From Desulfobacca sp. (lineage in GTDB: Bacteria > Desulfobacterota > Desulfobaccia > Desulfobaccales > Desulfobaccaceae), in contig DYEV01000019.1 of assembly GCA_020725545.1 (NCBI GenBank), forward strand, positions 1-64,000: a DNA stretch of 64,000 nucleotides. Reading direction: 5' to 3'. Numbering within the stretch: position 1 is the first letter of the stretch; every line of letters starts with the position of its first letter. The translations under genes were made by a program, and so were the position numbers. Positions 1 through 64,000 of this stretch are shown here, one piece after another. A model generated the notes under the pieces. The model saw nothing but the letters and a program-made list of their open reading frames with translations, did no database searches and was not told the DNA's origin.

Positions 1-165
1 AACCGTTGGCTCTGCCCTTCTTGGTCATATCATCTCCAGAAATATTATTTCCTTGATATTACCACGGGTTAAGCAATTTCGCGAGCCTTTTTTGGGTCAA
101 TTTTACGTAATAATTTCGATACGTTTTGCAACAGTCTCAAGTTAGCGACTATGGGGGAAATCACG

Positions 166-1587
166 ATGAAGAAATTCTGGTTTTGGTCGTTGGGTTTTAT
201 GCTGGCGCCGATCATGGTACTGGGCTTGTTGACAGCGGCAGAGGCTGCGAAAGAAGAAACAAAAAAGGCGGCCAGCCCGCCGGTCAGCAGTTATGCCCCG
301 GTGGTCATCAAAGAGCCCTTTGCCGTGACTCTGGAGCGGATGAAGAAGGAAAAACCCCAGATCATGCAGCGGCAGATGGATCTCTTGAAACAGCGCTATG
401 ATTTGGAAAACCGGCCGGCGTCCGGGGTGACCATGACGCGGGGCAAAGCGGTCCAGGAAGGGGTGCGGGTGAAACTCTCCCAAGGAATGACCTGGGAAAA
501 ACTGGCGGAGATGAACCCGGAGCAGATCAAAGAACAAGGCCTGTGGCCGGCCGGTTTCCTGCCGCTGCCCCATCCCAATCATCCGGAAGGGGGCATGCTC
601 TTCCCCAAATTCCACATTGAGGAGATCAAAAAACAGGAAGGCCGGGATCTGACCCGCTTTGACCTGGACTATGATCTGCCGGACCACTTCTTGCCGGAAT
701 TTCCGCCGGCCATCTTCCTGACCACCCGGCCGGACCTGGGAGATGTGAGTCAGGGCAAAGTGGTCACTCTGATGAACTACTATGAATTGTTCAACGGCAT
801 CCTCAACCCCAAACAGTTGGAGGGTTTGCGCCTGTTGGTGACGCCGTTTCCCCAGCAGCAGTTCAACCAGACGGAGGATCGGCGTTCGGAGCTGCCCAGT
901 CGGGGGGTGACCTGTTTTGACTGCCATGTCAACGGCCACACCAATGCCGCCACACACCTGGTGGGCGACATCCGGCCCCAGGAGTTCCGCCACAGGATCG
1001 ACACCCCGCCGCTGCGGGGGGTGAATATCCAGCGGCTCTTCGGCTCCCAGCGGGCTTTAAAATCCGTTGAAGATTTCACCGAATTTGAACAGCGGGCCGC
1101 CTATTTTGACGGCGATCCGGTGATTGGCACCAAGAAGGGCCTGAACATCCTGGACCGGGGTCATCAGGTGCATGCCATGGCCGAATTTCAGGCCATTCTG
1201 GATTTTCCGCCGGCCCCCAAGTTAGACATCTATGGGAAATTGGACCCCAAAAAAGCCACAGAGGCCGAATTGCGGGGTCAGGAAATTTTCTTCGGCAAGG
1301 CCCAGTGTGCGGTGTGCCATATTCCGCCCTATTACACGGATAACTTGATGCACAACCTCAAGACGGAAAGATTCTTCAAGCCGCAGATGGTAAACGGCCG
1401 CATGGCCAACCAGGACGGTCCCATCAAGACCTTCCCACTCCGGGGTATCAAAGAATCACCGCCGTATCTCCATGATGGCCGTCTCTTGACTCTGGAAGAT
1501 ACGGTGGAATTCTTTAATCTGGTGCAAGGATTAAAGCTCACCCCTCAGGAGAAAAAAGACCTGGTGGCCTTTTTGCGGGCCCTGTAA
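166..1587 (+). CDS. Exported di-heme cytochrome c (cytochrome c peroxidase/MauG-like)
   Basis: Predicted periplasmic di-heme cytochrome of the cytochrome c peroxidase/MauG superfamily, 473 aa. I chose the ATG at 166 because a GGGGG ribosome-binding stretch lies just before it and the protein then opens with a clean signal peptide (residues 1-27, ending AEA). Two heme c attachment motifs are visible: CFDCH at 250-254 and CAVCH at 381-385. The PPYLHDGR segment near the C-terminus is typical of the peroxidase heme domain. Family members reduce H2O2 with electrons from small cytochromes, or oxidise other substrates. The ~250 residues before the first heme make it longer than classical CcpA (~330 aa), so the substrate is uncertain. 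It appears monocistronic. Confidence 0.85.
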   Translation: MKKFWFWSLGFMLAPIMVLGLLTAAEAAKEETKKAASPPVSSYAPVVIKEPFAVTLERMKKEKPQIMQRQMDLLKQRYDLENRPASGVTMTRGKAVQEGVRVKLSQGMTWEKLAEMNPEQIKEQGLWPAGFLPLPHPNHPEGGMLFPKFHIEEIKKQEGRDLTRFDLDYDLPDHFLPEFPPAIFLTTRPDLGDVSQGKVVTLMNYYELFNGILNPKQLEGLRLLVTPFPQQQFNQTEDRRSELPSRGVTCFDCHVNGHTNAATHLVGDIRPQEFRHRIDTPPLRGVNIQRLFGSQRALKSVEDFTEFEQRAAYFDGDPVIGTKKGLNILDRGHQVHAMAEFQAILDFPPAPKLDIYGKLDPKKATEAELRGQEIFFGKAQCAVCHIPPYYTDNLMHNLKTERFFKPQMVNGRMANQDGPIKTFPLRGIKESPPYLHDGRLLTLEDTVEFFNLVQGLKLTPQEKKDLVAFLRAL

Positions 1588-1649
1588 GGGGCCAGGGGCG
1601 AGCGGTTGGCTCTCCACTTTCCACTTTAGCAGTGATAGTGAGCCTTCGC

Positions 1650-1696
1650 CAAGGCGGGCGCCGCCGGAGCATGCCGGTCGGCGCCTTGAATTTTCT
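1650..1696 (+). terminator. Terminator-like hairpin after the di-heme cytochrome gene
   Basis: CAAGGCG (1650-1656) pairs with CGCCTTG (1682-1688). Inner GC-rich pairs lie around an AGCATG loop, and AATTTTCTT follows. It lies about 60 nt past the cytochrome stop codon, as expected of a rho-independent terminator. Confidence 0.6.
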
Positions 1697-1748
1697 TGAA
1701 TATTGTCATATTATTAACCAATGAGACCTAAATTGAGCGCTTCTTGAA

Positions 1749-1851
1749 GAAATTGCCTGGTAGCCGCAGGCTTTAGCCTGCGCTCAGAACGACCTGATTG
1801 GTAGCAGTAACTTAGCGCCATCTAAAGATTGCGGCTACAAATCGCCTAATT
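1749..1851 (+). repeat. ~103-bp dispersed repeat with terminal inverted repeats, copy A
   Basis: This segment matches, in reverse complement, the segment at 20677-20778 along its whole length with scattered differences. It contains two short palindromes: CGCAGGCTTTAGCCTGCG, and one around ATCTAAAGAT that is better preserved in the other copy. It is bounded by GTAGCCGC (1760-1767) and GCGGCTAC (1831-1838) in inverted orientation. It has no coding potential. It looks like a small non-autonomous palindromic element of the REP/MITE kind. Confidence 0.8.
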
Positions 1852-1890
1852 CGGGTAAGCATATTTTCAGGCCTCAGAGGACCAGATATC

Positions 1891-2394
1891 ATGGCAGTCT
1901 TGGAAATACAGACCTATCCCGCTCCGGTTTTAAAGGAAAAGGCCCGGCCGGTGGCGGCAATCGACGCGGAGATTCAATGTCTCATTGATAATATGGCCGA
2001 TACCATGTATAATGCGCCAGGTATCGGTCTGGCCGCCAATCAGGTGGGGGCCTTGCACCGGATCATTGTCTATGATCTGACGCCCAAAGAAAATGGGCGC
2101 AATCTTAACGTGATCATCAATCCGGAGATCGTGGCCGCCTCGGGAGAGTTGGTGCACAATGAGGCTTGCCTCTCTGTCCTGGATTATTCCTGCGACGTCA
2201 AACGCAAGGCCTGCGTCACCGTCACCGGTTTGGATCGGGAAGGGAAGCCTGTTTGCATTGAGGCCAAGGATTTGCTGGCCGTGGTGTTGCAGCACGAAAT
2301 TGATCATTTGGACGGGGTTCTCTTCATTGATCGGATCAGCCGCTTGAAACGGAGTTTGTACAAACGGCAGCTCCAGAAAAGTTTAAAGAAATGA
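1891..2394 (+). CDS. def: Peptide deformylase
   Basis: Removes the N-terminal formyl group from nascent proteins; 167 aa, the usual length. All three deformylase motifs are present: GIGLAANQVG, then EACLSV (the zinc-ligand Cys motif, usually EGCLS, here with Ala for Gly), then the metal-binding QHEIDHLDG. First gene of a tight operon. Its stop overlaps the fmt start (ATGA), so the two formyl-methionine enzymes are translationally coupled, as in many bacteria. An imperfect ribosome-binding stretch (AGAGGACC) precedes the ATG. Confidence 0.97.
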   Translation: MAVLEIQTYPAPVLKEKARPVAAIDAEIQCLIDNMADTMYNAPGIGLAANQVGALHRIIVYDLTPKENGRNLNVIINPEIVAASGELVHNEACLSVLDYSCDVKRKACVTVTGLDREGKPVCIEAKDLLAVVLQHEIDHLDGVLFIDRISRLKRSLYKRQLQKSLKK

Positions 2395-3332
2395 GCGGGC
2401 TCCGGCGCCTGGTCTTTATGGGGACGCCGGAGTTTGCCGTGCCCAGTCTCCGGGCCGTGGCCGCGGCGGGTTTTGACCTCGCCGCGGTGGTCAGCCAGCC
2501 GGACCGGCCCCGGGGCCGGGGGCAGAAGGTGACTTACCCGGCGGTGAAGACGGCGGCCCTGGATTTGGGCCTGCCGGTATGGCAGCCGCGCCGCAAAGGC
2601 CAAGCTGATATTTTGGCCGACCTGCAAGAGCTGCGGCCTGACCTCATCCTGGTGGTGGCCTTCGGCCAGCTCTTGTCCCAGGCAGTCCTGGACATTCCCC
2701 GCTTGGGGGTTTTGAATGTCCATGCCTCGCTGCTGCCCCGCTATCGGGGGGCGGCGCCCATTCAATGGGCCATTCTCAACGGCGACGAGGTCACCGGGGT
2801 CACCATCATGTGGCTGACCCTGGAAATGGACGCAGGTGACATTTTTCTGCAGGAAGAGCAGCCCATCCGGCCGGACGATACCGCGGGGACCTTGGCGGCT
2901 CGCTTGGCTGAGCAGGGGGCCCGCCTGTTGGTGGGGAGTCTGCGGGAGATTGCCGCAGGGCGGCCGGTGCGGCAACCTCAGCCCAGCCAGGGAGTTACCT
3001 ATGCTCCCATGGTTACCAAAGAAATGCAGCGCTTAGATTTCAGCCGGCCAGCGGTGATCCTGCATCGCCTCATCCGGGCCCTGGACCCCAGCCCGGGGGC
3101 CTATACATTGTATAACGGGGCGGTTCTGAAGGTTTTCCGCCCGACTCTGGGAGCGAGCACAAGGCCGACTGCGCCTCCCGGGACGGTCCTGCAGGTGACG
3201 TCGGCCGGTGCGGAAGTGGCCTGCGGCGACGGCACTCTCTGGCTGCAAGACCTGCAGCTGGCCGGACGCCGGCGCCTCAGCGCCCTGGAGTTCGCTCGGG
3301 GGCAGCAGCTGGTGCAGCAGCGTTTGGGTTAA
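2391..3332 (+). CDS. fmt: Methionyl-tRNA formyltransferase
   Basis: Formylates initiator Met-tRNA using 10-formyl-tetrahydrofolate; 313 aa. The N-terminal half has the formyltransferase signature MGTPEFAVPSL and the folate-binding/catalytic stretch HASLLPRYRGAAPIQWAI with its conserved Asn-His context. The GVTIMWLTLEMDAGDI motif follows. The last ~100 residues form the OB-like C-terminal tRNA-binding domain. It starts inside the def stop codon (ATGA) and ends 2 nt before the next gene. Confidence 0.97.
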   Translation: MSGLRRLVFMGTPEFAVPSLRAVAAAGFDLAAVVSQPDRPRGRGQKVTYPAVKTAALDLGLPVWQPRRKGQADILADLQELRPDLILVVAFGQLLSQAVLDIPRLGVLNVHASLLPRYRGAAPIQWAILNGDEVTGVTIMWLTLEMDAGDIFLQEEQPIRPDDTAGTLAARLAEQGARLLVGSLREIAAGRPVRQPQPSQGVTYAPMVTKEMQRLDFSRPAVILHRLIRALDPSPGAYTLYNGAVLKVFRPTLGASTRPTAPPGTVLQVTSAGAEVACGDGTLWLQDLQLAGRRRLSALEFARGQQLVQQRLG

Positions 3333-3334
3333 CT

Positions 3335-4156
3335 ATGGCCAATCCTTCTTTGTCGGAGCAGCCGCCTCTGGTTCTCAACGGCGGCAATTCTCTCCACCCG
3401 CAGAAGCGCATTTTCATCGGCCTCCTGGTGGCCACCTGTCTATTATTGGGGTTCATCCTGGCCATCCTCTGGTATGTCCCGTATGTGGGGTTTACCAACA
3501 TTCACCCAAAACTGCCCCTTATCTTGGGCATCATCTTCGGCAGCCTGATTGTTTTGGTGTTGGCCGGGGTCTTTTTATTAACCTTGACCATTATCCTGGG
3601 CCGCGACCTCTTTATATCCCGGAAATTGCGGGGGATTATCGTCAAGATCGTCTTTCCGCTGCTCATCGGCGTCGGCCGTCTCTTTGGGGTCAACAAAGAA
3701 CGAGTCCAGCAGTCGTTCATCGAGATTAACAACCAATTGGTGTTGGCTCAGCACATTAAGGCGAAGCCTGACAAAATCCTGTTGCTCATGCCCCACTGTC
3801 TGCAGTTCCATGACTGTCCGGTGCGCATCACCGGTAATGTGGAGAACTGCAAGCGCTGCGGCAAATGCCATATTAAAGGCCTGGTGGAGATCTCCGATAA
3901 ATACCGAGTGGGTCTGGCGGTGGCCACCGGCGGTACCATTGCCCGGCGGATTATCGTGGAGCGCCGGCCCCGGGTCATCGTGGCGGTGGCCTGCGAACGG
4001 GACCTGGTGAGCGGTCTGCAGGACAGCTATCCCCTGCCGGTCTTCGGCATCCTGAACCATCGGCCCAACGGCCCCTGCTTTGATACGCAGGTGGATCTGG
4101 ACCGGGTGGAACAGGCGGTCCAGGCTTTTTTAGCCGAAGCGCCCTCGCAATCTTGA
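3335..4156 (+). CDS. DUF116 family membrane protein with Cys cluster
   Basis: Member of the uncharacterised DUF116 family, 273 aa. Two hydrophobic helices are visible at about residues 27-53 and 58-88. A soluble domain follows with the cysteine pattern CLQFHDCP..CKRCGKCH around residues 153-180, suggesting a metal or Fe-S site. Its role is not established. The conserved position between fmt and rsmB hints at a link to translation, or simply an ancient operon. It starts 2 nt after fmt and overlaps the rsmB start by 4 nt (TTGA). Confidence 0.85.
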   Translation: MANPSLSEQPPLVLNGGNSLHPQKRIFIGLLVATCLLLGFILAILWYVPYVGFTNIHPKLPLILGIIFGSLIVLVLAGVFLLTLTIILGRDLFISRKLRGIIVKIVFPLLIGVGRLFGVNKERVQQSFIEINNQLVLAQHIKAKPDKILLLMPHCLQFHDCPVRITGNVENCKRCGKCHIKGLVEISDKYRVGLAVATGGTIARRIIVERRPRVIVAVACERDLVSGLQDSYPLPVFGILNHRPNGPCFDTQVDLDRVEQAVQAFLAEAPSQS

Positions 4157-5553
4157 AAAAAATCCAGAAGAGCTATACCAACTCTCGCTGGCTGGCCTTG
4201 ACAGTCCTCTCGACCTGGCAGCGCCTCAATCCCCCGGGCGGTGGCGCCGGCCCTTTTTTGGACGACCTGCTGGCCGAGGCGTTGGCCGAGCATCCCGGGC
4301 TGTCCCAACCGGATCAGGCCCTGTTACGGGAGTTGGCCACCGGGGTCATGCGCTGGCGCCGGCGGTTGGATTATGTCCTGGCTCAGACCTCGACCACGCC
4401 CATACACCGACTCCATCCAGTGGTTTTGGACATCCTGCGACTGACCGCCTATCAGCTGCTCTTCCTGGACCGCATCCCAGCCCATGCCGCGGTGGCGGAG
4501 GCGGTCAATTTGGCCAAAGCCCGGCGCCTGCCCCCGGCTCTCGCAGCCTTTGTCAATGCGGTGGGCCGCAAGTTGGCGGAAAGGGGGAAGACGATCGCTC
4601 TCCCCAAACCGGAGACCGAACCCATAGCGGCATTGGCGGTGGCTGCCTCCCTGCCCGACTGGCTGGCGGCCCGCTGGCTGACGGAGTTGGGGCCGGAGCA
4701 GGCCTGGCGGCGTGGGCGGGCGGTCAATGAAGTGCCGCCCCTGACTGTCAGAGTGAACACGGCATTGGTGAGTCGGGAGACTTTAAGCGACATCTTCCGG
4801 ACGGAGGGCGTGGCCACGGCGCCTTGCCGATGGTCCCCCCTGGGGTTGACCATCCTCTCCTTGTCGGGATCGCCTCTGAGCCTACCCTCGTATCAACGGG
4901 GTCTCTGGCTCTTTCAGGATGAGGCGGCGCAGTTGGCAACCCTGCTGCTGCAAGCTCGGCCAGGGCAGAAGATCCTGGAGATCGGCGCCGGCCGGGGTGG
5001 CAAGACCAGTCATTTGGCCCAGATTCTGGGAGGGGAGGGCCTTATCCTGGCCTTAGACAACAAGGCGCGGCGTCTGGGCGATCTCCGGCAACAGCTGCAG
5101 CGGCTGCAATTGACCGGCGTCGCAGTGCTGCAGGCCGACGCCAGCCGGCCCTTGCCTTTGGGGGCAGAGGGCCTCTTTGACCGGCTCCTCATCGATGCGC
5201 CCTGCTCGGGCCTGGGGGTGCTGCGCCGCCACCCGGAGCTGAAATGGCGGCGCCAACCGGGGGATGGCGATGGCTTTGCCGCTTTGCAGCGCCTCCTGCT
5301 GATACAGGCCGCCCCGTACGTGCGGCCGGGGGGCTTGTTGCTCTATATCACCTGCACCACTGCAGCAGAAGAGAATGAGGCTGTGGTCCAGGAGTTTCTG
5401 GCGGCCCGACCGGAGTTTGCCCTCCTTCCGGCGGCAGCCCAAGCACCATCGCCGGCCCGGCAGTTCCTCGAGGCCCAGGGCTATTTTCGGACTTCGCCGG
5501 AGGACCACAATATGGATGGCTTTTTTGCGGCGGTGCTGCAGTGCCAGGCTTAG
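4153..5553 (+). CDS. rsmB: 16S rRNA (cytosine-C5) methyltransferase RsmB (Sun)
   Basis: Predicted to methylate C967 of 16S rRNA; 466 aa, family length. Residues ~1-140 form the NusB-like RNA-binding domain. The SAM-dependent Rossmann domain begins at ILEIGAGRGGKTSHL. The two RNA m5C methyltransferase cysteines are in place: PCSG (Cys351) and TCT (Cys401, normally TCS). The start is a TTG at 4153 overlapping the DUF116 stop codon (TTGA), implying coupled translation. An upstream start is unlikely because the NusB domain begins directly after this codon. Confidence 0.93.
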   Translation: MKKIQKSYTNSRWLALTVLSTWQRLNPPGGGAGPFLDDLLAEALAEHPGLSQPDQALLRELATGVMRWRRRLDYVLAQTSTTPIHRLHPVVLDILRLTAYQLLFLDRIPAHAAVAEAVNLAKARRLPPALAAFVNAVGRKLAERGKTIALPKPETEPIAALAVAASLPDWLAARWLTELGPEQAWRRGRAVNEVPPLTVRVNTALVSRETLSDIFRTEGVATAPCRWSPLGLTILSLSGSPLSLPSYQRGLWLFQDEAAQLATLLLQARPGQKILEIGAGRGGKTSHLAQILGGEGLILALDNKARRLGDLRQQLQRLQLTGVAVLQADASRPLPLGAEGLFDRLLIDAPCSGLGVLRRHPELKWRRQPGDGDGFAALQRLLLIQAAPYVRPGGLLLYITCTTAAEENEAVVQEFLAARPEFALLPAAAQAPSPARQFLEAQGYFRTSPEDHNMDGFFAAVLQCQA

Positions 5554-5622
5554 GGGAAAAATTGTTGCGGAAAAGGGCCTGAAATGGATATATGAAATAA
5601 GATAGGCGCGTTTATAACCTGA

Positions 5623-5648
5623 GGGGGCGGGGCTGGAGACCCGCCCCC
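5623..5648. other. Perfect GC-rich hairpin between rsmB and the acyl-CoA synthetase gene
   Basis: GGGGGCGGG (5623-5631) and CCCGCCCCC (5640-5648) form a perfect 9-bp stem with an 8-nt loop. No T-run follows, so it is not a typical intrinsic terminator. It could end or stabilise the rsmB transcript. It may also be a minimal relative of the GC-rich intergenic repeats elsewhere in the window. Confidence 0.45.
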
Positions 5649-5751
5649 CGGAGAAGGCTGCAACCGGAAGCCAGCGGCTCATGGTATTCGAAAACACCCG
5701 CCATCGGGCAGCTGCAAGACTTTTGCGAAAGAGAGCTTTAATAAGGGACCT

Positions 5752-7851
5752 ATGAAACGTTTCTTCTATCCCCAATCCGTGGCCGTCGTCGGAGTATCGG
5801 AAAACCCCGACAACTTGGGCCGTAATATTGTCAATAATTTAGTGGAGTTCGGCTTCCAGGGGGACATCTTCCCGGTGGGGCCGAAGGGCGGTCGGATCCT
5901 GCATCTGGATATTGCCCGACGCTTGGAGGACCTGCCGTCAACTCCCGACCTGGTGGTGGTCCTGGCCCCGGCCCGGGTGGTGCCAAGCATCCTGGACGCC
6001 TGCGGTCAGATGGGAGTGCAGCGGGTGGTGGTGGAATCGGGCGGCTTCTCCGAGTTGGGGCCCGAGGGCCAGCGTCTCGAAGACGAAGTGCGGCAGCGGC
6101 TGCGGCAGTATGGCATCCGCATGATGGGGCCCAACGGCTTAGGCGCCATCAATCTGGAGATCGGCCTCTGCCTGCCCTTCATGAATCTGCCCCATAAACC
6201 CCGCCTGGGTGGCCTTTCTCTTCTCTGCCAGAGCGGCGGCGTGGGGACCAACGTCATTGCCTGGCTGGCCCAGGCTGGGTTGGGCATGAACAAATTCGTC
6301 AGCCTCGGCAATAAATTGGACGTCAATGAGAACGACCTGCTGGAATTTCTCTTGGATGATCCAGGGACTTCTCTCATTTATCTTTATATGGAGGATCTGG
6401 CCGACGGCCGGCGACTCATGGAGTTGGGGCGTCGGGCCCGCAAGCCGATTTTGCTGCACAAGGCCAACATTGGCGAGTTAAGCGCCGATATTGCCCGCAG
6501 CCATACCGCCTCCTTGGCCGTGGACGATGAGGTGGTGACCGCGGCCTGTTGTCAGGCCGGGATTTTGCGGGTGCACAGCCGCAACGAGTTTCTGCAGGCC
6601 GCCATCGCTCTCCAGCAGCCGCCGTTAAAAGGCGACCGCTTGGTGGTCCTCTCCCGTTCCGGCGGCGAAGCAGTAGTGACCGCGGATGCCTGTCACAAGG
6701 CCGGTTTTAAATTGCCGCCGTTGTCCCCGGAGATTGTCCAACTCATTGAAAGCCGCTCCCGGGCCGGGGTTATTAAGCCAATTAACCCCTTGGATTTAGG
6801 TGATATTTTTGATTTCAGCCTCTATGCTGATGTGGCCGCGGCCTTCTGCCAGGATCCGGACGTGGACGGCATTATCCTGAATTATGGCCCCATCAACGAC
6901 CTGGAGCGGGAGGCGGCCCGAGCCATGGCCAAAAGCCTCATTGCATCGGCCCGCCGGCACGAGAAGCCGTTGCTCATTACGGTGATCGGCAGCCTGGAAG
7001 AGCGGGATTACTTCCGCCACGAATTAGGGGTGCCGGTCTTTGCCTTCCCCGGCGAAGCCATTCGCGCTCTGGCCCTAGCCCGCAATTATTACACCTGCCA
7101 ATTACCGGCGGCACCGGTGGTGCCTCCGGAGATAAGCTCACTCCCGGCCGTGCAGAGCCTGTTGGCCCCCCATTTGGACAGTCCCGGTCCCGTGCCCATG
7201 TCCGTGGCCTTGGAGGCCATGGCCACCTTGGGCATCCCGGTGCCGGGACGCCGGTTGGTGGCGAGTGCCGAGGAGGCCGAAGAGGCGGCCCTGGCCTTGG
7301 GTCTCCCCGTCTGTCTGAAGCTGGTGGCCCCCAGTGCCTTGCATAAATCGGATATGGGCGGGGTGCTCCTCAATCTTGCCTCAGGCGAGGCGGTGCGGCA
7401 GGGGTTTGAGGCCATGGCGCAGGTGGCCCGGACGCATCTGCCTGCGGGCGAACCTTGGCAGGTCTTGGTCATGTCTTTTATTGAAAAAGGCATGGAAGTT
7501 ATTATCGGCGCCAAACGGGATCGGGTCTTCGGCCCCATGATTCTCTTCGGCGCCGGCGGCATCTGGGTGGAGGTCCTGGAGGATGTGGCCATGCGTCTGG
7601 CTCCCCTGGACCTGGCCGCGGCCCTGGCGCTGATCAATCAAACCAAAATAGCCCGCATTCTCCGGGGGTTTCGTGGCCAAGGGCCGTCTGATCTGCGGGC
7701 TTTGGCGCATTGCTTGGTATTGCTGTCGGCTTTCATGTTAGAGTTTCCCCAGGTTCAGGAGGTGGACCTCAATCCAGTGCGGGTCTTCCCGGAGGGGCAG
7801 GGCTGCCTGGCCCTGGACGCCCGGATTATCGTGGGGGCGGCAGCCTCGTGA
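5752..7851 (+). CDS. Acetate/acyl-CoA ligase (ADP-forming), fused alpha-beta
   Basis: NDP-forming acyl-CoA synthetase, 699 aa: acyl-CoA + ADP + Pi gives acid + CoA + ATP, reversibly. Domain order is CoA-binding Rossmann (~1-130), succinyl-CoA-ligase-like domains (~150-440), then an ATP-grasp domain (~480-699). The phosphorelay histidine is in SHTASL (His251), and the ATP-grasp signature LHKSDMGGV is present. Alpha and beta parts are fused, as in many bacteria. In an anaerobe it would conserve energy from acetyl-CoA or activate acetate; the exact acyl group cannot be read. AAGGGACCT before the ATG is the ribosome-binding site. The next gene rightward is a sirtuin, a family that deacylates acyl-CoA synthetases. 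Confidence 0.9.
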   Translation: MKRFFYPQSVAVVGVSENPDNLGRNIVNNLVEFGFQGDIFPVGPKGGRILHLDIARRLEDLPSTPDLVVVLAPARVVPSILDACGQMGVQRVVVESGGFSELGPEGQRLEDEVRQRLRQYGIRMMGPNGLGAINLEIGLCLPFMNLPHKPRLGGLSLLCQSGGVGTNVIAWLAQAGLGMNKFVSLGNKLDVNENDLLEFLLDDPGTSLIYLYMEDLADGRRLMELGRRARKPILLHKANIGELSADIARSHTASLAVDDEVVTAACCQAGILRVHSRNEFLQAAIALQQPPLKGDRLVVLSRSGGEAVVTADACHKAGFKLPPLSPEIVQLIESRSRAGVIKPINPLDLGDIFDFSLYADVAAAFCQDPDVDGIILNYGPINDLEREAARAMAKSLIASARRHEKPLLITVIGSLEERDYFRHELGVPVFAFPGEAIRALALARNYYTCQLPAAPVVPPEISSLPAVQSLLAPHLDSPGPVPMSVALEAMATLGIPVPGRRLVASAEEAEEAALALGLPVCLKLVAPSALHKSDMGGVLLNLASGEAVRQGFEAMAQVARTHLPAGEPWQVLVMSFIEKGMEVIIGAKRDRVFGPMILFGAGGIWVEVLEDVAMRLAPLDLAAALALINQTKIARILRGFRGQGPSDLRALAHCLVLLSAFMLEFPQVQEVDLNPVRVFPEGQGCLALDARIIVGAAAS

Positions 7852-7871
7852 GCTGCCTTCACGGGTTGTTG

Positions 7872-7985
7872 CAAAGGTTCCTTGAGGGGGGCGGGCCAGG
7901 GGGTTCTGACCACTGCCTCATCACCGAAAAACCTTCCCTCAACCCCACCCCTGCCCTTTGGCTGGGCCGAAAGACAGAGAGACTA
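7872..7985 (+). repeat. GC-rich dispersed intergenic repeat (family B), copy 1
   Basis: The segment has a G-rich left half (GGGGGGCGGGCCAGGGGGTT) and a C-rich right half (CTCAACCCCACCCCTGCC), ending near a TTTGGCTGGGCCG stretch. Related segments lie at 8940-9058, 21552-21605, 27735-27840, 45088-45180, 50690-50800 and 54118-54180, all between genes. Not coding. Confidence 0.65.
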
Positions 7986-7986
7986 G

Positions 7987-8114
7987 AGGTTGTTGCAAAA
8001 CCTCTTTTTGGTCATCCTGAACGGAGTGAAGGATCTTTATCTCGATGTCAAGATTAGATTCTTCGCTTCGTCAGAATGACGAATATTCGATCCCAGGGTT
8101 TTGCAACAGCTTCT
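7987..8114. mobile_element. MITE-like inverted-repeat element
   Basis: About 128 bp bounded by GGTTGTTGCAAAACC on the left and GGGTTTTGCAACAGC on the right (inverted). Inside is a second inverted pair: GTCATCCTGAACGGAGTGAAG (8011-8031) against CTTCGCTTCGTCAGAATGAC (8061-8080). The inner motif resembles the GTCATNCTGAGCGAAGCGAAG repeat that is widespread in bacterial genomes. No ORF is present, so it is best read as a non-autonomous palindromic element. Confidence 0.7.
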
Positions 8115-8200
8115 AACGAGATTATAAAAATCGTGCAAGCGGGCGGTGCCAGGTTGGCCCGGCCGCCGACAGCGGGGACAGAAAACTGGTTTATCGGAAC

Positions 8201-8938
8201 GTGCCAAATAGTCATCCCGCCGAATTGGCCGAGCTCTTGCGCCGCTGCCAGGTTGCGGCCGCGCTCACCGGCGCCGGTATCTCGGTGGAGAGCGGCATCC
8301 CCAGCTTCCGGGGGGTCCATGGGTTGTGGACCCGCTATAACCCCATGGAATATGCGCATATCCAGGCTTTTTTGGACAACCCGGCCAAGGTCTGGGGTAT
8401 GTTGCGGGAGTTGGACGAATTAATCCGGCAGGCCCGGCCCAATCCGGCCCACCATGCCTTGGCGACCCTGGAAAAAATGAGCAAACTCAAAGGCATCATC
8501 ACCCAGAATGTGGACAACCTGCACCAGGCCGCCGGGAGTAAGAATGTCATTGAGTTTCATGGCAATGCCCGGCGGTTCGTCTGCCTGCGTTGCCGGCGCC
8601 AGATCGACCCGGCCACCTTGGATTTCAGTCAGACGCCCCTGTATTGCTCCTGTGGGGGGCTCATCAAACCGGATATTGTCTTTTTCGGGGAAGAGATTCC
8701 CCCCGCCGCCAACCGGGCCGCCTTTGATCTGGCCGAGGCCTGCGACCTCATGCTGGTCATCGGCACCTCGGCCGCGGTCATGCCCGCCAACTTTCTCCCC
8801 AAGGCCGCCAAAAACCACGGCGCCGTCATCGTAGAAATCAACCTGGAACCCACCGAATTGACCCGCCGCTTTACCGATTATTTCTTGGAAGGTTCGGCCA
8901 GCCAGATCCTGAGCGAGACGGTGGCCCTGCTCAAATAA
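8201..8938 (+). CDS. Sirtuin-type NAD-dependent protein deacylase (Sir2), copy 1
   Basis: NAD-dependent lysine deacylase, 245 aa, GTG start. The NAD-binding motif GAGISVESGIPSFRG, the TQNVDNLH catalytic stretch, the active-site histidine in EFHGN and KPDIVFFGE are all present. Zinc ligands are CLRC and the shortened CSC (usually CPxC). The helix after the NAD motif (VWGMLRELDEL) lacks the Tyr-x-x-Arg pair of succinyl/malonyl-removing sirtuins, so simple deacetylation is more likely. It lies ~350 bp after an acyl-CoA synthetase gene, with repeats between. No strong ribosome-binding site precedes the GTG, so the start is moderately certain. Confidence 0.92.
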   Translation: MPNSHPAELAELLRRCQVAAALTGAGISVESGIPSFRGVHGLWTRYNPMEYAHIQAFLDNPAKVWGMLRELDELIRQARPNPAHHALATLEKMSKLKGIITQNVDNLHQAAGSKNVIEFHGNARRFVCLRCRRQIDPATLDFSQTPLYCSCGGLIKPDIVFFGEEIPPAANRAAFDLAEACDLMLVIGTSAAVMPANFLPKAAKNHGAVIVEINLEPTELTRRFTDYFLEGSASQILSETVALLK

Positions 8939-8939
8939 G

Positions 8940-9058
8940 TTGTTGCCCAGCTGCTATGAGGGGAGGGGGCCAGGGGGCCAGACCTCTGCCCCCTCTTCTA
9001 AAACCCCTCCCCAACCCTGCCACTGGCTTTGGGCTGCGCCACAAGCCCAAAAGAGGGT
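8940..9058 (+). repeat. GC-rich dispersed intergenic repeat (family B), copy 2
   Basis: Begins just after the sirtuin stop. It carries GAGGGGAGGGGGCCAGGGGG, then CCCCTCTTCTAAAACCCCTC, and ends with TTTGGGCTGCGCC. This is the best-formed copy of the family also seen after the acyl-CoA synthetase gene. Non-coding. Confidence 0.7.
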
Positions 9059-9096
9059 TTTTCGGTAACGCCCAGGGAAATAGAAGAGTTTATTAA

Positions 9097-9303
9097 CAAC
9101 CATTTAGTTTTCATCCGGAAAGGCCCTCATTCTTTAGGGGTCTTGACCCATGGCTGCGGCGCCGTTTGTGGAGTATCCTGCGCCAACGGAGTAAGAAAAA
9201 AGGCAGCAGCCGTGGTCGGGATCATCAGCGCGGGCCAAACAGCACCTTTCGGAAGCAGGGGCTTTTTAGCCTCGTAGAGGCCCATGCCGCCCTCTGGCCA
9301 TAA
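9097..9303 (+). pseudogene. C-terminal remnant of a group II intron reverse transcriptase/maturase
   Basis: Only the last ~60 residues of a maturase survive, open from 9097 to the TAA at 9301-9303. The recognisable features are the WLRRRLWSILRQ helix, the RGRDHQRGPN motif and the QGLFSLVEAHA ending, which I recall from the C-termini of bacterial group II intron maturases. The reverse transcriptase domain is absent. Upstream is an intergenic repeat, and the reading frame closes at 9094. The intron RNA domain V lies 27 nt downstream, in the correct order for an intron 3' end. Identification is by motif recall; a protein alignment would settle it. Confidence 0.75.
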
Positions 9304-9329
9304 TCTTGAGGTAAAACCACCAACTGGGA

Positions 9330-9408
9330 GAGCCGGATGCGGGAGACCCGCATGTCCGGTTCGGAGGAGGGAGGGGTCAGGTAACCGGCTCTTCCTAGCG
9401 CTATCGGC
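9330..9408 (+). mobile_element. Group II intron 3' end: domain V (9330-9362) plus probable domain VI
   Basis: At 9330-9362 a 33-nt hairpin folds as intron domain V. The lower stem GAGCCGG pairs with CCGGTTC, including the conserved G-U pair and the AGC catalytic triad position. A two-base GT bulge lies on the 3' side, then the upper stem ATGCGG/CCGCAT. The following GGAGGAGGGAGGGG...CTTCCTAGCGCTATC has the look of domain VI and the 3' splice end. Together with the maturase tail just upstream, this is a 5'-truncated, dead intron. Confidence 0.75.
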
Positions 9409-9500
9409 AGGAAATTGCTAACCACTAGCAACTGACCCCTGGCACAGGTTCGCGGCTTTGGCATTTTCCCGGCACTCGAAACGGGATTTTCTTAATACTC

Positions 9501-12242
9501 TTACCATAAGGATACCCCCCTTGGCGGTGGTTGCCGCCGCAGCCACCACTTGGCTAGTTCCACCACCGGGAGGAGGCTGAGGCTGACGCCGAGGGCCAGG
9601 AGCCAGTCATACCAGGACAAGGGGACGGTGTGGAAGAGGCGGCCCAGAGGCGGATAAACGACTACGCCCACGGTCATGGCCAGGGAGACGGCTACGGCGA
9701 TGAGCAGATAGCGGTTGGCCAACGGGCCGACGGTGAAGAGGGACAGGGTCAGGCTGCGGCAGTTGAAGGCGTTCACCAGTTCGGCAAACACCAGGGTGAT
9801 GAAAACCATGGTTTGGGCCCGTTCCAGGGCCGTGGTGGGGCTGGCGTCGGCGTCCGGGTTATAGAGATAATAATAGGCAAAGAGCGGCAGGATGAGCAGG
9901 GTCTTGTAGCCGGCCATGACGGCCATGAGGATGTTGACTGTTCTGGTAAAGACGCCTTCGTCAGGCGGGCGGGGCGGCCGGGACATGATGTCTGGAGCCT
10001 TGGGATCCACCCCCAGGGCCAGGGCTGGCAGGCCGTCGGTGGTGAGGTTGACCCAGAGGATCTGCAGGGCAATCAAGGGCATGGGCAGCCCCAGGAAAAA
10101 GGCGCCGGTGAGGATGACAATCTCGGCAAAGTTGCAACTGAGGAGGAAGACAAGATATTTTTTGATATTGTCAAAGATGGCCCGGCCTTCCTCCACGGCA
10201 GCCACCAGGGTGGCAAAATTGTCGTCGGCCAGGATCATGGCCGCGGTTTCTTTGGTCACCTCGGTGCCGGTAATCCCCATGGCCACGCCGATATCGGCCC
10301 GTTTCAGGGCTGGGGCGTCGTTGACGCCGTCGCCGGTCATGGCCACGACTTCCCCCTGAGCTTTTAAGATATCCACCAGCCGCAGTTTATGCTCCGGCGC
10401 CACCCGGGCGAAGACCCGGGTATGGGTCAGGGCGGCGGCCAGTTCCTGATCGCTCATCTGAGAGACCTCCCGGCCGGTGCAGACCGGCGGCGGTGCGGCT
10501 GATTTTTTTGTCAATCCCAAGTCCCGGGCGATGGCCGCGGCGGTGAGCGGATGGTCGCCGGTGACCATGATAACCTTGATACCGGCTTTATGGCATAAGG
10601 CCACGGCTTCTTTGGCCTCGGGGCGAGGCGGGTCGATCATGCCGGCCAAGCCGACCCAGACCAGATCGGCTTCTTCAGAAGCCGGGACCAGGGCCGGGAG
10701 GTCGGTAAAGCGGCGGTAGGCCAGAGCCAGGACCCGCATGGCGGCGCCGGCCAAGCGGGAATTCTCTGCTAGGATGGCCTGGCGCTGCTCTGCCGTGAGA
10801 GGTTGTTCGCCCTGTAGGGTCAGTATGCTGGTACAGTATGGCAGCAGGTTTTCCGGCGCCCCTTTCAGGCACATGAGGTAGCCGGTACGGTCCTGATGCA
10901 GGGTGCTCATGCGTTTCCGGTCGGAATCAAAGGGGATTTCCGCAACCCGGGGCCAGTCCTGGAGGAGGCGCTGATAGTCCAGGCCGGCCTTCAGGCCCAT
11001 GGTCAAGAGGGCCCCTTCGGTGGGGTCGCCCCGTAGGTGCCATTTGCCGTCTTCCGGGCGCAGGGAGGCGTCGTTGCACAATAAGGCAATGCGGGCAGCC
11101 TGGTGCAGGGCGGGGTTGGTCAGGGTCAGCTCCTGGTGATCCCGGCTGTGGAAAGCCCCGTGGGGTTCGTAGCCTGAACCGGTGACGTGGACCTCTTGGC
11201 CATCCAAAAAGAGGGCCCGGACGGTCATTTCATTTCTGGTGAGGGTGCCGGTTTTATCGGTGCAGATGACGGTGGTGCAGCCCATGGTCTCCACGGCCGG
11301 CAGGCGTTTGACAATGGCCCGCCTTTTGGCCATGCGGGTGGTGCCGATGGCCAGGGCGCCGGTAACCACGGCCGGCAGGGATTCGGGGACTGCCGCGACG
11401 GCCAGACTGATGCCCCAGATGAGCATGGGGAGCCAGCCGTAGCCTTTGGCCATCCCTAAGCCCACGGCGCCGGTGGCCACTCCCAAACAAATGATGCTCA
11501 AGACCCGGCCGATGAGGGTCAGGCGTCTCTCCAGGGGTGTCTTTTCTGGACTGACCTCTCCCAGGAGTTGGGCGATGCGGCCGAATTCGCTGCCCATGCC
11601 GGTGGCGGTGACCACTCCCAAGCCCCGGCCGTAGGTAGCCACAGTGCCGCCAAAGACCATGCCGTGCTGGTCGGCGATGGGAGTATCGACGGCCGGCGCC
11701 GGGTCACTGGTTTTGACCACCGGGGTGGATTCGCCAGTGAGAATGGCTTCGTCCACCATGAGATTGACGGCCTGCAAAATGCGGGCGTCGGCGGCGATGC
11801 GGTCGCCGGTATGGATGAGGAGGACATCGCCGGGGACTACCTCCCGGGCAGGAATCACTATCTCATCGCCGTCCCGCAGAACGGTGGCGTGGGGTGCGGC
11901 CATTTCCTGGAGCGCCGCAGCTGCCTGTTCGGCCCGATACTCCTGAAAAAAGCCCAGGATGACGCAGGCCACAATAATAGCCAGGATGACGGCCGCGTCC
12001 AGGTGTTCGCCCAAGAGGAAGGAAATCCCGGTAGCGATGATGAGGATGACCATGAGCAGGTTAAAGAACTGGCGCAGCAAGATCACGAGGGGGGAAATTT
12101 TTTTCCCATGGATGAGTTCGTTGGGGCCGTATTGGGCCAAGCGGGCCTCGACCTCTTCCTGGGACAGTCCCTGGGGACTGGAGGCCAGAGCGGCGAGAAC
12201 GGCCTCGGCGGCCATGGTATGGTAAGGCGGCTTGGTAGTCAT
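9501..12242 (-). CDS. P-type ATPase, Ca2+/cation-transporting (P2A type)
   Basis: Ion-pumping ATPase of the SERCA-like P2A class, 913 aa, inner membrane. The phosphorylated Asp is D329 in CTDKTGTLT; TGDGVNDAPALK marks the hinge. Residues that bind calcium in SERCA are conserved: Glu in M4 (PESLP, usually PEGLP), N-x-x-E in M5 (CNFAEI), and N..TD in M6 (NLTTDGLP). Efflux of Ca2+ or another divalent cation is the likely job. I chose the ATG at 12242 because it overlaps the tlyA stop (ATGA) behind a GAGG site. The in-frame start 27 nt further up would lie inside tlyA. Confidence 0.9.
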   Translation of the reverse strand: MTTKPPYHTMAAEAVLAALASSPQGLSQEEVEARLAQYGPNELIHGKKISPLVILLRQFFNLLMVILIIATGISFLLGEHLDAAVILAIIVACVILGFFQEYRAEQAAAALQEMAAPHATVLRDGDEIVIPAREVVPGDVLLIHTGDRIAADARILQAVNLMVDEAILTGESTPVVKTSDPAPAVDTPIADQHGMVFGGTVATYGRGLGVVTATGMGSEFGRIAQLLGEVSPEKTPLERRLTLIGRVLSIICLGVATGAVGLGMAKGYGWLPMLIWGISLAVAAVPESLPAVVTGALAIGTTRMAKRRAIVKRLPAVETMGCTTVICTDKTGTLTRNEMTVRALFLDGQEVHVTGSGYEPHGAFHSRDHQELTLTNPALHQAARIALLCNDASLRPEDGKWHLRGDPTEGALLTMGLKAGLDYQRLLQDWPRVAEIPFDSDRKRMSTLHQDRTGYLMCLKGAPENLLPYCTSILTLQGEQPLTAEQRQAILAENSRLAGAAMRVLALAYRRFTDLPALVPASEEADLVWVGLAGMIDPPRPEAKEAVALCHKAGIKVIMVTGDHPLTAAAIARDLGLTKKSAAPPPVCTGREVSQMSDQELAAALTHTRVFARVAPEHKLRLVDILKAQGEVVAMTGDGVNDAPALKRADIGVAMGITGTEVTKETAAMILADDNFATLVAAVEEGRAIFDNIKKYLVFLLSCNFAEIVILTGAFFLGLPMPLIALQILWVNLTTDGLPALALGVDPKAPDIMSRPPRPPDEGVFTRTVNILMAVMAGYKTLLILPLFAYYYLYNPDADASPTTALERAQTMVFITLVFAELVNAFNCRSLTLSLFTVGPLANRYLLIAVAVSLAMTVGVVVYPPLGRLFHTVPLSWYDWLLALGVSLSLLPVVELAKWWLRRQPPPRGVSLW

Positions 12243-13006
12243 AGAACCTCGTTGGGGTTTGTTTGGCAATATATTAAGTATTCCTGATTCCCTTTGGGGC
12301 CGAGAAGGGGGGAGGGCAGGACGCCGTGGACCTTCAGCTCCAGGGCTCGGGCCAAAAGCCCGATATCAGTAACCACCTGCTGCTGCAGGGCCGGGTCCCG
12401 GACGACGCCGCCTTTGCCCACCTTGCCTTTGCCCACCTCAAACTGGGGCTTGATGAGGGCCAGCAGGGCGCCGCCGGGTTTCAGAAACTGGAGCACCTGA
12501 GGGAGTACCAGCTTCAGGGAGATAAAGGAGACGTCCACCACAGCCAGGTCAACCTTCTCAGGGATGGCTTCCGGTGCTAAGTGGCGGATATTGGTGCGTT
12601 CCAGGAGGATCACCCGGGGGTCCTGGCGGAGTTGCCAGGCCAGTTGGCCATAGCCCACGTCGACGCCATAGACGCGGGCCGCGCCGCGTTGCAGAAGGCA
12701 ATGGGTGAAGCCGCCGGTGGAGATGCCCACGTCCAGGGCTACCAGCCCGGTGACGTCCAGCTGGAAATAATCCAGGGCCGCCGCCAGCTTAAGGCCGCCC
12801 CGGCTGACATAGGGGGGCGGGGCGGCTTTGACGGTGATACTGGCGGTGGTCGGCACCAAAGCCCCGGTTTTGGTAACGGGGAAGCCGTTTACCAAAACGT
12901 CTCCGGCCAGGATGAGGGCGCGGGCCTGCTCCCGGGCCGGGGCCAGACCTCGGGCCACGAGGAGGCGGTCCAAGCGGATTTTATCAGAAGACGGTGTGTT
13001 CGGCAT
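12239..13006 (-). CDS. tlyA: rRNA 2'-O-methyltransferase TlyA
   Basis: Predicted TlyA, methylating ribose 2'-OH groups of 16S and/or 23S rRNA with SAM; 255 aa from the ATG at 13006. An S4 RNA-binding domain occupies about residues 10-70 (RLDRLLVARGLAPAREQA). A Rossmann methyltransferase of the FtsJ type begins at ALDVGISTGGFTHCLLQRGA. A TTG three codons upstream is an alternative start. It is translationally coupled to the downstream cation ATPase (4-nt overlap). There is no sign of a hemolysin role beyond the historical family name. Confidence 0.92.
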   Translation of the reverse strand: MPNTPSSDKIRLDRLLVARGLAPAREQARALILAGDVLVNGFPVTKTGALVPTTASITVKAAPPPYVSRGGLKLAAALDYFQLDVTGLVALDVGISTGGFTHCLLQRGAARVYGVDVGYGQLAWQLRQDPRVILLERTNIRHLAPEAIPEKVDLAVVDVSFISLKLVLPQVLQFLKPGGALLALIKPQFEVGKGKVGKGGVVRDPALQQQVVTDIGLLARALELKVHGVLPSPLLGPKGNQEYLIYCQTNPNEVL

Positions 13007-13245
13007 CTCAAGCAAGCGAGGGCAGAACCTTGAGAAAAATTGTGCAAATATTGCCTTATTAGCATATACTATGAATTAGAGGGAAAACAAGCTTAAGCGG
13101 TCGAGATGTTGGCGCGGTGGGAGCATTTCTGGATTTTTGCTAGTCGGATTGGCAAGCGGTGCCCAGGTGTCAACATCCCCGGCCCGCTCCTCTGAGAAAA
13201 CCTTGTGCTGAGTCTCGGATTGGCTGTTGCCCACAAATATCTGCC

Positions 13246-14559
13246 ATGTCCACTGCAACACCGAAAGCATTGGTTATTGACGACGATAAGGCCATGTTGG
13301 ACGCCTGTCAGCAGATCCTGACCCGGCTGGGCTTCCAGGTGGCGTTGGCGGCCACCGGCCGGCAGGGTCTGGAGCTGATGGCCCGGGATCCCTATGATCT
13401 GGTCCTCCTGGATCTGGTGATGCCTGACCAGAACGGCGTGGAGATCCTCAAACGTCTCAAGGCCATGTATCCACAAACGCAGGTGATCATTATCACCGGT
13501 TATGGCACCATTGCCGCGGCTGTGGAGACCGTAAAGCTGGGCGCCTTTGATTTTCTGCCCAAACCGTTTACCCCTGATGATCTCCGGCAAGTGGTGAAGC
13601 GGGCTTTGGAAAAACCCCTGGAGATGCCGACGCTGGACCGACAGGAGATTGTCTATGCCAGTGAGGCCATGGCCCGGATACTGGCCATGGTGGAGCGGGT
13701 CGCCCCCAGCGACAGTACTGTTCTGATCACCGGCGAATCAGGTACCGGCAAAGGGCTGATTGCCCAGAAGATTCATGGTCTCAGCAACCGCCGCCTGGAG
13801 CCTTTTGTGACGGTGGATTGCGGCACGTTGGTGGAAACCCTTTTCGAGAGCGAACTCTTCGGCCATGTCAAAGGGGCTTTTACCGGCGCCAATGCCAATA
13901 AGATCGGCAAATTCGAGTTGGCCCACGGCGGCACCCTGTTTTTTGATGAAATCAGCAATATCAGTCTGGAGGTCCAGGCCAAGCTGCTCCGGGCCGTGCA
14001 GGAGAGAAAAATCTCCCGGGTCGGCAGCCATCGGGTGATTTCGGTGGACGTGCGGCTGATCGCGGCCACCAACCGGGATCTGGCCCGGGCCATCCGGGAG
14101 GGCAGCTTCCGGGAGGACCTCTTTTACCGGCTCAACGTGGTCTCCATTCACATTCCGCCGCTCAGGCAGCGCAAAGAAGACATCCCGCTGTTGGCAGCCC
14201 ATTTTTTGGCAAAATTCAATAAACGTCTGAAAAAATCGGTCCAGGGTTTTACGCCTGAAGCTCTGGACATGATGCTGAACTACCATTGGCCGGGCAATGT
14301 CCGGGAACTGGAAAACATGGTAGAGCGGTTGGTGGTCTTCAGCGTCGGGCCGTATCTGGAGGTGGCGGATCTGGCCTTCTCCGGCGTGGATTTTGTGGCG
14401 CCCAGCGATGGCGATACCGTAAGTCTGAAAGATATGGAACGGGATCATATCCGCCGGGTGCTGCAGCAGTGTGAGGGCCGCCGGGCTGATACCGCCCGCC
14501 TCCTGGGCATTGATCGCAAGACCCTGCGGGAAAAACTGAAACGCTACCAGATCGACTAG
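13246..14559 (+). CDS. Orphan NtrC-family sigma54-dependent response regulator
   Basis: Enhancer-binding activator, 437 aa from the ATG at 13246 (the frame is open further up, but the receiver fold starts here). A receiver domain spans ~1-120 with phospho-acceptor Asp56. The AAA+ domain has Walker A GESGTGKG and the sigma54-contacting GAFTGA loop at 210-215. The C-terminal Fis-type helix-turn-helix ends at DRKTLREKLKRYQID. No histidine kinase is adjacent, so its sensor is elsewhere. Two canonical sigma54 promoters occur in this window (19611 and 41481), one of them 5 kb away; whether it controls either is untested. Confidence 0.93.
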   Translation: MSTATPKALVIDDDKAMLDACQQILTRLGFQVALAATGRQGLELMARDPYDLVLLDLVMPDQNGVEILKRLKAMYPQTQVIIITGYGTIAAAVETVKLGAFDFLPKPFTPDDLRQVVKRALEKPLEMPTLDRQEIVYASEAMARILAMVERVAPSDSTVLITGESGTGKGLIAQKIHGLSNRRLEPFVTVDCGTLVETLFESELFGHVKGAFTGANANKIGKFELAHGGTLFFDEISNISLEVQAKLLRAVQERKISRVGSHRVISVDVRLIAATNRDLARAIREGSFREDLFYRLNVVSIHIPPLRQRKEDIPLLAAHFLAKFNKRLKKSVQGFTPEALDMMLNYHWPGNVRELENMVERLVVFSVGPYLEVADLAFSGVDFVAPSDGDTVSLKDMERDHIRRVLQQCEGRRADTARLLGIDRKTLREKLKRYQID

Positions 14560-14598
14560 CCGCAGGCTGGGAGAGATTGGATGAGAAATCGGGAGAAT

Positions 14599-14630
14599 AA
14601 AGCGCCTGGAAAGCTAAGGCGCTTTTTTCT
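14599..14630 (+). terminator. Rho-independent terminator after the sigma54 regulator
   Basis: AAGCGCC (14600-14606) pairs with GGCGCTT (14618-14624) across an 11-nt loop and runs into TTTTTT. It lies 40 nt beyond the regulator's stop codon. Confidence 0.85.
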
Positions 14631-14645
14631 TGGCTTGAGGGTGCC

Positions 14646-16904
14646 ATGATCCTGCTGTACGGGGCTTTGACCTTAGTGGCGCAGGTCATGCTGCTGCGGG
14701 AATTTCTCCTGCTGGCCCGGGGCAATGAGATATTTCTGGGGCTGGGATTGTGGACCTGGCTGGCGTGGACCGGCCTGGGGAGTCTGTGGGGTGGCCGTTT
14801 GGCTGCCAGGACCACCATTTCCCGGCATCTGCTGGCACAGCTGTTGGCATTGTTGGCCGTCAGCCTGCCGCTCACCATGCTCGTCAGCCGGGCGCTGCCC
14901 ACGGTGTTGGGCTGGCACCTGGGGGTGGCGCCCAGTTTTGGCCGCCTGGCGTTCTGGTATGCGGTGCTCAGCGGTCCCTTGTGCCTCGTCTCCGGCCTTT
15001 TTTTCCCGCTGGCTTGCCGGTGGCGGCAGGGGCAGGAAGGGGTGGTGGGCCTGGTGGGGAAGGTCTATGGCTGGGACGCCTTGGGGATGGGCTTGGGTGG
15101 CGGCCTTTTACAGGTGCTGCTTTGGGGTCGCTGGGATAGTCTGTGGCTGGCTCTGGGGTGGTGCCTGGCTCTGGTCTTGTTTTTGGCGGGACTGCTGCTG
15201 GCTCGCCCCCGCCCTCGCCGTCCCTGGATCCTGGTGGTAGCGGTGGTTGTCCTGCTCGGGTTTGGACTCGCCGCTTTTTTCCATCTGCCGGCGGCCAGCC
15301 GGCGCTGGCAGTGGCCCCACCGCACTGTCCTGACCGTTGTAGAAACTCCCTTCAGCGTCTGGACGGCCACGCAGGAGGCGGAGCAGACCAGTTTTGCGGC
15401 CAACGGTCTTTGGTTTTTCAGTTATCCCGATCCTCAAAATGCAGAAGAGCAGGTGCATTATGCCCTGCTGCAACACCCGCAACCCGAGGCGGTGCTGTTG
15501 TTGGGGAGCGGCGTTGCCGGTCTGGCCGGGGAAATCTTGAAAACCAAGACAGTGCAGCGTTTGGACTATGTGGAGTTGGATCCCCGCCTCATCGAAGTGG
15601 CCCAAGCGATCCTGCCCGACTCAGCCTGGCAGCCGTTCCGAGATAAGCGATTGCGCCTGATTTTTGAGGATGGCCGCCGGTTTATACGGCGGGGTGAGGG
15701 TCGCTATGACGTCATCATCATGGCCCTGCCGGAGCCCAGCAATGCCCTTCTGAACCGCTTTTACACCCGGGAATTTTTTCAGGACGTCAAAGTTCGCCTG
15801 CAGCCGCAAGGTGTTTTTAGCTTTGGACTGCCGGGCGCGGCAACCGGCCTCAGTCCGGCCCGCCGGAGTTTTCTAGGCCTGGCGGCGGCAACGCTGCGGC
15901 AGGTGTTTCCCGCGGTGTTGGTCCAACCGGGGGTAACTTGGCGGTTTTTTGCCTCACCCCAGGTCGGTTTGCTAACGTCCGATCCAGAAATTCTCTCAAA
16001 CCGGCGGGCAGCCCGGCACCTGGATCTCCTCTATGTCCGGGAATATTATCTCCGGGCCAATCTGTCGCCGGCCCGTTTGGCCTACGCCCAACAGATGCTG
16101 CAGGTGCCCGAGGTAATCATCAATACGGATGGGCGTCCCTGGGGTTTGTATTATGGCCTGCTGCTGGCCGGTCTGGAGGCCGACAGTTGGCTGCCCCAGG
16201 TGCTGCGGGGGCTGCGGCAGGTGGGGATGGGCAATCTGTATGCCGCTCTGGTCCTGCTGACCGTGGCCATCTGGCTGTGGAGCTGGCGGCAGCGCCGCCG
16301 CGGCGGGCAATTACCCTATGTCTACGCGGTCTTTACTATGGGCGTCGGGGTCATGGCGCTGGAGATGGTGGTCCTTATCCTCTTCCAGGTGACTTTGGGG
16401 TATCTCTACGGCCAGCTGAGTCTGCTGTTGGCCGCGTTTATGGTGGGGATGGCCGGCGGTGCGTATCTGGCGGGGGCCGGTCTGGCCCGGGGAACTCCAG
16501 CCCGTCCGCTGGCGTGGGGTTGTCAGGCCGGTCTGGCTGTCCTCCTGGGCGCCCTGGGGACCAGCCTGCCCTGGCTCCTGAACCTGCCATGGCTGCGGGA
16601 AGACGGCTGGGGCCAGCTGAGTTTTGCTCTGATCCTCCTGCTGGGCGGGCTGCTCGCCGGGGGAGTTTTCGCGGCCCAGGCAGAAATGAGCCGCCAGCAG
16701 GGGGCCACACTGGCGTTGAGCGCCGGGCAGCTGTACGCCGTGGACCTGCTGGGTGCCACCCTGGGGACCTTGGGTGTCGGTTTCCTGCTCATTCCCTGCT
16801 TCGGCCCCGCCCAGGCTCTCATAATCGGCGCGGCGGCCCAGGTCTCGGCCGTGCTGGTGGGCGTCACCATCAGAGGCGCGGCGCCTGGCCGGCCGTTGTC
16901 TTAG
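14646..16904 (+). CDS. Polytopic membrane protein with spermidine-synthase-like domain
   Basis: Fused membrane protein, 752 aa. About seven hydrophobic helices (residues ~1-225) precede a soluble Rossmann domain (~225-480) and a second block of helices (~525-750). The Rossmann part has VLLLGSGVAGLAGEIL and the acidic DYVELDPRLIEVA as in aminopropyltransferases. However, where spermidine synthases have the catalytic D-(S/T)-x-D-P stretch, this protein has ALPEPSNALLN, so polyamine synthesis is doubtful. GAGGG precedes the ATG. It stands alone behind a terminator. Annotated as a fused MFS/spermidine synthase in family terms; true role unknown. Confidence 0.75.
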   Translation: MILLYGALTLVAQVMLLREFLLLARGNEIFLGLGLWTWLAWTGLGSLWGGRLAARTTISRHLLAQLLALLAVSLPLTMLVSRALPTVLGWHLGVAPSFGRLAFWYAVLSGPLCLVSGLFFPLACRWRQGQEGVVGLVGKVYGWDALGMGLGGGLLQVLLWGRWDSLWLALGWCLALVLFLAGLLLARPRPRRPWILVVAVVVLLGFGLAAFFHLPAASRRWQWPHRTVLTVVETPFSVWTATQEAEQTSFAANGLWFFSYPDPQNAEEQVHYALLQHPQPEAVLLLGSGVAGLAGEILKTKTVQRLDYVELDPRLIEVAQAILPDSAWQPFRDKRLRLIFEDGRRFIRRGEGRYDVIIMALPEPSNALLNRFYTREFFQDVKVRLQPQGVFSFGLPGAATGLSPARRSFLGLAAATLRQVFPAVLVQPGVTWRFFASPQVGLLTSDPEILSNRRAARHLDLLYVREYYLRANLSPARLAYAQQMLQVPEVIINTDGRPWGLYYGLLLAGLEADSWLPQVLRGLRQVGMGNLYAALVLLTVAIWLWSWRQRRRGGQLPYVYAVFTMGVGVMALEMVVLILFQVTLGYLYGQLSLLLAAFMVGMAGGAYLAGAGLARGTPARPLAWGCQAGLAVLLGALGTSLPWLLNLPWLREDGWGQLSFALILLLGGLLAGGVFAAQAEMSRQQGATLALSAGQLYAVDLLGATLGTLGVGFLLIPCFGPAQALIIGAAAQVSAVLVGVTIRGAAPGRPLS

Positions 16905-16919
16905 CAGCTTTTTGATACC

Positions 16920-17035
16920 AATGAGCTTTCAAATGGCAACTATCATTTATTCCCCTCTCCACCCGCTTGGAGGAGAAAGACAGGGTGAGGGGGAAAAATA
17001 GCCGGTTGCTTGGAAACTGGTATGAGATGGATTGG
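16920..17035. repeat. Imperfect inverted-repeat intergenic element
   Basis: CCCCTCTCCACCC and GGGTGAGGGGG face each other across ~25 nt. They are flanked by GATACCAATGAGCTTTC on the left and a loosely matching inverted GGAAACTGGTATGAG on the right. It resembles common palindromic intergenic repeats and has no coding potential. Confidence 0.45.
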
Positions 17036-17076
17036 GGGAGCCAGGGTATACAGCCCCTTGCCCCAACCCACAGCTC

Positions 17077-17637
17077 TTAGGATGAGGTTGGCGGCGCGGC
17101 TTCCACCTGCTGGCGAAACTCGGTTAAGCCCTGGGGAATCAGCCGACGGATAAAGATCTGCCGTTCGCTGGGGATCTCTTGCTGGTAGTCGGCAAAAGCG
17201 GGATGATCGGGGCGCAGGGCCGGAGATGGCGTGGCGCCGCCGGGGGCAGCCGTGGCCAGATTTTCCACCAGGACGATGAGGGGTTGGGAGGCCTCGGGCA
17301 GCTCCTCCACCCAGCCCAGACGGCGCAGTACCTCGAAGCGGCAATAATCCAGGAGGCGCAGGGAAATATCCAAAACCTGTTGTTTGATCTGGCTGGGGAG
17401 ATCATCCAGGATGAAACGGGTGGAGGTCCCCCAGCCGCGGGCGCCCATGACCAGATCAAAAATAACATAGAGATGGTCATCGCCGGGGGTGGCCAAAAAG
17501 AGGAGGGTGCGGTCACTCAAGTCGCACAGCCGGGTCTGGGGCCCAAATTCTTCCCGAAACCGGGCCAGCCAGGTGCGAAAGCCTTGATCTGCCGCCAACT
17601 TGCGGCGGAATTGCTCCAGTTCGATGACTGCGGCCAT
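17077..17637 (-). CDS. Hypothetical protein, 186 aa
   Basis: Not recognised. A soluble, mixed alpha/beta composition without signal peptide or membrane helix. The middle section (about residues 40-75) has alternating hydrophobic strands (LLFLATPGDDHLYVIFDLVM), and an Arg/Gln-rich C-terminal part follows. It contains two cysteines, not in a metal-binding pattern. It stands between two repeat-containing gaps, oriented like pgsA and miaA further right. Codon usage looks like its neighbours, and the single uninterrupted frame supports a real gene. Confidence 0.65.
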   Translation of the reverse strand: MAAVIELEQFRRKLAADQGFRTWLARFREEFGPQTRLCDLSDRTLLFLATPGDDHLYVIFDLVMGARGWGTSTRFILDDLPSQIKQQVLDISLRLLDYCRFEVLRRLGWVEELPEASQPLIVLVENLATAAPGGATPSPALRPDHPAFADYQQEIPSERQIFIRRLIPQGLTEFRQQVEAAPPTSS

Positions 17638-17651
17638 GGCATCCTGAAAAG

Positions 17652-17715
17652 ACGGTTGTCAGTTGATAGTTGTTAGTTGATAGTTCCTAGTTGATGGTTA
17701 GAAGTTATCTGTTGT
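17652..17715. repeat. Heptamer-type direct repeats (AGTTGATAGTTGTTAGTTGAT...)
   Basis: Iterated GTTGATA/GTTGTTA/GTTGATG units upstream of the 186-aa gene. The complementary pattern (GACAACTGACAACC) recurs at 25626-25692. This short, slipped repeat is common in bacterial intergenic DNA. No function is evident. Confidence 0.6.
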
Positions 17716-17781
17716 TTTGGTTTCTGTTGAAGGTCGTCTTTGATCGCGACAGGCCGTGTCCACTCGGGCACGCCAGCGCGG

Positions 17782-18357
17782 CTAATCGCTGGCCTGATTA
17801 AGCATTTGCAAACCCCGCAGCATGTACACCAGGCCGGAGGCTATGGTGAGGATGGCTGTAAGCCAGCAGCTGAGCATCAGGATCCAAAGAGGAAAGAACG
17901 CCACCTGCCGCCAGATGGCCAAAAAAACCGTTAAAATCTGCGCCGCCGTGGCCCATTTGCTGATCTGGGCCGGATCAATGCGAAAATTCACGGCGAAGAG
18001 CTTCAGGATAATAATCCCGCCGATGATCACCACATCCCGGCTGATGACCACCACGGTGAGCCAGGCCGGGATCTTGCCGAAGTAACCCAGCGTCAAGTAG
18101 CTGGCCGTCATCAGCAGCTTGTCGGCCAAGGGATCGAGCAAAGCCCCGAGAGGGGATTTTTGTTGGAAATTGCGGGCGATATAGCCGTCGGCCAGGTCGC
18201 TGAGACCCGCTATCAGGAAAACTACCAGGGCCCGCCCATAATTATTTTGCAGAAGGAAGATGACAAAGAGTGGCGTAGACAGGATCCGCACCATGGTGAT
18301 GAGGTTGGGGATGGTGAGGGGCGAATTGACCACAGGAACGTCGGCTGCCAAAAGCAT
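17782..18357 (-). CDS. pgsA: CDP-alcohol phosphatidyltransferase (phosphatidylglycerophosphate synthase-like)
   Basis: Membrane enzyme of phospholipid synthesis, likely CDP-diacylglycerol + glycerol-3-phosphate to phosphatidylglycerophosphate; 191 aa. The family signature DG-x2-AR-x8-G-x3-D-x3-D is complete (DLADGYIAR ... GALLDPLAD). About five membrane helices follow. I chose the ATG at 18357 because AAGGA sits correctly before it; an in-frame start 39 nt upstream has no ribosome-binding site. Its position 67 bp from miaA on the same strand suggests co-transcription. Substrate assignment within the family is by length and context. Confidence 0.85.
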   Translation of the reverse strand: MLLAADVPVVNSPLTIPNLITMVRILSTPLFVIFLLQNNYGRALVVFLIAGLSDLADGYIARNFQQKSPLGALLDPLADKLLMTASYLTLGYFGKIPAWLTVVVISRDVVIIGGIIILKLFAVNFRIDPAQISKWATAAQILTVFLAIWRQVAFFPLWILMLSCWLTAILTIASGLVYMLRGLQMLNQASD

Positions 18358-18423
18358 GCTTCCTTCAGGAACAAAATTTTCCCACAAATATATCACATTC
18401 TTGGCTGCAAGGGAATGCCGGGC

Positions 18424-19377
18424 TCATCTTGGCGGTTGGAGTGAGCTGGCGAAAAAATGGCTCAGGAGGGCGATAGCCTGATCGACCTGGTCCGGGGCCA
18501 GCCACTGGACTGTGGGATCGGCCCGGAACCAGGTGAGCTGGCGTTTGGCATAGCGGCGGGTATCCCGCTGCAGTTGGGCCACCATTTCATCCCAGGCAAG
18601 CCGGCCGTCGAGATAGGCGGAAACGTGGCGATATCCCAAGGATTGCATGGGCTTGAGGTCGGCGGGGTAGCGGCGCCGCAGGTCCTGGACCTCAGCCACC
18701 AACCCCTGGGCCAACATGGCCGCCACCCGGGCCTCGATGCGGGCGTAGAGCTCTTCCCGGGGGCGGTTCAGGGCGATGACCAAGGGGCGATAAGGACGGT
18801 CGGCAAAGCGATGGGCCTGCTGCTGCTCGGAGAGTTTTCGGCCGCCGGCGGCGATAACTTCCAGGGCTCGCAGGATGCGGAAGGTATCGTGGGGGTGGAG
18901 GCGGGCCGCAGTGGCCGGGTCCAACCGGCAGAGCCGGTCATACAAGGCCGGCAGACCCTGAGCCTGCAATTCCTCCTGGAGCTGCTGCCGGGCCGTCTCA
19001 TCCTGAACACCATCGTCACAGATGCCGTGGAGCAGAACCCGGATATAGAGGCCGGTACCGCCGACGACCAGGGGGTGAATCCCTTGCTGGTGCAGGTCCG
19101 CCAACACCTGGCGGCCTAACCGGTAATAGGCGGCTGCGTCGAAGTCCTGATCCGGAAAAACCACGTCCAGCAGGTGATGGGGCACCAAAGCCCGCTCCTC
19201 CCAAGTGGGTTTGGCGGTGCCGATGTCCAGTTCCCGATAAACCTGCAGGGAATCGGCATTGACAATGTGGGCCCCCAACTCCTGGGCCAAGCGGATGGCC
19301 AGGGCGGTCTTGCCCACACCCGTGGGGCCCGTGAGCACGGCGACGGCGGGGCGGTCAGGGGATGGCTTGGTCGTCAA
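18424..19377 (-). CDS. miaA: tRNA dimethylallyltransferase MiaA
   Basis: Transfers dimethylallyl to A37 of tRNAs reading codons that begin with U; ~317 aa. The P-loop LTGPTGVGKTALA, the NADSLQVYRELDIGTAKP motif, DVVFPDQDFDAA and the VVGGTGLYIRVLL motif are all typical. I favour the TTG at 19377, which has a strong GGAGGGG site five bases upstream and gives the usual length. An ATG at 19440 is possible but adds 21 residues of low similarity and lacks a ribosome-binding site. Likely co-transcribed with pgsA. Confidence 0.93.
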   Translation of the reverse strand: MTTKPSPDRPAVAVLTGPTGVGKTALAIRLAQELGAHIVNADSLQVYRELDIGTAKPTWEERALVPHHLLDVVFPDQDFDAAAYYRLGRQVLADLHQQGIHPLVVGGTGLYIRVLLHGICDDGVQDETARQQLQEELQAQGLPALYDRLCRLDPATAARLHPHDTFRILRALEVIAAGGRKLSEQQQAHRFADRPYRPLVIALNRPREELYARIEARVAAMLAQGLVAEVQDLRRRYPADLKPMQSLGYRHVSAYLDGRLAWDEMVAQLQRDTRRYAKRQLTWFRADPTVQWLAPDQVDQAIALLSHFFASSLQPPR

Positions 19378-19529
19378 CTTCCCCTCCGTTGGCGCCGGTG
19401 GCCGGCATGATGAGAACCTTACCGACCAGAGGCATATCAAAAAAAGGCCTTTTTACAGAAAAGCTTTGGCAGTGAGCCTGGGCGGTGACATCGGCCAGCC
19501 CGATTTGCTGTTAAGAAAAATAAACATAA

Positions 19530-19547
19530 TGTTCAATAAATTGAACA
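19530..19547. promoter_or_regulatory. Perfect palindrome upstream of a sigma54 promoter (possible activator site)
   Basis: TGTTCAAT-AA-ATTGAACA, perfect 8-bp arms, 63 bp upstream of the -24 element of the PEP-CTERM gene promoter. Distance and symmetry suit a sigma54 enhancer-binding protein. The sequence and position are seen; the function is inferred. Confidence 0.5.
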
Positions 19548-19610
19548 AAAAGCGGCCCAATATATCAGTTTAAAAAGACAGATTACTGTAATTTATATGC
19601 GTTATTATAA

Positions 19611-19626
19611 TGGCATATGTTTTGCA
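19611..19626 (+). promoter_or_regulatory. Sigma54 (-24/-12) promoter of the PEP-CTERM gene
   Basis: TGGCATATGTTTTGCA contains GG-N10-GC exactly, matching the TGGCAY-N5-TTGCW consensus. Transcription would start near 19636, about 50 nt before the ATG at 19685. PEP-CTERM genes in other bacteria are known to be under RpoN and the PrsK/PrsR two-component system, which fits. Confidence 0.75.
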
Positions 19627-19684
19627 TACTTAAATTAGTCGAAAAGGCATTTTTTCGGTGAACCAGATGGAGAGGAGGATCCAG

Positions 19685-20518
19685 ATGCGAAGATTCAAGT
19701 TCATAGCATTCGTACTGGCAGTCATGCTGCTGCCTGCCATACCGGGAGCCTGGGCCGCCAATACCGTTCAGGATTTTGACAACCCCGGCACCAACTACAC
19801 CCTTTTCCGACATTATGGCAGTACCTCGGCCTCAGTGCTATCTGGGGGTCCCAGTGGCAACTTTTTGCGTCTCAACTATGCCGGGGTTGGTTACACCCTC
19901 AACACCGTTGCCTTTGATCGGACCCATGTTGGGCCGGCCCAAAAAATTAGCGCAAATTTTGATTTCCGCATGTATGGCGGCAGTCGGGCCGACGGCATCG
20001 GTTTTATTCTCCTGAATACAGCTCGCTATGGCATAAGCGGCGCCTCTCCCGTCGGCATCAGTGAAGAAGCCAATGCTAACGCCTCTCTGGGCATAGGTTT
20101 TGATATTTGGGATAATGGTGAATATGGCGGTAATAACCACTTGAGCCTCCATTACAACAGTGCCCTCCTGCAGAATTTTCCTTTAAGCGGTTTAGGTATA
20201 GATTTATGGAGCAACACAGAGATCCCTTTTAACCATGCCTTTATCGAAGTAGATCTGGTCAACGGTAAAGTGAGTGTGGCCTTGACGCCCCATGGCGGTT
20301 CGTCCATTCAGGTCATTGATAATTTTGCGGTACCCGGTCTTTCTCCTTATGAGGCCCGCGTCGCTTTCGGCGCCCGCACCGGCGGAGCCCACGCCAACCA
20401 TGACATCGACAACATTAATGTGGCTTTTGTGGTGGCACCGGTGCCGGTCCCGGGCACTGCCTGGCTTCTGGCCAGTGGCTTGCTGGGTCTGCTGGCTGTT
20501 TTGAGAAAAAGACGGTAA
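19685..20518 (+). CDS. PEP-CTERM-sorted L-type-lectin-like exported protein
   Basis: Exported, surface-sorted protein, ~278 aa. I chose the ATG at 19685 because AGGAGG precedes it by 7 nt. A signal peptide covers residues ~1-24 (MRRFKFIAFVLAVMLLP...AWA). The body resembles an L-type (legume/ConA-like) lectin fold: ADGIGFILLNT and SLGIGFDIWDN..GGNNHLSLHYN are the usual strand signatures. The C-terminus is a PEP-CTERM anchor: VPVPGTAWLLASGLLGLLA followed by the basic tail RKRR. An exosortase would cut it for attachment to, or release at, the cell surface or exopolysaccharide matrix; no exosortase gene is in the window. Driven by the sigma54 promoter upstream. Confidence 0.88.
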   Translation: MRRFKFIAFVLAVMLLPAIPGAWAANTVQDFDNPGTNYTLFRHYGSTSASVLSGGPSGNFLRLNYAGVGYTLNTVAFDRTHVGPAQKISANFDFRMYGGSRADGIGFILLNTARYGISGASPVGISEEANANASLGIGFDIWDNGEYGGNNHLSLHYNSALLQNFPLSGLGIDLWSNTEIPFNHAFIEVDLVNGKVSVALTPHGGSSIQVIDNFAVPGLSPYEARVAFGARTGGAHANHDIDNINVAFVVAPVPVPGTAWLLASGLLGLLAVLRKRR

Positions 20519-20547
20519 TCCCTTTTCTGGCCCCATGTCTACTGCTT

Positions 20548-20577
20548 GGCGGGACGGCTGGCTGGCGCCGTCCCGCC
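20548..20577 (+). terminator. Strong hairpin, probable terminator of the PEP-CTERM gene
   Basis: GGCGGGACGGC (20548-20558) pairs perfectly with GCCGTCCCGCC (20567-20577), 8-nt loop, 29 nt after the stop codon. No U-tract follows, so termination may be imperfect or the hairpin may protect the mRNA 3' end. Confidence 0.55.
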
Positions 20578-20676
20578 TGCGTCAACCACATGCCCACCGG
20601 ATTATCTTCCAGAGCCGCTGCAACCAATGCATAGCTGGCGCTGCTCAAAAAAGGTAAGTTTTCTTAATTTGCTCAA

Positions 20677-20778
20677 ATTAGGCGATTTGTAGTCGCAATC
20701 TTTAGATTGCCCGAAGTTGCTGCTACCAAGCGGTCGTTCTGAGCGCCGGCTAAAGCCTGCGGCTACCAAGCGATTTCT
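20677..20778 (-). repeat. ~103-bp dispersed repeat with terminal inverted repeats, copy B
   Basis: Reverse-complement match of the segment at 1749-1851, including the palindromes CAATCTTTAGATTG and (slightly diverged) the AGGCTTTAGCC hairpin. It sits between the PEP-CTERM gene terminator and the 3' end of the YkgJ-like gene. Confidence 0.8.
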
Positions 20779-20806
20779 GCAACAATCGCGCAATTGAGGT
20801 TACGGG

Positions 20807-21502
20807 CTAGCTGCCGAACACCGCCTCGCCGCGCAGCCAGCGGCGGATGTCTGCCGAATCCTCGCAAAAGAACAGCAGTACCTGGGCCAGATCCAGGGGG
20901 CCGGCCTGCAGGCTGAAGACTCGGCAGACCTGGGCCAGGCCGTGGCTGAGGGAGACGTAGACGATGTGGCGGTGGCTGTAGAAGGGCACCACGGGGCGCA
21001 GGGGATCGGCCAGTTCCTGGAAGCAGGCGGCCGCATTGAGGGAGTGCATGGCCCGGCAGACCAGGGGCCGGGCCTCATAGGCCAGGCAGCGGTGCTCATG
21101 GAGGAGCGGGCAGGGGTGCTGGCGCCGCTGAGCCGCCACCTGGGTTTTGCTCTGGCCGGCCCGCCGGGCCAGGGATTGCTCTGCCCGCTGGCCCAATGCC
21201 TGGCGACGTTCGGGAGGGAATCTGGCTTCCAGAAAACTGCCCAGGAAGAGGGCCTCAGGGGCGGTCAGCTCTATCTGATTGTGGCAGCAGGCATCGCAGC
21301 CCGGTTCGCAGGCGATCGGTTGGGGCAGGGGTTGGTCCGCTTCCAAGCGGGCCAAGCAATGGTCGGCGTAATAGATGGCGGTGCGGACCAGGTCCTGGAT
21401 CCGCTCGAGGGTCGGTTCGGAGCGGAGCAGTTCGATGGCCCCGGCCGCGAAGCGGGCGGCCAGTTCCGGATCCAGGAAGGGGTTGGCAGCCGGTTGAGAC
21501 AT
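20807..21502 (-). CDS. YkgJ-family cysteine-cluster protein
   Basis: Predicted Zn/Fe-binding protein of the YkgJ (CxxxCxxCC) family, 231 aa. Cysteines are arranged as CEPGCDACC near residue 75 and CPLL..RCLAYEARPLVCR near residues 130-155, the usual two clusters. A later CRVFS and FFC add possible ligands. Molecular role unknown; some members occur with Fe-S or metal-handling systems. I chose the ATG at 21502 (MSQPAAN...) because GGAGG precedes it. Last gene of a leftward group with the XXXCH-like protein, flavoredoxin and a sirtuin. Confidence 0.8.
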   Translation of the reverse strand: MSQPAANPFLDPELAARFAAGAIELLRSEPTLERIQDLVRTAIYYADHCLARLEADQPLPQPIACEPGCDACCHNQIELTAPEALFLGSFLEARFPPERRQALGQRAEQSLARRAGQSKTQVAAQRRQHPCPLLHEHRCLAYEARPLVCRAMHSLNAAACFQELADPLRPVVPFYSHRHIVYVSLSHGLAQVCRVFSLQAGPLDLAQVLLFFCEDSADIRRWLRGEAVFGS

Positions 21503-21551
21503 GGGGACCTCCATGGTGAGGGACAGAGACATTTACCGATCGTGCTGAGGG

Positions 21552-21605
21552 GACTGGGGTTGCAACTCCTGCCCCCGCTCCCAAATCCCCCCAACCCGTC
21601 AGAGG
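21552..21605 (+). repeat. Short copy of GC-rich repeat family B
   Basis: GGGGACTGGGGTTGCAACTCC, then CCCCCGCTCCCAAATCCCCC. A degraded copy of the G-rich/C-rich repeat, in the gap between two leftward genes. Confidence 0.45.
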
Positions 21606-22139
21606 TTATTTAAATTCCTTATGACAGCGGCTGAGGCTGGCCTGAATATCCGCCAATTCATGCTGGAACATGTCTGCTTGGCCGAGCCGGTGGGCCTGTT
21701 CCAGATTATGGACGTGGGACTGATAGAGGTCCATTTCGGCCTGCCACTCCGGGTCGGCCTGTTGGGCAAAGGCGTCGTTGTCCCGGAGGAAGTCGGCCAG
21801 CAGGGTGTCGTCGGGCAAGGTGCCGCCGGCCGCAGCTTTCTTGAGGGCCGTCCAGGACGCGGCCAGGCGCTTCTTGATCACCTGAAAGCTTTGGATCTGA
21901 GCGGCCAGGGCCTGCTGTTGGGAGGAGGCATAGCTGGCCATGGTGGAGAAACTGAGGCGGAGCTTGGCCACCAGCCGCCCTTTTTTCTCTTTGACCAGGA
22001 TTTCGGCGGCTGCCTGGGGCGGCAGTTTTTGGGTCAGGCCGGCCACCTGCAGCTCGCCCCGGCGGATCTGTTCCGCCAGGGAGCTCAGATAGTCGGCCAA
22101 CTCTTCCCGGGGGAACTGCCGTTCCCAACGTGCTTCCAT
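21606..22139 (-). CDS. Amphi-Trp/XXXCH-domain-like protein
   Basis: 177 aa, soluble. The N-terminal ~75 residues (FPREELADYLSSLAEQIRRG, then a basic amphipathic strand) resemble the small amphi-Trp domain. The C-terminus ends in a helix with a lone Cys-His pair (LSRCHKEFK), as in the XXXCH proteins of the GAK system described in deltaproteobacteria. The rest is alpha-helical and rich in Gln/Ala. The other GAK partners (HprK-like, ATP-grasp, CofD-like proteins) are not nearby. Function unknown; assignment rests on recall of these small families and is tentative. Confidence 0.55.
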   Translation of the reverse strand: MEARWERQFPREELADYLSSLAEQIRRGELQVAGLTQKLPPQAAAEILVKEKKGRLVAKLRLSFSTMASYASSQQQALAAQIQSFQVIKKRLAASWTALKKAAAGGTLPDDTLLADFLRDNDAFAQQADPEWQAEMDLYQSHVHNLEQAHRLGQADMFQHELADIQASLSRCHKEFK

Positions 22140-22166
22140 AAATATCCTTCCCGTAAACGGAGTTTT

Positions 22167-22739
22167 TTATTTCTTCAACTCTTTGCCGATGGCAAAGGCC
22201 GGGGCCAGAAAGGGGCCGGTGGCGTAATAGGCCATGCTGTCCATGGCAAAGCTGAAAGGCTTGATCTTGGTGATATCCGGAATGCCTTTGTCGGTGAGGT
22301 GGTCTTCGTCCACTTTAATGTCCAGGATTTCGCCGACAAAGAGGGTGTGAAGGCCGATTTCCAGGACATGGGTGACCTTGCACTCCAGGACCATGGGAAA
22401 TTCCTGGACATAAGGGGCCTCCACCAGATCACTGGCCACCGGGGTCAGGCCGGTGACCGCAAATTTGTCGGTATCCCGGCCGGAGGCGATGCCCACGTAA
22501 TCAGCCTCTTTGACCCGATCTGCCGGGGGGATGGAGATGGTGAAGGCCTTGCGGGCCGTGAGGTTGCCGTAGGTATAGGTGGCTTTGCGGAGGCAGATGG
22601 TGACGCTGGGCGGCTTGGAACAGCAGATGCCACCCCAGGCCACCGTGGCGATGTTGGGTTTCTTCTGGTCATCATAGGTGCCGACAATAAAGACGGGCAT
22701 GGGATAGAGAAATGTCTTGGCGCCGATGGACTTTTTCAT
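22167..22739 (-). CDS. Flavoredoxin / flavin reductase-like FMN-binding protein
   Basis: FMN-binding split-barrel protein, 190 aa, very like the flavoredoxin of sulfate reducers (MKKSIGAKTFLYPMPVFIVG, AWGGICCSKPP, RKATYTYGN, KEADYVGIASGRDTDKF). Flavoredoxin carries electrons in the thiosulfate/sulfur pathways of Desulfovibrio; the exact partner here is unknown. I chose the ATG at 22739 because GAGGAGG lies just upstream; the frame stays open further up without a good start. Co-directional with the sirtuin and the small exported protein upstream. Confidence 0.9.
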   Translation of the reverse strand: MKKSIGAKTFLYPMPVFIVGTYDDQKKPNIATVAWGGICCSKPPSVTICLRKATYTYGNLTARKAFTISIPPADRVKEADYVGIASGRDTDKFAVTGLTPVASDLVEAPYVQEFPMVLECKVTHVLEIGLHTLFVGEILDIKVDEDHLTDKGIPDITKIKPFSFAMDSMAYYATGPFLAPAFAIGKELKK

Positions 22740-22788
22740 GGCTACCTCCTCGAGTGGTTGAAAGTTTGGCAAATTTCCTTGGGGATAT

Positions 22789-23181
22789 TCAGGGTCTTTG
22801 TAAGACCTCTTGAAAATACAGTAATTCTCGTTGAAAAGTCCGGCGCTCGGCCACAAAGCGCTGGGCCGCGGCGGTATCGGGGATCTTTTTCACATCGATC
22901 TGGTCCAGAAGGACGCTATAGGCCAGGCATTCCTGGAGATAATCGTTGACCTTCTGGTGCCATTGTTTTTTGTCGGTCGCCGTGAGATTGGCATCGCCGG
23001 CGATTTTCTGCCAGTGGGTGATGTTGCGGCGCAGGTCTTTGGTATTTTCCTGGAGCTCAGCGCTGACCGCGGCCAGTTCCTGGAGGCTGTTTGATGAAGG
23101 GGCATCCTTGGCAGCCCCGGCACTGCCTGGAGCGGCGCTGAGCAAGGACAGACTGACAAAGAGAGCGATAAGATAGGTCAT
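22789..23181 (-). CDS. Small exported helical protein, 130 aa
   Basis: Not recognised. A signal peptide (MTYLIALFVSLSLLSAAPGS.AGA) is followed by a ~105-residue helical, Gln/Glu/Lys-rich domain with one cysteine (YLQECLAYS). It probably forms a small periplasmic helical bundle. It begins 7 nt after the sirtuin stop codon, so the two are almost certainly co-transcribed. The longer reading frame on the same strand is only a shadow of the sirtuin gene. Confidence 0.7.
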   Translation of the reverse strand: MTYLIALFVSLSLLSAAPGSAGAAKDAPSSNSLQELAAVSAELQENTKDLRRNITHWQKIAGDANLTATDKKQWHQKVNDYLQECLAYSVLLDQIDVKKIPDTAAAQRFVAERRTFQRELLYFQEVLQRP

Positions 23182-23188
23182 TTTCGCG

Positions 23189-23923
23189 TCACCCAGAGGC
23201 AGACAACAACTGGGGTACCAGGTCCCCGGCCTTGCCTTGCAGGGAAAGATCATAGAAGTCGGATTGGGGGGTCGGCTCCAGATTGATTTCAGCCACAAAA
23301 GCCCCCCGTTGTTTGGCCAGACGGCCCAGGGAGGCGGCCGGCTGGACCAATCCCGAGGTGCCGATGATAAGCATGAAATCACAGGTCTCGACGGCGGCGT
23401 AGGCGGCAGCCAGGACGGCAGGGTCCAGCATTTCGCCGAACCAGACGACATGCGGGCGCAGCAGGGCGCCGCAGGCCTGGCAGGTGGGCAGGGGCGGCAG
23501 GTCCAGACGCCGGTCTTCCCGGACCTGACCGCAGCCGGTGCAACGCAGGTGCCAGATATTGCCGTGAAGTTCGATGATCCGGCGGCTGCCAGCCAGGGCA
23601 TGGAGGCCATCGATATTTTGGGTGATCAGGGTGAACCGGGGCAAACGCGCCTCCAGAGCGGCCAGGGCCTGGTGGGCCGGGTTGGGCTGGAGGGGCGCCA
23701 GCAACTGCCGGCGCCATTGGTAAAACTCCCAGACCAGGCGAGGGTCGCGCCCGAAGGCCTGGGGGGTGGCCAGATCCATAGCCCGATAGTGGCGCCAGAG
23801 GCCGTCCTGGCCCCGGAACGTGGGGACGCCCGATTCCGCGGAGATGCCGGCGCCAGTGAGGACGACGAGGTCCTGGCCCTGTTGCAAACGGCTGCGGAGA
23901 ATCTGCAGATTAGTATCAGTCAC
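23189..23923 (-). CDS. Sirtuin-type NAD-dependent protein deacylase (Sir2/CobB), copy 2, class III features
   Basis: NAD-dependent lysine deacylase, 244 aa, GTG start. GAGISAESGVPTFRG, TQNIDGLH, the catalytic His in ELHGN, and zinc ligands CTGC / CQAC are present. The WEFYQWRR segment supplies Tyr-x-x-Arg, the pair that binds succinyl or malonyl groups in CobB and SIRT5. Desuccinylation/demalonylation is therefore likely in addition to deacetylation. It heads a leftward group with a small exported protein and flavoredoxin. It is not a recent duplicate of the sirtuin at 8201, as the two differ throughout. Confidence 0.93.
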   Translation of the reverse strand: MTDTNLQILRSRLQQGQDLVVLTGAGISAESGVPTFRGQDGLWRHYRAMDLATPQAFGRDPRLVWEFYQWRRQLLAPLQPNPAHQALAALEARLPRFTLITQNIDGLHALAGSRRIIELHGNIWHLRCTGCGQVREDRRLDLPPLPTCQACGALLRPHVVWFGEMLDPAVLAAAYAAVETCDFMLIIGTSGLVQPAASLGRLAKQRGAFVAEINLEPTPQSDFYDLSLQGKAGDLVPQLLSASG

Positions 23924-23961
23924 GGTTAGGCCTCACGGCGCCGGTGCGGTTCGTCCGGGCT

Positions 23962-24477
23962 TTAGCGGGACCAATAGACCCGGACGAATTTGTTCATGTG
24001 GGACCAGCGGAAATCCAGATTGCCTTTGTAGGCCCGATAGACCGCCTTGCCCAGGCGTTGGGCCAGCTTTTCGGTGGTGGTCTCGACGATGAGGCGATCA
24101 TTGCCTTCCCAGACCATCTGGATGACTCGATCCAACGGGCTTTTCTGGGAGACCCGGTCGGCCTCCCGGTTCAAGAGGGTGATGATCTCCTCCCGGTGGC
24201 CGGCCAGGAAGTCGCCTTCGAGGGTCAAGACGCCTTCATAATAGTGATCCTGGACCTTTTGGCAACCCGGACAGGTGACTCGGTTGGTGGTGTCTTTCTG
24301 AAAATTCTGGCGATACACCTCTTCGTCATAAAACCAGCTTTTGTTCTGATAAATGGCCTTACAGGTGGTGCAGATGGCCATTTCGGCGCGGCCGCCGGCC
24401 GGCAGGTAAGGATCGTCCACTTTACCGAATTTCTTGCCTTTTTCGCCGCTCCACTTCCGTTCTTTATATTTTTCCAT
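23962..24477 (-). CDS. BCAM0308-like zinc-ribbon protein
   Basis: 171 aa, soluble. A treble-clef/zinc-ribbon pair is visible: CTTCKAIYQ near residue 35 and CPGCQK near residue 70. A ~100-residue alpha/beta domain follows (DRLIVETTTEKLAQRLGKAVYRAYKG). It resembles the BCAM0308 family, found with anaerobic or redox gene clusters but without a defined biochemical role; the match is by recall. GGAGG lies 5 nt before the ATG at 24477. Transcribed leftward, ~40 nt before the sirtuin start. Confidence 0.65.
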   Translation of the reverse strand: MEKYKERKWSGEKGKKFGKVDDPYLPAGGRAEMAICTTCKAIYQNKSWFYDEEVYRQNFQKDTTNRVTCPGCQKVQDHYYEGVLTLEGDFLAGHREEIITLLNREADRVSQKSPLDRVIQMVWEGNDRLIVETTTEKLAQRLGKAVYRAYKGNLDFRWSHMNKFVRVYWSR

Positions 24478-24705
24478 ACCCACCTCCTGCTGGAATCTTG
24501 GCTGGCGGTAATTGTGGGGCTGCAGCAGGTTTTTCCTGTTATCAATGCTTGCTTCGGGCTCTCGCCGCGGTGGCCCGGTGTCGCACCCAACGCCAGTTTA
24601 GACTAACTGCTCATTATTTTCGCCAAATCACAGGGGAAATTCAAATGAAATGTGGCCGCTGAGGAGCAGGCCGAGCAAATAATTGTCACAACTCTCCCGG
24701 TTTTT

Positions 24706-24734
24706 TTGACTTCCCTGGTCGGTTGTGGTAAAAA
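24706..24734 (+). promoter_or_regulatory. Candidate sigma70 promoter for the hexuloisomerase gene
   Basis: TTGACT (24706-24711), 17-nt spacer, TAAAAA (24729-24734). The leader to the ATG at 24818 includes a small hairpin TCCGAG-GGAC-CTCGGA (24777-24792) just before the ribosome-binding site. Confidence 0.45.
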
Positions 24735-24817
24735 TATTCTTAATATCGGGAGTTTTGGCAGCTTTGACAGCCTTGATCCGAGGGACCTCGGACAGGGACC
24801 AACAAGGAGAACCGACC

Positions 24818-25426
24818 ATGTTCCCACAACACGCCATCGCTTCAGACCTTATGGAACTGCCGCCGCGAGACTTGACCTGGGCCTTGGACCAGATCGTCGG
24901 AGAGATCAGGCCGGTTTTGGGCCGCCTGGCGCCGGCTGAGGCCGAGACCTTTCTGCAGACACTGGAGGGAGCCCGGCGCATCTTTTGTTTCGGAGCCGGG
25001 CGTTCTGGTTTTATCCTGCGCACCTTCTGCATGCGGCTTATGCAGTTGGGCTTTACCGTCTACTATGTGGGCGAAACTATTACGCCGCGTATTCAGCCGG
25101 GAGATGTTCTGGTGACCATTTCCGGGTCGGGGGAGACGGGCCACACGTGTGGGCTGGTCCGCCAGGCCCACAGCCGCCAGGCGCGCACCGTGGCCCTGAC
25201 GGCGCACCGGGATTCAGCCATCGGGCGCTTGGCTGATCTTACCCTGGTAATCCCTGGCACCACCAAATTGACCCTGGATCAGGAAGAAGATTCACACCAA
25301 TGCCCGGGCAGCCTTTTTGAACAGGCTGCCTTTCTTTTTCTGGAGGCGGTGGTCCTGCTGCTGTTCAATCGGCGGCTGAACCGGGATCGAGAGCAGATGC
25401 TGGCCCGCCATGCTGATCTGGAGTGA
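24818..25426 (+). CDS. hxlB: 6-phospho-3-hexuloisomerase (SIS domain)
   Basis: Isomerises 3-hexulose-6-phosphate and fructose-6-phosphate; 202 aa. The SIS sugar-phosphate fold is clear: FGAGRSGFILRTFCMRLMQLGF, YYVGETITP and ISGSGET, with a Glu-Glu-Asp-Ser-His stretch near the C-terminus as in PHI enzymes. I chose the ATG at 24818 because AAGGAG precedes it; the frame is open further up. Together with the hexulose-phosphate synthase 264 bp downstream it forms a ribulose monophosphate pair, for formaldehyde fixation or, in reverse, pentose phosphate formation. Confidence 0.9.
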   Translation: MFPQHAIASDLMELPPRDLTWALDQIVGEIRPVLGRLAPAEAETFLQTLEGARRIFCFGAGRSGFILRTFCMRLMQLGFTVYYVGETITPRIQPGDVLVTISGSGETGHTCGLVRQAHSRQARTVALTAHRDSAIGRLADLTLVIPGTTKLTLDQEEDSHQCPGSLFEQAAFLFLEAVVLLLFNRRLNRDREQMLARHADLE

Positions 25427-25625
25427 GGGCTCGCGCCGACAGGAATGTCGGCGCGACGAAATGATAACTTTATTTTCTCGGCAAGTCCCATGAGTTATAA
25501 AAGTGACCCGCGGGGCCGGAAAACTTCGGCTGGCGGCGGGTGGCCAGGCTGGGCGGACCCACCGGCCTGCCCCACTGAAAAAAGACTTTTTCCTGAAACC
25601 GAAAACTGGAAACTTATTTTCTTAT

Positions 25626-25692
25626 CGACTGACAACTACGAACTACGGACCTTATTTTCTGACAACTGACAACCTGGAACTCGAAACTCCAT
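25626..25692. repeat. Heptamer-type direct repeats (ACAACTACGAACTACGG...GACAACTGACAACC)
   Basis: Iterated GACAACT/GAACTAC-like units run right up to the start of the hexulose-phosphate synthase gene. They are the complement of the repeats at 17652-17715. Their presence replaces any visible ribosome-binding site for the next gene. Confidence 0.55.
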
Positions 25693-26980
25693 GCATATAC
25701 CTCTGCAACTTGCCCTTGATTTTGTGGATCTGTCCCGGGCGCTGACGGTGGCTGAGCTGGCCGTGCCGGCCGGGGTGGACTGGCTGGAGGCGGGGACGCC
25801 CCTCATTAAGAGTGAAGGCCTCAACGCGGTGCGGGAATTGCGCCGCCGCTTTCCGCAGCACACCATTGTCGCCGACATGAAGATTATGGACGCCGGCCGC
25901 CTTGAAGTGGAGTGCGCAGCCAAGGCCGGGGCCGACCTGGTGGATGTCTTGGGGGCGGCCAGCGACGCCACCATTGCCGAATGTGTTCAGGCCGGCAAGA
26001 ACTACGGCGCCAAGATTGTCGTCGACCTCATCAGCGTCCCTGATCCGGTGGCCCGGGCCCAGCAGGCCGAGGCATTGGGAGCCGACTATATTACGGTGCA
26101 TGTGGCCATTGATGAACAGATGGCCGGCCGGGACCCCTTTGAATTGCTGCGGCAGGTGAGCCAGGCGGTGCAGATCCCGGTGGGCGTGGCCGGCGGCATC
26201 CATTCGGGTACGGCGTGGCAGGCCGTGGCGGCTGGGGCCAGCTATGTCATTGTCGGCGGGGCCATCACCAAGGCCACGGATCCGGCTCAGGCCACCCGGG
26301 AGATTCGCCGGGCCCTGGACGAACAGGCGGTTATCCCCACGACCCTGTTCCAGCGGGTGGGGCCAGCCCAGATTTTAAGCGCCTTAAACCAGGTGTCCGC
26401 AGCCAATCTCTCCGACGCTCTGCACCGGGGCGGGGTCCTGCCTGGTATCCGGGCCCTGACGCCGGGGCTGAAGGTGGCGGGCCGGGCTTTGACGGTGCGG
26501 ACCTATCCGGGGGATTGGGCCAAGCCGGTGCAGGCCATTGATCAGGCCGAACCGGGGGATGTCATTGTGGTGGATGCCGGCGGCGTCGGTCCGGCTATTT
26601 GGGGGGAGTTGGCGACGCACTCGGCCATGCAACGCCAGGTAGCCGGGGTGGTGATTTACGGCGCCTTGCGGGATGCCGGGGATATTGCCCAACTCCGTTT
26701 TCCGGCCTTCTCCAGTCTGGTCATGCCCAACGCCGGGGAGCCCAAAGGTTTTGGGGAGATCGGCGTGCCCATCCGCATTGCCCAGGTGACGGTGGAGACC
26801 GGCGACTGGATCCTGGGCGACGATGACGGCGTGGTGGTGCTGCCCCAGAAGCTGGCGGTGGAGTATGCCAACCGGGCCATGGACGTCCTGGAGCGGGAAA
26901 ACCGCATCCGGGAGGAGATCAAAGGCGGCCGGACCTTGGGAGCAGTGGTCGAGTTGTTGCGCTGGGAAAAGAAGAGGTAG
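25691..26980 (+). CDS. hxlA: 3-hexulose-6-phosphate synthase fused to RraA-like domain
   Basis: Two-domain protein, 429 aa. Residues ~1-212 are hexulose-6-phosphate synthase, an orotidine-phosphate-decarboxylase-fold aldolase (DMKIMDAG catalytic Asp/Lys, DLVDVLGAA, VGVAGGIHSG). It condenses formaldehyde with ribulose-5-phosphate, or runs the reverse. Residues ~220-429 are an RraA-like domain (GGVGPAIWGELATHSA, GVVIYGALRD), a fold that includes oxaloacetate decarboxylases and aldolases; its role in the fusion is unknown. The same fusion occurs in archaea and some anaerobes. No clear ribosome-binding site precedes the ATG. Acts with the isomerase just upstream. Confidence 0.9.
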   Translation: MHIPLQLALDFVDLSRALTVAELAVPAGVDWLEAGTPLIKSEGLNAVRELRRRFPQHTIVADMKIMDAGRLEVECAAKAGADLVDVLGAASDATIAECVQAGKNYGAKIVVDLISVPDPVARAQQAEALGADYITVHVAIDEQMAGRDPFELLRQVSQAVQIPVGVAGGIHSGTAWQAVAAGASYVIVGGAITKATDPAQATREIRRALDEQAVIPTTLFQRVGPAQILSALNQVSAANLSDALHRGGVLPGIRALTPGLKVAGRALTVRTYPGDWAKPVQAIDQAEPGDVIVVDAGGVGPAIWGELATHSAMQRQVAGVVIYGALRDAGDIAQLRFPAFSSLVMPNAGEPKGFGEIGVPIRIAQVTVETGDWILGDDDGVVVLPQKLAVEYANRAMDVLERENRIREEIKGGRTLGAVVELLRWEKKR

Positions 26981-27013
26981 CGCCCTTAAAAGCTGCTGCG
27001 GGGGAGAGACAAG

Positions 27014-27676
27014 ATGGCGGCACAGAAACCGGCTGATGCCATGGCTGCGGCCCGGGAGAATATGGTCCGGACGCAATTGCTCCCCCGGGGTATCCGGGAT
27101 CCCAAGGTCTTAGCCGCCATGCGCAAAGTGCCGCGCCATCTCTTTGTGGAAGAGGCGCTGCGCAGCCAGGCTTACGGCGACTTTCCCTTGCCCATCGGCG
27201 AGCAGCAGACCATTTCGCAGCCCTACATCGTGGCCTTTATGACCGAAGCCCTGGAGTTGGAGGGCACGGAGAAGGTCTTGGAGATTGGCACCGGCTGCGG
27301 CTATCAGGCCGCAGTTTTGGCGGAGATTGTTCCCGAGGTATATACGATTGAGCGCCTGCCCGAGCTGGCAGCCAAAGCCCGGCGGACATTGGAGTCGCTG
27401 GGCTACTTTCATGTCAAGATCAAGGTGGGTGACGGCACCCTGGGCTGGCCCGAAGAGGCGCCTTTTCAAGCCATCATCGTGACCGCCGCGGCCCCCGGCA
27501 TTCCCCGGCCCCTGCTGGACCAATTGGCCATGGGCGGCCGTCTGGTCATCCCGGTGGGCGACCGCTTCAGCCAGACTCTGGACGTGGTTCACAAAACTCC
27601 CGAGGGGATACTGCATGATTATCGGGGCGGCTGCCGTTTCGTGAAGCTCATCGGCACTTATGGTTGGGACGCTTGA
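27014..27676 (+). CDS. pcm: Protein-L-isoaspartate O-methyltransferase
   Basis: Repairs isoaspartyl damage in proteins using SAM; 220 aa, usual length. Pcm signatures are complete: [19 protein letters not shown] at the N-terminus, [34 protein letters not shown] (SAM loop) and [22 protein letters not shown] lies before the ATG. It starts 33 nt after the HPS-RraA gene on the same strand, so co-transcription is likely, though the functions are unrelated. Confidence 0.95.
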
Positions 27677-27734
27677 GGCGGCGCCGTCCGGGATTTTATG
27701 GGAGCATATTGTCCAAGGCCTGGTGGCGCAGAGG

Positions 27735-27840
27735 GCCAGGTGGTCCAGCCCGCCGTCGTCCTTCCTCCAAACCCCAACGGTAGGCTTTGACTGCGCCCCC
27801 AGGCCAGAAATCGGCTCCACCTTCCCACCGGAACGTTGAA
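27735..27840 (+). repeat. GC-rich intergenic repeat (family B-like)
   Basis: GGGCCAGGTGGTCCAGCCC, then CCTCCAAACCCCAACGGTAGG and CTGCGCCCCCAGGCC: the G-half/C-half layout of family B, diverged. It lies between convergent pcm and mrdA. Confidence 0.45.
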
Positions 27841-27859
27841 AAAGCTTTGCACCCCTTGG

Positions 27860-29758
27860 TTAGCCGGCATCTTCTGTTTTGACTTCCTCCTCTTGTTTCA
27901 GACGGAAAAATTCACTCATGATCTGCCGGGCGACGGGCGCCGCGATCTTGCCGCCTTGACCGCCGTGTTCAATGATGACGGCCACGGCGATCTGACTTTT
28001 TTCCACCGGGGCAAAGCTGACAAACCAGGCGTGATCCTGGGTTTTGTGGCGAGCTTTGCCCTTGCCTTCCTTGCCGAGGGAGACGACCTGGGCCGTGCCG
28101 GTCTTGCCGCCCACATCGGCGTAAGGAATCCGGGCGGCGGCACCGGTTCCGCCGCCATCGTGGACTACCCCCCGACAGGCGCGCCGCACGAGTTCCAGGG
28201 TTTTCGGGGAAGCAGGCAGCCGGGATTGGACCTGAGGCTGAAACTGAAAGGCCACCTCGCCGTCCGGGTTGACGATTTTTTCCACTACGGTGGGAGTATA
28301 AATAATGCCGCCGTTCCCCAGAGCGGCGGCCACCCGGACCATCTGCAGGGGGGTGGTGAGATTATAGCCCTGACCGATGGACACGGAAGGGGTTTCCCCT
28401 TCATACCAAGGTTGGTTGAAGCGCTTTCTTTTCCACTCCGAGGATGGCACTAAGCCGGGTTTTTCGGAGTCCAAGATGATGCCGGTGGGGGCGCCGAGGC
28501 CGAATTTCCGGCTCCATGTGGCGATGCGGTCTACACCTAATCTCAGTCCCACGTTGTAATAATAGACATCGCAGGATTGTACCAGGCTGCGGTGCAGGGC
28601 CACGCTGCCGTGCCCCCGTTTGGCATGGCAGTTAAAATAACGGTTACCCACTTGCATACCCCCCTGACAGACAAAGGAGGTGGCCGGATTGACAATGCCT
28701 TCTTCCAGAGCAGCCACCGCCATGACGATTTTAAAGGTGGAACCAGGGGGATATTGGCCTCTGAGGACCCGATTTTCCAGGGGATGATCTTTATTGTTTA
28801 TTAATTCTTGCCAATAGTCGGCGGAGACGGTGCGGGCGAAGCGGCTCTGATCAAAGGTGGGGGCCGAGGCCATGGCCAAAATCCGGCCGGATTGGGGGTC
28901 CAGGGCCACGATGGCGCCCACCTTGCCTTGCAGCAGCTCCTCGGCTTTGGCTTGGAGGCGCCAGTCGATGGTGAGAAAGACATTGGCCCCGGGACTGGCC
29001 GGCGTATTTTTCAGCAACCGCAGTTGCCGGCCATGGGCGTCCACTTCGATCTGCTGGCTGCCCCGCTGGCCGGTGAGGAAAGCATTGTAGCCCAATTCCA
29101 CCCCGCATTTGCCGACGTCATCGCCCATCTTGTTGTTGGGGAATTTGCCGCTCTTCAATTGGGCTTCAGTGATCTCTCCCAAATAGCCGATAATATGCGA
29201 GCCCAAATTATTGGTCTGATACTCCCGCTTGGGTTGGATCTGAATGATGACGCCGGGGAGCTCGTATTTAAAGGTTTCTAAGAGGGCCACCTCATCCATG
29301 CTCAGGTCCTCTTTGATGCGGATGGTCCGGGCCAGATTATCCTGCTGGGCCGTGAGAATGCGGGTGAGGATATCCAGATAATTCATATGGAGGAGCTGTC
29401 CCAGATTCCGAGCCAACTCTTTGGCATCGGGGACATCCTCTAAGATGACCAGAGCGTCATAGGATTCCCGATTATTCACGAGGGCAACGCCCCGGGCATC
29501 AAAGATCATGCCCCGCCAGGGCGGCAGATCCCGGTAACGGACCCGGTTACTCTCGGATTTCTGACTGAATTCATGACCTTTGACCAACTGCAGGAACCAG
29601 AGCCGCAGGATAAGAAAGCCGAAGAGCAGGGCGACCACCAAAACCACATACAGGAGGGAGCGGCGACTATGTTCGTAATCTTCCGGCTCCATGGGGCCGG
29701 CCGGTCCAAAGCCGCGGCCAGCTTGAACAGGCACATCGAGAAGCAGGTTTCTTTTCAT
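27860..29758 (-). CDS. mrdA: Penicillin-binding protein 2 (peptidoglycan transpeptidase)
   Basis: Class B PBP of the elongasome, 632 aa, periplasmic with one N-terminal membrane helix (residues ~31-55, SLLYVVLVVALLFGFLILRL). The dimerisation domain follows, then the transpeptidase domain: SxxK as STFK (Ser340, Lys343), SxN-type motif SCD, and KTGTAQVV. AAGGGGG precedes the ATG 10 nt after mreD. Last gene of the leftward mreB-mreC-mreD-mrdA operon that maintains rod shape; rodA is not adjacent. Confidence 0.95.
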   Translation of the reverse strand: MKRNLLLDVPVQAGRGFGPAGPMEPEDYEHSRRSLLYVVLVVALLFGFLILRLWFLQLVKGHEFSQKSESNRVRYRDLPPWRGMIFDARGVALVNNRESYDALVILEDVPDAKELARNLGQLLHMNYLDILTRILTAQQDNLARTIRIKEDLSMDEVALLETFKYELPGVIIQIQPKREYQTNNLGSHIIGYLGEITEAQLKSGKFPNNKMGDDVGKCGVELGYNAFLTGQRGSQQIEVDAHGRQLRLLKNTPASPGANVFLTIDWRLQAKAEELLQGKVGAIVALDPQSGRILAMASAPTFDQSRFARTVSADYWQELINNKDHPLENRVLRGQYPPGSTFKIVMAVAALEEGIVNPATSFVCQGGMQVGNRYFNCHAKRGHGSVALHRSLVQSCDVYYYNVGLRLGVDRIATWSRKFGLGAPTGIILDSEKPGLVPSSEWKRKRFNQPWYEGETPSVSIGQGYNLTTPLQMVRVAAALGNGGIIYTPTVVEKIVNPDGEVAFQFQPQVQSRLPASPKTLELVRRACRGVVHDGGGTGAAARIPYADVGGKTGTAQVVSLGKEGKGKARHKTQDHAWFVSFAPVEKSQIAVAVIIEHGGQGGKIAAPVARQIMSEFFRLKQEEEVKTEDAG

Positions 29759-29768
29759 GCTCGCCCCC

Positions 29769-30281
29769 TTAGCCCTCCCCGGTGGTCCTCGGGCTTTTCC
29801 TCAGCCAGAATCGCCGCCAACCCTTTTCCAGGAGGTTAAAGAGACCCAAAATGATGGGGGTGCTCAGGGCCGTGACGCCCAATTGCAGGACTACTTGCCG
29901 CAGCATGGCCGTAGAAGCTATTGGCACCGGGAGCAGGAGATGCAGGAGGCCCACCATCACCAGGCCTTGGACCAACATGATCACGGCCACTCCGGTAATT
30001 TGGGGCAAAATATAGAGGAAATTCAGATGGCGCCGCAGAACCGCAGTGGCCACCACGGCCGTGAGCAAAAGGCCGGCCTGCAGTCCCAGGGGAGCCAGGC
30101 CATAGCAGTCCAGGATAAACCCAAAGAGCAAGGCCAGCAGCACTGCCACAGAAAAATCAGCTCGCAGACTCACAAATACCATGAACAGGGTCAACAGATC
30201 CAGACGTAGATTGGCCGGGAACGGCAAGAGATGCTGCAGAAAGAACAAAAAAAAGCCTAAGATGAGATAAAAAAGCACCAT
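29769..30281 (-). CDS. mreD: Rod shape-determining protein MreD
   Basis: Small polytopic inner-membrane component of the elongasome, 170 aa. About five hydrophobic helices, with the charged FRR-type tail (KGWRRFWLRK) at the C-terminus. The sequence itself is weakly conserved in this family; the assignment rests on hydrophobicity, length, and position between mreC and mrdA with gaps of only about 10 nt. Confidence 0.88.
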   Translation of the reverse strand: MVLFYLILGFFLFFLQHLLPFPANLRLDLLTLFMVFVSLRADFSVAVLLALLFGFILDCYGLAPLGLQAGLLLTAVVATAVLRRHLNFLYILPQITGVAVIMLVQGLVMVGLLHLLLPVPIASTAMLRQVVLQLGVTALSTPIILGLFNLLEKGWRRFWLRKSPRTTGEG

Positions 30282-30292
30282 GGTCGCGGGAG

Positions 30293-32369
<2,077 letters not shown>

Positions 32370-32458
32370 TTATTGTGCCATGATTCCCCAAAAATTCAAC
32401 CTCAAAAATGCGAAACGTCCCAATCAGACCGATATGCCAGGACACGGGGCGGGCACTC

Positions 32459-32489
32459 TTGACAAAGAGAGTTTTTTTTGTTTTAAAAT
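32459..32489 (+). promoter_or_regulatory. Sigma70-type promoter of the rpmH operon
   Basis: Perfect -35 TTGACA (32459-32464) with a T-rich spacer and an AT-rich -10 region; the candidate hexamers are TTTAAA at 17 nt spacing or TAAAAT at 19 nt. Transcription would begin near 32495, leaving a leader of about 265 nt before rpmH. Confidence 0.6.
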
Positions 32490-32583
32490 ATATCTTTATG
32501 AAATACGTCCGGCAAGGTATGGGCAGATATTGTCACTGAGGGGGCAGTAACTTGGGCGACGCCGCTCTTTAAGGTCTGTTTCC

Positions 32584-32632
32584 GGGCAGCCAAGCAATGT
32601 CAGTCTGATCCGGCGATTCGCCGGGGCTGCCC
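32584..32632 (+). promoter_or_regulatory. Structured leader element upstream of rpmH
   Basis: Outer stem GGGCAGCC (32584-32591) with GGCTGCCC (32625-32632) encloses a perfect inner hairpin CCGGCG-ATT-CGCCGG (32610-32624). It sits in the long leader of the ribosomal protein L34 gene. It could be a regulatory fold, a processing site, or part of a small RNA; no known riboswitch class is recognised. Confidence 0.45.
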
Positions 32633-32760
32633 AAAGGAGCGGGGCCGCCAGGACGGTCGGCGATCCTCAGCGGCAGAGACAGTCAGGCCCGAACGATCGG
32701 CCACAGTCCACCTGCGGACCAATTATCACAGCCATTTTTTTCAGCTAAAGGTAAGGGATT

Positions 32761-32895
32761 ATGAAGCGAACCTATCAACCGCACAATGTCAAGCGGGCGC
32801 GCACCCATGGTTTTTTGACCCGCATGAGCACCCGGGGTGGGCGTTTAGTTATCAAGCGCCGCCGGGCCAAAGGTAGAAAAAGACTGGGCATTTAA
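32761..32895 (+). CDS. rpmH: 50S ribosomal protein L34
   Basis: 44 aa, highly basic: [18 protein letters not shown] at the start and [13 protein letters not shown] at the end, the universal L34 pattern. AAGGTAAGGG precedes the ATG. First gene of the classic rpmH-rnpA-yidD-yidC-jag-mnmE operon; in many bacteria dnaA lies just upstream, but here the mre operon is divergent instead. Confidence 0.98.
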
Positions 32896-32955
32896 TACAC
32901 ATGGAGCCCCGGTCGACCACCACGCACCTCCAGCCACAGCAGGTAAGGGACAACA

Positions 32956-33321
32956 ATTTCTCAGGGCCAGGCTAGATTTACCAGAGCCGATCGGCTGCTG
33001 AAACGGACAGACTTTCAGCGGGTCAAACTTACGGGCAAAAATCGGCATACCGCCCATTTCATCGTTTCGCTGGCCGTCAACGACCTGAATCGGCCCCGTC
33101 TGGGAGTGGTGGCGACCAAAAAACTGGGGAAGGCCGTACAACGAAATCGGGTTAAACGCTTATTACGGGAATTTTTCAGGCTCCATAAAGGAGTTCTGCC
33201 CCCTCACGATATCGTCATCATCGCCAAAAGAAACGCTGCCGGGCTGACGTATGCCGACATTCGGGCAGAATTAGGAGCCGTGTTCGCGTTGCCTGACCAG
33301 ACCGAGGGGACAGGTGGTTAA
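32956..33321 (+). CDS. rnpA: Ribonuclease P protein component (non-canonical start)
   Basis: Protein subunit of RNase P, ~121 aa. The family core is present: [11 protein letters not shown] near the N-terminus and the RNR signature [16 protein letters not shown]. The in-frame stretch after the TAA at 32944 contains no ATG, GTG or TTG until inside the conserved domain. The best start is an ATT at 32956, placed 5 nt after AAGGGA. The GTG at 33103 or 33106 would delete half the protein. A sequencing error is possible but nothing else in the frame is disturbed. Overlaps yidD by 8 nt. Confidence 0.85.
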
Positions 33322-33523
33322 GTTCAGCCTCATACTCCTAAGGGGCTATCAGGTTTTTATCTCCCCCCTTTTTCCCCATACCTGCCGTTTTTACCCCAGT
33401 TGCTCCGCGTATGCCTATCAAGCCTTAGAAAAATACGGTTTTTGGCGAGGTCTGTGGCTGGGTGGGCGGCGGCTCCTAAAGTGTCACCCCTGGCATCCAG
33501 GTGGTGTGGATCTCGTCCCTTAA
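33314..33523 (+). CDS. yidD: Membrane protein insertion efficiency factor YidD
   Basis: 69 aa, GTG start overlapping the rnpA stop. The family pattern is complete: [35 protein letters not shown], and the ending [14 protein letters not shown] small amphipathic inner-membrane-associated protein that helps YidC-dependent insertion. Its place between rnpA and yidC is the conserved one. Confidence 0.95.
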
Positions 33524-33660
33524 GATACGATCGTCGAACCCCATGCTGGCGGCGTACGGGCCGGCAGCGGTCGGCCTATCCCGTCAGTCCGGTGCAGGTT
33601 GCCCGTCCTGCCCTTATGGTATCCTTCCCAGTGGGATGATCGACTGCTGAGGTGAATTTT

Positions 33661-35358
33661 ATGGAAAAACGCATGTTGTTGGCGGTGGTGCTCAGTTTCG
33701 CCATCTTTGCCGGCTTTGCTTACCTTCAACAGAAACTCCAGCCCCCGGCGCCGCCGCCGACGGCCCCAGCCGAAGCGCCCTCTCCGGCAGCCAAGCCGAC
33801 CGCGGCGCCCATCCCCAAGCCAACGGCACCGCTCCAGACCGGGACACCGCCGGTCGTGCAGCCCTCGAGCAGTCATGCAGCCAGGGACATAGTGGTGGAG
33901 ACGCCCCTCTACCGGGCAGTCATCACGGAACAAGGGGCCGCGGTCAAGAGCTTCCGCTTAAAAAAATTCTGGGAGCAGTTGCCCTTTCAAAGAATAGCGG
34001 AATTCAGTCTGTGGATGTTCAGCATTGACATCCAACGGTACCGGCCCTTGGGGGAGATCACCAATCCCAAGGAGTTGATTCGCACCGCCAGTTTAGAGCA
34101 CCTGCCATTGGCCCTGACCTGGCAGGCGACGGGCAGCGCCATCGGGCCGGAGGTGGTCTATACTGCTGATAAAAAAGAGGTTGTCGTGCCAGAGGGCGGG
34201 GAAGCGCGCCTCAACTTTACCTATACCGGTGCGGATGGCGTGACGCTGGTCAAGACGTTTCTGGTGCGCGGCGGCAGCTATCGCCTGGATATGACCTCCA
34301 CGGTGCAGAACCATGCGAATGTGCCTCTCCGGGGAGTTCTGGCCGTGTCCCTCTATGACGATATCAGCCATCCGGAGGGCTCCGGGTTCAGCGGCCTGGT
34401 TTGGTCGACAAAACGGAGTCGCGAGACCCTCAGCGCCGGCAGTCTGAAGGAACCCAAAACCATTACTGACTTCGACTGGGCCTCTTTGGAGACCGGCTTT
34501 TTCATGATGGCGGCGGTGCCTCCGGCAGCCGATTTCAAACCGGTAGCCCTGGTGCAGGATTTACCTGCCAAGGTCATGTCCATCACTTTGAAGACCGACT
34601 TGGAAGAGATCCAACCCGGCACCGAGGTAAGCGTCCCGTATATCCTCTATTTCGGACCGAAAGATCGGGCCATCTTGCGGAGTATCGGCTTTGGCCTGGA
34701 GCAGACCGTGGACTTCGGCTGGTTCCACATGTTGGCCCTGCCGCTTTTGTATGTCCTGGAATTCTTTTACCGTTTTTTCCATAACTGGGGTCTGGCCATT
34801 ATCGCCCTGACCATCATTATCCGCATCCTCTTCATCTATCCCAATCACAAGAGTTTCAAGTCCATGCAGAATATGCAGAAACTCCAACCCAAGATAGCCA
34901 AGCTACGGGAGAAGTATAAAGATGACCGGGAAGCCTTGAATAAGGAGCTCATGAGCCTGTATCGGACCTACAAGGTGAATCCTTTGGGGGGATGTTTACC
35001 CATGGTCCTGCAATTACCGGTTTTTATTGCCCTTTATAATATCCTGGGATATTCCATTGAACTGCGGAATGCCCCTTTTATTTCCACCCTGCCCTTCACC
35101 GACATCGTCTGGCTGGCCGACTTGTCTGCCAAGGACCCGCTCCTGATTACCCCCATTATCATGGGCGCGACCATGTTCATCCAACAAAAGATGACCCCTT
35201 CGCCGGGCGATCCGGCCCAGGCCAAGATGATGTTGTTCATGCCCATAATCTTCACCTTTATGTTCCTTAATTTTGCATCCGGTCTGGTGTTGTATTGGCT
35301 GCTTAACAATATCTTGGCCATTATCCAGCAATACTACACCAATAAGTATATGTCCTAA
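33661..35358 (+). CDS. yidC: Membrane protein insertase YidC
   Basis: Inserts and folds inner-membrane proteins, 565 aa. An N-terminal helix (residues ~4-22) is followed by a Pro/Ala-rich linker and the large periplasmic domain of Gram-negative YidC (~80-350). The conserved insertase core follows (FHNWGLAIIALTIIIRI; MQKLQPKIAKLREKYKDD; NPLGGCLPMVLQLPVFIAL). I chose the ATG at 33661 because GAGGTG lies six bases before it. It follows yidD after 137 nt without a visible gene. Confidence 0.97.
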   Translation: MEKRMLLAVVLSFAIFAGFAYLQQKLQPPAPPPTAPAEAPSPAAKPTAAPIPKPTAPLQTGTPPVVQPSSSHAARDIVVETPLYRAVITEQGAAVKSFRLKKFWEQLPFQRIAEFSLWMFSIDIQRYRPLGEITNPKELIRTASLEHLPLALTWQATGSAIGPEVVYTADKKEVVVPEGGEARLNFTYTGADGVTLVKTFLVRGGSYRLDMTSTVQNHANVPLRGVLAVSLYDDISHPEGSGFSGLVWSTKRSRETLSAGSLKEPKTITDFDWASLETGFFMMAAVPPAADFKPVALVQDLPAKVMSITLKTDLEEIQPGTEVSVPYILYFGPKDRAILRSIGFGLEQTVDFGWFHMLALPLLYVLEFFYRFFHNWGLAIIALTIIIRILFIYPNHKSFKSMQNMQKLQPKIAKLREKYKDDREALNKELMSLYRTYKVNPLGGCLPMVLQLPVFIALYNILGYSIELRNAPFISTLPFTDIVWLADLSAKDPLLITPIIMGATMFIQQKMTPSPGDPAQAKMMLFMPIIFTFMFLNFASGLVLYWLLNNILAIIQQYYTNKYMS

Positions 35359-35375
35359 CCGCGGTGGAGGTCTGC

Positions 35376-36110
35376 ATGAATTTTGTGGAATTTGAAGGCA
35401 AAGATCCGGAAGACGCCATTTCCCAGGCGATAGCGCATTTTAAGGTCCCACCGGAAGAACTGGAAATTGAGATCGTCTCTTTGGGGTCTTCGGGTCTTTT
35501 TGGTCTCTTAGGCGGGAAAAAAGCCAAAATCCGGGCCGCCTTGAAAGCCACGGCCCAAGAAATCAAGCCCGCCACGCTGGCAGCGGAACCTGCCGGACAA
35601 CCTGCCCCGGAGGCGGCCGGGGAAGAGAATCTGGCTCCCCTGGCCCAGGAAGTCTTGGCCACCATGCTGGAAAAAATGGGTGAAAATTGTACTGTGCAAG
35701 GCGTCCAGAAAGTCAATCACATCCAGTTGGTGGTCGAAGGCGAAGATGTTGGCCTGCTGATCGGCAAACAGGGGCAGACCCTGGAGGCGCTGCAATATCT
35801 GGTCACCAAGATTGTCGCCAAACAGACCCAACGCAAACCCCGCGTGATCATTGATATCGAATCCTATCGGGAACGCCACAAACAGACTTTAATTGAAATG
35901 GCTCTACGGCAGGGCGAAAAGGCCAAACGCAGCGGCAAGCCGGTCACCCTCAATCCCATGAATGCCCATGACCGCCGTATTGTCCATCTGGCCCTCCAGC
36001 CGGACAAAGAGGTCAAAACCAAGAGTCGAGGCGAGGGTCTTTATAAAAAGATTATTATCTATCCGGTACGCAAGAAACGCGTCATGGAGGTGGTCAACGA
36101 CCTAGGGTGA
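35376..36110 (+). CDS. jag: Jag (SpoIIIJ-associated) RNA-binding protein, KH-R3H
   Basis: 244 aa, soluble. The Jag_N domain covers residues ~1-55 (GSSGLFGLLGGKKAKI), followed by an Ala/Pro linker. A KH domain (~85-160, GLLIGKQGQTLEALQYLV) and an R3H domain (~170-235, MNAHDRRIVHLAL, RGEGLYKK) complete it. It binds RNA; in Gram-positives it is linked to cell division and YidC. The ATG at 35376 has GGAGG five bases upstream. The stop overlaps the mnmE start. Confidence 0.93.
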   Translation: MNFVEFEGKDPEDAISQAIAHFKVPPEELEIEIVSLGSSGLFGLLGGKKAKIRAALKATAQEIKPATLAAEPAGQPAPEAAGEENLAPLAQEVLATMLEKMGENCTVQGVQKVNHIQLVVEGEDVGLLIGKQGQTLEALQYLVTKIVAKQTQRKPRVIIDIESYRERHKQTLIEMALRQGEKAKRSGKPVTLNPMNAHDRRIVHLALQPDKEVKTKSRGEGLYKKIIIYPVRKKRVMEVVNDLG

Positions 36111-37477
36111 AGCCGGAGACCATTGCTGCCATTGCGACCCCACCCGGCCAGGCCGGTATAGGGATTGTGCGTCTCAGCGGCCCCCAAGCCTTGGCCATTG
36201 CGACTCGCCTGTTTCGGCCCCGGGTGCCCCGCCCCGGGCCATTTCCCTCCCATCGCCTGCTGCTCGGCCAGATCATCGCTCCCGATGACGGCCAGGTGAT
36301 CGATGAGGTGCTCCTGGCGTATATGCGGGCGCCCCACAGTTATACCCGTGAGGATGTGGTGGAGATCAACTGCCACTCCGGTTGGGCCGTGCTCCAGCAG
36401 GTTCTCAATCTGGTTCTGCAGCACGGCGCCCGGCTGGCCCAGCCCGGGGAATTTACCCAACGGGCCTTCCTGGCCGGCAGACTGGATCTCACCCAAGCCG
36501 AAGCGGTGCTCGAGGTGATCCAGGCCCGCAGCGAAGCCGGTCTCAAAGTGGCCGCGGGGCACCTGAGCGGCGGTTTGGGGCAGACCATTGCCGGGCAGCG
36601 CCAGGCCATCCTGGACCTCTTAGCGCTGGTGGAAGCTGATCTGGATTTTGGTGAAGAAGTGCCGGAACTGGACTATCAGGGACTGCTGCCGGCCCTGCAG
36701 TCCATTGGCCGGCAGATCGCCGCCCTTGGGGAATCATATGGTCAGGGGCGGGTTTTGCGGGAAGGCCTCCAGGTAGTCCTGGCCGGCCGGCCCAACGTGG
36801 GCAAGTCCAGCCTCCTCAACCAACTGCTGCAGACCGAACGGGCTTTAGTCACTGCAATCCCGGGCACCACGCGAGACGTCATCGCCGAACAGCTGGTGAT
36901 CAACGGCCTGCCCGTCTGCTTAATGGACACAGCGGGACTGCGCCAGGCCGAGGATACGGTTGAGGTCCTGGGCGTCGCCCGCACCCGGCAACACCTGGCC
37001 AGAGCAGACCTGGTGCTCTACCTTATCGACGCCAGCGAAGCCTGGCAACCCGAGGATACCGTGCAATTGGAGAGCCTCCAGGGCCAGAAGATCCTGTTGG
37101 TGCTCAACAAATGCGACCTGCCAATGGTGCTCAGCAAAGATGATCTTACCGCCAGGTGGCCCCATCAGGTGGTGGTCCTCTCCGCCCTGACCGGGGCTGG
37201 CATACCGGAGTTGCGCCAGGCCATTTTTCAGGCGGCTATGCACCAGACGCTCCTGCCCTCTGGGCAGATTGTCACCCAGGCCCGTCATTATCACCATCTG
37301 GCGCAATGTCGGGACTGCCTGAGTCAGGCCCAGGCCCAGATCGCAGCCGGCGCGCCCCCGGAACTCATCGCCTTGGATCTGCGGGCTGCTGCCCAAGAAC
37401 TGGGTGCCATTCTGGGGCTGGAGATCGGCGAGGAGGTTCTGGACCGGATTTTTTCCCAATTCTGTCTGGGGAAATAA
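36107..37477 (+). CDS. mnmE: tRNA uridine-5-carboxymethylaminomethyl GTPase MnmE
   Basis: With MnmG, modifies wobble U34 of tRNAs; 456 aa, GTG start overlapping the jag stop (GTGA). The N-terminal formyl-THF-binding domain begins at IAAIATPPGQAGIGIVRLSG. The inserted G domain has GRPNVGKSSLLNQLL, TTRDV, DTAG and NKCD, and the C-terminal signature is FCLGK. No mnmG or rsmG follows, unlike the E. coli-type arrangement. Confidence 0.97.
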   Translation: MKPETIAAIATPPGQAGIGIVRLSGPQALAIATRLFRPRVPRPGPFPSHRLLLGQIIAPDDGQVIDEVLLAYMRAPHSYTREDVVEINCHSGWAVLQQVLNLVLQHGARLAQPGEFTQRAFLAGRLDLTQAEAVLEVIQARSEAGLKVAAGHLSGGLGQTIAGQRQAILDLLALVEADLDFGEEVPELDYQGLLPALQSIGRQIAALGESYGQGRVLREGLQVVLAGRPNVGKSSLLNQLLQTERALVTAIPGTTRDVIAEQLVINGLPVCLMDTAGLRQAEDTVEVLGVARTRQHLARADLVLYLIDASEAWQPEDTVQLESLQGQKILLVLNKCDLPMVLSKDDLTARWPHQVVVLSALTGAGIPELRQAIFQAAMHQTLLPSGQIVTQARHYHHLAQCRDCLSQAQAQIAAGAPPELIALDLRAAAQELGAILGLEIGEEVLDRIFSQFCLGK

Positions 37478-37562
37478 TTTGGCCCCTTTGCCGTCGGCGG
37501 TTGCCGGCCGGCAGCAATATCATGGCAGCGAAGGCGTCCTAGCGGTCGCCGCAAGGAGCAGT

Positions 37563-37805
37563 ATGACCAAAAACATTATCCCCTTTGAAAAGGCCAAACG
37601 TTCGGTCAAGGAGATCGTCGAGAGGTTTTACCAGGATCTGGACGACATTGAAGAGATTGTCATTATTGCCAAAGACCGGGAGGGTGAGTGGGTCTTTGCC
37701 AATTCCGAGTTGGCCAACGAACTGGAGTGGATCGGCAGTATCTATAAGTTCATTAACAAAGGCATCCTGGAAGATTCAGACGACATTGATTACAGCGTGG
37801 ATTAG
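37563..37805 (+). CDS. Small acidic hypothetical protein, 80 aa
   Basis: Not recognised. A good AAGGAG site precedes the ATG. The sequence is acidic and helical (VKEIVERFYQDLDDIEEIVIIAKDREGEW) with an Asp-rich C-terminus (LEDSDDIDYSVD). No signal peptide, membrane helix or cysteine. It lies 85 nt after mnmE on the same strand and probably belongs to that transcript. The composition and ribosome-binding site make it a credible gene. Confidence 0.7.
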   Translation: MTKNIIPFEKAKRSVKEIVERFYQDLDDIEEIVIIAKDREGEWVFANSELANELEWIGSIYKFINKGILEDSDDIDYSVD

Positions 37806-37883
37806 TGAGCAGGGTGGCATGGAGGCAGGTTCCAGAAGGTGACGGGCACCTGCTCAGAAATTGAGCCCTGTCTCCCGTGCGAG

Positions 37884-38507
37884 TTACGGTTGCCCTTCAA
37901 AATTAAGATAGCTTTCACAGACTCTACGGACAAAGGTCTGGGTTTCTGGTATATCGGGCACTTTCTGGGATTTGGCCACCCGATTGGGGCCAGCGTTGTA
38001 GGCCGCCAGGGCCAGGGGCAAGCGGAAGCCGAATTTTTCAAGCATCAGCCGGAGATAGCGGGTCCCGGCCATGATGTTGTCCTGCAGATCATAGGGGTCC
38101 TGGACCTGGAGAGCGGCTGCCGTCTGGGGCATAAGCTGCATGAGACCCTGGGCCCCCTTGGGAGAGGTGGCGGTCGGATCAAAATTCGATTCCACCCGGA
38201 TCACCGCCTTGATCAGAGCCGGGGGCAAGTTATGCTGACGGCTGGCCGCCTGGATAATGGGCTCGAGGGCCGTGGGAGCAAGGCGGGAAGCTTTGGTAGG
38301 CGCCGTGGCGATCCGGATGCGGCCCGTGGACAGAGACGCCGCCCACCTCTCCTGGGGGGTGGGGCGATTGGAAAAATAATAATAGATGACTCCGTTTTTA
38401 ACGACGCGCCGATAGGTCTCGCCCCAACCAGGGGTTGGGGCCAGCAGGAGGGCGAGGCCCAGCAAGCCCAAAAATAGCCGCCAACAATTGGTGAGCGTTG
38501 ATCTCAT
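37884..38507 (-). CDS. Exported lytic murein transglycosylase (SLT domain)
   Basis: Cleaves peptidoglycan glycan strands; ~207 aa. A signal peptide (CWRLFLGLLGLALLLAPTPGWG) precedes a short DUF4124-like segment (YYYFSNRP). The SLT lysozyme-fold domain follows with the catalytic Glu in AVIRVESNF, then GAQGLMQLMPQTA and LALAAYNAGPNRV. The start is uncertain: ATGs at 38507 and 38519 both lack a clear ribosome-binding site. Convergent with the small acidic-protein gene. Confidence 0.9.
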   Translation of the reverse strand: MRSTLTNCWRLFLGLLGLALLLAPTPGWGETYRRVVKNGVIYYYFSNRPTPQERWAASLSTGRIRIATAPTKASRLAPTALEPIIQAASRQHNLPPALIKAVIRVESNFDPTATSPKGAQGLMQLMPQTAAALQVQDPYDLQDNIMAGTRYLRLMLEKFGFRLPLALAAYNAGPNRVAKSQKVPDIPETQTFVRRVCESYLNFEGQP

Positions 38508-38678
38508 GGATTCATGCATGGAAGTGTGTGGATGCACCTTACTGCCTTCCTCTTGTAGCAAAGCTGCGGTGCAAGGTCAAGCTTTTTCACGTTCCGGCGT
38601 CCAGCCAGCGCCGATTGGGCGGCAAGTGCGGTCTGCGTCGCTGCCCCCCCAAGGCCCGCAAGGAGAAAAAACTTTTCT

Positions 38679-39029
38679 ATGGCCGGTGTCACAATTCAAT
38701 GTAAAATCTGGTTGGAAAAAGACGGGGAGATTTTCTTTGGCCGGGGGCGCCTGGAGCTTTTGCAAGGGATTGCAACCTATGGCTCCTTGGCCGAAGCCGC
38801 CCGGCACCTGGGCATGTCGTACCGGGCGGCCTGGGGGCGCCTGAAGACTTCGGAGAGCCGTTTGGGGCGCAGACTTACGAGGAAGGTAGCGGCTGCAGGG
38901 CGGGGGCAACGGTTGGTTCTGACCCCTCTGGGCCAAGCTTTGGTGGCAGAGTTCCTGGCTTTAGAAGCTCAACTGGCCCAGTTTCTGGTTGCCTATCAAC
39001 AGACCCTCAATCACACATTGGCACTTTAG
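38679..39029 (+). CDS. ModE-like winged-helix regulator
   Basis: 116 aa, a single LysR/ModE-type winged helix-turn-helix (LLQGIATYGSLAEAARHLGM, SYRAAWGRL, NRLTPLG-like tail). It lacks the C-terminal molybdate-binding (MOP) domains of full ModE, so it may sense nothing itself or depend on another ligand. Molybdate control of nearby genes is possible but unproven. It lies 7 nt before the siroheme decarboxylase gene, probably in one transcript with it and hemL. Confidence 0.8.
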   Translation: MAGVTIQCKIWLEKDGEIFFGRGRLELLQGIATYGSLAEAARHLGMSYRAAWGRLKTSESRLGRRLTRKVAAAGRGQRLVLTPLGQALVAEFLALEAQLAQFLVAYQQTLNHTLAL

Positions 39030-39036
39030 AGCGATT

Positions 39037-39507
39037 ATGCTGACCGAATTGGAACAGAAAGTCATCCGGGGGTTACAGCGTGACCTGCCGGTGACGGCCA
39101 GACCGTTTCAAGAAGTGGCCCAGGAATTGGGTCTGAGTGAAGCAGAGCTGACGGTCATCATCCGTCGGCTCATGGATCAAGGCTACATCCGCCGCTTTGG
39201 CGCCACTATCCGGCATCGGCTTTCCGGTTTCCAAGCCAATGCCATGGTAGCTTGGTCTGTGCCAGCGGATCAGATAGAGCAGGTCGGCACCCTGATGGCC
39301 GCCTGCCGGGAGGTGACCCACTGCTATGAACGGCAGACGAGCGACACCTGGCCATATAATCTCTATACGATGATCCATGGCAAAACCCAGGCCGAATGTG
39401 AAGACATTGCCCAAAGCCTGGCTGCTGCCGCCGGTATTCGGGATTATGTTTTATTATTCAGCGACGCTGAACTCAAAAAAACTACGATGCGATACTTTCA
39501 GGAGTAA
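39037..39507 (+). CDS. ahbB: Siroheme decarboxylase subunit (AhbA/AhbB-type, Lrp-like fold)
   Basis: 156 aa. A winged HTH (residues ~1-55, LTELEQKVIRGLQ...) and an AsnC-like ligand domain. The signature HCYERQTSDTWPYNLYTMIHG is that of the Ahb/NirDLHG decarboxylases. These convert siroheme to didecarboxysiroheme in the alternative heme pathway of sulfate reducers and methanogens, acting as a heterodimer. Only one subunit gene is visible here, and distinguishing AhbA from AhbB needs alignment. The following gene is hemL, in keeping with tetrapyrrole synthesis. Confidence 0.85.
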   Translation: MLTELEQKVIRGLQRDLPVTARPFQEVAQELGLSEAELTVIIRRLMDQGYIRRFGATIRHRLSGFQANAMVAWSVPADQIEQVGTLMAACREVTHCYERQTSDTWPYNLYTMIHGKTQAECEDIAQSLAAAAGIRDYVLLFSDAELKKTTMRYFQE

Positions 39508-39578
39508 AGGGTGAACCCCACGGTGGTGGCAAACCACAGCCTGATGGGGCATAGCCGCAAGCACAGAGAGGGATTCCC

Positions 39579-40874
39579 ATGACTGACCGCTCCCAGCAAC
39601 TCTTTCAACAGGCACAGCAAGTCATCCCCGGCGGCGTCAATAGCCCGGTACGGGCCTGGCGGGCCATGGGGTTGACGCCCCGATTCATTGCCCAGGCCCA
39701 GGGCGCCCAGATTACGGATGTGGATGGCCAGCGATTTATCGATTTCGTGGGGTCCTGGGGACCCATGATTGTCGGCCATGCCCACCCCTTGGTGGTGGAG
39801 GCTTTGCAGCGGGCCGCCAAAGCGGGTACGAGCTACGGCGCCCCCACCGCCGCGGAAGTGGAGTTGGCCGAACTGTTGGTCAATGCAGTGCCCGGTTTGG
39901 AGATGGTGCGTCTGGTTAATTCCGGCACCGAGGCCACTATGTCGGCCCTGCGTCTGGCCCGGGCCGCGACCGGTCGGGACCGGATCATCAAATTTGACGG
40001 CGGCTACCATGGCCATGCTGACACCGTCCTGGTCCAGGCCGGCAGCGGTATCCTCACCCAAGGCATCCCCGGCAGCCCGGGAGTACCAGCTGCCATGGCT
40101 CACCTCACCCTGTCTTTGCCGTATAATGATCTCAACGCCGTGGCCCAGGCGGTGGCCCAGTTCCCCGGGGAGATAGCCGCCATTATCGTTGAACCCGTGG
40201 CCGGCAACATGGGGGTAGTGCCCCCGACGCCGGATTTTTTGCCCGGTTTGCGGCAGCTCTGCGACCGTCACGGCATCATCCTGATCTTTGATGAGGTGAT
40301 CACCGGCTTTCGGATTGCCTGGGGCGGTGCCCAGAACCGCTATGGAGTCATTCCGGATCTCACCTGCTTGGGCAAAGTCATCGGCGGGGGCCTGCCCGTC
40401 GGCGCTTACGGCGGCCGCCGGGACCTCATGACCCAGATGGCCCCAGTTGGGCCGGTCTATCAGGCCGGCACCCTGTCCGGCAATCCCCTGGCCGTGGCCG
40501 CCGGTCTGGCCACCTTAAAAATCCTCTCGGAACCGGGCATCTACGAACATCTGGAAGAACAGGGGCGCTTCCTGGCCACAGGCATCCAAGCCGCGGCACA
40601 GCAAACCGGGATACCCCTCTGCCTCAATCGGGTAGGCTCCATGTTCACCCTCTTCTTCACGCCGGGGCCGGTGCGCACCTTGACAGAGGCCCAGGCCAGC
40701 GATACCGACCGTTTTCAAAAATTCTTTCAACTCATGCTGGCCCACGGAATCTATCTGCCGCCGTCCCAGTTCGAGGCCTGGTTTATTTCTTTGGCCCACA
40801 CATCGGAAGACTTGGCAAAAACAGTGGCGGCCAGCAGCAAAGTTTTTAATAGTCTGAAAACTGGACAATGCTAG
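39579..40874 (+). CDS. hemL: Glutamate-1-semialdehyde 2,1-aminomutase
   Basis: Makes 5-aminolevulinate, the first dedicated tetrapyrrole precursor; 431 aa. The class III aminotransferase fold is clear: [36 protein letters not shown], and the PLP-binding lysine in [24 protein letters not shown] precedes the ATG. Together with the siroheme decarboxylase gene 71 nt upstream it supports a siroheme-dependent heme route. Confidence 0.96.
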
Positions 40875-41335
40875 TCCAAAATACGACCCCTAGAGAAATA
40901 ATCTCAGATTACCGAATAGGAAGGCTGGCCATTTTCCCGAGCCCAGGCAGGGGAGAATATTGCCGGCGTCAGGCGGCCAACGGCAGACAAAGTGTTCCTC
41001 CCCCTTCGCCCACCAGCCGTCACGGCGGTGGCGGGGGCCGGAAGGCCGCCCTGACCCGGGCAGCCCCCCTTTCCCTGCCAAGGCTTTTGCCGCAGCGGAC
41101 CCTGCCGCAGGTTAAGCTGAGGCACTGTCTCGGCCCCCAAAGCAATCTCTGGCCCCAAAGCACGTCATGGTTGCCGCAACATTTCGAGAAATTTTCATGA
41201 GCTGCGGGCCAGCCTGGCGCTTCCTGCACCAGTCGCGGTAATTTTTCCTCCCCTGGCCCTGAAAAAGGTGCCTCCACCGGGACGTATTTTGAACAAACTC
41301 CGAGATTCTGGCGGCCAGGCCAGAACTAATTCCCA

Positions 41336-41360
41336 CTCCTGAGGCCCATGGCCTGAGGAG
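41336..41360. promoter_or_regulatory. Inverted repeat upstream of a sigma54 promoter
   Basis: CTCCTGAGGCC-CAT-GGCCTGAGGAG, 11-bp arms with one mismatched pair, 120 bp upstream of the -24/-12 element at 41481. A possible enhancer site for a sigma54 activator; function inferred only from position and symmetry. The rest of 40875-41480 shows no gene. Confidence 0.35.
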
Positions 41361-41480
41361 AAATTTCTCTTCCCGGATCCCCCTAACTCCTTGCCGAGGC
41401 TTTGATCTCTTCCCCGCCCAAGAGTTTCCCACTGGTTTATCATCCAGCCAGGCCACATTACCGACTGTCAGGACTCAAGA

Positions 41481-41496
41481 TGGCAAAAAATTTGCA
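41481..41496 (+). promoter_or_regulatory. Sigma54 (-24/-12) promoter of the OFA transporter gene
   Basis: TGGCAAAAAATTTGCA has GG-N10-GC exactly and matches the TGGCAY-N5-TTGCW consensus well. The predicted start is near 41506, giving a leader of about 105 nt. That leader also contains a strong ribosome-binding-like AAAGGAGGTGA at 41528-41538, not followed by a convincing ORF. Confidence 0.78.
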
Positions 41497-41611
41497 ATCC
41501 CTTCAGGAATGATATGCATTTTCTCATAAAGGAGGTGAAGCAGCGCGCCGGTGCCGAGTTGGCAAGTATTTATTTTGATGTCCTTATAGATTCTTTCTTA
41601 AGGAGGATAGT

Positions 41612-42904
41612 ATGGCAGACAAAGTTCCAGGAAGGGCATGGGTAGTCACTTTTGCGGGAACCGCGGTCAACCTCTGTCTGGGTATCTTGTATGCCTGGAG
41701 TGTGTGGGCCAAAGCGTTGATTAATGAAAAGTTGGCCGGCCAGCCGATGACCGATGCGATGAATGCCGGCTGGGTGTATCTCACCAACGCCGAAGCGGCC
41801 ACACCGTTTTCTTTGTGCGTCCTTATTTTTGCCTTATTCATGATTCCCGGTGGCCGGATTCAAGATAAATTCGGTCCTAAAGTCGGCGCCATCACCGGTG
41901 GCCTCTTCTTAGCCCTCGGTTGTATCATCGCCGGTCTGTCCAAAAGTTATACGGGGCTGGTTATCGGTTTCGGTATCTTAGGCGGCATCGGTATGGGTAT
42001 CGGCTACGCCGCTCCGACCCCGGCCGCGCTGAAGTGGTTCGGCCCCCACAAACGGGGTCTCATCGCCGGTCTGGTGGTGGGCGGCTACGGCGGTGCGGCG
42101 CTCTATATTTCGCCCCTGGCCGCCTATCTGCTCGCTTCGGGTGGCATCACCTACAGCTTTGTCTGGTTGGGTATCTTCTTCGCAGTCGTCGTTATTATTG
42201 CCGGTAGTCTGTTGTCCTGGCCACCGGTAGGCTATGTGCCCCCGGCTGCTCCCATGGTGGCCGGCGTCGCCCCGAAGGCGGTGGGTACCACCATTGACTG
42301 GGTGGCCAGCGATATGATAAAGACCTGGCAGTTCTATGCCCTGGTCTTTATGTTCATCGGCACCACCCAATCCGGGCTCATGGTGATCGCCAACGCTGCC
42401 AAGATTCTGGCCGAGGCAGCCAAGGCTGTACCCTTCTTGGTGGCCAATGCCTGGATCCTGGCTTCATACGGTGGTATCGTCAACGCCCTGGGCCGGGTGG
42501 GCACTGGTCTGTATTCTGACAAGATCGGCCGGGGCAACGCCTATTCACTCAACTGCTTGGTGTCCGCCCTGTTCCTCTTCCTGATGCCCTGGATCGCTGC
42601 CTCTGGGAACGTGTTCTTACTGTTTTTGGCCATTGGTATTGCTTATTGGCAGTATGGCGGCGGTTTGGCCCTGATGCCCTCGTTCACGGCCGACTTCTAT
42701 GGTCCCAAAAACCTGGGCTTCAACTACGGGCTGGTGTTTATCGGCTGGGGTCTCGGCTTCTTCATGGCCAGACTGGCCGGGACCATCAAAGACATCACCG
42801 GCACCCTCAACTGGGCCTATATTATCTCCGGGATCATTCTCGTCCTCTCCGTGATTGTCTGTCGTCTCACCAAACGGCCGGTGTTGGAGAGTGAAAGACG
42901 TTAA
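41612..42904 (+). CDS. OFA-family major facilitator transporter (oxalate/formate antiporter-like)
   Basis: Twelve-helix MFS transporter of the oxalate:formate antiporter family, 430 aa, inner membrane. NLCLGILYAWSVWAKAL in helix 1 and the RIQDKFGPK loop between helices 2 and 3 are typical. GIGMGIGYAAPTPAALKWF, a helix 4-5 signature, follows. Relatives move oxalate, formate, pyruvate or acetate, so monocarboxylate transport is likely and the exact substrate cannot be read. AAGGAGG five bases before the ATG is a strong site. Controlled by the sigma54 promoter upstream and closed by a terminator. Confidence 0.88.
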   Translation: MADKVPGRAWVVTFAGTAVNLCLGILYAWSVWAKALINEKLAGQPMTDAMNAGWVYLTNAEAATPFSLCVLIFALFMIPGGRIQDKFGPKVGAITGGLFLALGCIIAGLSKSYTGLVIGFGILGGIGMGIGYAAPTPAALKWFGPHKRGLIAGLVVGGYGGAALYISPLAAYLLASGGITYSFVWLGIFFAVVVIIAGSLLSWPPVGYVPPAAPMVAGVAPKAVGTTIDWVASDMIKTWQFYALVFMFIGTTQSGLMVIANAAKILAEAAKAVPFLVANAWILASYGGIVNALGRVGTGLYSDKIGRGNAYSLNCLVSALFLFLMPWIAASGNVFLLFLAIGIAYWQYGGGLALMPSFTADFYGPKNLGFNYGLVFIGWGLGFFMARLAGTIKDITGTLNWAYIISGIILVLSVIVCRLTKRPVLESERR

Positions 42905-42940
42905 CCGTTGCCCTGCCTGGGTAGGGTAGAATTTTCTTGC

Positions 42941-42972
42941 GGTAGCGGGTTCCGGCCCGCTACCTTTCTTTT
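42941..42972 (+). terminator. Rho-independent terminator after the OFA transporter
   Basis: GGTAGCGGG pairs with CCCGCTACC (9 bp, 6-nt loop) and runs into TTTCTTTT, 37 nt after the stop codon. Confidence 0.88.
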
Positions 42973-42989
42973 GCCTGGCAACCGCGGCG

Positions 42990-43706
42990 GTGGCGTGGTA
43001 TACTTGCCAATACTGCGGCAGCCGCAGAGAATCTACACTATTTTTTTACAAACCCATGGAATTGACGACGCCGATACCGTATATCCCTGATCCCAGCAAC
43101 CTCCAATTGGAGCCGCTCATCGGCTTCGTCCTGGGGGTCCTCTTTGCTGTGCTTTTCAATGCCGAGGGTCAGGCCTTTCTGGCCACCTCACTGGGCGATC
43201 AACGGGTGGGGGCCACCGACCGCCACCATTTCAACGCCTTTCTGCATCTGGATCTCTTGGGAACCATCGCCTTTCTGGTGGGCGGCTTTGGCTGGGCCCG
43301 GCATATTGACGTCAATCCGGCCAGATTCGAACATCCGCAGTTGTACCTCATTATCACCCGATTGGGGGGGCCGGCGGCCAATCTTCTCTTTGCCGGGATT
43401 ATGGCCAGCATTATTCACTTGGTCATGACCCTTATGGCCCTGTCGCCCCATATCTTCCTCGGGGTGGTGGCGGTCAACGTCACCATGGCGGTCTACCACC
43501 TCATCCCCATCCCACCATTGGCTTTGGGAAATATCTGGGTGGCGTTGCTGCCGCCATCCCAGGCCCAGCTCAAAGTCTGGCTGCAGCGTCTGGGGCCTTA
43601 CGCCCTTTTGGCCCTCCTGTTCTACGACCGCATCTATCAGGTGGGTATCTTCAGCCGTCACCTGGACCCCATCGTCCGGGCCGTCTATAATTTTATTACC
43701 GGTTAA
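42990..43706 (+). CDS. Site-2-protease-like (M50) membrane protein with lost zinc motif
   Basis: Polytopic protein, 238 aa, with the layout of M50/S2P proteases: a helix ending in the active-site segment, a HLDLLGT motif, and a late helix with LIPIPPL. The usual HEFAHA zinc motif is replaced by NAEGQA, so both His and the Glu are gone. The usual NLLPIPPLDG becomes HLIPIPPLALG, losing the Asp ligand. It is therefore probably catalytically dead, perhaps a regulator or scaffold. The N-terminus from the GTG at 42990 contains CQYC; the ATG at 43056 is an alternative start. No strong ribosome-binding site for either. Confidence 0.75.
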   Translation: MAWYTCQYCGSRRESTLFFYKPMELTTPIPYIPDPSNLQLEPLIGFVLGVLFAVLFNAEGQAFLATSLGDQRVGATDRHHFNAFLHLDLLGTIAFLVGGFGWARHIDVNPARFEHPQLYLIITRLGGPAANLLFAGIMASIIHLVMTLMALSPHIFLGVVAVNVTMAVYHLIPIPPLALGNIWVALLPPSQAQLKVWLQRLGPYALLALLFYDRIYQVGIFSRHLDPIVRAVYNFITG

Positions 43707-45058
43707 TCTGCTTTGGAGTCTTTGGTGGACAGGCGGTCCTGCCAGGCTGCGGCCAGGTCTGGTTCCCGGCCTTCGGTGCCAGGCTCATAAAAACGCCGGC
43801 CCTTGACGGCGTCGGGCAGATACGCCTGCCGGACGTAATGGCCGGGAAAATCATGAGGGTAAAGATAGCCCTGGCCGTGGCCCAGGGCCTGGCCGTCCCG
43901 GCTGGCGTCGCGCAGGTGGAGGGGCACGGGTTGACTGCCGTGTTCCTGGAGGTGCTGCAGGGCCCGGAAATAGGCCTGAGTGGAGTTGCTTTTGGGGGCC
44001 AGGGCCAGATAGATGGTGGCCTGGGCCAGGTGGTATTGGGCTTCAGGCAGGCCCACCCAGGTGAGGGCCTGAGCCGCGGCCACCGCCTGAACCAAGGCCT
44101 GGGGGTCAGCCAGGCCGATATCCTCGGCGGCCAGGATGAGCAGGCGGCGGACGATGAATTTGGGGTCTTCCCCAGCCTGGAGCATGCGGGCCAGCCAATA
44201 CAACGCTGCGTCCACGTCCGAGCCCCGGACGCTCTTGATAAAGGCCGAGATGGTGTCGTCGTGGGCGTCGGCCTCTTTGTCATAGCGCACGGCTTGGGCC
44301 TGGATGGATTCCTCGGCTATGGCTAAGGTGATGTCGATCTGCCCCAGGGAGTTGGGCGGCGTGCTTAAGACCGCCAGCTCCAGGGCGTTGAGGGCAGTGC
44401 GGGCGTCGCCGCCAGCCAGGCGGGCCAGGTGTTGCAAGGCCTCTGGCGCGGCGACGACCGGATAAGCTCCCAAACCGCGCTCCTTATCGGTCAAAGCCCG
44501 CGTTAACAGGACCAGAATCTGGGCTTCAGTCAACGGCTGGAACACAAAGACCCGGGCCCGGGAGAGGAGCGGCCCGATGACCTCAAAATACGGATTTTCA
44601 GTGGTGGCGCCGATGAGGATCAGGGTGCCGGCCTCCACGTGGGGCAGCAGAGCATCCTGTTGGGCTTTGTTGAAGCGATGGATTTCGTCGATCAAGAGGA
44701 TGGTTCGCCGGCCTTGGGCGAGCTGGCGCTGGGCCTGTATAACCACCTCGCGGATGTCTTTGACGCCGCTCAAGACGGCGCTGAGGCTGACAAAATGGCT
44801 GCGGGTAGTGGCGGCGATGATATGGGCCAGGGTGGTCTTGCCGCTGCCCGGCGGGCCCCAGAAGATCAGGGAAGAGAACAGCCGATCAGCCTCAATGGCT
44901 CGGCGCAGCAGCCGACCGGGGCCGATGAGGTGTTCCTGACCGACGAACTCCGCCAGGGTGCGGGGCCGCAGCCGGGCGGCCAGGGGCGTCTGGTTCGACA
45001 ACCAGGTGTCGACTGTGGGAAAAAGAGAATCTTGCCTGGACACGGCGGCGACCACCAA
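43703..45058 (-). CDS. rarA: Replication-associated recombination protein A (RarA/MgsA)
   Basis: AAA+ ATPase acting at stalled replication forks, 451 aa. Walker A FWGPPGSGKTTLA, Walker B ILLIDEIHRFNKAQQD and the GATTENPYFEV sensor segment are present. The MgsA C-terminal domain follows (YPHDFPGHYVRQAYLPD). The upstream end is uncertain: TTG at 45058 or GTG codons at 45055 and 45043. Its 3' end overlaps that of the convergent S2P-like gene by 4 nt. Confidence 0.94.
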   Translation of the reverse strand: MVVAAVSRQDSLFPTVDTWLSNQTPLAARLRPRTLAEFVGQEHLIGPGRLLRRAIEADRLFSSLIFWGPPGSGKTTLAHIIAATTRSHFVSLSAVLSGVKDIREVVIQAQRQLAQGRRTILLIDEIHRFNKAQQDALLPHVEAGTLILIGATTENPYFEVIGPLLSRARVFVFQPLTEAQILVLLTRALTDKERGLGAYPVVAAPEALQHLARLAGGDARTALNALELAVLSTPPNSLGQIDITLAIAEESIQAQAVRYDKEADAHDDTISAFIKSVRGSDVDAALYWLARMLQAGEDPKFIVRRLLILAAEDIGLADPQALVQAVAAAQALTWVGLPEAQYHLAQATIYLALAPKSNSTQAYFRALQHLQEHGSQPVPLHLRDASRDGQALGHGQGYLYPHDFPGHYVRQAYLPDAVKGRRFYEPGTEGREPDLAAAWQDRLSTKDSKAD

Positions 45059-45087
45059 GGGACCATCAGATTACAAAAAATAACTTT

Positions 45088-45180
45088 AGGGGAGACCAGG
45101 GGGCACCCCCCTCCCCTTCCCTAAAACCTCTCTCCCAACCCATTTTGGCTGCGCCTTAAAGCAGCAATAAAGGTTTTTCC
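45088..45180 (+). repeat. GC-rich intergenic repeat (family B), copy between rarA and the mini-rubredoxin gene
   Basis: AGGGGAGACCAGGGGGCACC, then CCCTTCCCTAAAACCTCTCTC and TTTTGGCTGCGCC. Same order of elements as the copy at 8940-9058. Confidence 0.65.
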
Positions 45181-45219
45181 TCCACCGGCAGGGCCTGGGG
45201 GAAGTTTTCCCACAGTCTG

Positions 45220-45348
45220 CTATTTCTTCTTTTTTTCCGGCGGGGGGTTCTTCACCATGCTGCCTGATTCCCCGCAATTACTGCACTTTTTCGGTTTACA
45301 GCGCACCTCGACGGTGGCCCCGCATTTTTCACAGGTAAACACGGCCAT
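45220..45348 (-). CDS. RCKP-type rubredoxin-like mini-protein, 42 aa
   Basis: A tiny zinc/iron-ribbon protein: two cysteine knuckles CEKC (residues 6-9) and C..CSNC (17-25) with the characteristic RCKPKKC core, ending in a Lys-rich tail (PPPEKKKK). GGAGG lies nine bases before the ATG. Known in anaerobes as an RCKP-type rubredoxin-like domain, without a defined partner. It lies between rarA and hemW on the same strand. Confidence 0.82.
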   Translation of the reverse strand: MAVFTCEKCGATVEVRCKPKKCSNCGESGSMVKNPPPEKKKK

Positions 45349-45390
45349 ACGATACCCTCCTTGTTAATGTCTCCCTCTTAGGGCCCTCTG

Positions 45391-46506
45391 TCAGCCGCTG
45401 AGCATCAGGGCCAGGCTGTCGGCCACCACCAACCCCTCCCGGGTGGGACAGACCCGCCCCTGCTGCACCTGCAGCAGGCCGGCCTCACAGAATTCTGCCA
45501 GAACCTTTTGGGCTTCCGGAAAATGATCCAGCACCCTCAGGGCCAGGCCCCGGCGAGTGCGCAGTCCCAGGGCCAGGGCCTCGAGGTGCAGTTGGGAGTC
45601 GCTGAGAACCTCGACGCCGGTTACGGGCGCCTGGCCCGCCGACAAACTCCGGCAGTAGGCCTCTACGGCGCGGACATTCCAGCGCCGGACGCGGCCGTCA
45701 AAGGAATGGGCCGCCGGCCCGAGGCCCAGATATGGGGAGTGTTGCCAATATTTACTGTTATGCCGAGAGAAGTATCGCTGGCCCCGAGCAAAGTTGGAGA
45801 TCTCGTAATGGCTGTAGCCCTGACTTTCCAGAAACTCGGACGTGGTCAGAAAAAGCCGGCGCTGCTCCTCTTCACCCGGCAGGGTCAGTTCGCCCCGCGC
45901 CACTTTTTTCCCCAAAGGCGTCTGTTCCGCCACGGTGAGCTGATAACAGGATAAATGCTCGGGCTCATAAGCCAGCACGTCCCTGAGGGTGGCCAGCCAG
46001 TCAGCTTCACTCTGCCCCGGCAGGGCATACATCAGATCGACGCTCAGGTTGGCAATACCGGCCTCCCGGGCCATTTCTAAAGCCCGGCGGGCTTGGGCGG
46101 CATCATGCCGCCGTCCCAACCAGCGCAGCTCGGCATCCTGGAGGGACTGGACCCCCAGACTGAGGCGGTTGACGCCCAGTTTGCGCCACAAGGCAAGCTT
46201 CTCCGGCGTCACGTCGTCAGGGTTGGCCTCGAGGGTGATCTCGACGTCAGTGGTAAAAACAAAATAGCCCTGCAGGTGGCTAAAAATTGCGCCCAGAACC
46301 TCGCCCGACAAAAGGCTGGGGGTGCCACCGCCCAGATAGAGGGTGTCAAAAGGTTGTGGCCAATCCTGATCCTGCACCAGAGCTATTTCCGTCAGCAGGG
46401 CCTGCCGCCAAGCAGCCATCCAGGCCAGATCAAGGTTGGAGGCAAAGTCACAGTAAAAGCATTTGCTCTGGCAAAAGGGCACATGTACATAGAGGCCGAG
46501 GGACAT
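45391..46506 (-). CDS. hemW: HemW-type radical SAM protein (heme chaperone / CPO-like)
   Basis: Radical SAM protein, 371 aa. CxxxCxxC as CQSKCFYC near residue 12 binds the 4Fe-4S cluster. YLGGGTPSLL and the C-terminal HemN-like domain follow. HemW proteins load heme onto respiratory enzymes and usually lack true coproporphyrinogen oxidase activity. It starts 3 nt after the lepA stop codon, the frequent lepA-hemW arrangement. Confidence 0.92.
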   Translation of the reverse strand: MSLGLYVHVPFCQSKCFYCDFASNLDLAWMAAWRQALLTEIALVQDQDWPQPFDTLYLGGGTPSLLSGEVLGAIFSHLQGYFVFTTDVEITLEANPDDVTPEKLALWRKLGVNRLSLGVQSLQDAELRWLGRRHDAAQARRALEMAREAGIANLSVDLMYALPGQSEADWLATLRDVLAYEPEHLSCYQLTVAEQTPLGKKVARGELTLPGEEEQRRLFLTTSEFLESQGYSHYEISNFARGQRYFSRHNSKYWQHSPYLGLGPAAHSFDGRVRRWNVRAVEAYCRSLSAGQAPVTGVEVLSDSQLHLEALALGLRTRRGLALRVLDHFPEAQKVLAEFCEAGLLQVQQGRVCPTREGLVVADSLALMLSG

Positions 46507-46509
46507 GGT

Positions 46510-48309
46510 TTAATCGTCCGTTTCGCTGCGCAAGACCGCCACAAAGGCGCTCTGGGGGATCATAACGTTGCCCACCATCTTCAGGCGCTTTTTGCCCTTT
46601 TTCTGTTTTTCCAGAAGTTTGCGCTTTCGGGTGATGTCGCCGCCATAGCATTTGGCGGTGACGTCTTTGCGGAAGGCCGAGATGGTGGAGCGGGAGATGA
46701 TCTTGCCGCCGACGGCCCCCTGGATAGCGATTTTAAACTGCTGCCGGGGGATTTCTTCTTTCAAGCGCTCGCAGATGCGCACGCCCCAATCCCGGGCCCG
46801 GTCTTTAAAGACGATGGCGGACAGGGCGTCCACCTTTTCACCGTTCACCAGGATATCCAGCTTCACCAAGTCGCTTTCCCGATAGTCGATGAGCTCATAG
46901 TCAAAGGAGCCGTAGCCCTGGGTGACGGTCTTGAGCCGGTCATAAAAATCATACAGGACCTCGGCCAGGGGCATTTCCACCCGGATTTCAATGCGCCCCG
47001 GGGAGGGATAGGAAAAGGTGGCGTTCACCCCCCGACGTTCCAGACAGAGTTTCATGACCGCGCCCATGTAACGTTCCGGGATGATGATGTCGGCCCGGAT
47101 ATACGGCTCAAAGCCCTTTTTAATGCGGGCCGGATCAGGATACAGGGCTGGATTATCCACCGCCACCGTAGTGCCGTCGGTGAGGAGAAACTCGTAGCGC
47201 ACGCTGGGCATGGTCATGATCAGGGACTGATCATATTCCCGCTCCAGGCGCTCCTGGACGATATCCAGGTGCAGCAGGCCCAGGAAGCCGCAGCGGAAAC
47301 CTTGACCCAGGGCCACCGAAGAGTCTTTGCTGTAGACCAGGGCGGCATCGTTGAGCTTGTATTTTTCCAGGGCATCCACCAGGGACTGGTATTCGTCGGC
47401 GGCCACCGGATAGATGGAAGAAAAGACCACCGGCTTCACTTCCTTGAAGCCGGGCAGGGGCGCCGAGGCCGGCCGGGCGTCCAGGGTAATGGTATCCCCC
47501 ACCCGGGTATCAGCCACGGTCTTAATGCCGGCAATGAGATAGCCCACCATGCCGGCGCTCAGCTCCTTGACGGGCTGCCGCTGTAAGCCGAAAATCCCCA
47601 CCTCCTCCACTTTGTAAACGGCGTTGTTGGACATGAAGCGGATGGCGTCACCGGCCCGCAGGACGCCGTCAAAGACCCGGAAGGAGACGATAACGCCCCG
47701 ATAGGGATCGTAATGGGCGTCAAAGATCAGCGCCGACAGAGGCTGCGCTGGGCTGCCGCCGGGAGCCGGGATGCGCTTCACCACCGCCTCCAGAACCTCG
47801 TCAATGCCGATGCCCTCCTTGGCGGAACAGAGGATGGCCTCATCCGGGTCCAGGCCCAGCTCCCGATCGATCTGGTCCTTGACCATTTCAACATCTGCCG
47901 ACGGCAGATCGATCTTGTTGAGCACCGGGATGATGGTGAGATCATGTTCCATGGCCAGATAAAGGTTGGCCAAAGTCTGGGCCTGGACGCCCTGGGAGGC
48001 ATCCACCACCAGGAGCACCCCCTCACAGGAGGCCAGAGCCCGGCTGACCTCATAGGAAAAATCCACATGCCCCGGCGTGTCGATGAGATTGAGGCTATAC
48101 TCCTGGCCGTCTTTGGCCTTATAGGGCAGGGTGATGGTATTGCTTTTGATGGTAATGCCCCGCTCCCGCTCGATGTCCATGGTATCCAGGAGCTGGTCCC
48201 GGAACTCCCGGACCCCCACCATCCCCGTACGTTGGATGAGCCGGTCGGCCAGGGTCGACTTGCCGTGGTCAATATGGGCGATAATGCTGAAATTGCGGAT
48301 ATTGGGCAT
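46510..48309 (-). CDS. lepA: Elongation factor 4 (LepA)
   Basis: Ribosome-bound translational GTPase that back-translocates or eases assembly; 599 aa, family length. G motifs: [30 protein letters not shown]. Domains II and III follow, and the LepA-specific C-terminal domain ends the protein ([20 protein letters not shown]). Leftward, with hemW immediately downstream. Confidence 0.98.
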
Positions 48310-49829
48310 AAATATTTTTATTACTGACGGTCCCGTAAAAACCCAAAATCAACGCAGCAACTTTGAGGCCGGGTTCAAGCAGCTAAAGAATTGGGAAATG
48401 ACCCCCAAACCATGTTTTGACCCCAAGGGGGCATCAGAATAGTCACCCCAGATGATCCCGACGTTGGGGCCGGGGCCTTTTTGGCCTGTTCCAAGACATA
48501 GGGATAAATCTTTTGATAAATATGGCCAAGACACGGCTGGGCTCCTCCTTAGATCATCGGCAACACTGTCTTCCGGAAGGGACAGGCCCAGGATCTTTCC
48601 GACGTCTTCTGTCAATCCTCCGTAAGGTAAATGCCATGCCCCAGAATCGGCTTTTGCTCTCTTTTGGGCCTGAACAAAGTTGATTCCCGCTAGCTGCTAT
48701 CTATTGTAATTTCATATAGTTATTATATAGTTCCACAAAAGAATGTCAAGCTAAAAATGCCATTATTATAAATATACTTAACTCAACTTTAATATCAAGT
48801 AACGGCAGATAATACTGATCATATTGCTCGACTACTACTTTTTTAATTGCCAAGGCCACAAGGCCGTGGCAATATAACTAATCTATTTTACAATATAATT
48901 CATAACACTGATGTTTCCTTCTGTATAACAAAAATAGCGATGTATTTCAAGGGCAAATCACAATGGCCCTTAAAGAAGCCGTCCCCCCTCCTGATCAGAC
49001 TTTCACTAAGCTTTTTCAGACCCTCCGGAACAAGAGCCATCTTACCGGGGCGGGGGTCAGGAAATGTGAGGGTTCCTCGGCGGTGCATCTGGTGTTTGTC
49101 ATGTTTACCTCGGTTCTTTTGGCACAGCCAGGATGAAGCGGCCCGGCTCACCTCAACCTGACAGCTCTCACCGCTGCTGGCAAAGATGCTTGCTACCGCC
49201 TGAAAAAGCGCTGAGTTGACGGTCGTTTCTCTGGCGTTTGCTTGGGTCTGGTTCAAGGAAGCACAGACCTTGTTAGGCTTGGGCAAAGAGCAGAGCTGCA
49301 GCTCCGCCGTCCAGGTGTGTGCCACGCCCCGACCTTCCAGCGCTTTAAGGTCTTGGCCTGGTTTGATAAGGAAAATGCTGTCATTGTGGAGCGCAGACCA
49401 GAAAAGCTGGCAAAAAAACTGCGGCCCCCGATGCCATGACCAATTTGCTGAACTTAACTTAGACAACTCGGGGAAACCGGTTGCTTTCCCTGGCAACAGT
49501 ATGCTAAAGTTCACAGAATATCGAACCGAGGCATTGCTTTGCCGCCGGTCGGTAGCTTAATCCTTTCCAAAATTCTTATGAAAGTTTTTATTCCGGTCTA
49601 AGCAAAAAATCAGGGCGGCCAACTATTGTCATGATGGAAGGCCGGCTCAACTGGTTGTAGTAGTGTGCCAATGTGCCAATAAGAAAACCATACGATCATC
49701 GGCGAGACCACAGCAGTCCGGGTATATAATAAAACCGGCCCGACGCCGTTATGCCAAAACTTTTGGCAATCCCATCATTGTCGCTGATTTTATCATCCTA
49801 CGGAGAAAATAAGGGGAGGCTTGCCTGGC
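48310..49829. other. 1.5-kb AT-rich, gene-poor gap
   Basis: No convincing gene. Frames of 88-204 aa exist on both strands but lack ribosome-binding sites, domains and consistent codon bias. The stretch 48680-48960 is strikingly AT-rich for this genome. A hairpin TTGCCA-A-GGCC/GGCC-G-TGGCAA lies at 48847-48872. Nearer the next gene are a tandem GTGCCAAT pair (~49663) and the palindrome at 49752. It may be decayed or acquired DNA. Confidence 0.6.
49752..49768. promoter_or_regulatory. Perfect palindrome upstream of the beta-barrel gene
   Basis: TGCCAAAA-C-TTTTGGCA, 8-bp arms, 61 bp before the ATG at 49830. Possible repressor or activator operator. Function inferred from symmetry and position only. 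Confidence 0.45.
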
Positions 49830-50672
49830 ATGAACCAGTTCCCTCGAAGAAGAAAAAGCAAAAAGCGCCAAGGAATCCTCTGCATTGCCACCCTGTTGAC
49901 CTGTTGGCTACTGCGCCCCGGCGCAGCCATGGCAGAAGTTTATCTGGAAGGCTATGCCGGCTACGTCAAACCCGCCACCGTTTTCCGGCAGTACCTGGTC
50001 ATGACCACTCACCACCCGGCACTGGGGACTTTTGAAGAGCACCATACGCGGGGGACTTTTCTGCCGGGGGTGATCGGCGGACTGAAAGTGGGCACCTGGT
50101 TTGTTCCGGACGGCTTTCTGGGAGCACCCTATCCGACTTGGATGCAGTATTTCGGGGTATATCTCGATATAAATTATCATCGGCAGAACTTCCGTTATCG
50201 GGAAGGCAATACCCTGTTAAACGGCGGCGTCGCCGCTGCCCGCAATATCTTTGAGAGCAACGGCAACACCTTCACCCTGGCCCTGATGTTTGCCGGCCGC
50301 CTGGGATTTCTGGCAACCCCCGAAGTCCCTTTTGGCCGCCTGCAACCCTATTTTGCCGTCGGCCCGGCCCTGATGATCACCGAGCAAAAGGTCGCGCTCA
50401 ACAGCAGCACTTTAACCCCTGGCGGTCTGGTCCCATACGCGCTGGCGCCGGCATCGGACACCGCGGTCATACCGGCCTTGGCCGTGGAACCCGGGATCAG
50501 GTGGCTGTTCAAGAAAAACGTTTCCGTTGATCTTGCTTTTAAATTCCGTTGGGCTCATCCCTCATTTACTTTTTCCTATGACGATCCCTTCGGTACTACC
50601 AGAGAAACTTTTACCCTCCACCCCCAATATCTCATCTTGAGCTGGCAATTGGGCGCCGCCTATCACTTTTAA
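49830..50672 (+). CDS. Outer-membrane beta-barrel protein
   Basis: Unrecognised family, ~280 aa. A signal peptide with a long basic n-region (RRRKSKKRQGILCIATLLTCWLL) ends near AMA. The body has alternating amphipathic strands (GVYLDINYHRQNF, LQPYFAVGPAL, VDLAFKFRWAHPSF) and closes with LSWQLGAAYHF; the final Phe is the usual outer-membrane assembly signal. I chose the ATG at 49830 because GGGGAGG precedes it. Substrate unknown. It precedes the three-gene cassette by 280 bp, separated by a repeat. Confidence 0.75.
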   Translation: MNQFPRRRKSKKRQGILCIATLLTCWLLRPGAAMAEVYLEGYAGYVKPATVFRQYLVMTTHHPALGTFEEHHTRGTFLPGVIGGLKVGTWFVPDGFLGAPYPTWMQYFGVYLDINYHRQNFRYREGNTLLNGGVAAARNIFESNGNTFTLALMFAGRLGFLATPEVPFGRLQPYFAVGPALMITEQKVALNSSTLTPGGLVPYALAPASDTAVIPALAVEPGIRWLFKKNVSVDLAFKFRWAHPSFTFSYDDPFGTTRETFTLHPQYLILSWQLGAAYHF

Positions 50673-50689
50673 CAGGTTGGTGTAAAATG

Positions 50690-50800
50690 CCCCGAGGTGA
50701 GAGGGCCAGGGGTTAGAGACCCCAGCCTTCTCCCCGAAAACCGCCCCTAATCCAAACTCTGGGACAGGCAAGCTCTCTTCTCTCCGGCCAAGGTTTTGCC
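50690..50800 (+). repeat. GC-rich intergenic repeat (family B), copy before the three-gene cassette
   Basis: GAGAGGGCCAGGGGTTAGAG, then CCCCGAAAACCGCCCCTAATC and a trailing GGTTTTGCC. Same layout as the copy at 8940-9058 but diverged. Confidence 0.55.
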
Positions 50801-50950
50801 CTCTGGGCAGGTGCGAAATTTTTCCCAGAGATTAAAGATTACCAGGGATTTGCCGAATAAAACAATAGCCGTCTTTTGCGGCGCGTCGGACCAGAAGGGT
50901 TCGGCAAGCGGCTCGCGTGGTCTGTGGCCAGAGGAACTGGAGGGGTACCC

Positions 50951-52369
50951 ATGAGTGATTCCCCTAAAATTCACATCGATGAGTTGCACGTCGGCCTAAG
51001 GCCGGAAGAGATCGACACCATCCTCGGTCTGCGGCATACCTTTGATTATTTCGAGCTCTTAAGCACCTATGTCTCTTCCTATCTGGAATTAGGCTGGCTG
51101 GTCAAACTGGTGATCCCCCAGTTTGACGTCGCTCTGGATATTGATCTGCGCGAGGTGCGGGAAGTCTGGCACCAGGGTTTGACCAATCTGGCCCTGAAAG
51201 GGATTCATGCCTGCCTGATGGTCTATACCGGTTCCGCTTCTCAGCTCTTGGTTTTAGAAGTAGCCGGCAAAAGTACTGAAAAAGCCCTGGCCTTGGGACG
51301 GGATTGGCGTGCCGCCTGCGTTGTGCAGGTGGGACCAGAGCGGGAGCGGCATTTTTACCGATGGCCCGGGTTCTTGGCCATTCCGGCCGAAACTACTATA
51401 GAAAATTTGGATCTGCAGATCTATGGTGAAGGTGGAAAAGTGGCGCTGCCACCTTCCCTCCCGGCCGGCTCGGCCGACCCCATCCATTGGCTGGTGCCTC
51501 CCTGGGAGAGTCCACCAAGCCCGCCCAGTCCTCGGTTGCTAGAATTCTTGCGCAGCCAGTTTACGGCGACGACAATTACTCCTGAAGTCGCAGACGAGGA
51601 AATTCCTGCCTGGGAAAAAGTGCTCCCCTGCATCATGCCCCATCCCCGGTTGATGCAAACCCTGTTGACGCCGAACCCTGATGTCGAGGATTACTATCAT
51701 GCTCTCCTGGCCGCAGCCAGGGAGGAAGGCCTTGTCGACCCCCAGCTGCTCTTGGGATTACTGTGGCACGCCCCCCTCGGCGCCCACCGACAGCAGACAG
51801 ACAGTCTGCCCTGGTTTAAAGAGCTGATCATCGGTCAACGGACCGCACCGGTGGCCGATGAGGAAGAGAGCCCGGCGTTGGCTAAGGTGCAGCAACAATT
51901 AGCTGCTCTTTTAGAAGACCTGCATAAAACCATGGCCAGCCTCAAAGAAGAACGACAAAAGGTTTTGCAGGAATCTTTTCGCCCTGCCCACACCTTCGCC
52001 GAGGGGTCTGACCACGGGGTCCAGATGGGCAGAGCACGAGGAAATTTCTCCCAAATGTACGGTCAGGAACCCAGTCCCCCCCAGGCGCCGCCCATCAGCC
52101 AGCCACCCCGCCCCCCCATAGAGTGGCCCTCGGTCTCGGTGTTTCAGAGTTCTCCTTATGCCTTGGGGGAGATTCCCGTGAATCGGAAACAATACGAAGC
52201 CATGATTTATGAGTTGGGCCGTCTGGCGGCCATGGAAAAAGTCAACAGCCGTTCTGTGCGGGAGAGCAGCTCCCTCAGGACGAAATTAGAAGCCCAACGA
52301 CAGGCGGAAATTGACAATTTGCGGCAACTGGTACGTGAAAGAAAACCGAAAAAATGGTGGGAGCGATGA
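50951..52369 (+). CDS. Hypothetical protein of the MinD-like cassette, 472 aa
   Basis: Not recognised. I chose the ATG at 50951 because GGAGGGG lies upstream. Residues ~1-190 look alpha/beta and soluble (LGWLVKLVIPQFDVALDIDLREV; LLVLEVAGKSTEKAL). A Pro-rich linker follows near 200 and another near 390. A coiled coil lies at about 325-365 and a second helical segment at the basic C-terminus (EAQRQAEIDNLRQLVRERKPKKWW). Its stop overlaps the next gene's start (ATGA). The arrangement suggests a cytoplasmic scaffold that works with the PilZ-like and ATPase proteins encoded downstream. Confidence 0.7.
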   Translation: MSDSPKIHIDELHVGLRPEEIDTILGLRHTFDYFELLSTYVSSYLELGWLVKLVIPQFDVALDIDLREVREVWHQGLTNLALKGIHACLMVYTGSASQLLVLEVAGKSTEKALALGRDWRAACVVQVGPERERHFYRWPGFLAIPAETTIENLDLQIYGEGGKVALPPSLPAGSADPIHWLVPPWESPPSPPSPRLLEFLRSQFTATTITPEVADEEIPAWEKVLPCIMPHPRLMQTLLTPNPDVEDYYHALLAAAREEGLVDPQLLLGLLWHAPLGAHRQQTDSLPWFKELIIGQRTAPVADEEESPALAKVQQQLAALLEDLHKTMASLKEERQKVLQESFRPAHTFAEGSDHGVQMGRARGNFSQMYGQEPSPPQAPPISQPPRPPIEWPSVSVFQSSPYALGEIPVNRKQYEAMIYELGRLAAMEKVNSRSVRESSSLRTKLEAQRQAEIDNLRQLVRERKPKKWWER

Positions 52370-53103
52370 TGACCGAACCAACCGCCCAATCTCAGCCGGG
52401 ACAAAACCGACTTCCAGCTTTTCATCTATCTCTGCAGCTATTCCAGACCACTGGCGAGGAAGCCTTTCATCTGGCGGTAACCGTGAAGCACCTAACCACC
52501 GCCGGGGTTGTTCTCGAACTGTTGGAACCACCTGATGGTTTTTTCGATGATAATCTGAAAGGGCTGCAAGGGTTTCTGTTGGGCAATGGCGACCACGACG
52601 GCCTCTTGGTGAAAGTGCCAACCAAAATCCTCTGGACTAAAAAACATGAGGAAGATACTGCGGCCACTGTCGGTCTGGAACTCTTGAAACCCCTCCCTCT
52701 GTCCATGCGCCATGCCCTGGAAGATGATCTGGCTGGCGGCGCCAAGGATATGAGAGTCCTGTGGGATTATTGGGATGAGATGCAGCAAGACTCCGGCCCG
52801 GAGGCTTTGGAGGCGGCCCCGACGTCAGTACCTGTCAAACCTGTGGCCCCCACCCCCGTGGCGCCACAGGCAAGCCCCACCCCGGCAGCAAGCCCCCCGG
52901 CTGCGGCCCAAAGTTCAGGCGGTTGGGTATATCTGGTAGGATTTGCGGCCATCGTGATCGGGGTCGCCATGCAATATCCCCAATCAGAGCAAATGGCCTT
53001 TTCCGGCCTGGTGGTCATGTTTCTGGGGAGCATCGTGGTAGCCGGCAAAAGTCTCAGCAGTATGTGGCAACTCTCTTCTTCTCATTCCTCTGAATCAAGG
53101 TAA
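52366..53103 (+). CDS. PilZ-like protein with C-terminal membrane helices
   Basis: 245 aa. The first ~120 residues have the order of a PilZ domain (AFHLAVTVKHLTTAGVVLEL, LLVKVPTKILWTK, ATVGLELLKPL). The c-di-GMP signature RxxxR...(D/N)xSxxG is not intact (HLTTAG where DxSxxG is expected), so it may bind another partner. A Pro/Ala linker (~140-185) follows, then two helices at ~192-232. Translation is coupled to the preceding gene (ATGA). Domain assignment is tentative and needs a profile search. Confidence 0.6.
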   Translation: MMTEPTAQSQPGQNRLPAFHLSLQLFQTTGEEAFHLAVTVKHLTTAGVVLELLEPPDGFFDDNLKGLQGFLLGNGDHDGLLVKVPTKILWTKKHEEDTAATVGLELLKPLPLSMRHALEDDLAGGAKDMRVLWDYWDEMQQDSGPEALEAAPTSVPVKPVAPTPVAPQASPTPAASPPAAAQSSGGWVYLVGFAAIVIGVAMQYPQSEQMAFSGLVVMFLGSIVVAGKSLSSMWQLSSSHSSESR

Positions 53104-53156
53104 AGGAGAGTCTGTTTTTCTCCTGACGGCGCCGTCAACCGAAAGAGAGCAATCTT

Positions 53157-54107
53157 ATGAATGGAAAAAAGTTATGGAGTATCGGCGGTGGTAAAGGGGG
53201 TATCGGCAAGAGCATCTTTACCTTGGGGCTGGGCATCACTCTGGCCCAGATGGGGAAAAAGATTATTCTCATCGATGCCGATCTGGGGGGTGCCAACCTT
53301 CACACCCTCATGGGAGTTCGGTATCCTCCCTTTACCCTCGAGGATTTTATCCTCAAACGGGTCGACCGCCTGGAGGATATCGTCATTGAGACTCAGGTGG
53401 AGGGCATCGGCCTCATCTGCGGCGCCGATGACATCATGGGGGCCGCCAACCCCAAATTTGCCCAAAAAATCCGCCTACTGAACCAGTTGGAGGACCTGCC
53501 CGCCGATCTCGTCTTCCTGGATCTGGGGGCCGGCACCTCTTTTAATGTTCTGGATTTTTTTAATTATTCTGCGGGCAAGATCGCCGTCTTTACCAATCAA
53601 TCCACTTCTTTGCAAAATGTCTATGGTTTTATCAAAAGCGCCCTGTTCCGTTTTCTTAGCCGGGAATTTTCCCGGGATGATGAAATCTTACTCTTACTGC
53701 AGCAGGCCGGCAGCCGTCTCGCCAAGCTTCATTCCGTGGAAGACATCCTCAACCATCTGCAGAACAAAAATGTGGAGAAATATGCCCGTCTGAAACAGAT
53801 CATCGATCACTTTGAGATCTTTTTGGTCGTGAATATGGTGAAGACCGAACTAGATCGCAAAGCCGCCCAGGTGATTCAAAAGGTCAGCCAGGACTTCCTG
53901 AATCTGCACCCCCAAATCTTCGGGACCCTGGCATACGATCCGGAAGTGGAAAAGGCCGTCAATCAAATGCTCCCATTCCCTACCCGCAGCCAGAACAGCC
54001 CGGCCGCGTTAGGTCTGCAGCATATCGCCGTGCAAGTCTTAAAAGAAGCCAAGGTGAGCGACCTGACCACAGCCCCGCGGCTGGCTGCCACCGGCGCCTG
54101 GGGCTAA
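53157..54107 (+). CDS. MinD/ParA-family ATPase (FlhG-like)
   Basis: Deviant-Walker-A ATPase, 316 aa: GGGKGGIGKSIFTLGLG with the signature lysine, Walker B IDADLGGANLHTLMG, and switch segment DLVFLDLGAGTS. Members place flagella, chemoreceptors, carboxysomes or other cargo by ATP-dependent membrane or nucleoid binding. It resembles FlhG (YlxH), but no flagellar genes are nearby. 53 nt after the PilZ-like gene, so the three genes form one transcript. Cargo unknown; the two upstream proteins are obvious candidates. Confidence 0.85.
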   Translation: MNGKKLWSIGGGKGGIGKSIFTLGLGITLAQMGKKIILIDADLGGANLHTLMGVRYPPFTLEDFILKRVDRLEDIVIETQVEGIGLICGADDIMGAANPKFAQKIRLLNQLEDLPADLVFLDLGAGTSFNVLDFFNYSAGKIAVFTNQSTSLQNVYGFIKSALFRFLSREFSRDDEILLLLQQAGSRLAKLHSVEDILNHLQNKNVEKYARLKQIIDHFEIFLVVNMVKTELDRKAAQVIQKVSQDFLNLHPQIFGTLAYDPEVEKAVNQMLPFPTRSQNSPAALGLQHIAVQVLKEAKVSDLTTAPRLAATGAWG

Positions 54108-54117
54108 ACAACCGAGG

Positions 54118-54180
54118 CGGCATTGGGGGGCCAGGGGTTCAGCCTCCTTCCACGCCCCTGCCGCCCATCGCAGCCTTACT
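54118..54180 (+). repeat. GC-rich intergenic repeat (family B), short copy
   Basis: GGCATTGGGGGGCCAGGGG, then CCTTCCACGCCCCTGCCGCCC, between the ATPase gene and the convergent uvrC. Confidence 0.5.
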
Positions 54181-54225
54181 CCCACCAGCCTCCTTGGCGA
54201 GTGGGTCTGCAGCCCCGCTCCCTGC

Positions 54226-56139
54226 TCATGAGGTCGCCTCCTCTTCCCTGTTCCCAACTGCCTCTGTACTGACCTTGGCGGCAGGGATTGGTGTTGCTGG
54301 GGAGGCGGGAGGAGTTCCGTGCAAGACCGCCAGTAGCCTCTCCGCCACTACCCGGGGAAGTCCCGCCTCCCGGCGGAGTTCTGCCACCGACGCCTGTTTG
54401 AGGGCCTCAAAATCAGGAAAATGGCGAAAAAGGTTGCGGCGCCGTTGCGGGCCCAAACCCGGTATGTGATTCAGGATGGAATCCATGGCAGCCTGCCGGG
54501 CCTTTTGGCGGTGGAAACCAACGGCAAGCCGATGGGCTTCATCCCGCAGGCGCATGAGGAGCAGCAGCGCCGGAGAATTGTTGGGGAAAAAGAGCGGATT
54601 TTTTCGACCTGGCAGATAGAGACGATCCCGCACGGACTTGCCGCCGGTCAGGGTGCCGGCCTTGGCCAGCCCGATGACGGGGAGCCGACCGCCCAGACCC
54701 AGTTCCCGAAGGGCTGCACTAGCCGCCGCCACCTGGCCCAAACCGCCGTCCACCACCAAGAGATCGGGGACCTCGTTTTCCGGCTTGCCGAACTGCCGGC
54801 GGATCACCTCCGCCAACATGGCCGGGTCGTTGGGGCCCGCCACCTCCTTTATACGGAAGCGGCGGTATGCGGCTTTGTCCGGCTGGCCGTCCTGGAACAC
54901 AGCCAGGGAGCCGACCGGTTGTTGGCCCTGCAGGTTGGAAATATCCAGACAGACCAGTCGCCGGGGTGGGGCTGGCAGATGCAGCCGTTCCTGGAGTTCC
55001 GCCAGCGGATCTTGCTGGGGCCCCAGACTGAGGTGGCGCTGCAGCGCCGCTTGGGCATTGTCAGCGGCCATCTGCAGAAGCTGCCGCCGGGCTCCCTGGC
55101 GGGGATTGATCATCTGCACCGGCCCGCCTCTCTGCTCCGCCAGCAATGCCAGGAAGGCCTCCTGACCGGCCAAGGTCTGAGGGAGGACAATTTCTGCGGG
55201 CACAAAACGGGGCGGGCTATAGTATTGCTTCAGAAAGGCCTCCAACAGTTCGGCATCATCGTCGTGGGCCTGGGCAAAATAGTACGGCAGACTCCCGGTG
55301 ACCCGGCCCCCCCGCACTGCCAAGACCAGGACCAGAGCCCCCTCCCCTTCCCGGGCCAGACCCAGGACATCCTGATCTTTAAATATCGGCGTCTGGGAGA
55401 CCTGCTGGGCCTGGGCCCGCTCCAGGAGGGCCAATCGGTCCCGGAGGACGGCCGCTTCTTCAAAGCGCAGCTCGGCCGCAGCTTGGTGCATCTGGGCGGT
55501 TAATTCCTGCCGCAGCTGCTTCCCCCGCCCTTGCAGAAACCAGACCGCTTCCTGCGCGGCCCGGCGATAGTCCGCCAAGGACACCAAGCCGCAACACGGA
55601 CCAAGACATTGGCCGATCTGGTAATTCAAGCAGGGACGGGACCTTTTGGGCACGCCCCGATCACGGCAGCTGCGCAAGCGAAAGACTCGCTTCATGAATT
55701 TGACCAGCTCCCGCACCGCCGCCCCTGAGGTATAGGGACCGAAATAACGGGCCCCATCCGGAGCAAAACGCCGCACCAGGGCCAGCCTGGGTACCGGTTC
55801 ATTGAGGTCCAGCCGCAGACAGAGGAAATTTTTGTCGTCCCGCAGATTGATATTGTAACGCGGTCGATGTTCTTTAATGAGGTTGCGTTCCAGAATAAGG
55901 GCCTCCCGCTCCGAGGTCGTCACCAAAAAATCCACCTGGCGCAGCCGCTGCACCAGGATGGCGGTACGGGGGCCGGGCTGATCCCGCAGGTAGGAAGCCA
56001 CCCGGTTCTTCAAATTGACGGCCTTGCCCACATAGAGGATCTCCCCTTTGGCATCCTTGAACAGATAGACGCCAGGACCGGCGGGAATATGGGGCAAGGC
56101 TGCCGTTAAGGCCGGGGATACACTTTTATCGCTGGTCAT
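54226..56139 (-). CDS. uvrC: Excinuclease ABC subunit C
   Basis: Makes both incisions in nucleotide excision repair; 637 aa. The GIY-YIG nuclease is at the N-terminus (GPGVYLFKDAKGEILYVGKA). The CLNYQIGQCLGPCCG cysteine segment, a UVR domain, the RNase-H-like UvrC domain (LVCLDISNLQGQQPVGSLAV) and the C-terminal helix-hairpin-helix (NHIPGLGPQRRRNLFRHF) follow. Leftward, monocistronic. The 56140-56498 gap on its upstream side shows no gene. Confidence 0.97.
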   Translation of the reverse strand: MTSDKSVSPALTAALPHIPAGPGVYLFKDAKGEILYVGKAVNLKNRVASYLRDQPGPRTAILVQRLRQVDFLVTTSEREALILERNLIKEHRPRYNINLRDDKNFLCLRLDLNEPVPRLALVRRFAPDGARYFGPYTSGAAVRELVKFMKRVFRLRSCRDRGVPKRSRPCLNYQIGQCLGPCCGLVSLADYRRAAQEAVWFLQGRGKQLRQELTAQMHQAAAELRFEEAAVLRDRLALLERAQAQQVSQTPIFKDQDVLGLAREGEGALVLVLAVRGGRVTGSLPYYFAQAHDDDAELLEAFLKQYYSPPRFVPAEIVLPQTLAGQEAFLALLAEQRGGPVQMINPRQGARRQLLQMAADNAQAALQRHLSLGPQQDPLAELQERLHLPAPPRRLVCLDISNLQGQQPVGSLAVFQDGQPDKAAYRRFRIKEVAGPNDPAMLAEVIRRQFGKPENEVPDLLVVDGGLGQVAAASAALRELGLGGRLPVIGLAKAGTLTGGKSVRDRLYLPGRKNPLFFPNNSPALLLLMRLRDEAHRLAVGFHRQKARQAAMDSILNHIPGLGPQRRRNLFRHFPDFEALKQASVAELRREAGLPRVVAERLLAVLHGTPPASPATPIPAAKVSTEAVGNREEEATS

Positions 56140-56498
56140 GGCAGTGGCAGTTACTCAAAGTGAACACATCTCTTATCTTCCGTGGGGCAGGCCTCCGTGC
56201 CCGCTCAGGTCTGCTCACGGCGGTCAGCCTGAAACATATAAGTACCTCTGAGTTTTTTAGAGAGCGTTTGTCATGGAGATCAGGAGTGACCGGCAGGGTC
56301 TTTGCAGTTGGCACGGATCGCTAAGAATTTATCTCCTGAATCGAATTATTCTCTTATTGCTAAAATCTCCCTGCAAGGACTGGTTTTTCTCACAGCGTTG
56401 CCTCATAATAGAATGAGGCGGCAAAGCGCGCCGGTCCACGCTGCCCTTTTATTGTACATCAAAACGATCAGAGAAAGAGGAAAAAGGCGCAGGAGGGG

Positions 56499-57377
56499 AT
56501 GATGATCAGTCGTCGGACTTTTTTACAACAGGTTGGGGCCAGCATGGCCGCCGGCGCCCTGGGATGGACGTTTGGCGCCCACCCCCTGTGGGCCCGGCCT
56601 GCGCCCTGCGGCCCTGATCGTCCGGTGCGGGTGGCTCTGTTGGCCGACGCCCATCTGTCTGGGGGTTCCAAGGGAAAAGCAGCCGAAGAGAGTCTCCTGG
56701 CAGCAGTGGCTGACATCAACAGCAGGCAGCCGCCTGCAGACCTGGTGTTTTATCTGGGCGACCTGACCGACGCCTGCGATCTGCAGGCCCTGGCGTTGGG
56801 TCAGGAGATTCTCGCCACCCTGTCTGCCCCCTGTTGGCTGATCCCCGGCGACCACGATCCCATGCCGTTCCCGCCCGACTGCCATGGTGGGCTCTTTTCG
56901 TTCACCTGGCGGGGCGTCCACTTCTGCGGCCTGGATACCCGCTTTGCCCAGGCGTCGCAGTTCGACCCCCTTTTTCGCTTGCAGCCGCAGACTCTTCGCT
57001 GGCTGGCCGGCGCAATCAAACGCTTGCCACTCGAAACCCCTTTGCTCATCCTGTCGCACGCCCCCTTGTATCCCCTGTTCCAGCCCTGGCAGTGGTGGAC
57101 GGCCGGAGCGGAGTCGCTGCCGTTCCTGCTCGGGCCGCGGCCTCGGGTGCTGCTGCTGCACGGCCATGTCCACCAGCATCTCGGGGCCCAGATGGGCAAT
57201 CTCATCTTCCAGGGAGTGCGTTCCACTGCTTGGTCATTGCCGGACGTGCATATCGGCACTACCGCGGTCCGCCCGCGGCCCAATGCACCCCAGGGGCGGG
57301 CCGGCTGCGGTTGGCTCCTCCTGACCGTGGCCCGCGGGGGCGAACTGACCATGGCGGATCAATGTTGGGCAGCATAA
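56499..57377 (+). CDS. Tat-exported metallophosphoesterase
   Basis: Calcineurin-like phosphoesterase, 292 aa. A twin-arginine signal (SRRTFLQQVGAS) with the hydrophobic AAGALGWTF region gives Tat export. Metal-binding motifs: DAHLS, GDLTD, GDHD (usually GNHD/E), SHAP, HGHVH. It probably hydrolyses phosphomonoesters or diesters in the periplasm with a dinuclear metal centre loaded before export. GGAGG lies before the double ATG. Substrate unknown. Confidence 0.88.
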   Translation: MMISRRTFLQQVGASMAAGALGWTFGAHPLWARPAPCGPDRPVRVALLADAHLSGGSKGKAAEESLLAAVADINSRQPPADLVFYLGDLTDACDLQALALGQEILATLSAPCWLIPGDHDPMPFPPDCHGGLFSFTWRGVHFCGLDTRFAQASQFDPLFRLQPQTLRWLAGAIKRLPLETPLLILSHAPLYPLFQPWQWWTAGAESLPFLLGPRPRVLLLHGHVHQHLGAQMGNLIFQGVRSTAWSLPDVHIGTTAVRPRPNAPQGRAGCGWLLLTVARGGELTMADQCWAA

Positions 57378-57536
57378 TCAGGGCCAAGCCGGGACCGCTG
57401 GCCTGCTGACTTCTACTTGCCGTGGCGCAAGAAATACTATAAAATTAATTAGTTTCATAAGAAAGGACCTGCCCTCTTTTCTTGTCGCCAGGCTCCGGAT
57501 GCCTGGCCCAGACCATCTAGCACGGAAAAATGAACT

Positions 57537-57992
57537 ATGAAGGATCAAGATCGGCAGACCCGGCCGAAAAAAATTTTTACCACCTCGTGGGCGGCATTTT
57601 ATCTTTATTACGTGGCCATAGCCATCTGTTGGTTCGGGCCGCAGCTTAATCCTGAGTTTGCGGCGCGAATTCTCTTAACCCCTACCCTGGGGATGCTCCT
57701 GGGTTTGGTCCTTTTGGGCGCGGTTTTGTTTCTCAAGTTCGGTCAGCACTTCGAAATGGATGCAGAAGGAGTCCGGAGAATCCAGCGTTATCCGGCCCGG
57801 CAAGACCTGTTGCGCTGGCATGAGATCAGCAGTATATCCGTTCGGAGCGGCTTGACCCAAACCATCCTTAGGGTCGGCAATATCGTCATTCAGCCGCATA
57901 GGGGTGAAGAGATGGTCTGGTATGGGCTGGAAAGCCCAAAATTGGTGAAAACCTTGCTGGAAAGAGGTCTTAATGAGTTTACCGCCCGCTGA
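57537..57992 (+). CDS. Membrane protein with bacterial PH-like domain
   Basis: 151 aa. Two hydrophobic helices (residues ~16-34 and ~45-68) followed by a small beta-rich domain (DAEGVRRIQ, WHEISSISVRSG, TILRVGNIVIQP) of the bacterial pleckstrin-homology kind. Function unknown. Its last 20 nt overlap the start of the Yip1-like gene, so the two are co-translated. Confidence 0.6.
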   Translation: MKDQDRQTRPKKIFTTSWAAFYLYYVAIAICWFGPQLNPEFAARILLTPTLGMLLGLVLLGAVLFLKFGQHFEMDAEGVRRIQRYPARQDLLRWHEISSISVRSGLTQTILRVGNIVIQPHRGEEMVWYGLESPKLVKTLLERGLNEFTAR

Positions 57993-58671
57993 CTGGGTCT
58001 TTGAGATGCCTTTGACAGACAGCGAGGCCCTGGTCTCGCCAGTCCCCTGGGAAGATGGCCAAAAAGCCAGCCTGCCGGCGCTGCTGGCAACCTTGGGACA
58101 GATTCTGGCCTCCCCCCGGCGTTTTTTTGCCTCCCTGCCGCATACCGCCGGTTTGGCAGAACCTTTGGGATTTGTCCTCTTGGTGGGAACGACCGGGCTT
58201 TTGAGCCTGTTTCTTTGGCAGTCAGTCCTGGAAGGCACAATTACGGGGCCTCTCCCGGAAGGATTCGTTGCCGCCTATCTGTCCCCCTTGCAAGACGACC
58301 CACGCCTGGTCTTCGGCTTGGTGCTCATAATCCCCTTCTATGTGGCTCTCTCCCAGTTTATTCTGAGCATCTTCCTCTTTGGGGCGCTCCGTCTGGTGGG
58401 GCCGGCGGCAACGTCGTTTGCGGCGGTGTTTCGGGTGGTGGCTTATGCCCAAGCTCCGGCTGTTTTGTGCCTGGTGCCCTGGGTGGGCGGGTTGGTGGCG
58501 CGTTTATGGCACCTCGTTCTCTTAGTCCTCGGGTTGTCCCAATCCCTGCGGCTTTCCACAGGGAAAGCCCTCTTTTCTCTCTTGTTAGCGGTCTTGTTCC
58601 TGTTCCTGACTTTTTTCCTACTCATGCTGCTGTTGGGCCTTTTGGGCCTCTGGCGTTTCCTGTGGAGCTGA
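57973..58671 (+). CDS. Yip1-domain membrane protein
   Basis: 232 aa, five or so membrane helices. The SPRRFFASLPHTAG entry motif and the first helix (LGFVLLVGTTGLLSLFLWQ), then RVVAYAQAPAVLCLVPWVGG, are typical Yip1-family signatures. Role in bacteria undefined. AGAGGT lies before the ATG. Its 3' end overlaps the convergent lapA-like gene by 54 bp. Confidence 0.82.
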   Translation: MSLPPADWVFEMPLTDSEALVSPVPWEDGQKASLPALLATLGQILASPRRFFASLPHTAGLAEPLGFVLLVGTTGLLSLFLWQSVLEGTITGPLPEGFVAAYLSPLQDDPRLVFGLVLIIPFYVALSQFILSIFLFGALRLVGPAATSFAAVFRVVAYAQAPAVLCLVPWVGGLVARLWHLVLLVLGLSQSLRLSTGKALFSLLLAVLFLFLTFFLLMLLLGLLGLWRFLWS

Positions 58672-58896
58672 TGAAGCTGCTGCCAGGCGGGCGCGCCGCC
58701 GGAACCAGGCCAGGCAGATCAGGCTGCCGCTGAGGAAGCCGAGCACGAAACAGATAAGAATGATCAGAGAGTTGCTGAGGGTGCCGATTTCTTTCCCGAA
58801 TATCTTAATAACAGGTGCCGGCACCCAGTTTTCATAAAGAAAAATTGCTACAATGGCCCCAAGGAAAAGGAATACAACGCTCTTGACTTTGCCCAT
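58618..58896 (-). CDS. lapA: LapA-domain (DUF1049) small membrane protein
   Basis: 92 aa. Two helices (KSVVFLFLGAIVAIFLYE and SLIILICFVLGFLSGSLICL) and a basic then Gln-rich tail, as in LapA (YciS), which helps regulate lipopolysaccharide assembly. GGAGA precedes the ATG at 58896. Last gene of the leftward galT-glgA-kinase-receiver group; overlaps the convergent Yip1-like gene by 54 bp at its 3' end. Confidence 0.8.
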   Translation of the reverse strand: MGKVKSVVFLFLGAIVAIFLYENWVPAPVIKIFGKEIGTLSNSLIILICFVLGFLSGSLICLAWFRRRARLAAASSAPQETPEAQKAQQQHE

Positions 58897-58933
58897 GAAT
58901 ATCTCCTCTGTGGCCGTATGCCAGCCTGACACC

Positions 58934-59287
58934 TTAATTTTTCAGATGTCTTCGCACCGCCGCTTTTAAGTCTTCCAAGTCAGATGATTTTACCAGATAC
59001 TCTTCGGAAGCCCAGGTGCCGAAATCCTGCTTGTACTCGCTATAGGCTGAACTCAGGAGCACCGGCAGATCAGGATATTTCTCCTTGATCTGCCGTAGTA
59101 CCTCAATGCCGCTCATCTCAGGCATTTTGATGTCCAAGATGACGAGATCCAGGGGTTCGCGAGAGACTATCTCCAGAGCTTCTTTGCCGTTGGAGGCGGT
59201 AATTACATCATAGCCTTCTTCTTTTAATTCCTCGCTGTACAATAAGCGGATACTCATTTCATCATCCGCCACAAGAATTTTTTTCAT
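58934..59287 (-). CDS. Single-domain response regulator (receiver only)
   Basis: 117 aa, a CheY-like receiver with no output domain. Acidic pocket ADDE near residue 8, phospho-acceptor Asp in VILDIKMPEM (about residue 53), the conserved Thr/Ser position (LLSSAYS) and Lys (YLVKSSD). It probably relays phosphate from the GAF histidine kinase encoded 16 nt upstream to a further protein, or acts by protein contact. Confidence 0.92.
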   Translation of the reverse strand: MKKILVADDEMSIRLLYSEELKEEGYDVITASNGKEALEIVSREPLDLVILDIKMPEMSGIEVLRQIKEKYPDLPVLLSSAYSEYKQDFGTWASEEYLVKSSDLEDLKAAVRRHLKN

Positions 59288-59303
59288 GCATAACCTCCTC
59301 TCC

Positions 59304-61682
59304 CTAAACCTCTTCTAAGCTTGTGGTCCCAGACGTAGAATTTTTCAGCGGCAGCAGACAGTATTTGGCAATGGGCAGCGTTACGGTGAAGGTGATGCCT
59401 TTGCCCAACTCATTATTGATTTCGATATCGCCATAATGACGGGAAACGATCCGTTGGGCGATGGACAAGCCCAAACCAGTGCCCTGTTCTTTGGTAGTAA
59501 AAAAGGGGTTAAAGATATTATAAACCAATTCCGGGGCTATGCCACCGCCGGTATCGGAGACGGCGATGGCGGCATACAACCCATCTTTCTTTTCCAAGGG
59601 GAAGGTGCGAATCGTCAGGGTACCGCCATTCTCCATGGCCTGCTGAGCATTCTGGAAGATATTATAAAAAACCAGCTTGATCTGCCGTTCATCACAGTAG
59701 ACCGGCGGCAGGTCGGCATATTCTTTTACCACCTGGATGTTGTATTTTTCCAGGTCACGATGGATCAGGGTCAGGGCATCCTCCACCAAGCCGTTGATTT
59801 CGTGCTCTCTGAAGTATCCCAGGGAATCGCCGGTATAATCGAACATCTGGCGGAGGATTTTTTCCAGGCGGCCCACTTCATCGACGATGACATCCACATA
59901 TTTTTTTAACTCATGCCACTTGAGCTCTTCCCCCGCCTTTACCTGTTTACTGATCCGACGGGCAAAGCCGCCGATGGAGACCAAGGGATTGCGGATCTCA
60001 TGAGCCAAGCCTTCGGCCATGGAACTCATGGCCGCCAGCCGGTCCGATTCCAGCATGCGCTCGCGGATCAGGGTCAATTCCTTGCTGCTGGCCTCAATGG
60101 TTTCCACGAGCCGGGAATTCTCAATGGCCAGCGCCGCTTGGTTGGCAAACATCGTCAGAAAATGCATATCTTCCTCATCCAAGGGGCGCTGGGTGAAGTG
60201 ATTGTCAATGACAATTACCCCGGTGGCTTCTTCCTTGGCCAACAATGGCACAGCAATAAATTCCTGTCCGGATAATTGTTCCCGGATCTGCTGATTAACC
60301 TGGGGATGCTGGTCGGCTCGCATGATGTGGAAAGGTTTGCGGAAGAGAACACTTTGAGCCAAAATCCCCTGATCGGGGCGCAGGGGTACCTCGATGGGGT
60401 GGGGTCCCACGGGCGTCGCTTCCTCAGGATTGCCCAGATCAGCCAGCAACGCCTGGCGTAACGGCAGGGTCGAGGCTGCTGATGGTTGATAGGCATGGCG
60501 GCTTTCCACCAAAAGCTGCCGGCGTTTATCCACCAGAAAGATGATCGCCCGATCATAGTCCATGGCGTTCTTAAAGGTCAGGGCTCGGACCAGGATGGTG
60601 AGGATTTTGTCCATCTCGATGGTGGTCATCAGCACCGCCGAGATGTCATGCAACACCGTCAGGATATTCACCATCCGGGCGTTCTTCGCGGCCAGGGCCT
60701 CGATCTGTTGAAAGGCCAGGGCGTTTTCAATACTGCTGGTGGCCATCCCGGCCAAGGTTTGTAGCAATTGAATGTTTTCCTGATCAAACTGCTGGAAGGA
60801 ATGATTGGCGCCCATCTTATCATAGAGACAGAGCATGCCTTTCAGATGACCCTTTAAATTCAGGGGAATACCGGCGAAATAATGCTTTTCACCCTGGGAG
60901 TTGGTGAGCTCTGAAGTTATTGACGGCAATTCGCCTGTCAGCAGTGGTTTTTCACAGAAAAGGGTGCCCACCGGCGGCACATCGCGAGGGACAATGCCGT
61001 ATTCCGAGCTGACATGGATCTGCTGCGAGACCTCATCGACAATGCGCAGCGAAGCTCCCCGGGCGTTGAGGACCTTGGCGCTGATGCTGACCACCTGCTC
61101 CAAGAGCACCGGAAGTTCCCGGGTGGCACCAGTGGCCTTGGCTATTTCATAAAGAACCGCCAATTCGGCGATGCGTTTCTTAGCCTCTTCATGCAAGAGG
61201 GCCTGTCGGATATTACCGGCCAACATGCGACAGGCAATGAGAATGGTCTCTTTTTCAACGGGCAGGAACTCTCGGCTGACTCGACTGATGAACAACAGGA
61301 CCCCATACAGGAAGTTGTCGTCAGCCACAGGAAAACAGGCCAAGGTTTGCACGTTCGGGACGAGAGCAAGCAAGGGTTGATTCTCAGGCTGCACCGGCAG
61401 CTGAGACATCTGCAGGATGAGGGGCGTCCGCTGTTGGGCGGTCTGCCCCACAATCCCCTCCCCTAGGGCAAATTCCAGGCGGGGCCGCAACACACTCTTG
61501 CGACTGTCAGCGTTCAGGAAAAGGCGGGAGCGGTTTTTATCCAAGCCAAAAAAGAGGACCTGGTCGACATTGAAGTTGCGGGCTACCAGATAAACAAAGT
61601 TAGCCAGCCGTTCTTCATAAGAGACCGTGGAGGTAAACAGGTCAATCAGATTTGTCAGAAACGTTAACCGATTAAGAGGCAT
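59304..61682 (-). CDS. Cytoplasmic multi-GAF sensor histidine kinase
   Basis: 792 aa, no membrane helix. About three GAF-type domains (~20-165, ~185-335, ~370-530), then a HisKA domain with the phospho-acceptor His561 in AHEIRNPL. The HATPase domain follows (YNIFQNAQQAME, DTGGGIAPELV, GTGLGLSIA). The GAF domains probably sense a small ligand or redox state. I chose the ATG at 61682, which overlaps the end of glgA by 11 nt; the longer frame runs inside glgA. The partner receiver follows directly. Confidence 0.92.
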   Translation of the reverse strand: MPLNRLTFLTNLIDLFTSTVSYEERLANFVYLVARNFNVDQVLFFGLDKNRSRLFLNADSRKSVLRPRLEFALGEGIVGQTAQQRTPLILQMSQLPVQPENQPLLALVPNVQTLACFPVADDNFLYGVLLFISRVSREFLPVEKETILIACRMLAGNIRQALLHEEAKKRIAELAVLYEIAKATGATRELPVLLEQVVSISAKVLNARGASLRIVDEVSQQIHVSSEYGIVPRDVPPVGTLFCEKPLLTGELPSITSELTNSQGEKHYFAGIPLNLKGHLKGMLCLYDKMGANHSFQQFDQENIQLLQTLAGMATSSIENALAFQQIEALAAKNARMVNILTVLHDISAVLMTTIEMDKILTILVRALTFKNAMDYDRAIIFLVDKRRQLLVESRHAYQPSAASTLPLRQALLADLGNPEEATPVGPHPIEVPLRPDQGILAQSVLFRKPFHIMRADQHPQVNQQIREQLSGQEFIAVPLLAKEEATGVIVIDNHFTQRPLDEEDMHFLTMFANQAALAIENSRLVETIEASSKELTLIRERMLESDRLAAMSSMAEGLAHEIRNPLVSIGGFARRISKQVKAGEELKWHELKKYVDVIVDEVGRLEKILRQMFDYTGDSLGYFREHEINGLVEDALTLIHRDLEKYNIQVVKEYADLPPVYCDERQIKLVFYNIFQNAQQAMENGGTLTIRTFPLEKKDGLYAAIAVSDTGGGIAPELVYNIFNPFFTTKEQGTGLGLSIAQRIVSRHYGDIEINNELGKGITFTVTLPIAKYCLLPLKNSTSGTTSLEEV

Positions 61683-63159
61683 GTGACGAGGCTCGCGATT
61701 CCAGGGTACGCCTTTTCTGCCTGGCCTTTTCATAGATCTCGAGATACTGGAGGGCTGCCTGGCGCCAGGAAAACTCCTGCTGCATGGCCTGCCGGCGGAG
61801 ATTAGCCCAAGCCGTCGCATCCTTATAAAGGGTCAGGGCTCGGTTCACGGCCGCCATGAGTTCATCAGCCCCAAACTTGACAAATTTAAAACCGGTGCCC
61901 TTGCCGGTGGCCGGATCGTATTCCTCAATAGTCTCACTTAAACCACCAACGGCCCGGACTACTGGGATGGTCCCATAGCGTAGACAATACAACTGATCCA
62001 GGCCACAAGGTTCATACCGGGAAGGCATCAGGAAGATGTCCGACCCGGCAATGATGCGGTGGGCCAAGGCCACCGAATAGCCGATTTCCACGCCCACGGT
62101 CTGGGGGTAACGGTTGTGCAGCTCTGTAAAGGCGTATTGGTACCGCTCCTCCCCCGTCCCCTGGAGCACAAAGCCAACGTTGGCCGCCACCAGTTGGGGC
62201 ATGATGGCATGCACCAGGTCCAAACCCTTGCGCTCATTCAAGCGGGTGGTCATTCCCACCAAAGGCTGTTGTAACGTTAGGTCCAGACCGAAATACTGGA
62301 GCAGTTCCCGTTTGCAGACCTCTTTGCCGCTGAGATCGTTGGCATCATACAACGCCGGCAGGAACTGGTCATGGGCTGGATCCCAACTATCATAATCCAC
62401 GCCGTTGAGAATGCCATATAAATCATCGGCCCGTTCTTGGAAGACACCTTCAAGGCCAAAACCGAATTCCGGCGTCAAGATTTCTTGGCGGTAGGTGCGG
62501 CTCACTGTGGTGATAATGTCGGCGGTGATGAGGCCGCCCTTTTCCAAATTAATTTTACCGTAAAACTCCAAGAGTTTAGGGGTAAAATATTCCCAGCCCA
62601 GACCGGTGAGGGCCATATCGTAATGCCAAAAAATACCTTGGTAACCCACGTTGTGGACAGTATAGACGATGGGCAGCCCCTGGCAATAAGGCGTGTTTTG
62701 ATAGAGGGTCCGCAGGTAGACCGGCACCATACCCGTCTGCCATTCATGGCAGTGGCAGACATCGAATTCCAGCTCCAGGGTCTTGAGGAGTTCGGGCACC
62801 GCCCGGCTGAAAAAGATAAAGCGCTCAGCATTGTCCTGATAGTCGCCATAGGGCGTGCCATACAAGCCCTCCCGGTCAAACAGGCTGTCCTGACCGATGA
62901 AGTAGAAATTGAGATCCGGGGTCAGCCAGGCGACATAAAGGTCAGCGGTCAGGGTTTTGATGGACAGTGGTACAGACAGCGTCCTCCCCACCGGCGCAAT
63001 TTTGAATTTGGCATCCTTGACTTGTCGATAATAGGGAATAACCACCGTGACCTGATGCCCTTCCTGGGTCAAAGCCCGGGAAAGACCATAAATCACTTCC
63101 GCCAAAGCGCCGGCCCGAGCAAACGGGTTGGCCTCCGGACTAACGATCAAAATGCGCAT
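61672..63159 (-). CDS. glgA: Glycogen/starch synthase (GT5)
   Basis: Transfers glucose from ADP-glucose (or UDP-glucose) to glycogen; 495 aa. The GT5 N-terminal donor-binding segment is SPEANPFARAGALAEVIYGL, where the usual K-T-G-G-L reads R-A-G-A-L. The TVHNVGYQG motif and the C-terminal PSRYEPCGLDQLYCLRYGT are intact. The start at 63159 has GGAAGGA upstream. Operon neighbours galT and a two-component pair suggest regulated carbon storage or surface glycan supply. Confidence 0.92.
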   Translation of the reverse strand: MRILIVSPEANPFARAGALAEVIYGLSRALTQEGHQVTVVIPYYRQVKDAKFKIAPVGRTLSVPLSIKTLTADLYVAWLTPDLNFYFIGQDSLFDREGLYGTPYGDYQDNAERFIFFSRAVPELLKTLELEFDVCHCHEWQTGMVPVYLRTLYQNTPYCQGLPIVYTVHNVGYQGIFWHYDMALTGLGWEYFTPKLLEFYGKINLEKGGLITADIITTVSRTYRQEILTPEFGFGLEGVFQERADDLYGILNGVDYDSWDPAHDQFLPALYDANDLSGKEVCKRELLQYFGLDLTLQQPLVGMTTRLNERKGLDLVHAIMPQLVAANVGFVLQGTGEERYQYAFTELHNRYPQTVGVEIGYSVALAHRIIAGSDIFLMPSRYEPCGLDQLYCLRYGTIPVVRAVGGLSETIEEYDPATGKGTGFKFVKFGADELMAAVNRALTLYKDATAWANLRRQAMQQEFSWRQAALQYLEIYEKARQKRRTLESRASSHAS

Positions 63160-63192
63160 AGTCATTCCTTCCCTACCGAAAGGACCTGAGTG

Positions 63193-64000
63193 CTAAGGCG
63201 CTGTCGTCCCTTCCAGTTGCACCTCCCGGAGGTAGCGAGCTGCGTCCTCCGGTGGGGTCGGATTGATAAAAAAACCGGATCCCCATTCAAATCCGGCCAT
63301 CAGAGTTAATTTCGGCATAATTTCGAAATGCCAATGGTAATATTCCAACTTGGTCTCCCGCACCGGCGCGGTGTGCAGAATGAAATTATATGGGGGCCGA
63401 CTTAAGGCGGCATCCAACCTTTTTAACGTCTCAGAGAAAATTTCCGCCAGTTTGGGAAAGCTGTCGTCATGCAGATCCACATAGGAGGAGTGATGCTGCT
63501 TGGGGAGAATCCAGGTTTCAAAGGGAGAGCGGGGGGCAAAGGGGCACAGGGCCACAAAGAGGTCATTTTCTAATACTACCCGGACGCCTTGCTGGATTTC
63601 TTGACGGATCATGTCACAGAAAACACACCGTTCCTTGAGGCGATAGTGGGCCATGGAACTGGATAGTTCTTCCATGACCAGTTCCGGCACAATGGGCAGA
63701 CCGATGAGCTGGCTATGGCTGTGCTCCAAAGACGCACCGGCAGCCCGCCCTTGGTTTTTAAAGATCAGGATATAACGGAACTTGGGGTCACGGCTGAGAT
63801 CACGGATGCGGTCGCGATAGGCATAGAGGACGTCCGCAAATTGCACAATGCTGACCGTGGACAAGGTCTGATTGTGCTGGGGAAACTCGATGATAACTTC
63901 ATGGGCGCCAATACCGTTCATGAGATCGAACATGCCCTCGCCCCGGCGATCCAGCTCCCCCTCATTTACCAGGGCCGGGAACTTATTGGAGACGACTCGC
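63193..64000 (-). CDS. galT: Galactose-1-phosphate uridylyltransferase, 5' end outside the window
   Basis: Partial: at least 269 aa are visible and the frame stays open to the window edge (VVSNKFPALVNEGE precedes the first internal Met). Exchanges UMP between UDP-glucose and galactose-1-phosphate. The active-site HSHSQ (nucleophile His) is clear. CVFCDMI, a zinc-type cysteine pair, and HWHFEIMP follow. First gene seen of a leftward operon continuing with glgA after 33 nt. Confidence 0.93.
   Translation of the reverse strand, partial: RVVSNKFPALVNEGELDRRGEGMFDLMNGIGAHEVIIEFPQHNQTLSTVSIVQFADVLYAYRDRIRDLSRDPKFRYILIFKNQGRAAGASLEHSHSQLIGLPIVPELVMEELSSSMAHYRLKERCVFCDMIRQEIQQGVRVVLENDLFVALCPFAPRSPFETWILPKQHHSSYVDLHDDSFPKLAEIFSETLKRLDAALSRPPYNFILHTAPVRETKLEYYHWHFEIMPKLTLMAGFEWGSGFFINPTPPEDAARYLREVQLEGTTAP

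Follow-up and report, generated by a model that had tools for sequence, protein, structure and literature searches.

A conserved gene triad of a MinD-type ATPase, a PilZ-fold membrane protein and a Prim-Pol homologue lacking the catalytic residues in Desulfobacca and its relatives

Gene arrangement and surroundings

The window, a stretch of 64,000 nucleotides from the genome of a Desulfobacca sp., contains three tandem genes on the forward strand (Table 1), all of them with intact reading frames. The first two overlap at an ATGA and the third follows after 53 nt, as described in the first-pass annotation. The ATG at 52366, within the overlap, is one of the start options for gene 2, the other being 52369, while 52354 is also in frame. 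The triad is flanked by housekeeping genes, read by eye as lepA, hemW and uvrC, the last of which is the next gene after it, on the opposite strand. The earlier remark that no flagellar, pilus or division genes lie near the ATPase gene held for about 15 kb around the triad, also by eye, and neither an HD-GYP nor a Tad gene is located beside this copy. About 19 kb upstream (window positions 27863-31144), PBP2, MreD and MreC-like genes were read by eye as a cell-shape cluster. A scan for promoters and terminators gave no signal exceeding chance. The same gene order repeats across the taxonomic order, at identities of 35-40% for gene 1 and 60-65% for gene 3, indicating that the arrangement is not due to chance.

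Table 1. Genes and features of the triad. Coordinates refer to the window, residues to the encoded protein.
Feature	Position	Strand	Description or basis
Gene 1	50951..52369	+	472 aa; GGAGGGG precedes the start
Prim-Pol (AEP) domain without catalytic residues	gene 1, residues about 40-200		Pfam, matches of homologues, motif comparison, hhalign
Three former catalytic motifs (LVLEVAG; ERERHFYRWP; LDLQIYGEGGKVALPPS)	51143..51460	+	Other residues in place of the D, D, H, D of active Prim-Pols
Helical domain	gene 1, residues about 220-297		Only confident stretch of the structure model
Proline-rich linker, then C-terminal coiled coil with basic aromatic tail	gene 1, after the helical domain		
Gene 2	52366..53103	+	About 245 aa
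PilZ-fold domain without RxxxR	gene 2, residues about 20-120		AlphaFold model and Foldseek
Conserved LWDxWD helix	gene 2, residues about 125-141		Alignment; after the barrel, linker next
Two transmembrane helices	gene 2, residues about 185-203 and 207-232		Hydropathy and alignment
Gene 3	53157..54107	+	316 aa; GGGKGGIGKS at residues 10-19

Gene 1 is a Prim-Pol homologue without catalytic residues

The first-pass annotation recognised no family for the 472-aa protein. However, its first ~200 residues correspond to Prim-Pol: the protein matches Pfam family PF09250 with an E-value of 5.3e-7, over the curated cut-off, and three homologues from other genera match the same family independently (4.5e-10, 2.4e-6 and 7.8e-5). 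A profile of the gene 1 family retrieves ordinary Prim-Pols in other genomes, and alignment of the two groups with hhalign gave a probability of 96.9 and an E-value of 1.4e-10. The AlphaFold model is poor (mean pLDDT 49) and weak in the Prim-Pol part, and the fold claim therefore rests on the sequence profiles. A Foldseek search with such a model is meaningless, and the search for solved relatives by sequence returned chance matches only.

All four catalytic residues (D, D, H and D) are present in 11 out of 11 ordinary Prim-Pols of the same order, whereas none of the three metal-binding aspartates (the D-x-D of motif I and the D of motif III) is found in any of the 19 gene 1 family members (0/19). 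The first aspartate column contains E in 17 members and K in 2; the second is occupied by H, A, R, C, N or P, and the third by M, T, Q or other residues. Q or R occupies the column of the catalytic histidine in 16 out of 19, and a histidine stands at the next position. This change alone would not prove gene 1 inactive, because the active PolpTN2 has Q at that position (PMC5862659). It is the loss of all three aspartates that, judging from the alignment, makes polymerase chemistry by gene 1 very unlikely. E132 and H134, in turn, are conserved in 90% or more of the 19 members.

The domain is homologous to that of the AEP primase-polymerases (PF09250; PMC5862659), from which gene 1 differs in its lost aspartates and in its stable chromosomal setting, while the published Prim-Pols of the bacterial PrimPol-PV1 group are almost all carried by mobile elements (PMC5862659). 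The Prim-Pol domain of gene 1 looks domesticated. A phage or plasmid origin was rejected, since no relative was found in viral contigs; PHROGs yielded a weak primase match only, to a gene 1 homologue. The helical part was considered as a PriCT and rejected as well, with no hhalign match to the region after the domain in 14 Prim-Pols. Some paralogues end in a C-terminal motif, NPDLxxD...KNYxxxNPE, with no convincing Pfam match.

Gene 2 is predicted to be a membrane-bound PilZ-fold protein

The barrel in the AlphaFold model of gene 2 has pLDDT values mostly of 75-93, and Foldseek searches against the PDB retrieved the PilZ domains of BcsA, Alg44, PlzA, MrkH and MotI. The window protein has no PilZ match in Pfam; a homologue matches PF07238 just below the cut-off (E-value of 3.3e-4), and the family profile matches PilZ proteins that carry RxxxR. 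At the aligned place, RxxxR is absent from 13 members of the family in the order, and the window protein reads LTTAG where PilZ receptors have (D/N)xSxxG. By model and alignment, gene 2 is a PilZ fold without the c-di-GMP-receptor motifs. Together with the two membrane spans, this agrees with its initial description as a membrane-anchored, PilZ-like protein lacking the c-di-GMP motif.

Gene 3 belongs with the MinD/FlhG/FleN ATPases

Gene 3 matches CbiA/ParA in Pfam, and its nearest solved relatives are FleN (5j1j, E-value of 6.7e-21), FlhG (4rz2) and archaeal MinD. These matches and the deviant Walker A GGGKGGIGKS bear out the original reading of a MinD/FlhG-like ATPase. Its motifs are invariant in 11 homologues. 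The C-terminus reads TTAPRLAATGAWG, with no obvious amphipathic helix when inspected by eye only. FlhG/FleN and MinD resemble gene 3 in fold, in the deviant Walker A and as its closest sequence relatives, but they have other partner genes, and the window's genome lacks the flagellar switch gene: no FliM was found in this 99.96% complete genome or in several others that carry the triad. A flagellar role of the FlhG kind is thereby excluded, and the flagellum does not explain the ATPase, as had been supposed from its neighbourhood.

Two further candidates were discarded. Gene 3 begins at the P-loop, without the N-terminal receiver-like domain of TadZ/CpaE of Tad pili; at the Tad locus of one genome (G017), an ATPase of 397 aa that does have an N-terminal extension is encoded separately. 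Assignment to BcsQ failed at 12.5 bits against the PF06564 cut-off of 21.3. In genome G009, the ATPase gene is split over two overlapping frames (L096:8716-9737), through a frameshift or an assembly error.

Distribution and descent of the triad

Gene 1 is present in 19 out of 22 genomes of the sister family of the same order (f2), and in one of the seven genomes of the window's own family (f1), namely the window's, and turned up nowhere else. Since the adjacency also recurs across the order, the cassette is conserved outside the genome in which it was first noticed. Gene 1 is absent from the other six f1 genomes, where two weak profile matches (G002 and G005) are ordinary Prim-Pols. In a sample of 297 genomes from across the phylum, only weak matches came from beyond the order (E-values of 1e-4 to 5e-10), all of them ordinary Prim-Pols where inspected. 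Two family-specific peptides, searched against 84,980 genomes, retrieved 13 loci, whose titles all read Syntrophobacterales, Syntrophales, Deltaproteobacteria or uncultured bacterium.

In the gene 3 tree, the window ATPase falls outside the f2 copies as a whole, though support for this branching is modest (84/80). A recent horizontal gain by the window's genome is therefore unsupported, and old vertical descent with loss in the other six f1 genomes would be the simpler account.

PilZ-ATPase pairs elsewhere in the phylum

Immediately upstream of each of the eight nearest ATPases from beyond the order (families f18, f9 and f57) is a PilZ gene (8/8), the one in f57 being recognised by profile match only. 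Tests on four of the PilZ proteins, from f9 and f18, showed that all exceed the Pfam PilZ cut-off and combine an RxxxR start with an LWDLW end as in the triad's gene 2. Such pairs (L106, L144, L147 and L148) share with the triad the gene order, the ATPase family and the LWDxW end, but their PilZ proteins keep RxxxR and have no membrane spans, and gene 1 is missing. Because the nearest outgroup ATPases sit behind PilZ genes, PilZ and ATPase are probably the older unit, to which gene 1 would have been added later in this order; here, the PilZ protein probably lost its arginines and gained membrane spans.

At two f9 loci (L150:1-987 and L148:3-929), a class III nucleotide-cyclase-like gene, read by eye, precedes the pair. 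More distant members of the ATPase family, in f8, f11, f31 and f32, are followed by a J-domain gene instead, and two of these genes were confirmed to encode DnaJ plus HTH_25. Such a DnaJ plus HTH_25 (RodZ-type) protein comes after the ATPase at L154:2436-3119, L156:2415-3014 and similar loci, and represents a second type of partner outside the order.

Genes adjoining the relatives of the triad

HD-GYP genes adjoin relatives of the triad at ten loci. At five main loci, in genera g4 and g9, the HD-GYP gene is directly downstream of the ATPase gene; Pfam HD_5 confirmed two of the proteins, and in all five the HD motif and a GYP-type motif are aligned. At the other five, which are paralogous and belong to genera g3, g5 and g8, it directly follows gene 1. 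The window's genome holds a single, weak relative of these triad-linked HD-GYPs, located ~12 kb from its Tad genes (G000:C23:82281-95073; L178, L204).

Two paralogous triads close a Tad pilus operon or are neighbours of TadG, and a third Tad-associated copy, about 5 kb from TadG, adjoins a ParA gene. Tad-type and ParA-type paralogues group together in the gene 1 and gene 3 trees alike, indicating that these genes travel together. Tad genes are nearly universal in the order, including genomes without the triad, and their presence or absence cannot link them to it; in the window's genome they are on another contig than the triad.

Other associations were observed at single or few loci. An orphan Soj-type ParA gene directly precedes gene 1 in two genomes (L100:9370-10461 and L105:12662-13708). 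A J-domain is fused to a MinD-type ATPase, giving a protein of about 400 aa, at L172:7757-8965 (minus strand), where the fusion comes after gene 1 and HD-GYP and its DnaJ match is just below the Pfam cut-off, and at L176:10017-11273 and L177:8104-9318, both detected by the ATPase profile only. Gene 1 and HD-GYP also have a recurrent neighbour of ~360-410 aa that carries the C-terminal motif TSNKYHxPxCxW (L170:6840-8051, L173:4998-6227 and L171:12914-13996); the L170 copy has no Pfam match.

A proposed membrane-tethered ATPase module, possibly under c-di-GMP control

We propose, with the chances evenly poised, that the triad encodes a MinD-type ATPase module which is tethered to the membrane and linked to c-di-GMP signalling, its domesticated pseudo-primase acting as adaptor or sensor. 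The three products would form a physical complex, anchored in the inner membrane by the two C-terminal helices of gene 2, whose PilZ domain and adjoining LWDxWD helix would dock and regulate the gene 3 ATPase. The domesticated Prim-Pol domain of gene 1 would no longer synthesise nucleic acid; as adaptor or ligand sensor it would connect the ATPase with a target and also with the HD-GYP enzymes that turn over c-di-GMP, a link that the window copy may share. This turnover would set the state of the ATPase, and ATP-driven dimer cycling would then switch the assembly or placement of an envelope machine, for which Tad-type pili would be the best candidate in some paralogues.

The proposed tether and adaptor mechanism is modelled on two known systems. 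In the cellulose secretion of E. coli, BcsE, with its degenerate REC-GGDEF, and the membrane peptide BcsF recruit the MinD-like BcsQ (PMC7439463). As in the triad, a MinD-like ATPase is combined with a protein carrying a degenerate nucleotide-handling domain and a membrane-anchored partner, in a c-di-GMP setting. However, the parallel is one of analogy: BcsE is built on REC*-GGDEF* whereas gene 1 carries Prim-Pol, and BcsF is a short membrane peptide whereas gene 2 is a PilZ protein. In the PilB-PilZ-FimX system of type IV pili (PMC8389850), FimX is a GGDEF/EAL protein and the ATPase is the pilus assembly motor, which, unlike gene 3, is not MinD-type.

Most neighbours of the relatives are c-di-GMP signalling genes, which speaks for a membrane ATPase controlled by signalling rather than for cargo placement alone. 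Against a c-di-GMP module stand the window copy, with neither an HD-GYP nor a Tad neighbour, the one weak HD-GYP relative in its genome and the lost arginines of gene 2. Only tentatively, the Prim-Pol domain may be a non-catalytic receptor for c-di-GMP or another nucleotide messenger, working with HD-GYP and gating the PilZ-anchored MinD-type ATPase. The first-pass annotation had instead proposed a spatial-positioning module with a new cargo adaptor. In its strict form, gene 3 would move or anchor cargo at some position in the cell, with gene 1 as the cargo adaptor and gene 2 as a membrane landmark, as the closeness of gene 3 to FleN/FlhG and MinD and the copies at Tad pilus loci would suggest. 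ATPases of the MinD/FlhG type are, moreover, commonly encoded beside very diverse, cargo-defining partner proteins (PMC10241942). Yet the main triad has no co-travelling cargo gene, its recurrent companions being signalling genes, and gene 2, like the partner presumed to be ancestral, is a PilZ protein. Positioning may still play a part, but the HD-GYP genes at ten loci and the RxxxR PilZ proteins of the outgroup point rather to signalling control, and we consider the strict version rather unlikely.

Descent from a primase-polymerase fold, and the orphan ParA gene preceding two gene 1 copies, could also mean that gene 1 still binds DNA or primers and that the module connects a membrane ATPase with the nucleoid or takes part in a DNA transaction. 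This is improbable for a protein without any metal-binding aspartate, beside which no helicase, PriCT homology or mobile-element gene was seen (neighbours by eye; hhalign), and whose relatives adjoin signalling or pilus genes. Finally, the retention of E132 and H134 despite the loss of the old motifs raises the idea of a new catalytic site, with the near-invariant ExH in place of motif II, in a nucleotidyl-transfer or phosphodiester signalling enzyme. Gene 1 retains no three-carboxylate site, and position 103 varies between E and K (17 and 2 of the 19 members), making such an enzyme highly improbable.

Implications

MinD/ParA ATPases are widespread, and many have no known partner. Here, one family of them gains a PilZ partner that is conserved across part of the phylum, and an unexpected third partner, a primase fold minus its catalytic site. 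It is this partner set, PilZ plus pseudo-primase, that is new, the ATPase being otherwise of a known MinD-type kind; in open-access text, we found no paper that describes a signalling role for a non-catalytic Prim-Pol or a gene pair of PilZ and MinD. The PilZ protein with its LWDxWD, the HD-GYP and the pseudo-primase provide concrete genes for studying the control of MinD-type ATPases by c-di-GMP. If the proposed module is real, a replication domain would have been reused in second-messenger signalling. Were the Prim-Pol domain in fact a receptor, it would add a new class to the effectors of nucleotide messengers and a new type to the partners of MinD ATPases.
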